Shown here: piece after piece, positions 1 to 38,842 of the stretch | Numbering within the stretch: the stretch's first letter is position 1 | Layout: every line of letters starts with the position of its first letter | Assembly: GCA_903915625.1 (NCBI GenBank) | Contig: CAIWTN010000013.1 | Span: 1-38,842 of the forward strand | DNA: 38,842 nucleotides | Reading direction: 5' to 3' | Source: an uncultured Pseudomonadota bacterium | Lineage (GTDB): Bacteria > Bdellovibrionota_B > Oligoflexia > Oligoflexales > CAIYRB01 | Translations under genes and position numbers: made by a program | The notes under the pieces: generated by a model | Databases searched by the model: none | Told to the model about the DNA's origin: nothing | What the model saw: only the letters and a program-made list of their open reading frames with translations

Positions 1-1063
1 CATCACGCGCGAAAGCATAGGTCATGCGAGATGCTGAGGTGACTGTCGCTAAACCACAGAGATATTGTGCTAGTATGATGCCGCTCAACAATAAGCCACC
101 TAATGCTTTAGGTGCGACGGAATCGAGCAACCAAAAGAAGACGTTTGGACCCTGCGAGGCTGCTTGATCTAATGATGGCATAGCTAAAACCATTGCCGTA
201 AGCATCAACCAGCCCGCAAGTCCTGAAATCAATACGGAGCGGATAATTCCAAGGGGGACCGTGGTCTGGGCGGCAAGTGTTTCTTCAGAAGTATGGGCAG
301 AGGCATCGAAGCCTGTGATTGTGTAGGCAGGGAGCAGTAAGCCAAGTGCAAATAAGATACCGAGATGATTAGATAAGGGCCAGACATTACCCCCTTTGAT
401 GCCGCTGTAATTCGTAAATGTGATCAGTCTGGTGAAATCATAATTCGAAGTACAAATCAGCATAGTTGCGGTGAGCAGGAAGGACACCGCTAAAATCAGA
501 TATCCGCTGAAATCAGTAAGGAGTGTGGTGAGCTTGATGCCTCGGTGATTTATGATCCCCTGACTGACGGTAATTAAAGTGACGCCGCATGCTTGCGTTA
601 TGAACTGCTGATCAGACGGTAGATTCTCCCAGTTAATTCCTAAAATTTTGCCGACTGAATTGACTGCGAACAGAAAGGTACCAACATTGATAGCCGCTAA
701 TGCGGCAATCAATCCAGCAAGGTTGAACCAAGCTGTGATCCAGCCCCAGCAGCGTCCGCCTAAAATCGTCGCCCAATGGTAAAGTCCACCAGCTGTCGGA
801 AAGGCTGAGGCTAGTTGGCCCATTGTGGCTGCTACAACGAGAGCGAGGGTGCAGCCGACGGGCCAACCTATGCCAATAGCAGCTCCGCCAACGGCGCTGA
901 AACCCAGGTGGAAGGAGGTGAGGCCTCCAGATAAAATGCAGATGATTGAAAAGGAAATCGCAAAATTCGAAAAGCCGCTCATTCTACGATCAAGTTCTTG
1001 TGTGTAACCAAGGTTCTTAAGAGTGTCGGTATCAGAATTACTAGGCTGCGGAACAGACTTCAT
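1..1063 (-). CDS. APC-family amino-acid permease, 3' end cut by window
   Basis: An inner-membrane amino-acid/polyamine/organocation transporter, probably a proton-coupled importer; the substrate cannot be read from sequence. I translated the minus strand from the ATG at 1063: it stays open for 354 codons to the window edge, so the C-terminus is missing. The N-terminus shows the family hallmark LGYTQELDRRMSGFSNFAIS followed by a Gly-rich first helix (SGGLTSF), and then alternating hydrophobic helices, including a segment with TGFDASAHTSEET, typical of the GabP/Uga4-like branch. It is the last gene of an apparent operon, 65 bp downstream of the cyclase-like lipoprotein gene, with a class-III aminotransferase further upstream, so uptake of an amino acid that is then transaminated is a reasonable inference. 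No strong Shine-Dalgarno is visible ahead of 1063, so the exact start is less certain. Confidence 0.85.
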   Translation of the reverse strand, partial: MKSVPQPSNSDTDTLKNLGYTQELDRRMSGFSNFAISFSIICILSGGLTSFHLGFSAVGGAAIGIGWPVGCTLALVVAATMGQLASAFPTAGGLYHWATILGGRCWGWITAWFNLAGLIAALAAINVGTFLFAVNSVGKILGINWENLPSDQQFITQACGVTLITVSQGIINHRGIKLTTLLTDFSGYLILAVSFLLTATMLICTSNYDFTRLITFTNYSGIKGGNVWPLSNHLGILFALGLLLPAYTITGFDASAHTSEETLAAQTTVPLGIIRSVLISGLAGWLMLTAMVLAMPSLDQAASQGPNVFFWLLDSVAPKALGGLLLSGIILAQYLCGLATVTSASRMTYAFARD

Positions 1064-1128
1064 GACTGAACTCAATCAAATTAAAGGATGGCGCCTTCTG
1101 TTAGCCCCTGAACTTGATCACGACATGA

Positions 1129-2250
1129 TCACAACTTCATTGTCGGGCAGCGATGTGTGCCGCCAAACTCTAACACACTGTTGTCAGCGCTTACGTGCTG
1201 AACCAGTGTCTGTTGTCCTAACAGATTGAGTTCGTAGGCATCAATCTCAATATGAGCATTGTAGTTTTCATGCGCGCCAGCCTTGACCCATCCCTTAGGC
1301 GATGCTGTCGCTATTCCTACAAAATCTGATCGCGAGCCTTTCGCCCTAATTTCTAGTTTTTTTAGTGGATTCAGAATTGTGATTTGGAATTCACCATCGC
1401 AGGGTTTGATGTCTCTGGTCACAGTGAGGTTTTTAATACCTGGCAGGAAAACCCAATCAATTTTTTCGGTTTTGAAGATCGCACTCCAGACTTCGGGTTG
1501 AATTAAGCTGACTGGTGCTGGTCCTCCCGCGAGGCTGAGGCGGTTTGCTCCGTTTTCAGAGATTGCGTGAAGCCAGATCCAACTACTAGGGAACCCAGAC
1601 CCGTAATTCTTTTCCATATGAGAGACAGCACGGCCAGTGATTTGGGTGCTGCCCTTGCTGAACTGATAGTTGGTATCACTCGCTAGGCTATAAATGAACC
1701 AGTGGCTCCAGATGAATGGGAGTTTCGCGGCCAAGCCTTCCGGACCTACCCAGGGTTGATCTGGAAAAATTGGACGAGTGCTTGAAAACTGAGCTTTAAA
1801 CACCTCGCCGCTGGGAAACTTGAGATCGATGCTGTCTTGTGTCATCGAGCCGAAGCTGTCGGCTTGCCAGCGAAAGTTCGCATTAGATTTATCGTCAGGA
1901 TTCTTCGTGACAGGTTCGCCGGATGCCTGCAACTCTGTCCTTTCTGGGAATCCCTCTACTGTTTCAGTCTTGCCGGTTTTGTGGTCATGAATTACCAGCG
2001 CCACGTAGCCTTCAAGTGGACTGTCAGAAAACTTGACGCCCTGACGCACGAAAGACCCAACGATGACCGCAAAGTCGCGTTGTCCTGCATGATCGACAAT
2101 GCGTGTGTACCAGCCCTCAAACCAGGGGCCATTCTCGTGGAAATGGGGATCCATCGGTGACTTTGTACCGCTGAATCCAGACTTGCGACAGCTTAACATC
2201 AAACTAGTACTGACAAGCAAGGTAACCAATGTTAGCCATCGAAATGTCAT
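1129..2250 (-). CDS. tocopherol-cyclase-like (PF14249-type) lipoprotein
   Basis: A 373-residue predicted exported lipoprotein. The N-terminus is a short signal peptide with one Arg, a hydrophobic core and a lipobox-like MLSC, placing the lipidated Cys at residue 21. The mature part opens with HENGPWFEGWYTRIVD, which resembles the PFFEGWYFK signature of the tocopherol cyclase/lipocalin-like family; later Trp-rich blocks (FIWSHWFIYS, SSWIWLHAI) fit the same beta-barrel fold. In plants the family closes the chromanol ring; bacterial lipoprotein members have no settled function, so enzymatic cyclisation should not be assumed. I chose the ATG at 2250 because it is preceded by AAGG, starts the signal peptide and lies just after the upstream aminotransferase stop at 2264; the longer start at 2307 would add a very basic leader and overlap that gene. 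Confidence 0.7.
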   Translation of the reverse strand: MTFRWLTLVTLLVSTSLMLSCRKSGFSGTKSPMDPHFHENGPWFEGWYTRIVDHAGQRDFAVIVGSFVRQGVKFSDSPLEGYVALVIHDHKTGKTETVEGFPERTELQASGEPVTKNPDDKSNANFRWQADSFGSMTQDSIDLKFPSGEVFKAQFSSTRPIFPDQPWVGPEGLAAKLPFIWSHWFIYSLASDTNYQFSKGSTQITGRAVSHMEKNYGSGFPSSWIWLHAISENGANRLSLAGGPAPVSLIQPEVWSAIFKTEKIDWVFLPGIKNLTVTRDIKPCDGEFQITILNPLKKLEIRAKGSRSDFVGIATASPKGWVKAGAHENYNAHIEIDAYELNLLGQQTLVQHVSADNSVLEFGGTHRCPTMKL

Positions 2251-2263
2251 GATCTGCCTTCGT

Positions 2264-3751
2264 CTACGCTTTTTTGGGGCCGTGAGTGAAGGCCTGAGAG
2301 AGGGCATCCACGATTAGGTCTATTTCAGCCGTAGTGATCGCGAAATGTGGCGTAAATCGAAGCGAATTGACGCCACCATGAATAACCCCGATGCCGTTGC
2401 GGCGTAGATACTCTTCTAGCTGTCCTTTGCCGACTACAGCAAAAATCGCAGGGTTTATGTCAATGGAGACGATAAGCCCCGTTCCTTGGACCTTTCGAAT
2501 TATGTTTGAGTAACACTCGGCCAGTGACTCAAATCTGGTGACGAACTCTCGGCCTTTCTCTTGGACGTTGCGACGTAGATCGGGTGTCATAGCGTCTAGG
2601 ACAGCAACCGCAACGTCTAGAGCCCGCGGGTTAGCAGTCATGGTGTTGCCGTAAACACCGCGGACGTATAATCCAGCGGCAGTGTTGTTCATCGCCAAAA
2701 TCGACAGTGGATACTGGCCAGCATTGACCGCCTTAGAGTACGTCTCCATATCCGGCGCAGGAAGCTTTTCGAACCCTGGGTAGTCTACGATACTTAGGCA
2801 GCCTTGCGCGCGCATACCTGCTTGGATTGCATCGACAACAAGTAGGCCCCCGTGCTGTTCTGTCAACTTTCGTGCCAGTGAGTAAAACTCCGGAGTGATC
2901 GCTTTACCCGGATCTCCCTCGCCCATGACCGGCTCGAGGTAAGTGCTCTCAAAGAAAACCCCCTCGCGATCGGCCCAGGCGAACGCTGCGGTCAGCGCTT
3001 CCAGATTATTGGGCTCGACGATGTGCGTGATATTTAGATCCCGGAAAGAGGCGAGGTTTTGCTTATAGTTCTTTGCTGAGGAGTCTGAAAGCATCGCTGG
3101 TCGTTCCGTGCGGCCGTGAAAGCCGCCTTTCAGCGACAAATACATGATGCGTTTGCCAGCGTGACGCCCACCGACATCTGTTTGCTTCTTAGCGTTGATG
3201 TCAGAAATGCGTGTAGCAACTGTCATTGATTCCGAACCACTGTTCATACACAGGAACTTGGTGAATGGGCAGCCATCGGGACGGCTAAAGCCAATAGCCT
3301 TTTGCAGGCGATCGGCGAGCCGGTGCTGACTGAAGTTGGGTGTCATGATATTGGCCATCACCACGGGCTTACTCATCACAGCCAGCACGGATTCAGGCGC
3401 GTGTCCGAAGCCGATCATTCCGTAGCCACCAGAGTCGTGGAGGACTGCGCCATGGAAGGTCACCAACCAAGGCCCTCGTGCCGCTAGCGCGACGTAGGGG
3501 TTCCGCTGATCCTCGGCGTAAAAGTTTACATATTTACTCTGTAGCTTAACGATTAGTTCTTCCTCAGCGAGGTTAGCCAGATCGGGGAACTCACTGCACA
3601 GCTCGGCCTGTGCTTGGACAGCCTCGGCAATTGCTTGCCCCAGTCTTGGATCGAGTGGGAGGAAGCGGCTAAGCGTGGCATGGGATAAACCCGGTGTCGA
3701 TCTTTGACCGACTCGGGATTGCATAGCCATCAACTGCTTTAGTGCGTCCAT
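2264..3751 (-). CDS. class-III PLP-dependent aminotransferase, substrate unknown
   Basis: A 495-residue fold-type I, class-III aminotransferase. Visible family marks are GGYGMIGFGH near the N-terminus, NSGSESMTVATRI (phosphate-binding region), LKGGFHGRTERPA, the PLP-nitrogen Asp in LLVVDAIQAGMRAQG, the Schiff-base Lys in ETYSKAVNAGQYP, and GNTMTANPRALD. It differs from acetylornithine/GABA enzymes in the DEVQ and SKxxxxG blocks, and matches a family usually annotated only as class-III aminotransferase. The start at 3751 is strongly preferred: AAGGAG lies six bases upstream. An alternative ATG at 3766 would overlap the lspA stop as ATGA. It sits in an operon with lspA upstream and a lipoprotein and an amino-acid permease downstream, suggesting a role in metabolism of an imported amine or amino acid; that is inference. 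Confidence 0.85.
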   Translation of the reverse strand: MDALKQLMAMQSRVGQRSTPGLSHATLSRFLPLDPRLGQAIAEAVQAQAELCSEFPDLANLAEEELIVKLQSKYVNFYAEDQRNPYVALAARGPWLVTFHGAVLHDSGGYGMIGFGHAPESVLAVMSKPVVMANIMTPNFSQHRLADRLQKAIGFSRPDGCPFTKFLCMNSGSESMTVATRISDINAKKQTDVGGRHAGKRIMYLSLKGGFHGRTERPAMLSDSSAKNYKQNLASFRDLNITHIVEPNNLEALTAAFAWADREGVFFESTYLEPVMGEGDPGKAITPEFYSLARKLTEQHGGLLVVDAIQAGMRAQGCLSIVDYPGFEKLPAPDMETYSKAVNAGQYPLSILAMNNTAAGLYVRGVYGNTMTANPRALDVAVAVLDAMTPDLRRNVQEKGREFVTRFESLAECYSNIIRKVQGTGLIVSIDINPAIFAVVGKGQLEEYLRRNGIGVIHGGVNSLRFTPHFAITTAEIDLIVDALSQAFTHGPKKA

Positions 3752-3762
3752 TTTTTGCTCCT

Positions 3763-4266
3763 TCATATTCTGACCACCGCTGTTTGGCGCTGTCTCGCCC
3801 AACGGCACCATGTCACCAGGGTAAACCCGACCATGATGCTGACATCGGCAACGTTGAAAATACCAGTGCGTAGTCCACCAATTCCTACATTGAGGAAATC
3901 GACTACGAAGCCCGAGACGATCCGGTTGAGCACATTGCTGCCACCGCCCGCTAGTATAAGTCCATATCCGATCGTCTCAGCTGCTGTCAGATCATGCTTC
4001 AGGTAAATGAATAACGTCAAGCCGAGTAGTAGTGCGCCGGCCCCAACGCTTAGTAAAAACCAGCGCGAAGAGTCTGGTAGTGAGCTGCCAAGGCCCAGAA
4101 AGGCGCCCACGTTCTCAGCATATTCGAGTCGCAAAGTATTGGCGAAGTAGTGCTGCGGAGCATGATCGCGGAGCACTCTGGCAGCAAATATTTTGGTCGC
4201 TTGATCCCATCCTATGCAGCTGCATAAGGTAACTAAGATGATGAAAAGCCTGTTGCCAGTAGACAT
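3763..4266 (-). CDS. lspA: lipoprotein signal peptidase LspA
   Basis: Prolipoprotein signal peptidase II, an inner-membrane aspartyl protease that cleaves diacylglyceryl-modified prolipoproteins before the lipidated Cys. The 167-residue product has the usual length and four hydrophobic helices. Motifs: DQATK at 21-25, EYAENVGAFLG around 48-58, GGGSNVLNR at 107-115, VVDFLN with catalytic Asp123, and FNVAD with catalytic Asp141. The family usually has an Asp in the NxxDR block; here it reads NVLNR, a mild substitution. The ATG at 4266 is chosen because GAGG lies a few bases upstream and it gives a normal N-terminus; a start at 4305 would add a basic leader. The gene is first in a minus-strand run and overlaps or abuts the aminotransferase gene, so the two are probably co-translated. 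Confidence 0.93.
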   Translation of the reverse strand: MSTGNRLFIILVTLCSCIGWDQATKIFAARVLRDHAPQHYFANTLRLEYAENVGAFLGLGSSLPDSSRWFLLSVGAGALLLGLTLFIYLKHDLTAAETIGYGLILAGGGSNVLNRIVSGFVVDFLNVGIGGLRTGIFNVADVSIMVGFTLVTWCRWARQRQTAVVRI

Positions 4267-4469
4267 ATGAAACCTCGTCCGAAGCCCTCTTACTCTTATC
4301 GGCAAGATTTCTATGTCGTTGAGGTCTGTTTTCTGCCGGACGCCTTCCTCTTCTCATCCTCAGTTGGTAGTAACTTATCTAAATGACAGTGAAAAATATC
4401 TGTGGGGGATGGGTGAGGGGCGCTTTCATTGTGTAAGTAAATGAAATCATTGATTTTATTTGTTTTCTG

Positions 4470-4497
4470 GTGACAATGGCTTTGATCACGCTAGGAT
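4470..4497 (+). promoter_or_regulatory. sigma-70-type promoter for tRNA-Val
   Basis: GTGACA (5 of 6 to the -35 consensus) at 4470-4475, 16-bp spacer, TAGGAT (4 of 6) at 4492-4497. The tRNA 5' end lies 17 bases past the -10, as expected for a short-leader stable RNA promoter. Read by eye, no scoring. Confidence 0.5.
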
Positions 4498-4514
4498 GCA
4501 GCACCTGACCCGAT

Positions 4515-4591
4515 GCGAGTATAGCTCAGTTGGTTAGAGCGCTGCCTTCACACGGCAGAGGTCCTCAGTTCAAATCTGAGTACTCGTACCA
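4515..4591 (+). tRNA. tRNA-Val (anticodon CAC)
   Basis: A complete 77-nt cloverleaf. Acceptor stem GCGAGTA pairs with TACTCGT (first pair G-U), D stem GCTC/GAGC, anticodon stem CTGCC/GGCAG around the loop TTCACAC, which places CAC at positions 34-36 and decodes GUG valine. The T arm is CTCAG/CTGAG with the conserved TTCAAAT loop, and the CCA end is encoded. It is a single tRNA, not part of an array. No Rho-independent terminator with a T tract is obvious right after it. Confidence 0.96.
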
Positions 4592-4728
4592 TATTCATGC
4601 GCACTTATTCCCTCGTTGTTGACAGATAAGCTTTCCGTCAAAACTCTCGCCTATGGCTCGACTCAACAAAGCGTGACGCTTGTGTTGGTTCCTACATATT
4701 TAGATGAAGTTTCATTTTGAAGGTGGAA

Positions 4729-4857
4729 GCGCCGGTCACTTGGTGACCGGCGCGTGTCCGGAGGCCAGAATCATGCCATTCTTGCGGGGGCCTCAATTGG
4801 GGAAGGCCTTAAAATGCAGTGCGATGCAGAAGGTGGCGACACGGCATGATGTCGCCA
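4729..4857. ncRNA. candidate structured RNA or repeat element (three hairpins)
   Basis: Three stable hairpins follow each other. Hairpin 1: an 11-bp perfect GC-rich stem, 4729-4739 with 4743-4753, and a 3-nt loop. Hairpin 2: GAGGCC 4761-4766 pairs with GGCCTC 4789-4794, enclosing AGAAT 4767-4771 paired with ATTCT 4778-4782, with a one-sided bulge at 4783-4788. Hairpin 3: TGGCGACA 4834-4841 pairs with TGTCGCCA 4850-4857. A weaker outer pairing ATGGAC/GTCCAT may extend the structure to about 4921. It matches no RNA I recognise by eye (not tmRNA, RNase P, SRP or 6S signatures). It could equally be a REP/MITE-like element; strand is unknown. Confidence 0.3.
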
Positions 4858-5003
4858 AAGTAGGCACCAGGATGAACTCGGGAATGGACCGTTAGTCACT
4901 CCCTACTTGTATATAGTCCATCGTTAAAATGGGGTGTCGACTTTAGGATTTTTTTAATAACACTAATGCCGATCCTTTGGGTGATTTACAAATATAAACA
5001 TAA

Positions 5004-5024
5004 CCGCCTAGGATATCTAGGCGG
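5004..5024 (-). terminator. hairpin, possible minus-strand terminator
   Basis: CCGCCTAG at 5004-5011 pairs perfectly with CTAGGCGG at 5017-5024 around a 5-nt loop. On the minus strand it is followed by a moderately T-rich stretch, so it may end transcription from the small membrane-protein gene about 110 bp upstream. The T tract is interrupted, hence low confidence. Confidence 0.35.
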
Positions 5025-5131
5025 CTGCATTTGGAGACAATCAGTCTCTAATTATATAATGATTTTTAAAAATGGGCGTTTGTAAGGGCATTTTTATAAT
5101 GCGCCAGCTCAATTTTTAATCAGTCTGCAGC

Positions 5132-5290
5132 TTAGTCGCTAGTCAGCCAACCAGTAACATCCATCACAAACCCTAGAGTGTAGGCAGCGATAATAAAGGG
5201 CGCTACGAGAGCCAATAACAATAGTATTGGCAGCATATGTAGAACATCGACGGGATTCTCGACGCGGAAATCTTCGCGGCTGAACATCAT
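5132..5290 (-). CDS. small single-pass membrane protein, unknown
   Basis: A 52-residue protein starting MMFSREDFRVENPVDVL, with one long hydrophobic helix (about residues 19-41) and a short acidic tail ending in SD. I recognise no family. It looks real because an AAAGG ribosome-binding site lies eight bases before the ATG at 5290 and the composition (charged amphipathic start, one helix, polar end) is that of a small membrane protein. Longer forms from ATG 5314 or TTG 5329 have no visible Shine-Dalgarno. The neighbours (envelope protein and lytic transglycosylase upstream on the same strand) suggest an envelope role, but with a gap of 134 bp co-transcription is not certain. Confidence 0.5.
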   Translation of the reverse strand: MMFSREDFRVENPVDVLHMLPILLLLALVAPFIIAAYTLGFVMDVTGWLTSD

Positions 5291-5424
5291 GAGATCGACC
5301 TTTGAGCTAGGCATAAGAGCTAGGATCAAGCTAAGTGACCATTAGGAAACCTAACTTTAGCAGCCTTAAAAGGCAAATTCAATCTGCCCGCTTGCCAAAG
5401 ACATAATCATGCATTCCATCGGAA

Positions 5425-6543
5425 TCAGGCCGCGCTTCCCCGATATTTGGTCCGAAACTCTGCCGATAGAGCGTTAAATTTTCGCAGGAGCTCGTCATCA
5501 GCAAGATACTTAGGCCCCCAGTAGGCGCTCTCTGTTAGCCAATCGGCTTCGGACAGTGCAAAATGATTCTGTAAATTAGCCAAGGTATCTGCACCCTGGT
5601 CAATCCAGGCACTTAGTGCCACCTGGATTTCTACAAATAATTCGAAGGTGCAGTGGGGCACCAGTGGTAACTGCGCAGTCTGCTCCGACCCGGGGGAATT
5701 TGCTAGCTGTGGTGGCGTGACAGCGGTGCCATCCGCACTTAATGCCGCAGTGTCGACAGCAGAGTCGGGCGAGCTGCTGAGGTCATCTGAGTCCGTCAAC
5801 GATTTTGCCGTATTCGTGATGTCTGTTTGCCGACGCCCACGCGATTTTGAGCTGGGCGTTGTCGACACCGATTGGCGTTCTGATTGGCGCCGATTAACCA
5901 GCGTCTGCTGCCGCCGAGTTAAATACATGTAGCATGCGCCTGCTGCCATCAAAAGAGCGAGTAATATCAGGCTGTATGAGGGTGAATTTGACTCGTCCAC
6001 AACGATGCGGTCGGGGTCTGTGTCCGCATCCGTCATTGCACGGTTCGGTCGACGGGCGAGCGGTTTGGCAGCTAGGCTCTTAGTTGCCGCTGTATTGAGC
6101 TGTTGCGGCTGGGGTGCGGCCACCGCTGGCACAGTCATTTCGGGAGCTGGGGACGTTGGTTCTGGCATTGCCGCTACACTTTTTGGCTTGGCCTTAAGTA
6201 CAGGCGCAGTGTGACTGCTGTGGCGGACCTTTTTTGGGGTCTTGGTGGGATGCCAAGCTGCAGTCTTTTTGACTCTATCGGTTCGTTCGACGCGGGGGGC
6301 ATGCCAAGTTGCCTGTTGTTTAGACGAAGTCGTTCGATGCTTAGAGGAATGCGACCTTTTCTTCGTGCTGTGCTTACCATGTACTTTCTTTGTCGGCTTT
6401 TTCTTACTTGCTGCGGCAAGAGTCATACTTTCGGAAACGGCGTTGGCAGCTTTAATTTCGGCGAGACTAGGGGCTGCAGAAAGTGCAAAACCCGCGAGAA
6501 TCGCGAAATTGAATCGTTTGAGTTTTTGTTTTAATTGCCGCAT
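5425..6543 (-). CDS. Lys/His-rich single-pass envelope protein, unknown
   Basis: A 372-residue protein with no family I can name. Architecture: Sec-type signal peptide (residues 1-28, ending PSLA); a strongly basic, Lys/His/Ser/Thr-rich low-complexity stretch (about 46-122) containing two imperfect repeats with AWH/TWH; a Pro/Ala-rich segment (123-165); a transmembrane helix (about 189-208) followed by RR; a polar acidic linker; and a predicted helical C-terminal domain (about 297-368) with W313, W335, W342 and Y346. The topology would place the basic part in the periplasm and the C-terminal domain in the cytoplasm. The C-terminal pattern of spaced Trp/Tyr helices resembles short domains seen in myxobacterial proteins, from memory only. 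Its neighbour upstream is a lytic transglycosylase, so peptidoglycan or LPS binding by the basic region is possible. Confidence 0.7.
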   Translation of the reverse strand: MRQLKQKLKRFNFAILAGFALSAAPSLAEIKAANAVSESMTLAAASKKKPTKKVHGKHSTKKRSHSSKHRTTSSKQQATWHAPRVERTDRVKKTAAWHPTKTPKKVRHSSHTAPVLKAKPKSVAAMPEPTSPAPEMTVPAVAAPQPQQLNTAATKSLAAKPLARRPNRAMTDADTDPDRIVVDESNSPSYSLILLALLMAAGACYMYLTRRQQTLVNRRQSERQSVSTTPSSKSRGRRQTDITNTAKSLTDSDDLSSSPDSAVDTAALSADGTAVTPPQLANSPGSEQTAQLPLVPHCTFELFVEIQVALSAWIDQGADTLANLQNHFALSEADWLTESAYWGPKYLADDELLRKFNALSAEFRTKYRGSAA

Positions 6544-6560
6544 GTGCTGATTCCGTAGTT

Positions 6561-6575
6561 AGACTCCTGGAGTCT
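6561..6575. promoter_or_regulatory. 15-bp palindrome upstream of the Lys/His-rich gene
   Basis: AGACTCC, one base, GGAGTCT: perfect 7-bp arms centred at 6568, 18 bp upstream of the ATG at 6543. It could be an operator or a leader hairpin; it contains AGGAG on the minus strand but too far from the start to serve as the ribosome-binding site. Confidence 0.35.
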
Positions 6576-6669
6576 CGGATCGGCACCCCAATGAAGAACA
6601 TTAGTACTTCACTTCAGTGAGTCTTTGGGAAAAGGCAAAAGGATGAAAAATTTTCCATGTTCTATAGTA

Positions 6670-8124
6670 TTATCGAGACGTCGAGCTGCTTGCAAAAGTC
6701 CGGCTACTAGTATTAGTGCTGGCTGGAATTTTTATCACAAAACCGGTCGGTAGCTTAGACTCCGAGCGGATAACGCGCGGTGAGATATCTGGGTTTAACT
6801 GGGCCACTTGCGCGAGCGAGACCGTGTTCCTGCGGCATATTTCTCGAACGCTGATTGGTTTCGATAACTTGATAGTCGAAAAGGCCAGCGGTTGAACTCG
6901 TGGTACTTCTGGAAACAGTCGATCTGCATCTTTGAGAGTTGCCAGTACACCGAGAAAGCTTGAGTAAAAATTCTTTGAGGCAAAGCCAAACTGATTGCCA
7001 TGATACTTGTCGATCAGATCTGCGATGTCGTGAGAGTCTACTGCCTGTGTGGCCCGGCGGATCCCACCTACACCGTGATTATAGGCGGTGATAGCGAGGG
7101 GCCAAGCACCAGTTAGGTCGTAATTAAGGCGGAGTAATTTAGCAGCGGCACGGCTGGCTTTGATCGGATCGTTGCGTTCGTCGACACCGTCAAAGATTCT
7201 CAAATATTGATGTCCAGTCGCTGGCATGATTTGGTAGACGCCCGAGGCTCCAACCTTTGATTGAGCTTTGAGATTGAATGACGATTCCACAAACGCTAAC
7301 CGCGTGATCTCAACTGGCACACCTTGCCGGCGAAATTCTGCTTCGATGCTGCTTAGGTATTTGGGGGCGACCGCAAGTCCGCTAGCGATAAAGTCGCGCT
7401 GTCCGCGTTGCAGCCTCAAGGATTGAGCAGCTACAAGGTATTTGTTTTTGTCATTAATATGGACCATGTTTTCTGCTAGGCGTCGCATAGCTGGAGTAAA
7501 ACGTTCTTCATTCTCTCTATTTTCATGCATGGCAAGAAAGAGCTTCCGGTAATTATCGCGCTCAACCTTCGCGAATTTTTTTATTTTTTTGTCTTTAGCT
7601 ACCGGTAAGGCCGAAATTTTTGATGCGTCAAATATTGCAATGACTACTTCTGGGTACTCAGAAAGGTGTAGTACGTAATGATCTTTGCTCCAAAGAGAAT
7701 AGATGCGACGCCAGAAATTATAACGGCGGGCTAACTCGGAAGGTACGCGGAAATCATCAGTGATGGTGACGGCCTCACCATCTTGCTCATAAGCCTGACG
7801 TGAGCAGTTTAAATAGGATATGCCTATTGCTCCATCCTGTCTGATGCTCACTGGAACGCATTCTTCTATCTTTTCTGATTTTTTCCTTTTTAGCTCAAAT
7901 TCAGCGTTGTCTTTGTCTGCTTGCGCTGAAGTCATGGCCCATGAAGTAGGGGCTGTCTTGCGCTTAGCTGCCATTAAGTGCGCCGATCTATGCATGCGCA
8001 AGATACCATCCATTAGGGCAGCGCCGGCAAAAAGCGACAAGGCCGCTACTAGAATAGCTTGCTTGGTCCGGTGATTTGGCAGAGAGCTGCGGTGGATGGC
8101 GGGGGGAGTCTTCTGTAACGGCAT
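6670..8124 (-). CDS. MltD-like membrane-anchored lytic transglycosylase with LysM
   Basis: A peptidoglycan-cleaving lytic transglycosylase (GH23/SLT fold) of 484 residues. The N-terminus carries one hydrophobic anchor (about residues 23-44) preceded by basic residues. The catalytic SLT domain lies at about 255-400: the catalytic Glu is E280 in AFVESSFN, followed by KVGASGVYQIMPATG and TAYNHGVGGIRRA, all typical of the MltD branch. A C-terminal LysM repeat (about 428-472: SVREICRRNTVSLAQVAQLN) would bind glycan strands. A 200-residue N-terminal region of unknown fold precedes the catalytic domain. The start has GAGG about nine bases upstream. The gene is minus strand, 126 bp upstream of the Lys/His-rich envelope gene and divergent from fliG. 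Confidence 0.9.
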   Translation of the reverse strand: MPLQKTPPAIHRSSLPNHRTKQAILVAALSLFAGAALMDGILRMHRSAHLMAAKRKTAPTSWAMTSAQADKDNAEFELKRKKSEKIEECVPVSIRQDGAIGISYLNCSRQAYEQDGEAVTITDDFRVPSELARRYNFWRRIYSLWSKDHYVLHLSEYPEVVIAIFDASKISALPVAKDKKIKKFAKVERDNYRKLFLAMHENRENEERFTPAMRRLAENMVHINDKNKYLVAAQSLRLQRGQRDFIASGLAVAPKYLSSIEAEFRRQGVPVEITRLAFVESSFNLKAQSKVGASGVYQIMPATGHQYLRIFDGVDERNDPIKASRAAAKLLRLNYDLTGAWPLAITAYNHGVGGIRRATQAVDSHDIADLIDKYHGNQFGFASKNFYSSFLGVLATLKDADRLFPEVPRVQPLAFSTIKLSKPISVREICRRNTVSLAQVAQLNPDISPRVIRSESKLPTGFVIKIPASTNTSSRTFASSSTSR

Positions 8125-8468
8125 CAGCTAAAACCTCAGTTGGAGCAACAACAGAATCAACAAGTGCAAAGAGCAATAACTTTGACGGCTGAAGACGCCG
8201 GCAGTGGTACTCATTGAGCAAGTAGCGTACCAACTGAATTGGTAACGAAACGTGCCAATAAAACGCCAGAAAGTGACCCTTGTTTGTTTTTTGACTTGGT
8301 GTCTATGCCTGACAGATGTCTAACTATTCGACACTTGCGCCGGTGAAACGGTGGGGTGTCAAAAAAATGACAATCTTTCAAGGATGCGTAGGCTTTCTTA
8401 AGATGAAAGTAGCCCGTAGGCAGATGCTTACCCGCGGAATTCTTGGGTAGATGACTGGAGGCTTAGGT
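8125..8468. other. divergent intergenic region, transglycosylase/fliG
   Basis: About 340 bp without a supported gene. It should hold both promoters. On the plus strand a weak TTTCAA/17 bp/TAAGAT pair at 8376-8404 could serve fliG, and an inverted repeat TGTCA/TGACA with a 6-nt A spacer sits at 8357-8372. I see no convincing sigma-54 or sigma-28 element for fliG. Confidence 0.5.
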
Positions 8469-9467
8469 ATGGCGTCAAATAAATACACCGGTGCCCAAAA
8501 GGCAGCTATTCTCCTGTTGTCGTTCGGCGAGGATATATCCGCTGAAATTTTCAAGAATATGAATGAGTTTGAAATTAAGCGGATAGGCTCAGCGATGAGC
8601 CGTTTAGGTCGACTGGAGCAAGATATTGTTGATGATGTGATGATGGAGTTTTACGAGATCCTCCAGCAAAACAAGAAGTTTTTTTATGGTGGCAACGAGT
8701 TCACCATGAAGGTTATCGGCAATGCTTTCAAAGGTGGTGATGCTGATGACTTGATTGACCAATTGTCTCTTGGGTCGGCAGCCAACCTGGACTCATTAGA
8801 GCTCATCGACCCACGTACTTTGGCAAACTTTATTCGGAATGAGCATCCGCAAACGATGGCCCTAATTTTGGCGCACTTAGATCCAAAAAAGTGCGGTGAG
8901 ACTCTTAAAGTGCTGCCCGAAACTTTGCATACCGAGATTCTACTTCGCATCGCCAATTTGGACGCAGTGCAGCCAGAGATCATTAACGAAATAGACGATG
9001 TATTGCGGCAAGAAATTCAGGCGATGGGATCGATTCATACCGCGAAGATCGGTGGAGTCGAGCCAATTGCTGAAATGTTAAACCTGATTGATAAAGCGAC
9101 TGAAGAGCAGATTCTCGATAGTCTAGAGGAACGAGATCCAGACCTTGCGGAACAAATTCGCAAATTGATGTTTACCTTCGACGACTTGGTTAAAATCGAT
9201 GACCGGGGAATTCAGGAACTCATCAAAGGGATCAACAACGAGAAATGGAAGGTTGCCCTCAAGACGGCATCCGAGGCGGTGCGCGAACTGGTCTTCAAGA
9301 ATATGTCAGAGCGCGCGGCAAAAATGCTGCGTGAGGACATGGAAGCCATGTCCGCTGTGAAACTATCAGATGTTGAAGCCATTCAGTCCGATATCGTTCA
9401 GACTGCGCGTAAATTAGAGCAAGAAGGCAAAATTATTATCGCAAGCGGCGACTCAGCTTACGTTTAG
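8469..9467 (+). CDS. fliG: flagellar motor switch protein FliG
   Basis: FliG, the rotor protein that links the MS ring (FliF) to the C ring and contacts the stator, setting torque and rotation sense. The 332-residue product has normal length. The N-terminal domain has KYTGAQKAAILLLSFGEDISAEIF; the middle domain has the diagnostic EHPQTMALILAHLDP; the C-terminal domain carries the charged torque helix (TFDDLVKIDDRGIQELIKGI) and ends ESxxxVxxARKLEQEGKI-like. I chose ATG 8469 because GGAGG lies seven bases upstream; an ATG at 8451 would add six residues. It stands alone: no fliF, fliH or fliM is adjacent, unlike the common fliEFGHI order. It converges with tgt, leaving only two bases between stop codons. 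Confidence 0.96.
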   Translation: MASNKYTGAQKAAILLLSFGEDISAEIFKNMNEFEIKRIGSAMSRLGRLEQDIVDDVMMEFYEILQQNKKFFYGGNEFTMKVIGNAFKGGDADDLIDQLSLGSAANLDSLELIDPRTLANFIRNEHPQTMALILAHLDPKKCGETLKVLPETLHTEILLRIANLDAVQPEIINEIDDVLRQEIQAMGSIHTAKIGGVEPIAEMLNLIDKATEEQILDSLEERDPDLAEQIRKLMFTFDDLVKIDDRGIQELIKGINNEKWKVALKTASEAVRELVFKNMSERAAKMLREDMEAMSAVKLSDVEAIQSDIVQTARKLEQEGKIIIASGDSAYV

Positions 9468-9469
9468 AT

Positions 9470-11525
<2,056 letters not shown>

Positions 11526-11623
11526 ACAAAAAACCTCATAATGTTCTTGGACTACTGCGAGTTCTATTAGGTTTATGCCAGTCGCGAGTGCTTGTCAAAG
11601 CGGCGCGTTAGGGCGTTGAGGGC

Positions 11624-11661
11624 TTGGCAAGCTTATCAAACCCTGGTAAGTAAATACTTAC
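11624..11661 (+). promoter_or_regulatory. promoter and TetR operator of the efflux operon
   Basis: TTGGCA at 11624-11629, 17-bp spacer and TAAGTA at 11647-11652 make a plausible sigma-70 promoter. The -10 lies inside a perfect palindrome at 11646-11661 (GTAAGTA, AA, TACTTAC). This is the type of site bound by TetR/AcrR repressors of RND pumps, and it sits 18 bp before the tetR GTG. Binding there would block RNA polymerase, so autorepression is the simplest reading. Confidence 0.65.
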
Positions 11662-11679
11662 TCAACTTGGTAAGAGTCT

Positions 11680-12441
11680 GTGACCTCAAGAATAAAAAAA
11701 ATAAAAGAGCAGTCTAAGAAGAAGCTTACAGCGGCGGATAGGCGGTTTGCCATTATCGAGGCGGCCGTGCCTCTTTTTGCTCAAGAGGGCTTTAAAGGCG
11801 TCACGACAAAGGAGCTTGCGGCGACTGCGGGTGTTTCCGAGGCTCTGCTTTATCGGCACTTCCCCAGTAAAGAGGCGCTGTATGAAGAGGTGCAAGATCA
11901 TTGCTGTCAGACTAACTCTGAGCTCAAGGAGCTCTTTGCGGCATTAACACCCTCTACGGAAACGCTAGTCAGTCTGCTTTTCTTCCAGGCGAAAGTGGTA
12001 GTCGAAAAGATCAATCTGGATAGCGGGCGTGAGGAGATGTTTCCGCGGCTTATGGTGCAGAGTCTACTGCACGACGGCGTTTTCTCACGTCTTTTCGTCG
12101 AGCGCGCTGCCATGCGTTATGCGTCGATGATGGAAGCCAGCCTAGATGCGGCTCGTGCCAGTGGTGACATTGTTATCACCGGTATGCCCGATGATTTAAG
12201 TTTTTGGTTTTGCCATCACCTATTCGTATCGATGCGTCTTCATCGTCTGCCGTCGACGCAAGTGGTTCCATATAGCGTCAGCAACGATGAACTCATTGAG
12301 CAATTTTTGCGCTTCATGTTGCGAGCCATCGGCATGACTGATGCGGCTATTCAACGACACTGCAAATTCAAAGATCTAAATCATAAAGCGAGCCATTGGG
12401 TCGCAAGCACTAACCAAGGGATGTCAAATGGCAAACAATAA
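11680..12441 (+). CDS. TetR/AcrR-family regulator of the efflux operon
   Basis: A 253-residue TetR-family repressor. The N-terminal DNA-binding domain follows a very basic leader (RIKKIKEQSKKK): AIIEAAVPLFAQEGFKG, then TTKELAATAGVSEALLYRHF with the helix-turn-helix at about 45-64. The C-terminal ligand-binding domain is not recognisably specific. The start is a GTG; no ATG occurs upstream of the conserved helix in this frame, so GTG 11680 is the only sensible choice. Its 3' end overlaps the tolC gene by 14 bases, so regulator and pump are one transcript. A 16-bp palindrome overlaps its promoter, which supports autoregulation with release by pump substrates. Ligand unknown. Confidence 0.9.
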   Translation: MTSRIKKIKEQSKKKLTAADRRFAIIEAAVPLFAQEGFKGVTTKELAATAGVSEALLYRHFPSKEALYEEVQDHCCQTNSELKELFAALTPSTETLVSLLFFQAKVVVEKINLDSGREEMFPRLMVQSLLHDGVFSRLFVERAAMRYASMMEASLDAARASGDIVITGMPDDLSFWFCHHLFVSMRLHRLPSTQVVPYSVSNDELIEQFLRFMLRAIGMTDAAIQRHCKFKDLNHKASHWVASTNQGMSNGKQ

Positions 12442-13774
12442 GTTGTTTTTATTTGCCTGTTGCTTAGCCGCAACTGAGGTCGGCCTTGCAGCGGAGCGGT
12501 CTGCGGATATTCGCGCAGACGTGAAGCCTGTCGATCCGACTGCTATTGCTGTAGATATCAGGGATGCGACTCAGCTTGCCCTTGGTAAATCGCCCAAGTT
12601 GCGGCAAGCAGAAGCTGAGCGTAACGCGCAAACTGAGCATCGCCGAGCTTCTTGGGCTGACATTGGGCCGAGAGTAAAAGGTGAATACAATGAAATTCAC
12701 CTGCGCGAACCAGTAAAAGCCTCTTTTGGGCCCCAGCCCATCATCATTAGACCAGAGCTTACCCGCACAGCATCGCTGACAGTTGCTCAGCCTATCACCG
12801 GTGGCTATGCATTAGTTACCAAGGCCCGATTTGATGGTAAGCAGGAGGATCTCAAAGAGCTGGCGCTGAAGCAGGCGCGCGCGGATGTCGCATTTCAGGC
12901 CACTGACATGTGGCTTAAGGCCTACGAGATGCAGCGCCAGTTAGAAATTGCCGAGTTTGCAGTTCAAGTGGCAACAAGTCAGGCCAACGACGCCGCCGCA
13001 ATGGAGCGCGCTGGTCGCCTTAATCATGCTGATAGCTTGCGATTGCAGCTTGCTATCTCTGAGTCTAGGAGCGGTCTGGCTAAGGCTCGTGCTGGTCGCG
13101 ACACCATCTTTGCGGCGCTGCGTGAGGCGCTTGGCTTACCTGTCGAAGCTAAATTAGCACTGAAAGGCAGTCTGCCAAAACTGACACCGCCACCGACACT
13201 TGATAAAGCATTAGCTGCAGCGACAGATAAGCGACTAGAGCGTAAACAAGCGGAGGCTGGCGTAGCTCTTGCTGGCTACGGCAAAAAGTTTGCTTACGCT
13301 CAGTATGTGCCATCTGTGAATGTGTTTGCCAAAGTCGATAGAACCATTGGTCAGTTGGCACTTGGATCGCAGGCACTTCAGCATACTTATGGCGTCAATG
13401 CGAGTTGGGATTTGTGGACAAATGGATCATCAGCCTTCGCAGTCCGGGAAGCGGCTCAGAGCCAAGTTGCTGCTGAAGAGGCACAACAAAACGTTGAGAA
13501 GATGGTCCGATTGGACGTGCAGCAGGCATTAGCCAATTTTAGTGCCTCGCAAGAGGCATTAGCGGCTGCTGAGTTGGCAGTGACGCAAGCTGAAGAGGTA
13601 TACAGGATTCAAGCTGTGCGTTTTAAGACGGGAGCTATTCTTAGCTCAGAGTTGCTGATGTCACAAAATGCTCGCGACGCCGCGCAGGCTCGTTTGGTTA
13701 GTGCTCAGACCGATTTAGTCGCTTGGAATTTAAAAACGCAAAAGGCCCTCGGCCTTGAGCAACCGCAATTATGA
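12428..13774 (+). CDS. TolC-family outer-membrane efflux channel
   Basis: The outer-membrane channel component of a tripartite efflux system. The 448-residue product begins with a signal peptide (LFLFACCLAATEVGLAA) and contains two long alpha-helical, Ala/Gln-rich repeats typical of TolC: an ATQLALGKSPKLRQAEAERN block near residue 47 and the mirrored QAEEVYRIQAVRFKTGAILSSELL-type block near the C-terminus. Length matches the family (about 420-490). The ATG at 12428 lies inside the end of tetR (14-base overlap), and the stop overlaps the first possible start of the adaptor gene (ATGA), so translation is coupled along the operon. Confidence 0.93.
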   Translation: MANNKLFLFACCLAATEVGLAAERSADIRADVKPVDPTAIAVDIRDATQLALGKSPKLRQAEAERNAQTEHRRASWADIGPRVKGEYNEIHLREPVKASFGPQPIIIRPELTRTASLTVAQPITGGYALVTKARFDGKQEDLKELALKQARADVAFQATDMWLKAYEMQRQLEIAEFAVQVATSQANDAAAMERAGRLNHADSLRLQLAISESRSGLAKARAGRDTIFAALREALGLPVEAKLALKGSLPKLTPPPTLDKALAAATDKRLERKQAEAGVALAGYGKKFAYAQYVPSVNVFAKVDRTIGQLALGSQALQHTYGVNASWDLWTNGSSAFAVREAAQSQVAAEEAQQNVEKMVRLDVQQALANFSASQEALAAAELAVTQAEEVYRIQAVRFKTGAILSSELLMSQNARDAAQARLVSAQTDLVAWNLKTQKALGLEQPQL

Positions 13775-13785
13775 AAGGCAACACG

Positions 13786-14832
13786 ATGTCACGTTCGCAT
13801 TGGGTCAATAAGAACTGGGCGATTAAGAGTTGGGCAGTCACTGGATCAGTATTGATCGGGGTAATGGGCTGCCATAGCTCGGGCGATGGCAAAGCCTCGT
13901 TGCCGCCAAAGGGCGAGGTTCCGGCAACTGCGGCAGCCCCGACTGCGGAGCCCGCTGCGACTGCGCCAGCTGCTCCCGTCACGGCCAACCCTGCAACTTC
14001 GCCAGTTGCCGCTGCTGTTGCAGCGCCGAGCACAGATGCTGAAGCCAAAGGAACAGCGACGGAGCCTAGCGCTGCGGTTGCAAGCGCTGGGCCCGGAGGC
14101 GCAGCTCCAATAAGCACATCTTCTGCGGTGGACTACCGTCTCACCGGGCAAGTCAGCGCCATGCGTCACTCGCAGTTAACCTTCCGCGTATCCGGATTCA
14201 TTAAATCTGTTCCGATAAAGCCTGGTACTCAGGCGAAGGAAGGGCAAGTCATTGCGACTGTGGACGACCGTGACTTTGTCGTTCGAGTTGAGTTAGCAAA
14301 GGCACGCCGAGACAGTGCGCGCGTGCAATTTGCTGCTGCCGAAAAAGAACTCCAGCGTGAGCAGGAGCTGAAAAAGGCTAATGCTTCGACGGCCAGCAAC
14401 TTTGATAAAGTTAAGTCAGGGTTCGATATCGCGCGGGTGGGTCTGCGGCTCGCGGAGCTTGATCTGGAGCAAGCAGATTTGGCCCTGAAAGATACGAAAC
14501 TAACGGCACCCTATGATTGCGTGGTGTCATCTCAACTGAAATTTGATGGCGAGCCAGTGCAAGTCATGCCGCCGTCTCCAGTGGTAGAGATTTATGACAC
14601 CGCGGAGCCCGAAATCGCCCTGTCCGCACCGGAGCGTCTCATGGGTCAGATCCACATCGGTTCTCCACTTAAGATATCTGTACCTTCTGCCGGATTCACG
14701 GGTAAAGGTGAGGTCACAAGAATAGTGCCTGTGATTAATGAAAAATCGCGGACTTTCCAAGTGATAGCCAAGTTTCTTGCTTACGATCAGAAAGTAGTGC
14801 CTGGAACTTATGCTGAGGCCACGATTGAGTAA
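13786..14832 (+). CDS. RND periplasmic adaptor (membrane fusion) lipoprotein
   Basis: The periplasmic adaptor joining the RND pump to the outer-membrane channel. The 348-residue product has a lipobox VMGC (lipidated C29), then an unusually long Ala/Pro/Thr-rich tether (about 35-112), and then the adaptor core: LTGQVSAMRHSQLTFRVSGF (beta-barrel/lipoyl start), IKPGTQAKEGQVIATVD (lipoyl half), a coiled-coil hairpin (about 160-225) and LTAPYDCVVSS (second lipoyl half). The ATG at 13786 is preferred because AAAGG lies about seven bases upstream; an ATG at 13771 overlaps the tolC stop. The Ala-rich linker is longer than in AcrA/MexA, where the core follows the lipid anchor closely. Confidence 0.92.
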   Translation: MSRSHWVNKNWAIKSWAVTGSVLIGVMGCHSSGDGKASLPPKGEVPATAAAPTAEPAATAPAAPVTANPATSPVAAAVAAPSTDAEAKGTATEPSAAVASAGPGGAAPISTSSAVDYRLTGQVSAMRHSQLTFRVSGFIKSVPIKPGTQAKEGQVIATVDDRDFVVRVELAKARRDSARVQFAAAEKELQREQELKKANASTASNFDKVKSGFDIARVGLRLAELDLEQADLALKDTKLTAPYDCVVSSQLKFDGEPVQVMPPSPVVEIYDTAEPEIALSAPERLMGQIHIGSPLKISVPSAGFTGKGEVTRIVPVINEKSRTFQVIAKFLAYDQKVVPGTYAEATIE

Positions 14833-14895
14833 ATAATTGTGTGGGGTGCACAAGGCCACCTCGCCATGAATGCTTGAGCACATCTGGAGTAGTTT

Positions 14896-17800
14896 ATGTT
14901 TTTATCGGAAGTTTCGATCCGGCGCCCGGTATTCGCCACCATGCTCAACTTGGTGCTGGTGGTTTTCGGTCTATTCTCGCTACCGCGGTTACCAGTTGAT
15001 CAGTTTCCTGAAGTCGACTTTCCCGTAGTCACTGTAACAGTGGTCTATCCGGGTGCCGATCCGACCTCGGTAGAACAACGCGTTTTGAAGCCCTTAGAGG
15101 ATGCCGTAAATGGCTTAGCTGGTCTTGATAAGTTGTCATCGATTGCCTATCCCAGTTTAGCTACTGTGATTTTACAATTTAAGTTGGAGAAGAAGGTCGA
15201 TCAGGCGGCGCAGGAAGTGCGCGACAAAGTTTTTGCTGCGATCTCAAAATTGCCAGCGGAAGCAAAGACGCCAGTTATCCAAAAGCTCGATATTGGCGGT
15301 GCTCCGATTCTAAATATTGCCATGACCGGCGAAGGCTTGAGTTACGGTACTTTGTCTCAGGTGGCGAAAGACACGATTCTCCCGGCCTTGCAGCGGGTGC
15401 CTGGTGTAGCTCAGGTTCAGACAGCAGGGATAAGGCCTAGGGAAGTGCAGATTTATGTAGACCGTAAGAAGCTAGCGAGCTTTGGCTTAACTCCAGCAGA
15501 CATTATTGCCTCCGTGCAGCAGGAGAACGCCGATGTGCCTGCTGGTAAAGTTCAGGATCCGAAAAACTTTCTCTCTCTGCGCATCAAGAATCGCGTCGCT
15601 GACGGTGTACAAATCGCTGCGCTGCCGGTGATCGGTGCACAGCAACGCGGATTGATTATTAGTGATGTCGCCGAGGTTAGGGACGCCATTGCCGAAGAAG
15701 AAACAGCCAGTTTTGTCGATCGTATGCCGACAATCTTGCTTAGTATTCAAAAGCAGGCTGGATCGAGTACCAACACAGTAGCTGACGAAGCACGAGCTGC
15801 GCTCGCTAAATTAAGTACACAAATACCCAAAGGCGTTAAGCTTGAAGTAGTCACCGATAACTCTAAGTACATTAAGGGATCGATTGACGCCGTTAAACTT
15901 GACCTGGTGCTTGGGGCGGTGCTCGCAACGTTGATCGTTCTGATATTCTTGCGCGATTTGCAGATTACGATCATCAGTGCCTTAGCGCTTCCAACAGCCG
16001 TAATTGCGACGTTTGCCTTTCTCGATTACATGCACTTTACGCTCAACATCATGTCGACATTGGCTCTTTCTCTGTCGATTGGTCTCCTAATTGACGATGC
16101 GATCATCGTGATTGAAAATATCGCGCGCCACTTAGCCATGGGTAAAAGTGGACCGCAGGCTGCTAACGATGCAACCGCAGAGATCGGTCTCGCCGTACTT
16201 GCGACTACTCTTACAATTTGTGCAGTGTTCGTGCCGGTCGCCTTTATGGAAGGTATTATCGGTCGGTTCTTCTTTCAATTCGGTCTTACTGTTACCTTTG
16301 CGGTAGCCATCTCCTTGTTTGTTGCCTTCACTCTGACACCGATGATGGCATCGCGTTGGCTCAAAGAAGGGGCGGGTGAGCACAAGCCGCACGGGGGTGT
16401 CAAACTTAAGATGTGGGAAGCGGTGGAGCGCGTTTTAGTGGCGATTGATAATGGTTACCGTGCGACGCTGACCTGGTGCTTGGACCATCGCGCTATCACC
16501 CTCGCTGGCGGTTTCGCTACGTTCATTTTAAGCGCTGTTCTGCTTAAATTTGTCCCCGTGGCATTCTTCCCGCAAGAGGATAAGTCTGAGTTCAACATCA
16601 ACTACACCCTTACCGAAGGGACGACGATTGATGAGACGAAAAACAAATCCTTGGCACTAGTCGATGCTATTAAGGCATACCCCGGTGTCTCCAGAGTGGT
16701 CACAGCGATCGCTGCTGGATCGGAGAAAAAGCCGAATAAGGCGGTACTTAACGTTCTGCTCGTCGATAAGCATGATCGAAATTACACTCAGTTTGAGTTG
16801 ATGTCGCGGATGCGTGAGGAGCTGCTACCTAAGTACGCTGTAGCAGGGGCGGAGCTAGATGTCAGTGAGTCCGGTGGCGCTGGTGGCGGTAAAGCGCAGC
16901 CCATTCAATATATTTTCAAGTCTGATCGTTATGACGAACTTGCGGTCTTCACCGATAAGGTCGCTGAGTTTCTTAAAAAAGAAGTTCCTGGAACAGTTGA
17001 CGTATCAACAAGCAAAGCTAAGGAACAAAAGGAATTTAGGATCGAGGTGGATCCGCTTCGAGCTGCGGACGTCGGTGTGTCGGCTGCTCAAGTCGGGATG
17101 ATCGTACGGTCTCTATTTGAGGGAGATAAGATCTCGGAGATCGATGATCACGGAAATTCGTTTGATGTTCGGTTGAGGATTTCTGATCAAGACAGATTGA
17201 CGGCTGAGGATTTAGCTAGCGTCACCATGATCAGTCGTTTGGGTCAGCAGTTAACTTTGGGCTCTGTAGCGCGAATTATTCCATCGGTGGCGCCATCTGC
17301 TATTGCTCGATTTGATGGACTAAGGCAGATCACGGTTTTATCAAACTTCACCGGGAAGGATTTAAACGGCGCAGTTGGCAAACTGAACGCTTACCTTCAA
17401 AAAAATCTACCGCCCACGATAACTTATACATTGTCTGGTCAGGCCGACACGATGAAGTCGTCCATTTCAGCGATGTTAAAGGCGCTTGGCTTGGCAGTCC
17501 TTTTGGTCTTCATGATCCTATGTGCGCAGTATGAGCGGTACTTGGCACCTTTGGTCATTATGGCTGCATTGCCTCTATCACTTACGGGTGCTTTTGGTTC
17601 GCTGCTTCTGACCGGTCAAGTCATGTCGGTGTACACGATGATCGGTATCATTCTGCTCATGGGAATTGTGACCAAAAACGGGATTCTACTCATCGACTTT
17701 ACGATGCAACGAATCAACGAGGGTCTAGATGTAAAGTCTGCACTACTTGAGGCGGGTCCGATCCGTCTCCGTCCGATCTTGATGACGACCTTTGCAGCTG

Positions 17801-17985
17801 GCGGTGGGATGATTCCCATTGCCCTAGGCCACGGTACGGGCGGTGAAGCTCGTTCGCCGTTAGGCGTAGCAGTGATTGGCGGTTTGTTAATGTCAACTGC
17901 ACTCACTCTAGTCGTCGTTCCCTGTGCCTTCAGTGCTGTCGAAGGCGCGCGGGCACGGTTGCGCCGCAGGCGTAGCACTACCTAG
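14896..17985 (+). CDS. RND-family inner-membrane efflux pump (HAE1-like)
   Basis: A proton-driven transporter of 1029 residues, the full length of AcrB/MexB-type pumps. The N-terminus [21 protein letters not shown] and the following [13 protein letters not shown] are diagnostic. Twelve transmembrane helices in two halves flank two large periplasmic domains; the proton-relay pair D400-D401 is visible in [15 protein letters not shown] of helix 4. The C-terminal half has [13 protein letters not shown] and the conserved [17 protein letters not shown]. It follows the adaptor gene by 63 bp with GGAG ahead of the ATG. Substrates cannot be predicted, but HAE1-type hydrophobic/amphiphilic drugs or lipids are likeliest. 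Confidence 0.95.
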
Positions 17986-18002
17986 TCTCTGATTATCAGA
18001 GA
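17986..18002 (+). terminator. hairpin directly after the RND stop codon
   Basis: TCTCTGA/TCAGAGA, 7-bp perfect stem with a 3-nt loop, begins one base after the RND stop. There is no T tract, so it may stabilise the transcript end rather than terminate it. Confidence 0.4.
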
Positions 18003-18023
18003 TAGGACGAACTCAGCCGAGGG

Positions 18024-18052
18024 ACGCAGGGGGAGGGATCCTCCCCCTGCGT
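18024..18052. terminator. strong GC-rich hairpin between convergent RND and flagellin genes
   Basis: A 12-bp perfect stem (18024-18035 with 18041-18052) and a 5-nt loop, in the gap between two converging genes. It is probably a shared bidirectional terminator, although neither side has a clean T run. Confidence 0.6.
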
Positions 18053-18110
18053 TAGATTAATGACGGAACTGTCAAGACACTGGATACCAGTTTGGTTACA
18101 GAGGCCCAGC

Positions 18111-19043
18111 TTACATATTCTGCAGTAAGCCAAGTGCCACGTTCGGCTGCTGGTTCGCCTGCGCCAGGACCGAGGTGCCTGCTTGTTGCAGGATCTTGGC
18201 CTTGGTGTACTCGGCGGTTTCGGCAGCGAAGTCTGTATCGCGGATCCGACTGCGAGCTGTATCCAAGTTCTCAACGGACACACCTAAGTTGCTGATGGCA
18301 GAAGTCATGCGATTCTGCACAGCACCAAGGTAAGATCGATACTGGTTGACCGTGGTGATCGCTTCGTCGAGGCGTCCGATACTCAACTGAGCATCTTTCT
18401 TGTCGCCAATGCCTGCGACGTCTTCGCCCGCCATGGTCTTGTTGATTTGCAGAGAATTCTCGCCGGTCGAGAAAGCATTGAGCTTGTTTAGATCAAGCCT
18501 AATGATGTTGACCGGGTTCTTTGCATCGATGGCATCAGTCTGCCGGTAATAGTCTTTGCCGATCTGTACTTCTAGCGGGAACTGGTTCTCGCCTTTGTGC
18601 ATGTCGTCGGCAATGTTTGTGGCACCGACCAGAAGACGCGTACCGTTGAACTCAGTCGAGTTAGCAATCCGGTCGATCTCTGATTTGAGTGCCTGGTATT
18701 CCTCGTCGAGGAATCCACGTTCACGGGTGCCGATCGTGTCGGAGGCTGACTGAACCGCCAATTCACGCAGGCGGACCAGCATGTTGGTGGTTTCCGTCAG
18801 ACCGCCCTCTGCGGTCTGTAGCACCGAGACGCCGTCTAGGGCGTTTCGTTTAGCTTGGTTCAGAGAGCGCACATCAGCGCGCAAGTTCTCTGACATTGCC
18901 AAGCCCGCTGCATCGTCTGCAGCTTTGTTGATACGCTCGCCGGACGCTAATTTTGCGGCGGAGTTACCCATCGCATCTGTCGCGTTCCCCAGTCGGCGCT
19001 GCGCATTCAATGACGCAATATTCGTGCGGATTCGCATACCCAT
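18111..19043 (-). CDS. fliC: flagellin
   Basis: The filament subunit of the flagellum, 310 residues, at the short end for flagellins. The conserved N-terminal D0/D1 reads MRIRTNIASLNAQRRLG then KLASGERINKAADDAAGLAMSENLRA and ends with NALDGVSVLQTAEGGLTET; the C-terminal D1/D0 has RSYLGAVQNRMTSAISNL, ARSRIRDTDFAAETAEYTK and LAQANQQPNVALGLL. The variable central region is small (about 140-215), so D2/D3 are largely absent. The start at 19043 is set by AGGAGGT seven bases upstream; an upstream ATG at 19061 would add six residues and absorb the ribosome-binding site. A sigma-28-type promoter lies 55-80 bp upstream. No chaperone (fliS), cap (fliD) or second flagellin is adjacent. Confidence 0.96.
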   Translation of the reverse strand: MGMRIRTNIASLNAQRRLGNATDAMGNSAAKLASGERINKAADDAAGLAMSENLRADVRSLNQAKRNALDGVSVLQTAEGGLTETTNMLVRLRELAVQSASDTIGTRERGFLDEEYQALKSEIDRIANSTEFNGTRLLVGATNIADDMHKGENQFPLEVQIGKDYYRQTDAIDAKNPVNIIRLDLNKLNAFSTGENSLQINKTMAGEDVAGIGDKKDAQLSIGRLDEAITTVNQYRSYLGAVQNRMTSAISNLGVSVENLDTARSRIRDTDFAAETAEYTKAKILQQAGTSVLAQANQQPNVALGLLQNM

Positions 19044-19097
19044 AACCTGACCTCCTGTCATTAATCTTCTAGAGCAACATCATGTGCTCTTAAGAAC

Positions 19098-19124
19098 TCA
19101 TCGACGGTTGGTCGGCAAAGTTTA
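19098..19124 (-). promoter_or_regulatory. sigma-28 (FliA) promoter of flagellin
   Basis: On the minus strand TAAACTTT (7 of 8 to TAAAGTTT), 11 bp, GTCGATGA (6 of 8 to GCCGATAA). Equivalent reading: TAAA at 19121-19124, 15-bp spacer, -10 at 19098-19105. This predicts a leader of about 45-50 nt before the flagellin ATG. Confidence 0.8.
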
Positions 19125-19230
19125 GCGGCCAGTGTCCGTGAATTAGTTAAGTGACTGTAATTAAAGGATATAAAAAATTGTATGCCCCGGCGTTTATTGC
19201 CTAGGGGTGCGTCTGAGGGCCGAAAATTCC

Positions 19231-19902
19231 CTAAATAGGGTGGCTCGTAGCATAGTCTAGGAAGCGGTCTACAAGGTCTTGGCCAAAGCTAAATGCACTG
19301 TGGTCAGGCTCGAGTGGTAATTGATGCTGCTTTAGGAAGGCAAGTGTGGCCTCAGGGTGTGGCTGTAAAGACCAGATAGGCAAGTGATTGTGGGCTAGGC
19401 CGTCAATAATGATAGCGTCGCTGCGCGCGATCACCGTCATATCCTTGGGCTTCAGCACTACCATTTCATTATGGGACACTAGGAGCTCGCCCTCAGCTTC
19501 GGGCCAACAAGAGGTAGCGTTCATTACTACTGTACGACTGCCGAGATGTTTGCGTTGATCGGGGAAGACGTAATCGACTTTACCGCCAAACATATAAGCC
19601 AGCATTTGGTGTCCGTAGCAAATCCCCAAAGTTGGCAGCCCCCTTTGCAGGTGTGGCATCAACCACGCTTCAAGCTGCAGTTGCCACGGTAGGCGTTCGT
19701 TCACACTAGAGGCACTACCGAAGATGATGACGCCGCGAGCGGTGGTCATATCCTCGGCTTGCAGTGAGTCCATGCCGTGCATAGCTGGAAGGTGATACGT
19801 CAGTGGCAGAGGAGACGTGCGTGCTATACGGTTAAAGCCGTCTAATTCCGGCGTATGACGCGCCGGATCTATGACGACTACCGTTCCGCGCTGAGCGCTC
19901 AA
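19231..19902 (-). CDS. class I glutamine amidotransferase domain protein
   Basis: A stand-alone 223-residue GMP-synthase-like glutamine amidotransferase. The triad is complete: nucleophile C95 in GICYGHQ, H182 and E184 in SLQPHPEA; the oxyanion region IIFGSASSVNE is also seen. Such enzymes release ammonia from glutamine for a partner synthetase or hydrolyse gamma-glutamyl bonds; no synthetase domain is present here, so the acceptor is unknown. Its ATG overlaps the stop of a small Cys-rich protein gene by four bases (ATGA), which suggests the two work together. It is 187 bp upstream of the flagellin start on the same strand. Confidence 0.85.
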   Translation of the reverse strand: MSAQRGTVVVIDPARHTPELDGFNRIARTSPLPLTYHLPAMHGMDSLQAEDMTTARGVIIFGSASSVNERLPWQLQLEAWLMPHLQRGLPTLGICYGHQMLAYMFGGKVDYVFPDQRKHLGSRTVVMNATSCWPEAEGELLVSHNEMVVLKPKDMTVIARSDAIIIDGLAHNHLPIWSLQPHPEATLAFLKQHQLPLEPDHSAFSFGQDLVDRFLDYATSHPI

Positions 19903-20222
19903 CGCGAGGTAGGCGCAGACTTAGGCGCGGCCTGCGGGTACACGTGGGAGTCTTTTCCTTGCAACTGCGGGATCGTGCGCTCGGACAATTTATCCTCAAA
20001 GGCGCATTCCGTAACCACAATCTCTGCTAAGGCAGAGGTCTTCACCAAATTCTCCTCACGCGCTAATTTAACTGGCGCATGATTGGTGGCGCTAAACACT
20101 GCAATATCGCAATACGGACATTTGACTTCGACTTTAGCGACTGGTGTAGCCTCGTCATCAAATGTGATGTGAAAGCGACGTGAGCAGACCGTATTATCAA
20201 CGAGAAATTTTTGATACGACAT
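19899..20222 (-). CDS. small zinc-ribbon-like protein, unknown
   Basis: A 107-residue protein with no family I can name. It has a Cys at residue 13 (NTVCSRRFHITF), a CPYC pair at 35-38 and a further Cys at 73, in a beta-rich N-terminal half; the last 25 residues are polar and Pro/Ala-rich. The Cys spacing suggests a zinc ribbon or a small iron/zinc site. It is translationally coupled (4-base ATGA overlap) to the glutamine amidotransferase downstream. An AGGG sequence precedes the start at 20222. Function unknown; the pairing is the only clue. Confidence 0.65.
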   Translation of the reverse strand: MSYQKFLVDNTVCSRRFHITFDDEATPVAKVEVKCPYCDIAVFSATNHAPVKLAREENLVKTSALAEIVVTECAFEDKLSERTIPQLQGKDSHVYPQAAPKSAPTSR

Positions 20223-20348
20223 CGAACACCCTACGAACGACTACGCAATGACATAGAGCCGATGGATCTCATGCGAACCTCAGCCGCCTCAATGCTGAAG
20301 TTTATGGCAAAAGCGACACCATGACCAGTCAATAGCGGTCACTACCTC

Positions 20349-20861
20349 TCAATCTCTTATATAATGACAGGTGTATCCGCCCGGATTCTTCTCGAGGTAC
20401 TTCTGATGGTAGTCCTCTGCCGGGTAGAATGTAGTTGCGGCAATAATTTCGGTGACTACAGGCTTTGGCCACTTGCCGGCAGCATCCACGCTAGCCTTGA
20501 CCGCTTCAGCGGTGAGGCGCTGGGACTCATCGTGGTAAAAAATCGCCGATCGGTACTGGCTGCCGCGGTCGTTGCCCTGCCTGTTTAAGGTCGTTGGGTC
20601 GTGAAGCTTAAAGAAAAAATGTAATAAATCTTCGTAACTTAACTTGGTGGGGTCGAACGTGACATCGATCGCCTCGGCATGGCCGGTACGCCCCATTTTA
20701 ACGTGCTCATAACTTGGGTTGGCAAGCTGCCCCCCGGTATAGCCGACGCAGGTGCTAATGACGCCGGGGTAGGTGCGCAGTAGCTCCTCAACGCCCCAAA
20801 AGCAACCACCGGCTAGTGTTGCGCGCTGATTCTTGCCTAAGCCTAAGGTGGTTGTGCTCAT
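20349..20861 (-). CDS. msrA: peptide methionine-S-sulfoxide reductase MsrA
   Basis: Repairs oxidised Met (S-sulfoxide) in proteins using thioredoxin. The 170-residue form from ATG 20861 has the catalytic GCFWG motif with C20, then GVISTCVGYTGG, the conserved YEHVKMGRTGHAEAI block, FFKLHDPTTLNRQGNDRGSQYRS and AEDYHQKY near the end. A C-terminal resolving Cys is visible in GGYTCHYI. An in-frame ATG at 20897 would add 12 residues; neither start has a strong Shine-Dalgarno, so the N-terminus is uncertain. No msrB is adjacent. Confidence 0.95.
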   Translation of the reverse strand: MSTTTLGLGKNQRATLAGGCFWGVEELLRTYPGVISTCVGYTGGQLANPSYEHVKMGRTGHAEAIDVTFDPTKLSYEDLLHFFFKLHDPTTLNRQGNDRGSQYRSAIFYHDESQRLTAEAVKASVDAAGKWPKPVVTEIIAATTFYPAEDYHQKYLEKNPGGYTCHYIRD

Positions 20862-21045
20862 AGTCAAAGCGAATCCCTTTCGCGCTAGATGTACCATGCA
20901 TCACTAGCAGATTACGGCTCTCTAGAGCAAAGCGATATCGGGTTGGAGGTGGGTGTTACTCTATCGCACCCTACTTAGGGTCGCTTTCCGCTATCGCGTC
21001 GCGCCGTTAGCTTGGTGTAGACTGCGGGAATAGTGGAGGCAGACG

Positions 21046-21633
21046 ATGATTGACCTGGTAAATGCAGCAATGACAAGCGCTGCGGATGCGCTAGCTAACC
21101 TGAGGAAAAATGACGCTGCTTTGGCTGCAGTTGCTGCCGCCGGCGAGTTACTAGTCAAAACGTTCCAAAATGGTGGGCGTGTCTACAGCTGCGGCAACGG
21201 TGGTTCGATGTGTGATGCTATGCATTTTGCAGAGGAGCTATCGGGTAAATTTCGCCGTGAGCGAGCGGCGCTGCCAGCGATGGCTATCAGCGATCCGGCG
21301 CATTTAACCTGTGCTGCTAATGATTTCGGGTTTGATTCGGTTTTTTCGCGTTTTGTCGAAGCGCATGGTCGGCGTGGTGATGTCCTTCTCGCCATTAGCA
21401 CCTCGGGCAATAGTCCCAATATTTTGGCGGCAGCAACAGCAGCTCATGCCGCCGGCATGAAAGTGATCGCGTTGACGGGTAAGCCGGGCAATAAACTAGA
21501 GTCACATGCCGATATTAATATCTGTACTCCCGGTGGCACTCAGTACTCTGACCGGATCCAAGAACTTCATATTAAAGTGATTCACACTCTTATAGAGCTG
21601 TGCGAGTCGCGCCTATTTCCAGCGGGTGTTTAA
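21046..21633 (+). CDS. gmhA: sedoheptulose-7-phosphate isomerase GmhA
   Basis: A SIS-fold isomerase making D-glycero-D-manno-heptose 7-phosphate, the first step toward ADP-heptose for the LPS inner core. The 195-residue product matches GmhA closely: YSCGNGGSMCDAMHFAEELSGKFR, AISDPAHLTCAANDFGFDSVFSR, DVLLAISTSGNSPNI and DRIQELHIKVIHTLIELCE. This distinguishes it from DiaA. The start at 21046 has GGAGG a few bases upstream. It is followed by manA with a one-base TAATG overlap, so the two sugar-phosphate isomerases are coupled. A GT9 heptosyltransferase lies 5 kb downstream on the same strand. Confidence 0.95.
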   Translation: MIDLVNAAMTSAADALANLRKNDAALAAVAAAGELLVKTFQNGGRVYSCGNGGSMCDAMHFAEELSGKFRRERAALPAMAISDPAHLTCAANDFGFDSVFSRFVEAHGRRGDVLLAISTSGNSPNILAAATAAHAAGMKVIALTGKPGNKLESHADINICTPGGTQYSDRIQELHIKVIHTLIELCESRLFPAGV

Positions 21634-22721
21634 TGAAGCCTGATACTCCGGCATGGTTGCGTCGGCCAGTACTTCTGAGTCCCGATAATTTTACCCCTCT
21701 AGCAAGGACGCCTTGGGGCGGCCAGGTCATAGCTTCCACCTATAAGCAGAGTGTCGTGAAGGCAGCAGATGACACGGTCATCGGTGAGTCATGGGAATTC
21801 TCCTGCGACCCAGCCTTTCCCTCGCGTATTTTGCCGACTGGGGAAACTCTCCTTGAAGCTGTGCAAAAGTGGCCGGATGCAATACTCTCGCCGCGGCTTG
21901 CTGCATCCGGAGCGACCTGCGAGATTCTGCTTAAGTTACTGGATGCGGCTGAACCACTGTCGCTGCAAGTTCACCCCGCAGATCATGACTCGCATTTGAA
22001 GCCCGGAGAATGTGGCAAACCAGAGTCCTGGTTAGTTCTGCGCGCAGCTCCAGGTGCCGGAATCTACTTGGGATTTGCTCGCGCGATGACGCGCGAGGAT
22101 CTGCGTGCGGCTTTGCTTGACGGTGCTTCAGCCCGTGATTTACTGCACTTTGTTGCAGTTAAACCAGGTGATTACTTTGAGATAGAGCCCGGCGTACCAC
22201 ACGCGATTGGCGGTGGGGTCACTCTGCTTGAACCACAGCGCATTTTGACCGGTCAGGCGGGCAAGACCTACCGTCTTTGGGATTGGGGGCGTCGGTATGA
22301 TGCCCAAGGTCGACTTGATATGACCAACGGCCAGGCGCGTCCGCTTCATGTCGATGAGAGTTTGCCCCTGGTCGATCCGGAGCGGCAGGTGGGTGAGGCC
22401 TTCGTCGCTACCCTGCGACGGCAACCGACCGAGCGCCGTTTTAGCGGTGGTGTTTCTGTGCGTGAGTTTCCGGCGAATCCATACTATAAGACCGTGCTTT
22501 GCTCGCTTCCGGCTGGCGCTCAGCTGACCCTGGTAATAGAGGATGGTTACGGTGCATTGTTGGCGTTGAGTGGAGCAGTGGTGGTCAATGGTGAGACCAT
22601 ACTTCAGGGACAACCGGCGTTACTGCCTAACTTTGCCGCACCATTCAAGATGACCGCAACTGAGACTACAGAACTCGCTATAGTGACTCCGGCCTTGGCA
22701 GAGCTTAGTTTCCGCACATAG
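21633..22721 (+). CDS. manA: mannose-6-phosphate isomerase, type I
   Basis: Interconverts fructose-6-phosphate and mannose-6-phosphate, feeding GDP-mannose and related envelope sugars. The 362-residue cupin protein shows the zinc ligands: Q112 and H114 in LQVHPAD, E131 in KPESW, and H190 in EPGVPHAIGGG. The first block TPWGGQVI and GESWEFS fit type I enzymes. I use ATG 21633, which overlaps the gmhA stop (TAATG); a longer frame starting at 21600 would lie inside gmhA. Coupling with gmhA suggests both supply surface polysaccharide precursors. Confidence 0.9.
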   Translation: MKPDTPAWLRRPVLLSPDNFTPLARTPWGGQVIASTYKQSVVKAADDTVIGESWEFSCDPAFPSRILPTGETLLEAVQKWPDAILSPRLAASGATCEILLKLLDAAEPLSLQVHPADHDSHLKPGECGKPESWLVLRAAPGAGIYLGFARAMTREDLRAALLDGASARDLLHFVAVKPGDYFEIEPGVPHAIGGGVTLLEPQRILTGQAGKTYRLWDWGRRYDAQGRLDMTNGQARPLHVDESLPLVDPERQVGEAFVATLRRQPTERRFSGGVSVREFPANPYYKTVLCSLPAGAQLTLVIEDGYGALLALSGAVVVNGETILQGQPALLPNFAAPFKMTATETTELAIVTPALAELSFRT

Positions 22722-22768
22722 CCAATCATGATCGGCTTACCGGGCGTCCCGATTTCGCCATCGCAGTA

Positions 22769-22791
22769 TAGGTTCAAAGAGTAGGTTCAAA
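22769..22791 (+). repeat. 10-bp direct repeat at the prfC ribosome-binding site
   Basis: TAGGTTCAAA occurs at 22769-22778 and again at 22782-22791, a 13-nt period. The second copy supplies the AGG eight bases before the prfC ATG. It looks like a small tandem duplication of the translation start region. Confidence 0.6.
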
Positions 22792-22793
22792 AT

Positions 22794-24395
22794 ATGTCGA
22801 TCGAATTACAAAGAGAAATCGCCAAGCGGCGGACCTTTGCCATTATCTCTCACCCTGACGCCGGTAAAACTACGCTTACCGAAAAGTTGCTGCTGTACGG
22901 CGGTGCGATTCAAATGGCCGGTACCGTAAAAGCCAAGAGGTCGAAAAAGTTTGCGACCTCTGACTGGATGGAGATCGAAAAGCAGCGCGGTATCTCTGTG
23001 ACTAGTTCGGTGATGAATTTCCCTTACGGGGGATTTGAGATCAACCTCATCGACACCCCTGGTCACCAGGATTTTTCTGAGGATACTTATAGGACGTTGA
23101 CGGCAGTCGACTCGGCTTTGATGCTAATTGATGCCGCAAACGGTGTGGAGACGCAGACTAAGAAACTATTTGAAGTGTGTGCGCTGCGTAAGACTCCGGT
23201 AATGGCCTTCGTCAATAAGATGGACCGAGAGGGTCGTGATCCGTTTGAACTGATGGACGAGATAGAAAAAGTACTCGGCATTGGTTGCTTTGCCGTGACT
23301 TGGCCAATCGGGATGGGGCCTTCTTTTCGTGGCGTTTACCACCGCATTAGTAATCAGCTTCTGATTTTCGAGAAAGATGCCGATCGGGCTCGGCCAGTGC
23401 CTTTGAAAGGGCTGGCTCTAGATAGCCCGGAGGTAGTCGCCGAGTTGGGCGAAGAGGCTACGCGGCAACTACTGGCAGAAATTGAGTTACTGACTGGTGC
23501 CGGCGGCGACTTCGACCGTCAGGCATATATGGAAGGGCGACTGGCGCCATTATTCTTCGGTAGTGCGGTCAATAACTTCGGCGTGCAAACCTTGCTCGAA
23601 GCTTTGATCGAAATCGCACCAGCGCCGCTACCGCGAGTTGCGGTAGAGCGTAAGGTGGACGCAAATGAGCCAAAATTCACGGCGTTCATTTTTAAAGTCC
23701 AAGCCAATATGGACCCGTCTCATCGCGATCGGGTAGCGTTCATGCGCATATGTTCTGGGCGCTATGAACGTAACATGAAGGCCTTTCACGTGCGATTAGG
23801 CCGAGAAATGCGTCTTGGCAGACCAACGCAGTTTATGGCTCAGGATCGAAGCTTGGTCGACGAAGCCTTCGCTGGGGATATTGTCGGTATTCACGATCCT
23901 GGGGTCTTTAAGATTGGGGATTCACTGAGTGAGGGCGAGTCACTAGTGTACACAGGGGTCCCTGTTTTTGCGCCGGAGCATTTCTGCCGCGTTGTATTGC
24001 GTGATCCACTGAAATCCAAGCAGCTGAGTAAGGGGCTTGATCAGCTTTCTGAAGAAGGTGCTGTTCAGGTGTTCCGTCCCTCCCATTCGAACGACCAGTA
24101 CTTGGGTGTGGTGGGACCTCTGCAGTTTGAAGTCGTGGTTTACCGAATTCTTGCTGAATACGGTGTACAAGTGCGATTCGAGAGTTTGCCTTATTCCGTG
24201 GCTCGTTGGATTAGTTCCACCAAGGCAGATGTACTGGATCGGTTCATTAGTGCGAACAGCCAGCAGGTTTGCTTTGATCAGCATGACCATCCCACCATTT
24301 TGGTAGATGAACCATGGCGCTTAAGGCTACTTGAAGAGCGTAACCCAGATATCACCTTCTCCGCGACCTCTGAGGGGCCGGGTAAATTACGTTAA
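22794..24395 (+). CDS. prfC: peptide chain release factor 3
   Basis: The GTPase that recycles RF1/RF2 from ribosomes after termination. The 533-residue product has the family length. G1 is SHPDAGKTTLTEKLL, followed by QRGISVTSSVMNF (switch I), DTPGHQDFSEDTYR (G3) and NKMDREGRDPFEL (G4), all with the RF3 signatures that separate it from EF-G. Domain II (FKVQANMDPSHRDRVAFMRI) and the C-terminal QVFRPSHSNDQYLGVVGPLQFEV complete it. It starts 72 bp after manA, and an AGG lies ahead of the ATG. Confidence 0.97.
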   Translation: MSIELQREIAKRRTFAIISHPDAGKTTLTEKLLLYGGAIQMAGTVKAKRSKKFATSDWMEIEKQRGISVTSSVMNFPYGGFEINLIDTPGHQDFSEDTYRTLTAVDSALMLIDAANGVETQTKKLFEVCALRKTPVMAFVNKMDREGRDPFELMDEIEKVLGIGCFAVTWPIGMGPSFRGVYHRISNQLLIFEKDADRARPVPLKGLALDSPEVVAELGEEATRQLLAEIELLTGAGGDFDRQAYMEGRLAPLFFGSAVNNFGVQTLLEALIEIAPAPLPRVAVERKVDANEPKFTAFIFKVQANMDPSHRDRVAFMRICSGRYERNMKAFHVRLGREMRLGRPTQFMAQDRSLVDEAFAGDIVGIHDPGVFKIGDSLSEGESLVYTGVPVFAPEHFCRVVLRDPLKSKQLSKGLDQLSEEGAVQVFRPSHSNDQYLGVVGPLQFEVVVYRILAEYGVQVRFESLPYSVARWISSTKADVLDRFISANSQQVCFDQHDHPTILVDEPWRLRLLEERNPDITFSATSEGPGKLR

Positions 24396-24428
24396 CCATC
24401 TTAATCTTATTCTAGGGAGACTTGCGTG

Positions 24429-24647
24429 ATGGTTCCTTTTCGTGTTTTTGATCGTGAGAACAAGGAATTATTTGTTGTCCTCAACTACCATCCTGGTAGC
24501 GCTACTGGTGATCAAGGTCACTATTTGCTAGCGAGGGAAGATGATAATGAGCGTGATGGCGAGATGCTGATCGTGCCAGCGACGAATTTCGCGAAGTATC
24601 GATTGGTCGACTTTTTAGAAGAGGGCGGTGACGCTTACTCTGATTAA
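24429..24647 (+). CDS. small acidic protein, unknown
   Basis: A 72-residue acidic protein that I do not recognise. It is rich in Asp/Glu and predicted beta strands (FRVFDRENKELFVVLNYH, then HYLLAREDDNERDGEMLIV), a pattern loosely like DUF1292-type small proteins, from memory and weak. GGGAG nine bases before the ATG supports expression; a GTG three bases earlier is an equally possible start. It lies 33 bp after prfC and ends 13 bp before a strong terminator, so it is probably the last gene of the prfC transcript. Confidence 0.6.
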   Translation: MVPFRVFDRENKELFVVLNYHPGSATGDQGHYLLAREDDNERDGEMLIVPATNFAKYRLVDFLEEGGDAYSD

Positions 24648-24660
24648 ATTGCTCACATAA

Positions 24661-24703
24661 AAAACAAAGTCCTTTGGTCTAGACCAGAGGACTTTGTTTT
24701 TTC
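24661..24703. terminator. bidirectional Rho-independent terminator
   Basis: A 20-bp stem (24661-24680 with 24681-24700) with a single G-U wobble, ending in a T tract on the plus strand and an A tract (T on the minus strand) on the other side. It separates the converging small acidic ORF and hup and can stop both. Confidence 0.92.
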
Positions 24704-24718
24704 AAGAAGCAAAAGAGC

Positions 24719-24994
24719 TTAGCGCACTGCGTCTTTTAGTTCTTTGCCTGGACGGAAAACCGGAACTTTGCGCGCCGGGATTTGAATTTCTTCACCGGTT
24801 TGCGGGTTGCGGCCAACGCGGGCTTTGCGTGCGGACACTGCAAATGTGCCGAAGCCAACTAGCTTCACGCCGCCGTCCTTTTTCTTGATGTTCTTGCTGA
24901 CGACGTCAATAAACGCATCGACGGTACGCTCAGTATCTGCCTTGGTTTGTTGGGTAACCTTAGCGATGGCTTCGATCAGTTCAGCCTTATTCAT
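24719..24994 (-). CDS. hup: HU-family DNA-binding protein
   Basis: A nucleoid protein of 91 residues that binds and bends DNA as a dimer. It reads MNKAELIEAIA at the start, VKLVGFGTFAVSARKARVGRNPQTGEEI in the middle (the beta arm with the intercalating Pro region follows as IPARKVPVFRPGKEL). It is HU rather than IHF by length and by the NPQTGEEI arm. GGAGG precedes the ATG at 24994. The gene is monocistronic, ends at the shared terminator, and has its own promoter region of about 100 bp. Confidence 0.97.
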   Translation of the reverse strand: MNKAELIEAIAKVTQQTKADTERTVDAFIDVVSKNIKKKDGGVKLVGFGTFAVSARKARVGRNPQTGEEIQIPARKVPVFRPGKELKDAVR

Positions 24995-25061
24995 ACGATT
25001 CCTCCAATAGATAACGACGAATTATCAAGAAAAGACATACCTCTTAGGTGCGATCTCTACA

Positions 25062-25089
25062 GGTTTACGCAGGTGCCATTGGAAGTCAA
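25062..25089 (-). promoter_or_regulatory. possible sigma-70 promoter of hup
   Basis: On the minus strand TTGACT (25084-25089), 16 bp, TAAACC (25062-25067). The -35 is good and the -10 is weak. A second TTGACA lies about 11 bp further upstream. It would give a leader of about 60 nt. Confidence 0.35.
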
Positions 25090-25206
25090 GCCCTTGTCAA
25101 TTGGGCAATGCTGATTCATTCTTGTCAACATTCTTTGACGTTCATATCGCTCATAACTCTCTTAGTGATTGGTATGTGATGGCTGCATCCAGGTCTTTTG
25201 GCTACA

Positions 25207-25854
25207 ATGGCAGACATGCAACGTCGAAAAACAAAATCTTCTTGCTTTGTTCCTCTGCCGATGATCGGGGTGATTGCGCTTTGTGTATTTGGGACGCTCT
25301 CTAATGCAGCGATTGTAGGCGACAGATTAGTTATTGCGGTCAACACTGTGCCCTATTCTCAGCGTCAGCTAGAGCTTTACCTAACCGTCAAGCAGACGAT
25401 CAGGCCCGAACAAGGAGCTGACGAGTCAGTGATTTCCTCTCGTAATTGGGGCGAAGCCATTACTGTATTCACGGAAGAGATGATGATTTTGCAAGAAGCG
25501 GTGCGGCTCGGTAGTTTTGCGGCGCCGGATCAGCTCTTAGATAAATACAATGCGGTCATTCGGAAAAAGCTGGCACAAGGTACTGCGCTAAAGCGTACCT
25601 TGCAGAGATTGGGAGTGGATGACCTAACCATTTCCAGGACTCTAGACAGTATTTTGCGCGTAGCAAGTTATCGGCAAAATCGGAATCGGCAAGAGGCTCA
25701 GGCTGCTGTAGTAAAGAAGTCAGCCACGGTCGAGAGCGAATCTAAGTGGCTAACCGAGTTGCGAGGTCGCACTAATACCAGGGTATTTGCAGGTACTGAA
25801 GTCTACTTAGAGATTAATCCGATCGCCGGAGGGCGCGTTGATGGATTGCCCTGA
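25207..25854 (+). CDS. exported SurA-N-like protein without PPIase domain
   Basis: A 215-residue protein with an N-terminal signal or anchor (basic RRKTK then MIGVIALCVFGTLSNAA). The region after it, DRLVIAVNTVPYSQRQLELYL, followed by EEMMILQEAVRLG and LQRLGVDDLTISRTL, follows the layout of the SurA N-terminal chaperone domain, but there is no parvulin PPIase domain. A periplasmic chaperone-like role is therefore possible, not shown. The start is uncertain: ATG 25207 and ATG 25216 both lack a clear Shine-Dalgarno, and a TTG at 25198 is in frame. The 3' end overlaps the rimI-like gene by 14 bases. Confidence 0.7.
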   Translation: MADMQRRKTKSSCFVPLPMIGVIALCVFGTLSNAAIVGDRLVIAVNTVPYSQRQLELYLTVKQTIRPEQGADESVISSRNWGEAITVFTEEMMILQEAVRLGSFAAPDQLLDKYNAVIRKKLAQGTALKRTLQRLGVDDLTISRTLDSILRVASYRQNRNRQEAQAAVVKKSATVESESKWLTELRGRTNTRVFAGTEVYLEINPIAGGRVDGLP

Positions 25855-26392
25855 GTCTTCCGGTCTTCCTGCCCATGCTCCCGCCGAATTCCAACTCTTT
25901 CCGATGACCCGCAGTCTCGATCATATGCGAGCATTGGAAGTTATGGCGGCAACCTGGCAACAGGGTGCTGAGCGATTTTGGGATTTTGAAGCGCTCATCG
26001 CCATGTTGGCGCGGCCAATTTGTCGCGGTTATTATGCCGCGGAATCTGCTGCGGCCCGATGGGTTGGAGTTATGTTTATCGATGTCGGGGTATATGCAGC
26101 GGACCTACTGTATATCTATGTTGTGCCGGAATATCGTGGCCGTGGTGCAGCTGGAGTGATGCTTCAAACGGTTCTCATGGAATTGGATACAGAACCTCAA
26201 CTGGAGGCGCTTGTCTTGGAAGTGCGTCCTTCGAATAAATCTGCCTGCAAGCTGTACCAACGCCTTGGCTTTGCCGAGGTCGGCATCCGCAAGCGTTATT
26301 ATGGTGACGGAGAAGATGCCCTGGTACTAAAGCTCTCTCTAGGCGACTCGGATTTTATCGCGGCAGATGCTCCTAAAGGGCCAAAGTCATGA
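25841..26392 (+). CDS. GNAT acetyltransferase, RimI-like
   Basis: A GCN5-type N-acetyltransferase of 183 residues. The acetyl-CoA site is seen in VVPEYRGRGAAGVMLQ, with LEVRPSNKSACKLYQRLGFAEVGIRKRYYGDGEDALVL, which is the signature of RimI (acetylating the N-terminal Ala of ribosomal protein S18). The first 30 residues are an extension compared with RimI. ATG 25841 has GGAGGG about eight bases upstream. It overlaps both neighbours (14 bases upstream, ATGA downstream), so the SurA-like, rimI-like and heptosyltransferase genes form one transcript. Another protein target cannot be excluded. Confidence 0.85.
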   Translation: MDCPESSGLPAHAPAEFQLFPMTRSLDHMRALEVMAATWQQGAERFWDFEALIAMLARPICRGYYAAESAAARWVGVMFIDVGVYAADLLYIYVVPEYRGRGAAGVMLQTVLMELDTEPQLEALVLEVRPSNKSACKLYQRLGFAEVGIRKRYYGDGEDALVLKLSLGDSDFIAADAPKGPKS

Positions 26393-27459
26393 CGACTTCT
26401 CCTGATCTCACCGGTCAATTTGATCTAGTCTGGCTGCAAACAGGCTTTATTGGCGATATCGTGCTTACGACTGCAGCTATGGCATTGGCTAAGATTTGTT
26501 GGCCGGACAAAGACCAACATCTGATAACCACCAAGGTTGGTGCTCAAATCCTTGCCGATACTCCTGAGTTAAAAAGCTGCCTCGTGTTTGATAAAGCGGG
26601 CACGGGCATGGTGCGCGCTACTAGCCAGGTTAGGCGCGACCTTAAAAAAGTAATACCAGCTGGCCGCAAGGCGATCTTGCTGCAGGCACACCGAAGCCCA
26701 AGGTCCACTATTTTGGCGCGCTCCCTTGGATTACCTGTGATTAGCTATGAGGAGTCCAGTGGATCTTGGATGTCGTGGCGGCGGGTGCCGCGGGTGGCCG
26801 TTTTGCATGAGGCGCATCGAATCGCGTTATTGCTCGAGCCTCTCGGTGTAACGCGTGAAAAAATTTTGACGTCGACGCCTTCTCTGGTGCCTCTTCCGTT
26901 GACGCCGGAGATTCAATGGCAAAGGAACATCATGGAGCATGGTGGGCGCATAGTCGCAGTCGCACCTGGTAGTGTTTGGGGCACTAAGCGCTGGCTACCA
27001 GAATATTTCGCTGAGCTCACACGCCAACTTTTGACTGCTGATGACACGATGGTTGTTTTCGTCGGCAGCCCCGCTGAATCCGAAATTGCATCTCAGATCG
27101 TCGCGATACTTGGGGCTAACCAGAGTAGCTTTAGGCTTTTAAATTTGGTCGGCAAGACCTCGCTAGAGGATTTGCGGCGGGTGTTGCCGCACTGTAGCCT
27201 TTTAGTGGCCAATGACAGCTCGCCAATTCATTATGCCTCAGCTTTAGGAGTGCCGACGGTCGCAATCTTCGGTGCTACTGTGCCCGGAATGGGTTTTGGG
27301 CCGCTCGCGCCAAAATCTAGCGTAGTCGGTGTAGAGTTAGATTGTCGTCCTTGTAGCGATCATGGGCCTCAGCGCTGTCCGCTAGACCACTTTCGTTGCA
27401 TGCGCACTTTAAGCGTGGAGCAAGTTGCCGCTGCTTGTCAGCGGGTGATGCATTCCTAA
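26389..27459 (+). CDS. GT9 heptosyltransferase (LPS core)
   Basis: A glycosyltransferase family 9 enzyme of 356 residues, transferring heptose from ADP-heptose to the LPS inner core on the cytoplasmic face. The N-terminal FDLVWLQTGFIGDIVLTTAAM matches the GD-ILTTP acceptor-site motif with the catalytic Asp; the C-terminal domain has VAVAPGSVWGTKRW, LVGKTSLEDL and the nucleotide-sugar motif LLVANDSSPIHYASALGVPTVAIFG. It most resembles WaaF (heptosyltransferase II), but subtype needs alignment. It overlaps rimI as ATGA and gmhA is nearby, consistent with an inner-core pathway. Confidence 0.88.
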   Translation: MTTSPDLTGQFDLVWLQTGFIGDIVLTTAAMALAKICWPDKDQHLITTKVGAQILADTPELKSCLVFDKAGTGMVRATSQVRRDLKKVIPAGRKAILLQAHRSPRSTILARSLGLPVISYEESSGSWMSWRRVPRVAVLHEAHRIALLLEPLGVTREKILTSTPSLVPLPLTPEIQWQRNIMEHGGRIVAVAPGSVWGTKRWLPEYFAELTRQLLTADDTMVVFVGSPAESEIASQIVAILGANQSSFRLLNLVGKTSLEDLRRVLPHCSLLVANDSSPIHYASALGVPTVAIFGATVPGMGFGPLAPKSSVVGVELDCRPCSDHGPQRCPLDHFRCMRTLSVEQVAAACQRVMHS

Positions 27460-27474
27460 TTAGTGAGGGCTGCT

Positions 27475-28311
27475 ATGCCAGATCAACCATCTAAGGCCGT
27501 ATCATTTGCCGAATTTATTCGTCAGCGAACGCCAGATGCTGCTTTGCTGACAAGATATCAGGCTCATATCGCCGAGCTCTTAAGGCTATCAACCCATGGC
27601 CTATTTTTTGAACCAGACCCGCAGAGATTTTTTGTTCAATGTGTCGACGAGGTATTACGCGGGTTACTTGACTGTTTGAATCAGACATACGGTGAGCATC
27701 ATGAGGCTTTAGTTGGCCTTGAAGTGGCGAAGTTGCGTGGCAGTGTGTTGGCAATAGGTGATGCGTTGCGCAGTGATGTAGATGCGGCACTGAATAATGA
27801 TCCAGCGACATCTGATCCTCTTGAGGTGCTTTTTTGTTATCCAGGCTTCAAAGCAGTAGCTGCCTATCGTATTGCGCATGCGATTTATCAGCAGAAATTG
27901 CCTCTATTGCCACGCATGATTAGTGAGTTTGCACACCAAATCACGGGGATTGATATTCACCCTGGCGCGCAAATTGGATCTCACTTTTTCATTGATCATG
28001 GCAGCGGTGTAGTGATCGGTGAAACTACGATTATTGGTGACCATGTGACTCTTTATCAGGGTGTGACTTTGGGGGCAAAGAGGTTTCGGCGCGATGAGCA
28101 AGGGATTGTCATCAAGGGGCAAGCGCGACATCCGATTCTTGGTGATCGTGTGACGGTTTATTCCGGTGCCTCTATACTAGGTCGGATCACGATTGGTGCG
28201 GGGAGCGTTATAGGCGGCAATGTATGGTTGACAGAGAGTGTGCCGGTGAATAGCCGCATCACTCAGCAGCATTATCTGACCGGACTTTTTCGCGATGGTG
28301 ACGGTATTTAA
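27475..28311 (+). CDS. cysE: serine O-acetyltransferase CysE
   Basis: Makes O-acetylserine from serine and acetyl-CoA, the committed step of cysteine synthesis. The 278-residue product has a helical N-terminal domain and a left-handed beta-helix of hexapeptide repeats from about residue 155 (GIDIHPGAQIGSHFFIDHGSG, VVIGETTIIGDHVTLYQGVT, then ILGDRVTVYSGASILG). The protein ends exactly in RDGDGI: the C-terminal GDGI with terminal Ile is the tail that enters the CysK active site in the cysteine synthase complex. ATG 27475 has GAGGG upstream; a GTG at 27463 is an alternative. The stop is followed at once by the AAGGAGG of cysK. Confidence 0.95.
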   Translation: MPDQPSKAVSFAEFIRQRTPDAALLTRYQAHIAELLRLSTHGLFFEPDPQRFFVQCVDEVLRGLLDCLNQTYGEHHEALVGLEVAKLRGSVLAIGDALRSDVDAALNNDPATSDPLEVLFCYPGFKAVAAYRIAHAIYQQKLPLLPRMISEFAHQITGIDIHPGAQIGSHFFIDHGSGVVIGETTIIGDHVTLYQGVTLGAKRFRRDEQGIVIKGQARHPILGDRVTVYSGASILGRITIGAGSVIGGNVWLTESVPVNSRITQQHYLTGLFRDGDGI

Positions 28312-28320
28312 GGAGGTATT

Positions 28321-29262
28321 ATGCAGAGGTATCAGCGGCCGAAGATCGCAAATAATATCCTTGAGACTATCGGTAATACTCCGTTAGTGCGCTTGAATAA
28401 GTTGAGTAAGGATGTGCAGGCGCAGATCCTGCTAAAGTTGGAATTTTTCAATCCGCTGTCGAGTGTCAAAGACCGGATTGGCGCGGCTATGATTGAGGCG
28501 GCAGAAAAATCTGGTGCACTTAAAGCTGGGGTCACGATCGTTGAACCAACCAGCGGCAATACAGGCATTGGTCTAGCTTTTGTGGCAGCACAAAAAGGCT
28601 ATCATTTGATCCTCACAATGCCTGAGACCATGAGTATTGAGCGCCGTAAAATGCTGAAAGCCTTAGGCGCAGAGTTGGTATTGACTCCGGGTGAGCTTGG
28701 TATGAAGGGTGCAATTGCCAAAGCCGAGGAATTGGCAGCAAAAAATCCTGCGTATTATATGCCACAACAATTCAAAAACCCTGCCAATGTCGAGGCGCAT
28801 AAGCACACGACCGCCCTGGAGATTTGGGAGGATACTGACGGCAAGGTGGATATGCTTGTCGCGGGTGTTGGAACCGGCGGTACCATTACGGGTATTGCGA
28901 GTGTTTTAAAAAAACTAAAACCAAGCTTCAAGGCTGTCGCGGTCGAGCCTAAGGATTCACCAGTGCTATCGGGCGGGAGTCCTGGACCGCATAAAATCCA
29001 AGGGATCGGAGCTGGTTTTGTACCTGACATTTTCGATGCGAAACTAGTTGATGAAGTCATTAAGGTGAGCAATGAGGACGCTGGTACTTGGTCTCGTCGT
29101 GCGGCTAAAGAAGAGGGAGTGCTCTGTGGCATATCCTCTGGTGCCGCGATTGGTGCGGCTATTGAACTCGGCATGCGGCCAGAGAATAAAGACAAGGTTA
29201 TCGTTGTGATCATCCCGAGTAGTGGTGAGAGGTATCTTTCGACTTGGTTGTTTGACGAGTAG
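28321..29262 (+). CDS. cysK: cysteine synthase A (O-acetylserine sulfhydrylase)
   Basis: A PLP enzyme forming cysteine from O-acetylserine and sulfide. The 313-residue product has [13 protein letters not shown], the Schiff-base Lys K50 in PLSSVKDR, the substrate loop [10 protein letters not shown], and the PLP-phosphate loop [10 protein letters not shown]. Length and motifs fit CysK rather than cystathionine beta-synthase. AAGGAGG lies five bases before the ATG, nine bases after the cysE stop, so the two are one operon. Its C-terminus leads into the SAM riboswitch region, which controls the next operon. Confidence 0.96.
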
Positions 29263-29312
29263 AGACCGTTCCTTCGCTTGACAGAACCACGCGCTCTATG
29301 TTCTCCTTATAG

Positions 29313-29453
29313 CTGTTCATCAAGACCGGTTGAGGGATAGGCCCGACGACGCCGGGGCAACCACGCAAGTTTATGAAAGTAAATTGCGTATGGTGCCAAG
29401 TCCTGCGGTAGCAACCCGGCGTAAGCCAGGAGTGCAAACCGGAAGATGAGCAG
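29313..29453 (+). promoter_or_regulatory. SAM riboswitch (SAM-I clan) upstream of metX
   Basis: P1 is CTGTTCATC at 29313-29321 with GATGAGCAG at 29445-29453 (one G-U). The core has the SAM-I signatures in order: ATCAAGA, GAGGGATAGGCCC (P2 with kink-turn region), CCGGGGCAACC, a P3 hairpin ACGCAA/TTGCGT (29363-29388 region), and GGTGCCAAGTCCTGC (J3/4-P4), closed by CAGGA. SAM-I fits best; SAM-IV and the I/IV variant are not excluded by eye. A good -35 (TTGACA, 29278-29283) lies upstream, but I see no -10 at normal spacing. It should repress the methionine operon when SAM is abundant. Confidence 0.93.
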
Positions 29454-29458
29454 AAAAG

Positions 29459-29524
29459 GTCCCCTACGACTTCTTCTTGCACCCTTCTGTTCCCGCGTGT
29501 TCTTGGCACCCCAGTAAAGGGGAC
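29459..29524 (+). promoter_or_regulatory. riboswitch expression platform, Shine-Dalgarno sequestration
   Basis: GTCCCCT at 29459-29465 is complementary to AGGGGAC at 29518-29524, which contains the metX ribosome-binding site just before the ATG at 29528. No hairpin with a T tract is present, so control is probably at translation initiation. The 52-nt loop between the arms is pyrimidine-rich. Confidence 0.6.
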
Positions 29525-29527
29525 GAG

Positions 29528-30577
29528 ATGGTGGAGTTGGCAGGGGAAAGAGTGGAGTTTGGTGCGCGTGATGTTTGGCGCTCACCGTCACCATTAAGTG
29601 GCACAATTCATCTGCCGCAGCGCCCTTTCGAACTTGATTGTGGCCTGAACCTTCCTGAAGTCCAAGTTGCATATGAGATTGTCGGTCCCAGCAACGCGCC
29701 GGTGGTCGCAGTGTTGGGTGGTATTTCTGCGACCCGCTTTGTGGCCGGCGGAATTGATAATTCCGCAGCAAGACCAAAGGGATGGTGGAGTGATCTCTGT
29801 GGGCCTGGTCAGGCTCTAGACAGCAACAGATATCGCATATTGTCTTGGGACTTTCTTGGTGGCAATGGTGCGACCACTGGACCTCGCTCATCAGAATACG
29901 CAGGTAAAACATTTCTCGACATCACCACTGGAGATCAAGCTCGTGTGCTTGCTGAGCTATTGCCTATACTTGGTATTTCGAGCTTGCATGCGCTCGTCGG
30001 CGCTTCCTACGGCGGTATGATAGCCTTAGCTTTTGGAGCCCGATTTCCCAATCTAGTAAAGCGGCTGTTGGTCATTAGTGCTGCCCATCGCAGTGCGCCA
30101 CTGGCCGTGGCTTGGCGAACTATACAACGGCAAATTGTTAGCTTTGGATTGTCTGAAAATCGAGGAGGCGAAGCGCTGGCTTTAGCTCGCGCCTTGGGAA
30201 TGGCCACCTACCGTACTCCGGATGAATTTGCGCAACGCTTTGGTGGAACGCGCTTGGACGCTCATGATCCCGATTCATTTCCGATTTGGGACTATCTGCG
30301 CGCTCGTGGTGAGGACTATGTCAAGCACATGGATCCACATGCATTTCTCTGCCTGTCTAGGTCTATCGACTTGCATGAAGCGGACCCGCAGAAAATCTGT
30401 GTGCCAACTACAGTAGTGGCCGTGCGTCAGGACCAATTGGTGCCGCTGGCTCTACTGGAGGAGTTGGCTGATGCGCACGCTGGATCATGTGAGCTTCAGG
30501 TCATTGATTCACTTTATGGACATGATGCCTTCTTAAAAGAGCCAACATTTTTTTCCCGTTTATTGCGATGTTTATAG
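29528..30577 (+). CDS. metX: homoserine O-acyltransferase, MetX family
   Basis: An alpha/beta hydrolase-fold enzyme activating homoserine for methionine synthesis. The 349-residue product has the nucleophile S160 in GASYGGMIALAFG, oxyanion residues in VLGGISATR, the segment SWDFLGGNGATTGP, and the Asp and His of the triad in VRQDQLVPL and YGHDAFLKE. The nucleophile motif and length resemble the shorter MetXS (Xanthomonas-type) enzymes that use succinyl-CoA, so acetyl versus succinyl donor is open. I use ATG 29528, which directly follows the riboswitch-controlled Shine-Dalgarno; a start at 29477 would lie inside the platform. metB and hom follow. Confidence 0.92.
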   Translation: MVELAGERVEFGARDVWRSPSPLSGTIHLPQRPFELDCGLNLPEVQVAYEIVGPSNAPVVAVLGGISATRFVAGGIDNSAARPKGWWSDLCGPGQALDSNRYRILSWDFLGGNGATTGPRSSEYAGKTFLDITTGDQARVLAELLPILGISSLHALVGASYGGMIALAFGARFPNLVKRLLVISAAHRSAPLAVAWRTIQRQIVSFGLSENRGGEALALARALGMATYRTPDEFAQRFGGTRLDAHDPDSFPIWDYLRARGEDYVKHMDPHAFLCLSRSIDLHEADPQKICVPTTVVAVRQDQLVPLALLEELADAHAGSCELQVIDSLYGHDAFLKEPTFFSRLLRCL

Positions 30578-30589
30578 GAGCTTGATACC

Positions 30590-31807
30590 GTGAGCGACTT
30601 TTCTGCAACTACCTGTGTACGTGCCGCCGTTGGTACCGATCAATCATACGGCGCCGTGATTCCACCCCTCCATCTCTCCACGAACTTTACATTTAAGGGC
30701 CTAGGGGACCGTCGGAAGTATGATTATACTCGTTCCGGCAATCCTACCCGCGACATCCTAGGCGAAACTTTAGCCGAACTCGAAGAGGGGCATGGTGCCA
30801 TCGTAACCAGTTCGGGGATGGCAGCGCTCACGGCGCTGGTGCATTTGGTCGACGCGGATCAATTGATTTTGGCACCGCATGACTGCTACGGCGGAACCTT
30901 TCGCCTATTAACAGCGCTCCACAAGCAGGGTAGAGCGCGTGTACTTTTCTTGGATCAAGGGGATCATCGAGCCTTTGAGAATGCCTTTACATCCGGATCC
31001 GAAAAAGTTGGCTTGGTATTGGTGGAAACGCCCAGCAATCCTCTGCTTAGGGTGGTAGATATCGCCGCGATCAGCGCGATTTGTCGGCGTCATGGGGCTC
31101 TTTTGGCGGTCGATAATACCTTTTTATCGCCGGCTTTGCAGAGGCCCTTAACTTTGGGCGCTGATCTGGTCGTTCATTCGACGACGAAATACTTAAATGG
31201 TCATAGCGATGTCGTCGGTGGCGCTGTGATCGCGAAGACTGCTGAATTAAGCGAGCGTCTAACCTGGTGGGCCAACTGCCTTGGCATCACGGGGGCTCCC
31301 TTCGATTCCTTTTTGACTCTGCGTGGCGTGCGGACTCTTTCTGCTCGCATTCGCCTCCATGAAGAAAATGCTGCGGCCGTCGCGCAATTACTGAGCGATC
31401 ACCCGGCGGTAGCCAAGGTTTATTATCCCGGCCTGGCAAGTCATCCAGGTCATGCACTGGCAAGATCGCAGCAGCAGGGCTTCGGTGGGATTATCAGTTT
31501 TGAGTTAAATGCTGGTATTGCCGGAGTTCATGCATTTTTAGAGGGTTTAACCTGCTTTTCTTTGGCCGAGTCACTGGGTGGCGTTGAAAGTTTAGTGGCA
31601 CATCCGGCATCTATGACTCATGCATCGATGGCAGCAGAAGCGCAGGCGCGGGCGGGAATTACGCCGCAATTGCTACGTCTATCTATCGGTATCGAAGCCA
31701 CTAAGGATCTGATTTGCGATGTGCGTCTTGGTCTCGACCGTGTCCATGCGCTACGAAGTCAACCAAGGTCTGATATTGACTCGGTGAGTCGCGCAGCAAC
31801 TTACTGA
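30590..31807 (+). CDS. metB: cystathionine gamma-synthase (MetB-like PLP enzyme)
   Basis: A Cys/Met-metabolism PLP enzyme of 405 residues joining acylhomoserine and cysteine into cystathionine. Motifs: YDYTRSGNPTRDILGETLAELE, SSGMAAL, the Schiff-base Lys K200 in HSTTKYLNGHSDVVGG, VETPSNPLLRV, and ESLGGVESLVAHPASMTH. The N-terminal 25 residues resemble Xanthomonas-type MetB. It starts with GTG, with AGGAG about nine bases upstream, 12 bp after metX. O-acetylhomoserine sulfhydrylase or cystathionine gamma-lyase cannot be separated by motifs alone, but the context (cysE/cysK upstream, metX before it) favours MetB. Confidence 0.9.
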   Translation: MSDFSATTCVRAAVGTDQSYGAVIPPLHLSTNFTFKGLGDRRKYDYTRSGNPTRDILGETLAELEEGHGAIVTSSGMAALTALVHLVDADQLILAPHDCYGGTFRLLTALHKQGRARVLFLDQGDHRAFENAFTSGSEKVGLVLVETPSNPLLRVVDIAAISAICRRHGALLAVDNTFLSPALQRPLTLGADLVVHSTTKYLNGHSDVVGGAVIAKTAELSERLTWWANCLGITGAPFDSFLTLRGVRTLSARIRLHEENAAAVAQLLSDHPAVAKVYYPGLASHPGHALARSQQQGFGGIISFELNAGIAGVHAFLEGLTCFSLAESLGGVESLVAHPASMTHASMAAEAQARAGITPQLLRLSIGIEATKDLICDVRLGLDRVHALRSQPRSDIDSVSRAATY

Positions 31808-31852
31808 AAAATTTTTGTCGATCGTGGTCACTTCCGGGAGTGATTTGTAGTT

Positions 31853-32989
31853 ATGTCTAATGCGAATCTGAGCATTGATGCAGGGCTGAACGCGAAACGA
31901 GTCGCTCGTTGGCCTTCACCGAAACAAAAGGCCATTTGTGTGGCTATTGTCGGCCCAGGGGGGGTTGGCAGCACGCTGCTCGAGCAGTGGCACCATATCC
32001 AGCCTCAATTAATGATGCGGTCTACTGCCCGCTTAGATTTGCGTGCCTTGTGTAATTCATCGCACATGTTACTAGCGGCGAAACCTATCGATGTGGCGGC
32101 GTGGCAACAGGCGTTAGCACATTCAACTTCAGAACCTAATCTCGGGGATCTAAATTTATTTTTGCGCCATCAAGACGATGCAGTCGTGGTGATCGATGTT
32201 TCAGCCTCTGAATCCGTATCGAAGCAACATGCCCATTGGTTACGGTGCGGTTACACAGTGCTGACAGCGAATAAATATGCGGCTGCATCTGCCTCACACC
32301 ATTATGCCGCACTTCGACATGCAGAGGCGGTGGGTGGGGGGCGTTACCTATGCGAGACTACGGTTGGCGCTGGATTGCCACTTATTGGGTTGATTTCTGA
32401 CTTGGTGCGAACAGGGGATGAAGTGCTGAAAATAGAGGGAATACTCTCGGGTACTTTGTCTCATCTTTTGGCTCGCCTTGAGGTTGGCGAGGCATTTGCC
32501 GATGTGCTGCGGGATCTACATTCATGTGGTTATACGGAGCCTGATCCTCGCCATGATTTATCTGGCCTCGATGTTGCTCGTAAGCTCGTTATACTTGGGC
32601 GTACGGCTGATATTAAGGTCGATCTTGACGATGTCAGTCTCACTAGTTGTGCCCCTATTGGGGATCAGTCGACTGAGTCAGTAGTGACTTTCCTTGAGCG
32701 CTGTGACCAATACAATCAGGTAATAGGAGCCCAAGTGAGTGCTGCTCGCAGAAGAAACTCAGTGTTGAGATATGTAGCGACTATTGAGCGCGGCGGTCGA
32801 GCCGTAGTAGCTCCTACTGTGTTAGCCCATGATCATCCAATGGCAAGGTTGCCGGCAGGTGATAATTTGATCCGCATCACAACAAAGCGCTACCAAAGCA
32901 GCCCTCTGGTGATTCAGGGGGCAGGAGCAGGCAGAGAGGTTACCGCCGCTGGCTTACTGGCTGATTTGATCCGCTGTGCCTCTCGCTGA
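31853..32989 (+). CDS. hom: homoserine dehydrogenase (ThrA C-terminal type)
   Basis: Reduces aspartate semialdehyde to homoserine, supplying metX. The 378-residue product has an N-terminal Rossmann fold (VAIVGPGGVGSTLLEQW), then TANKYAAA, YLCETTVGAGLPLIG, ILSGTLSHLLARL, and the catalytic-domain signature GYTEPDPRHDLSGLDVARKLVILGR. It corresponds to the homoserine dehydrogenase half of ThrA/MetL; there is no aspartokinase and no ACT domain, so no internal Thr feedback is expected. It lies 45 bp after metB and is the last gene before a terminator, putting homoserine supply under SAM control. Confidence 0.93.
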   Translation: MSNANLSIDAGLNAKRVARWPSPKQKAICVAIVGPGGVGSTLLEQWHHIQPQLMMRSTARLDLRALCNSSHMLLAAKPIDVAAWQQALAHSTSEPNLGDLNLFLRHQDDAVVVIDVSASESVSKQHAHWLRCGYTVLTANKYAAASASHHYAALRHAEAVGGGRYLCETTVGAGLPLIGLISDLVRTGDEVLKIEGILSGTLSHLLARLEVGEAFADVLRDLHSCGYTEPDPRHDLSGLDVARKLVILGRTADIKVDLDDVSLTSCAPIGDQSTESVVTFLERCDQYNQVIGAQVSAARRRNSVLRYVATIERGGRAVVAPTVLAHDHPMARLPAGDNLIRITTKRYQSSPLVIQGAGAGREVTAAGLLADLIRCASR

Positions 32990-33055
32990 ATCTTCAGCCT
33001 ATCAAAGTGCATCGTTTCTCATGCGCTTGCTCATGTTTAGGTAATGTGTTGTAAC

Positions 33056-33107
33056 GCCCTGATGGAGGTGACGTTTTCACGGCATCGGGGCTGTTTAGAT
33101 TTTTTTC
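33056..33107 (+). terminator. Rho-independent terminator of the metX-metB-hom operon
   Basis: GCCCTGATG (33056-33064) pairs with CATCGGGGC (33083-33091), one G-U, enclosing a small GTGA/TCAC hairpin; a run of T follows about 10 bases later. Confidence 0.8.
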
Positions 33108-33183
33108 TTGTATTTTCCCTCATTTCCAGCTTCGATATAGAGTCAATTTCCGCGTCAAACTAAGAAAAGTACATGAGGCAACC

Positions 33184-35001
33184 TTGCGCCATCCCAAGAT
33201 GATGTGTCTTGCCTTTTTTTGCGTTCTAGCATGCTCGAGTCATCAATCCTCGCATGTTACGTCCAGGGGGTACTCAAATACTCAGCCTGCTGTTAAGGCT
33301 CCCGTGAGTGGCTACGACCCTGAAATGCCGCTTCACACGCGTGGTCGATTTATTGTGGATGCCAATGACCGCCGAGTTAAATTGGCGTCAGTGAATTGGT
33401 ACGGCGCAAGCGATACTCACATGGTACCTGGCGGACTCGACCGCGCTCCGCTAACCCAGATTGTGGCGCAAATTAAAGCCTTGGGTTTTAACTCTGTTCG
33501 CCTACCGTTTTCAAACTTCATGCTTCATGTCAAACACGTGGAAGACGAAGCCGTTGCCGCAAATCCCCAACTATTTGGACTCACTCCAATTGGAGTTTAC
33601 GACCGGGTGGTCGAAGCCCTAACCGATGCTGGAATTTTAGTTATTTTAAATAATCATACAACGCATCCAATGTGGTGTTGTTCCTATGATCATGACGGCC
33701 TTTGGTACACATCTGACTACTCGGAGGAGCGATGGCTTGATGACTGGGGCTTCATGGCTCGGCGTTACCTAGGCAACACTCGAGTGGTAGGCGCTGATTT
33801 GAGGAATGAGATTCGGGTGGCAAAATGGAGCGGCACTTTTGTACCAAGCGCGCCAAATTGGGGGAGAGGGCCGAACGATTGGCGGGCTGCAGCTGAGCGC
33901 GCTGGTGCGCTGGTGTTGTCAGAGAACCCGCAGTTGTTGATTATTGTAGAAGGAATCAATTTTCCTCGCGATCATCTTCGCGGTGTTTATCTCGACCCCG
34001 TAAGACTGCCTTTAGCTAATCGCTTAGTTTATGCTGCCCATAACTACTCATTTACGGCACCAAGTCCGATTGGCCCGACCTACGGTCAGTTGGATCAAGC
34101 TAAATTTAATGAGCTTATGCACAAGGAATGGGGCTTTGTGGTTACACCCAACCAAGCTTTCACTGCTCCAGTTTGGGTGAGTGAGTTTGGCGAGTCTAGT
34201 CATACTGTAGATCGCAGCTGGTATGCGCATATCATAGAGTACTTGCACGAAGGTGATTTTGATTTTGCCTACTGGGCTTTGAATGCAGGACCGAAAGCCT
34301 CAGGAGAGGAGGAAACATTCTCTCTTCTGAGCGATGACTGGAGTTCGCCGCTCAGTGATTGGCGGATCGCACCATTGAAGACTCTGATGCGGCCACGAAT
34401 CGGCCCTGGTGTAGAACCGCAATGGGAAGATCAACCCCAGAATCATTTTGCCGTACAAACTTTTAGCGACGGAGACAGTATTCAATCCTCGGATCGTCAG
34501 GATTGGATGCCTAACGCCTTTAAGTCCAGATGTCGCGAAGGCGAGCGCGTGGTGGGACTAAGTATTGGCAAACGCGCAGCTCAGTCGTTTGCCCATGGAG
34601 TGCTGTGCAGTGACTATGGCCTAGACCTGGGCATCGGCAAGCTTCTGACTTTATCTAATAATGACCATAACCAGGGCGATGTGGGTACCCATACGCAAGG
34701 CAGAGATTGGGCCGAAGGTGCTATCAAAATGGAGTGCGCCCTGAACTCCTACGTAGCAGGAGCTGCACAAACGCGGCGCGCTCTTAAATATTGGTTCGCG
34801 GGTGTACTGTGTGCTGAAGCTAATAAACCGCTAGGCACTCAATGTCATAGCGTTGATTTTTTCGAGCGTGATAATCGCTCGGTGGAAATTCCAGGTGATT
34901 GGGATCCGCATATGCTCAAGGGACAATGTGCGTTAGATGAGTATACAGCGGGAGTAAGTGCGACTAAGGGTCATGTTAGGTCACTACTCTGCTGCAAGTG
35001 A
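33184..35001 (+). CDS. secreted GH5-family glycosidase lipoprotein with C-terminal repeats
   Basis: A 605-residue predicted lipoprotein: signal peptide with basic start and lipobox VLAC (C17). The catalytic domain (about 55-405) is a GH5-like TIM barrel: LGFNSVRLPFSN, the acid/base E209 in DLRNE, HNY around residue 290, and the nucleophile E334 in VSEFGE. It may cut a beta-glucan or related glycan; substrate unknown. The C-terminal third holds three repeats starting at D440, D508 and D572 (pattern DW, K seven residues on, C ten residues on, then a second C about 21-25 residues later in G-x-LC), likely disulfide-bonded binding modules. The start is TTG 33184, supported by GAGG five bases upstream; ATG 33199 would drop the basic residues. 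Confidence 0.85.
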   Translation: MRHPKMMCLAFFCVLACSSHQSSHVTSRGYSNTQPAVKAPVSGYDPEMPLHTRGRFIVDANDRRVKLASVNWYGASDTHMVPGGLDRAPLTQIVAQIKALGFNSVRLPFSNFMLHVKHVEDEAVAANPQLFGLTPIGVYDRVVEALTDAGILVILNNHTTHPMWCCSYDHDGLWYTSDYSEERWLDDWGFMARRYLGNTRVVGADLRNEIRVAKWSGTFVPSAPNWGRGPNDWRAAAERAGALVLSENPQLLIIVEGINFPRDHLRGVYLDPVRLPLANRLVYAAHNYSFTAPSPIGPTYGQLDQAKFNELMHKEWGFVVTPNQAFTAPVWVSEFGESSHTVDRSWYAHIIEYLHEGDFDFAYWALNAGPKASGEEETFSLLSDDWSSPLSDWRIAPLKTLMRPRIGPGVEPQWEDQPQNHFAVQTFSDGDSIQSSDRQDWMPNAFKSRCREGERVVGLSIGKRAAQSFAHGVLCSDYGLDLGIGKLLTLSNNDHNQGDVGTHTQGRDWAEGAIKMECALNSYVAGAAQTRRALKYWFAGVLCAEANKPLGTQCHSVDFFERDNRSVEIPGDWDPHMLKGQCALDEYTAGVSATKGHVRSLLCCK

Positions 35002-35014
35002 GACACCTACTGAT

Positions 35015-35041
35015 AGTCAGAAAGTTCATTCTTTCGTGACT
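35015..35041. terminator. hairpin at the convergent glycosidase/photolyase junction
   Basis: AGTCAGAAAG (35015-35024) pairs with CTTTC and TGACT (35031-35041, one bulged G); the loop contains the photolyase stop codon. The gap between the two genes is only 24 bp, so this is probably a shared terminator. Confidence 0.45.
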
Positions 35042-36522
35042 CGCGCTAAGAACTCATCAGCAGCTGACTCCAACTTTGAACGTCTAGCTGCCGCTAATTT
35101 ATCAAGCTGGCGGACAGCCATCGATGTGCGTGGATTACGGAGATAAAAGTCTCGCTTTCGATCTATGAATCGCCAGTAGAGCCCATCCACGGCATCAGTC
35201 CATGGTCCTGGCTTGTAGTCACTCATTTTTAGCAAATAATTTGATCCGCAGATGTATGGCTTGGTCGCAAAAATGCCACCGTCTGAGTGCTGCCCCATAC
35301 CGTATACGTTAGGTCCCATAACCCAATCACTGGAATCTACGAACATTTCCATAAACCAGCGATAAACCTCGATCGGTTTAACCTCACAAAGTAACATTAA
35401 GTTGCTTAGGACCATCAGCCGTTCAATATGATGAGTGTAGCCATAACGAGTAACGTTTTGAATCGCTCCATCTAATACGGGAACTCCCGTGGTGGCGTCA
35501 TACCAGGCGTTTGTGAGTAGTCTCTGGTGGTCAAAAAAGTTGCTGGTCTCTTGTTTGCTGCCAAAGTTTTGATCTATGCCTCGGATAAATTCTCGCCAGC
35601 CAATAATCTGCCTGATAAAGCCCTCGACAGACGCGATCAACGACGGTTTTTTTGTCTTATGGAATGCTTTTAGCGTGGTCTCTATCACTTCATGTGGGGT
35701 GATAAGTCCTAGATTTAATGCCGGACTGAGAACGCTGTGGAATAAAAATGCTGAGTCTTTGCAGATGGCATCTTCATAAGGTCCAAAATCCTCAAGCTTC
35801 TTAGCTAGAAATTCGTTCAGCCACCGTAGCGCCTCACTTCTTGTGACGGTCAGGCCAAAGTCTAGAACATTACCCGGGTGATCTCTGAAGGTGCTGCTGA
35901 CCAAGCTCAACACTTCTTTTGTCACCTTTGTCGGTGCGCTAAATGGGGCTGTAGGCAGCTCTAAGCCTTTCGGCAGGCGCTTGCGATTTTCTGTATCGAA
36001 ACTCCAGCGCCCACCCTGAGGTTTACCGTCGTTATCCAGTAAAATGCCTAATTTGCGCCGCTGCCGCTCGTAAAAAGTCTTCATGAATGGTTTTTTAACT
36101 GACTGTAAATACTGCTGAAAATCATCACGGGAGGTGAGGAACATGGGCGACTGGTGGCTCTGTACCGTAATCTTCGCCCTTTGCAGTGCCGTGAGAAGTT
36201 TTTGCTCGAACAGTCGGTCTTCAATCTCAAATAGATCAACTACTCGCGTTGATTCCCGTTTAAGGACGGAAATCAGGCGATCTTCGTAGCTTAGTCCATC
36301 CTCGGTGAGTTGATGGTAGATCACGTCGAAACCCTGCTGGCGCAGTTCCTGGGCCCGGTGACGCATCGCTGATAGAAACAATGCAATTTTATGCTGGTGA
36401 AAGCGAAAATACGTGCAAAGTCCGAGATCCTCAGCCATAAAAATACGATGACCGCGAAAAGATGTAAGGTAGTCATCAGGAAACAACTGATTACCAAGAA
36501 GTACGAGCATTTTTTTTGTCAC
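35026..36522 (-). CDS. photolyase/cryptochrome-related flavoprotein without Fe-S cysteines
   Basis: A 498-residue member of the deoxyribodipyrimidine photolyase-related family (FeS-BCP/PhrB relatives), presumably FAD-bound and acting on UV-damaged DNA. N-terminal antenna domain: LVLLGNQLFPDDYL and FMAEDLGLCTYF. C-terminal FAD domain: GGRWSFDTENRKRLP, GYTHHIERLMVLSN, RWFMEMFVDSSDWVM, NVYGMGQHSDGGIFATKPYI. The four Cys that hold the [4Fe-4S] cluster in PhrB are absent: the C-x2-C...C segment is replaced by DYKPGPWTDAVDGLYWRF. A Cys-less branch of this family exists, so this is probably that branch. It is divergent from terC. Confidence 0.85.
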   Translation of the reverse strand: MTKKMLVLLGNQLFPDDYLTSFRGHRIFMAEDLGLCTYFRFHQHKIALFLSAMRHRAQELRQQGFDVIYHQLTEDGLSYEDRLISVLKRESTRVVDLFEIEDRLFEQKLLTALQRAKITVQSHQSPMFLTSRDDFQQYLQSVKKPFMKTFYERQRRKLGILLDNDGKPQGGRWSFDTENRKRLPKGLELPTAPFSAPTKVTKEVLSLVSSTFRDHPGNVLDFGLTVTRSEALRWLNEFLAKKLEDFGPYEDAICKDSAFLFHSVLSPALNLGLITPHEVIETTLKAFHKTKKPSLIASVEGFIRQIIGWREFIRGIDQNFGSKQETSNFFDHQRLLTNAWYDATTGVPVLDGAIQNVTRYGYTHHIERLMVLSNLMLLCEVKPIEVYRWFMEMFVDSSDWVMGPNVYGMGQHSDGGIFATKPYICGSNYLLKMSDYKPGPWTDAVDGLYWRFIDRKRDFYLRNPRTSMAVRQLDKLAAARRSKLESAADEFLARVTKE

Positions 36523-36544
36523 GTTTGACCTCTGATTGGGCGCA

Positions 36545-36561
36545 TAAGCTAAGGTAGCTTA
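36545..36561. promoter_or_regulatory. 17-bp palindrome between photolyase and terC genes
   Basis: TAAGCTA, AGG, TAGCTTA: perfect 7-bp arms at 36545-36551 and 36555-36561, in the 73-bp divergent gap, 34 bp from the terC ATG and 23 bp from the photolyase start. It is the size of a dimeric-regulator operator. Confidence 0.5.
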
Positions 36562-36595
36562 ACTCTCAATCTCTTATTTTAATACTTAGGACGCC

Positions 36596-37606
36596 ATGAC
36601 CCAGACGATCATTTTTCCATTTATAGATTACTGGTGGTTCTACCTGGCTTTTACATTTTTTGTCATGTTGCTACTTGTGATTGATCTGGGCGTATTCCAT
36701 CGGCACGCACATGCTGTGAGTATCAAAGAGTCTGTCACTTGGAGCGTCGTGTGGGTAAGTCTGGCTTTATTGTTCGACGCTGCTTTATATGCTTACACTA
36801 ATTATCGCTTCTCAGTGGATCCGACGATTGTTGCAGCAACGGGTATGGATGCTGCCACTGCTGCCAGCAAGGTGGCACTGGAGTTTCTCACCGGTTTTGT
36901 GATTGAGAAGTCATTAGCTGTCGACAACATCTTCGTCTTCGTGGTGTTGTTCCAGTTTTTCGGTGTTCCTGCGATTTATCAGCATCGGGTCCTGTTTTTT
37001 GGCATTTTGGGTGCTTTGGTTTTCCGCGGCATCTTCATTGCACTGGGTGCTTACCTGCTTAAGTTTCACTGGGCATTGACCATCGTCGGGGTGTTTTTGA
37101 TATACACCGGTGTGAAAATGATTTTTGGCAGTGATGACGAACCAGATCCAGGTGCAAATCCGTTCATTAAATGGGTAAAGAGAGTCTTTCCGGTTACCAC
37201 AGAGATTCACGGGCAGAGCTTTTTTAAACGGCTAAATGGTGCCTTATATGCGACACCATTATTCCTTGGCTTAGTATTTATTGAGTGTTCAGATATTGTG
37301 TTTGCGATAGATTCCGTGCCAGCCATTTTCGGCATCACTCGCGAACCTTTGATTGTTTACACATCCAATATTTTTGCGATTTTAGGACTGCGAGCACTTT
37401 ATTTTCTCTTGGCAGGGGTCGTTGATAAGTTCCATTACGTTAAATATGCCGTGGGTTTGATCCTGATCTTCGTCGGTTCCAAAATGACCTGGTTGACCCA
37501 TCTCATGGGCAAAGAGCTATCCATGGCCTGGTCTCTCGGTATAATTGGCGCGTTTTTAGCAGGTGGCGTTTTAATGTCCGTGGTGTCAAAACCTGAGCGT
37601 GAATAA
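36596..37606 (+). CDS. TerC/Alx-family membrane protein
   Basis: An inner-membrane protein of 336 residues and about nine helices of the TerC superfamily, the Alx branch implicated in Mn export and in loading exported enzymes with metal. Conserved acidic motifs: LLLVIDLGVFHRHAH, FLTGFVIEKSLAVDNIFVF and VFIECSDIVFAIDSVPAIFGIT, with Asp/Glu in the membrane core. AGGA precedes the ATG. The 73-bp upstream gap is too short for a yybP-ykoY Mn riboswitch, which often controls alx. It diverges from the photolyase gene across a palindrome and is followed by a hairpin. Confidence 0.93.
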   Translation: MTQTIIFPFIDYWWFYLAFTFFVMLLLVIDLGVFHRHAHAVSIKESVTWSVVWVSLALLFDAALYAYTNYRFSVDPTIVAATGMDAATAASKVALEFLTGFVIEKSLAVDNIFVFVVLFQFFGVPAIYQHRVLFFGILGALVFRGIFIALGAYLLKFHWALTIVGVFLIYTGVKMIFGSDDEPDPGANPFIKWVKRVFPVTTEIHGQSFFKRLNGALYATPLFLGLVFIECSDIVFAIDSVPAIFGITREPLIVYTSNIFAILGLRALYFLLAGVVDKFHYVKYAVGLILIFVGSKMTWLTHLMGKELSMAWSLGIIGAFLAGGVLMSVVSKPERE

Positions 37607-37638
37607 TGAGTTCTTTGACTGAGTCTACGCACTATAAA

Positions 37639-37665
37639 GGCCGGTGAGGCATATGCCCCCCGGCC
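37639..37665. terminator. GC-rich hairpin between terC and ferrochelatase-like gene
   Basis: GGCCGG (37639-37644) pairs with CCGGCC (37660-37665), and the loop contains the palindrome GGCATATGCC (37648-37657). Probable bidirectional terminator for two converging genes. A second, weaker CCTCC/GGAGG repeat follows. Confidence 0.55.
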
Positions 37666-37704
37666 CCTAATCCTCCAACTGAAGGAGGTCTCACTAAAGA
37701 ATGT

Positions 37705-38842
37705 TTAGCGTTTGGTGGATTCGCACCACTGTTTTACTGGAGGTTCAGGGGTAACTGGCTTGCCCAGTTCCTTGATGATTTCAAGGTCACCGTTGCGGCT
37801 AAGGGCCTCTTTTGTCAGAGTAGCGTAAAGTTTTGCCAGGCCCGGATCACCGTCAAAATGATTGGCTAGTTCTACCTGGGGCTTGGACCAGGTGAGAGAG
37901 GATTTCCAGTCTTTCTTGGGGTCTTTGGTTTCTAGAATTTGCCTTGCTTCGGTGTCTAAATCGAAAAGTGTTGCTCGGTGGTCCACGGTAAAGGAAAGAC
38001 GCGCGTCCAGGAGAATATATTTGCAATCATCGCTACGCATTTTTAGCGCTACTTCGTCCGAGGCTGGGGATGCCCAAGTTGCTCCGGGTATGAAGTCGTC
38101 ATTTAAAAATCCGTGGTAAAACTTGTAGGGTTTAGCTTTAGCAGCAACGTATTCAAACGCGCTTTTCATCTGCTTAATCGCTGGATCGCCCTCGTCAGTC
38201 ATCCGCGTAGGGAGGCCGTGTGATGCGACCATAACGCAGGTAAATGCAGGGCTCTTACCTGGGAACTTCTCCTTAACGTCCCGCATAATTACATCATGAA
38301 GAAGGTCGCGAAAGCGTTTGTCGTTGGAGTATTCTCGGTAAGCTAGGACTTCAGCGTCATACTCCGGGTGTTCGTGGAGATATTCGCGAATATCCTTCAT
38401 ATTCTCGCCCTGGGATGCCCACGAGCACTGCGCACCTTGATTAAACATCACGATTCTTTTGATGCCGTCTTTTTTAATCTGCTCCATGGCATCAGAAATG
38501 AACGGTGTTGTGAAATTGAAGCCGTAATAGACTTTTGCTTTGATCCCAGATTCGGCAAGAGCTTTCGCTAGCGCATCAATCTGCTTTTGGGAGTTTTCTC
38601 GGTACTTGGTCGACCCAATGATTTTGTATTGGGAGCTTACTGTGTTCACGGAAAGTTGATAGGCGGGTTCAGTGACAGCCGGTCTGGCCCAGTAGGGTAA
38701 TGGAATACCAACATTTTTATTAAACGAAACTTTGATGTAGGACTCTAGCTCTTTGAGGTCATCGATATCACCATGTGACGCCAAGAGCACGGCGATGGTT
38801 TCGGGATCGCCATTTGCGGCAAGCGCCGTGCTGGCTTCGCCC
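37705..38842 (-). CDS. ferrochelatase-like protein, 5' end cut by window
   Basis: A chelatase-superfamily protein; the frame stays open past 38842, so the N-terminus is missing (at least 17 residues precede the first internal GTG at 38790). VLLASHGDID and VSFNKNVGIPLP match the ferrochelatase start, and MVASHGLPTRMTDEGDP contains the metal-site His (residue 191 counting from 38790). The catalytic Glu of the family (GFVxDxLET motif) is not kept: the block reads TVDHRATLFDLD, with Ala at 37972-37974. The IGGGSP motif is also degenerate (IIGSTKY). It is thus ferrochelatase-related but possibly not a protoheme ferrochelatase. Whether it is exported cannot be judged from the visible part. Confidence 0.8.
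   Translation of the reverse strand, partial: GEASTALAANGDPETIAVLLASHGDIDDLKELESYIKVSFNKNVGIPLPYWARPAVTEPAYQLSVNTVSSQYKIIGSTKYRENSQKQIDALAKALAESGIKAKVYYGFNFTTPFISDAMEQIKKDGIKRIVMFNQGAQCSWASQGENMKDIREYLHEHPEYDAEVLAYREYSNDKRFRDLLHDVIMRDVKEKFPGKSPAFTCVMVASHGLPTRMTDEGDPAIKQMKSAFEYVAAKAKPYKFYHGFLNDDFIPGATWASPASDEVALKMRSDDCKYILLDARLSFTVDHRATLFDLDTEARQILETKDPKKDWKSSLTWSKPQVELANHFDGDPGLAKLYATLTKEALSRNGDLEIIKELGKPVTPEPPVKQWCESTKR

Follow-up and report, generated by a model that had tools for sequence, protein, structure and literature searches.

The window considered here is a stretch of 38,842 nt (GenBank assembly GCA_903915625.1, contig CAIWTN010000013.1) from an uncultured bacterium of the Oligoflexales, whose genome is referred to as G000. 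Near the start of the window a tRNA-Val (CAC) gene lies on the plus strand (4515-4591), followed by a hairpin-rich region without annotated genes. On one flank of the locus is lspA, located on the minus strand at 3763-4305, while the other flank carries a gene for a membrane-anchored protein, a gene for a lytic transglycosylase and then fliG; these names were assigned by reading the translations and are to be taken as presumptive. An intrinsic terminator on the minus strand (5002-5026) closes the preceding minus-strand gene. Also on the minus strand, at 5425-6543, is a gene whose protein is of low complexity in its N-terminal part and conserved in its C-terminal part, with a membrane segment predicted by eye. 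Elsewhere in the window, a SAM riboswitch (RF00162) is found on the plus strand at 29314-29452, with 79.5 bits against a gathering score of 44.4.

The region following the tRNA had been described in the initial annotation as a cluster of nested hairpins denser in pairing than random sequence. The individual stems are indeed present: a perfect 11-bp stem (4729-4739 with 4743-4753), a two-part stem of 6 and 5 bp in which GAGGCC/GGCCTC (4761-4766 with 4789-4794) encloses AGAAT/ATTCT (4767-4771 with 4778-4782), and an 8-bp stem (4834-4841 with 4850-4857). These named stems stand side by side rather than nested. The weaker outer pairing that had also been mentioned finds no certain match; the long-range helix backed by comparison is a different one, P1, in which 4902-4908 pair with 4858-4864. 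As to the density of pairing, the excess over random sequence is real on the minus strand (4720-4925, z -4.52, 0 of 200 shuffles as good) and weak on the plus strand, the one first read (4700-4960, z -2.07, 6 of 200 shuffles as good). Since the conserved core of G000 taken alone, without the 11-bp stem, scores far weaker (z +0.23 on the plus and -1.92 on the minus strand), much of the excess of the whole region must stem from the 11-bp stem. In fact, comparison with related genomes splits the hairpins into two distinct features, the 11-bp stem (4729-4753) and a conserved block (4761-4956).

The block occurs at the same syntenic site in four of the six sampled species of the genus (G000, G003, G004 and G005), and is absent from the other 52 genomes examined of the phylum (58 in total, the same 58 that represent the class). 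A BLASTN search with 4600-5130 returned a single copy in the own genome at E<=0.001, and in 96 genomes, the own included, clear matches were limited to three of the genus's five other species. The match in G005 spans nearly the whole query with 89% identity, and those in G003 and G004 (73% and 72%) are confined to query positions 162-357, corresponding to 4761-4956 of the window, so that the portion shared by the four species does not include the 11-bp stem. Other genomes gave weak BLASTN matches that were taken as chance, among them a 21-base match in G001 which, once aligned, does not extend. A covariance model (R1), built from the four loci and searched against the 58 genomes of the class, recovers exactly these four loci at E<1e-47. 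Three weak matches of the model (E 0.009-0.07, in G007, G044 and G049) are not the RNA; in G044 the promoter part alone matches, and the stretch in G049 is AT-rich and misses the core. In G001 and G002, which belong to the same genus, a different sequence lies downstream of tRNA-Val(CAC) and the element is absent, and near the neighbouring transglycosylase gene of G001, G002, G006, G010 and G007 no model match was better than E 0.4. A wider scan of contigs with a loose GC-rich pattern, in which at least 118 listed stretches, together with 12 viral stretches and three earlier loci, were checked with the model, yielded among the stretches listed two that the model recognises, again the G005 and G004 loci; none of the 12 viral stretches is real.

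All four copies adjoin tRNA-Val(CAC) and have lspA on one flank, and on the other the genes for the membrane-anchored protein and the transglycosylase, followed by fliG in G000 and G005. The protein encoded at 5425-6543 is likewise kept in all four loci and is also found in G001 and G006. At gathering scores Rfam identifies the tRNA alone at the locus, and the block is not spanned by any ORF of at least 80 aa, in agreement with the earlier statement that no protein gene or known RNA accounts for it. Within 4400-5400, at E values up to 10, the best match other than the tRNA is PtaRNA1 (22.8 bits, threshold 47), and no Rfam riboswitch, including the c-di-GMP type of merRNA, is matched. In the open-access literature searched, of which coverage was partial, no account of this RNA was found.

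The minus strand is the most likely location of the structured RNA. Pairing counts by themselves do not decide between the strands, because 138 of 143 cells over all helices pair on the minus strand against 137 of 143 on the plus. The consensus folds of the four sequences differ more clearly: RNAalifold gives -29.99 on the minus strand (z -3.56, none of 300 column shuffles as good) versus -24.69 on the plus (z -1.19, 37 of 300 as good). When the core sequences of the relatives are folded singly in the same way as that of G000, against dinucleotide shuffles and without the 11-bp stem, the z values are -2.36 (G005), -1.88 (G003) and -1.96 (G004) on the minus strand and -0.46, -1.99 and -1.21, respectively, on the plus. 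At the level of single pairs, three cells of the hairpin P2 form G.U pairs on the minus strand and are unpaired on the plus, while two cells in P1 and P3 pair on the plus strand only. Furthermore, the four-base loops of P3 read GUAA in G003 and GAAA in G004 on the minus strand; both are of the GNRA type, and loops of this type appear on the minus strand only.

Read on the minus strand, the fold opens with the P1 domain (4858-4908), in which the 7-bp helix already mentioned encloses an inner hairpin (4880-4903), with one or two bases near 4902 contested between the two. In the hand alignment, three of the pair positions in P1 show compensatory changes when one pair of species is compared with the other, and G004 has one A.C mismatch there. 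It is followed by the P2 hairpin (4834-4857), corresponding to the 8-bp stem, with all of its cells paired and two further compensatory positions, and by the short hairpin P3 (4816-4827), whose loop has six bases in G000 and G005 and which in G005 is weak, with one pair broken. The two-part stem forms the P4/P5 hairpin (4761-4794), the portion of the block with the highest conservation: all of its 34 bases are identical in three of the four species and one base differs in G004, a near-invariance that leaves no covariation to read. Its loop, GGCAUG (4772-4777), is exactly complementary over six bases to CAUGCC in the loop of P2 (4843-4848), and both sides are invariant in all four species, hence without covariation; by inspection, the two loops are likely to form a kissing contact.

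Covariation, which the initial annotation had suggested as a check, gives a divided answer in a sample of four sequences that fall into two close pairs. In the hand alignment five pair positions have changed on both sides, those in P1 and P2 described above. Fitting the alignment to the model puts P1 out of register in two species, G000 and G005, and here three pairs have changed on both sides, a count reached in 159 of 500 shuffles; in the same four sequences 87.5% of cells are paired (25 of 500 shuffles as high) and the covariation score is equalled in 32 of 500. These measures stand out little from shuffled alignments and clearly from slid structures.

On the minus strand the conserved right edge of the block reads CTAAAG-N16-ACGATG in all four loci, which in the window corresponds to a predicted sigma-28 (FliA)-type promoter at 4946-4919, with C-TAAAG (TAAAG at 4941-4945) and ACGATG (4919-4924) as the -10 element, differing from CCGATA at two of six bases. 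This sigma factor was pointed to by the weak model match in G007 (E 0.066), which lies immediately 5' of a flagellin gene and contains CTAAAG-N15-ACGATG. A promoter matrix was derived from 18 distinct N16 sites of the genus, which do not include the promoter under study and were found by a TAAAG/CCGATA pattern, so that the matrix forces both elements. With this matrix the promoter ranks 1 of 77,630 positions in the window, and its counterparts rank 2 of 39,748 (G005), 1 of 39,488 (G003) and 2 of 24,040 (G004); over ten loci of the genus, those of G003, G004 and G005 included, 10 of 294,396 positions score as high as the G000 promoter or higher. With an earlier matrix, which contained repeated sites, it came first among 77,592 positions of the window and also took first place in each of three shorter loci. 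For the simpler pattern TAAAG-N17-CGAT, 0.35 occurrences are expected in the window and two are found; the second is on the minus strand at 30159-30184.

Sites of this kind are abundant in the genus. TAAAG-N13..18-CCGATA is found 65 times in G000, 114 in G003, 73 in G005, 65 in G001, 81 in G004 and 71 in G002, against 22, 16, 16, 19, 18 and 11 occurrences, respectively, of the reversed control pattern, that is 469 versus 102 over the six genomes. This large excess suggests a wide sigma-28 regulon, and the factor may control more than flagella in the genus, as has been reported for Bdellovibrio in the portion of the study cited here (PMC3627812). In 34 matches from 30 loci, a few of them repeated between overlapping loci, the spacing was 16 in 21 cases, 15 in seven and another value in six, so the N16 found at the right distance before the RNA in all four loci is also the commonest spacing of the genus. 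The flagellin genes themselves offer less support: in 11 of 34 upstream regions the top consensus score was at least 9, compared with about 14% at 9 or above for Markov-resampled sequence, and in a second, overlapping set 6 of 30 regions had any match, one of them far upstream only, leaving 24 of 30 flagellin upstream regions with no sigma-28 match. Each of the six genomes of the genus has one flagellin gene with TAAAG-N15-CCGTTG about 105 nt before its start, assuming that the six genes are orthologous. The window also contains one of the eight Flagellin_N matches of the genome (18621-19031, minus strand).

Concerning the boundaries, the upstream minus-strand terminator is called in G000, G003 and G004, and none is found in G005 by the consensus rule. 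With a terminator lying before it on the same strand, the promoter appears to be insulated and to belong to the RNA itself. On the other side, the 11-bp stem, to which we assign no strand, had been counted as part of the RNA cluster and turns out not to belong to the conserved core; it separates the tRNA from the proposed RNA and may serve there as a shared 3' boundary. It is kept in G005; in its place G003 and G004 have an unrelated palindrome, GTGTCAGACAC...GTGTCTGACAC, followed on the plus strand by a T run, apparently the terminator of tRNA-Val. At the site of the 11-bp stem no T run is found on either strand in G000 and G005, nor is a good U-run terminator present at the minus-strand 3' end in these two genomes.

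Several other explanations can be weighed against these data. Dense hairpins between genes, and a neighbouring palindrome that differs between species, are what a dispersed repeat or a mobile hairpin element would bring to such a site; nonetheless, the single genomic copy contradicts a REP or MITE for 4761-4956 and the position is syntenic in all four loci, making this origin extremely improbable. A small protein gene is very improbable as well: G003 has an open plus-strand frame of 126 aa over the block, but no reading frame is kept in the four species on either strand, and the gaps between species are not in multiples of three.

The remaining alternatives concern the strand and the nature of the conserved product. 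A plus-strand RNA, co-transcribed with tRNA-Val or processed from its transcript, would agree with the constant position of the block behind the tRNA in the four loci, with the nearly equal pairing of most helices on that strand and with the two cells that pair there only. Against it, the palindrome and T run of G003 and G004, interposed between tRNA and block, leave no room for a promoter, the plus-strand consensus fold does not exceed that of the shuffles, and the conserved far edge reads as a promoter of the opposite strand, so that we hold it to be decidedly unlikely. Alternatively, the conservation could belong to DNA, with the hairpins incidental to a promoter that drives either a functionless minus-strand transcript or the 5' leader of lspA, which is located downstream on the same strand in G000 and in the other three loci. 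Such a leader would have to cross tRNA-Val in antisense direction as well as a strong hairpin, and conserved DNA alone does not account for minus-strand structure beyond column shuffles, nor for the P4/P5 hairpin being the best conserved part; this reading seems to us quite unlikely.

We therefore favour, as the probable explanation, that the hairpin cluster marks a predicted lineage-specific, sigma-28-dependent gene for a structured small non-coding RNA (sRNA) on the minus strand; that it is an RNA gene of this strand has fairly good support, and the gene is probably transcribed. The original idea of a new structured RNA behind tRNA-Val thus stands in that the element is structured, syntenic, present in single copy and outside any Rfam family, and changes in that it would be encoded convergently on the opposite strand and have its own sigma-28-type promoter. 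The putative transcript would start near 4912, a few bases after the -10 element, and end at the hairpin that separates it from the convergent tRNA-Val gene, giving about 185 nt (4912-4725, minus strand) with both ends estimated from these landmarks. It would fold into the 5' domain formed by P1 and its inner hairpin, then P2, P3 and the near-invariant P4/P5, whose loop could kiss that of P2.

Judging from its promoter, the sRNA would be made together with the late flagellar genes, and its most likely action would be in trans. The unpaired stretches ACUCCUC (G003 and G004), UCAUCCU (G000 and G005) and GGCCUnCCCC (all four) are conserved and C-rich or contain CCUC/UCCU, and could pair with mRNAs at their G-rich ribosome-binding sites; the compact fold from P2 to P4 may protect the RNA or bind a protein. 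A bolder proposal is that of a new class of structured RNA, organised around the near-invariant kissing-loop pair of P2 and P4/P5 and expressed with the flagella, which would act as a ligand- or protein-binding sponge of the flagellar phase, along the lines put forward for merRNA, rather than as a plain antisense RNA. The conservation of P4/P5, with one change in 34 bases over four species, exceeds what pairing needs and so fits a binding site, yet we consider this version unlikely.

The RNA would represent a new family within a known kind. In the part of the Bdellovibrio bacteriovorus study cited here, intergenic sRNAs of the attack phase are described, three of them, APsRNA3, 6 and 7, with FliA motifs, and the attack-phase promoter motif is given as TTAAG-N16-CCGATA (PMC3627812). 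The present RNA is likewise intergenic and structured and its TAAAG-N16-ACGATG is much like that motif, a comparison that concerns the promoter and not the RNA sequence. The merRNA of the same species is, according to that part of the study, found only in its own lineage, a restriction that the RNA described here shares; unlike the latter, which matches no Rfam riboswitch, merRNA holds a c-di-GMP riboswitch (PMC3627812). In Escherichia coli, four sigma-28-dependent sRNAs, UhpU, MotR, FliX and FlgO, are reported in the cited sections to derive from mRNA UTRs (PMC10578931), whereas here a terminator precedes the promoter and the RNA would have its own intergenic gene. Similarly, Campylobacter jejuni has a FliA-dependent sRNA, CJnc170 or FlmR, which affects flagellar length as judged by overexpression in the passages cited (PMC11187230). 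With the E. coli and C. jejuni sRNAs, as far as these sources describe them, the comparison is one of control by the flagellar sigma factor, through a promoter that is predicted here; by that promoter, the RNA may work like these named examples. If transcribed, it would be a conserved sRNA, linked to the motile phase through its promoter, in a lineage represented by draft genomes, and it would add to the few sigma-28-dependent sRNAs described a further one with a predicted strand, start and fold.
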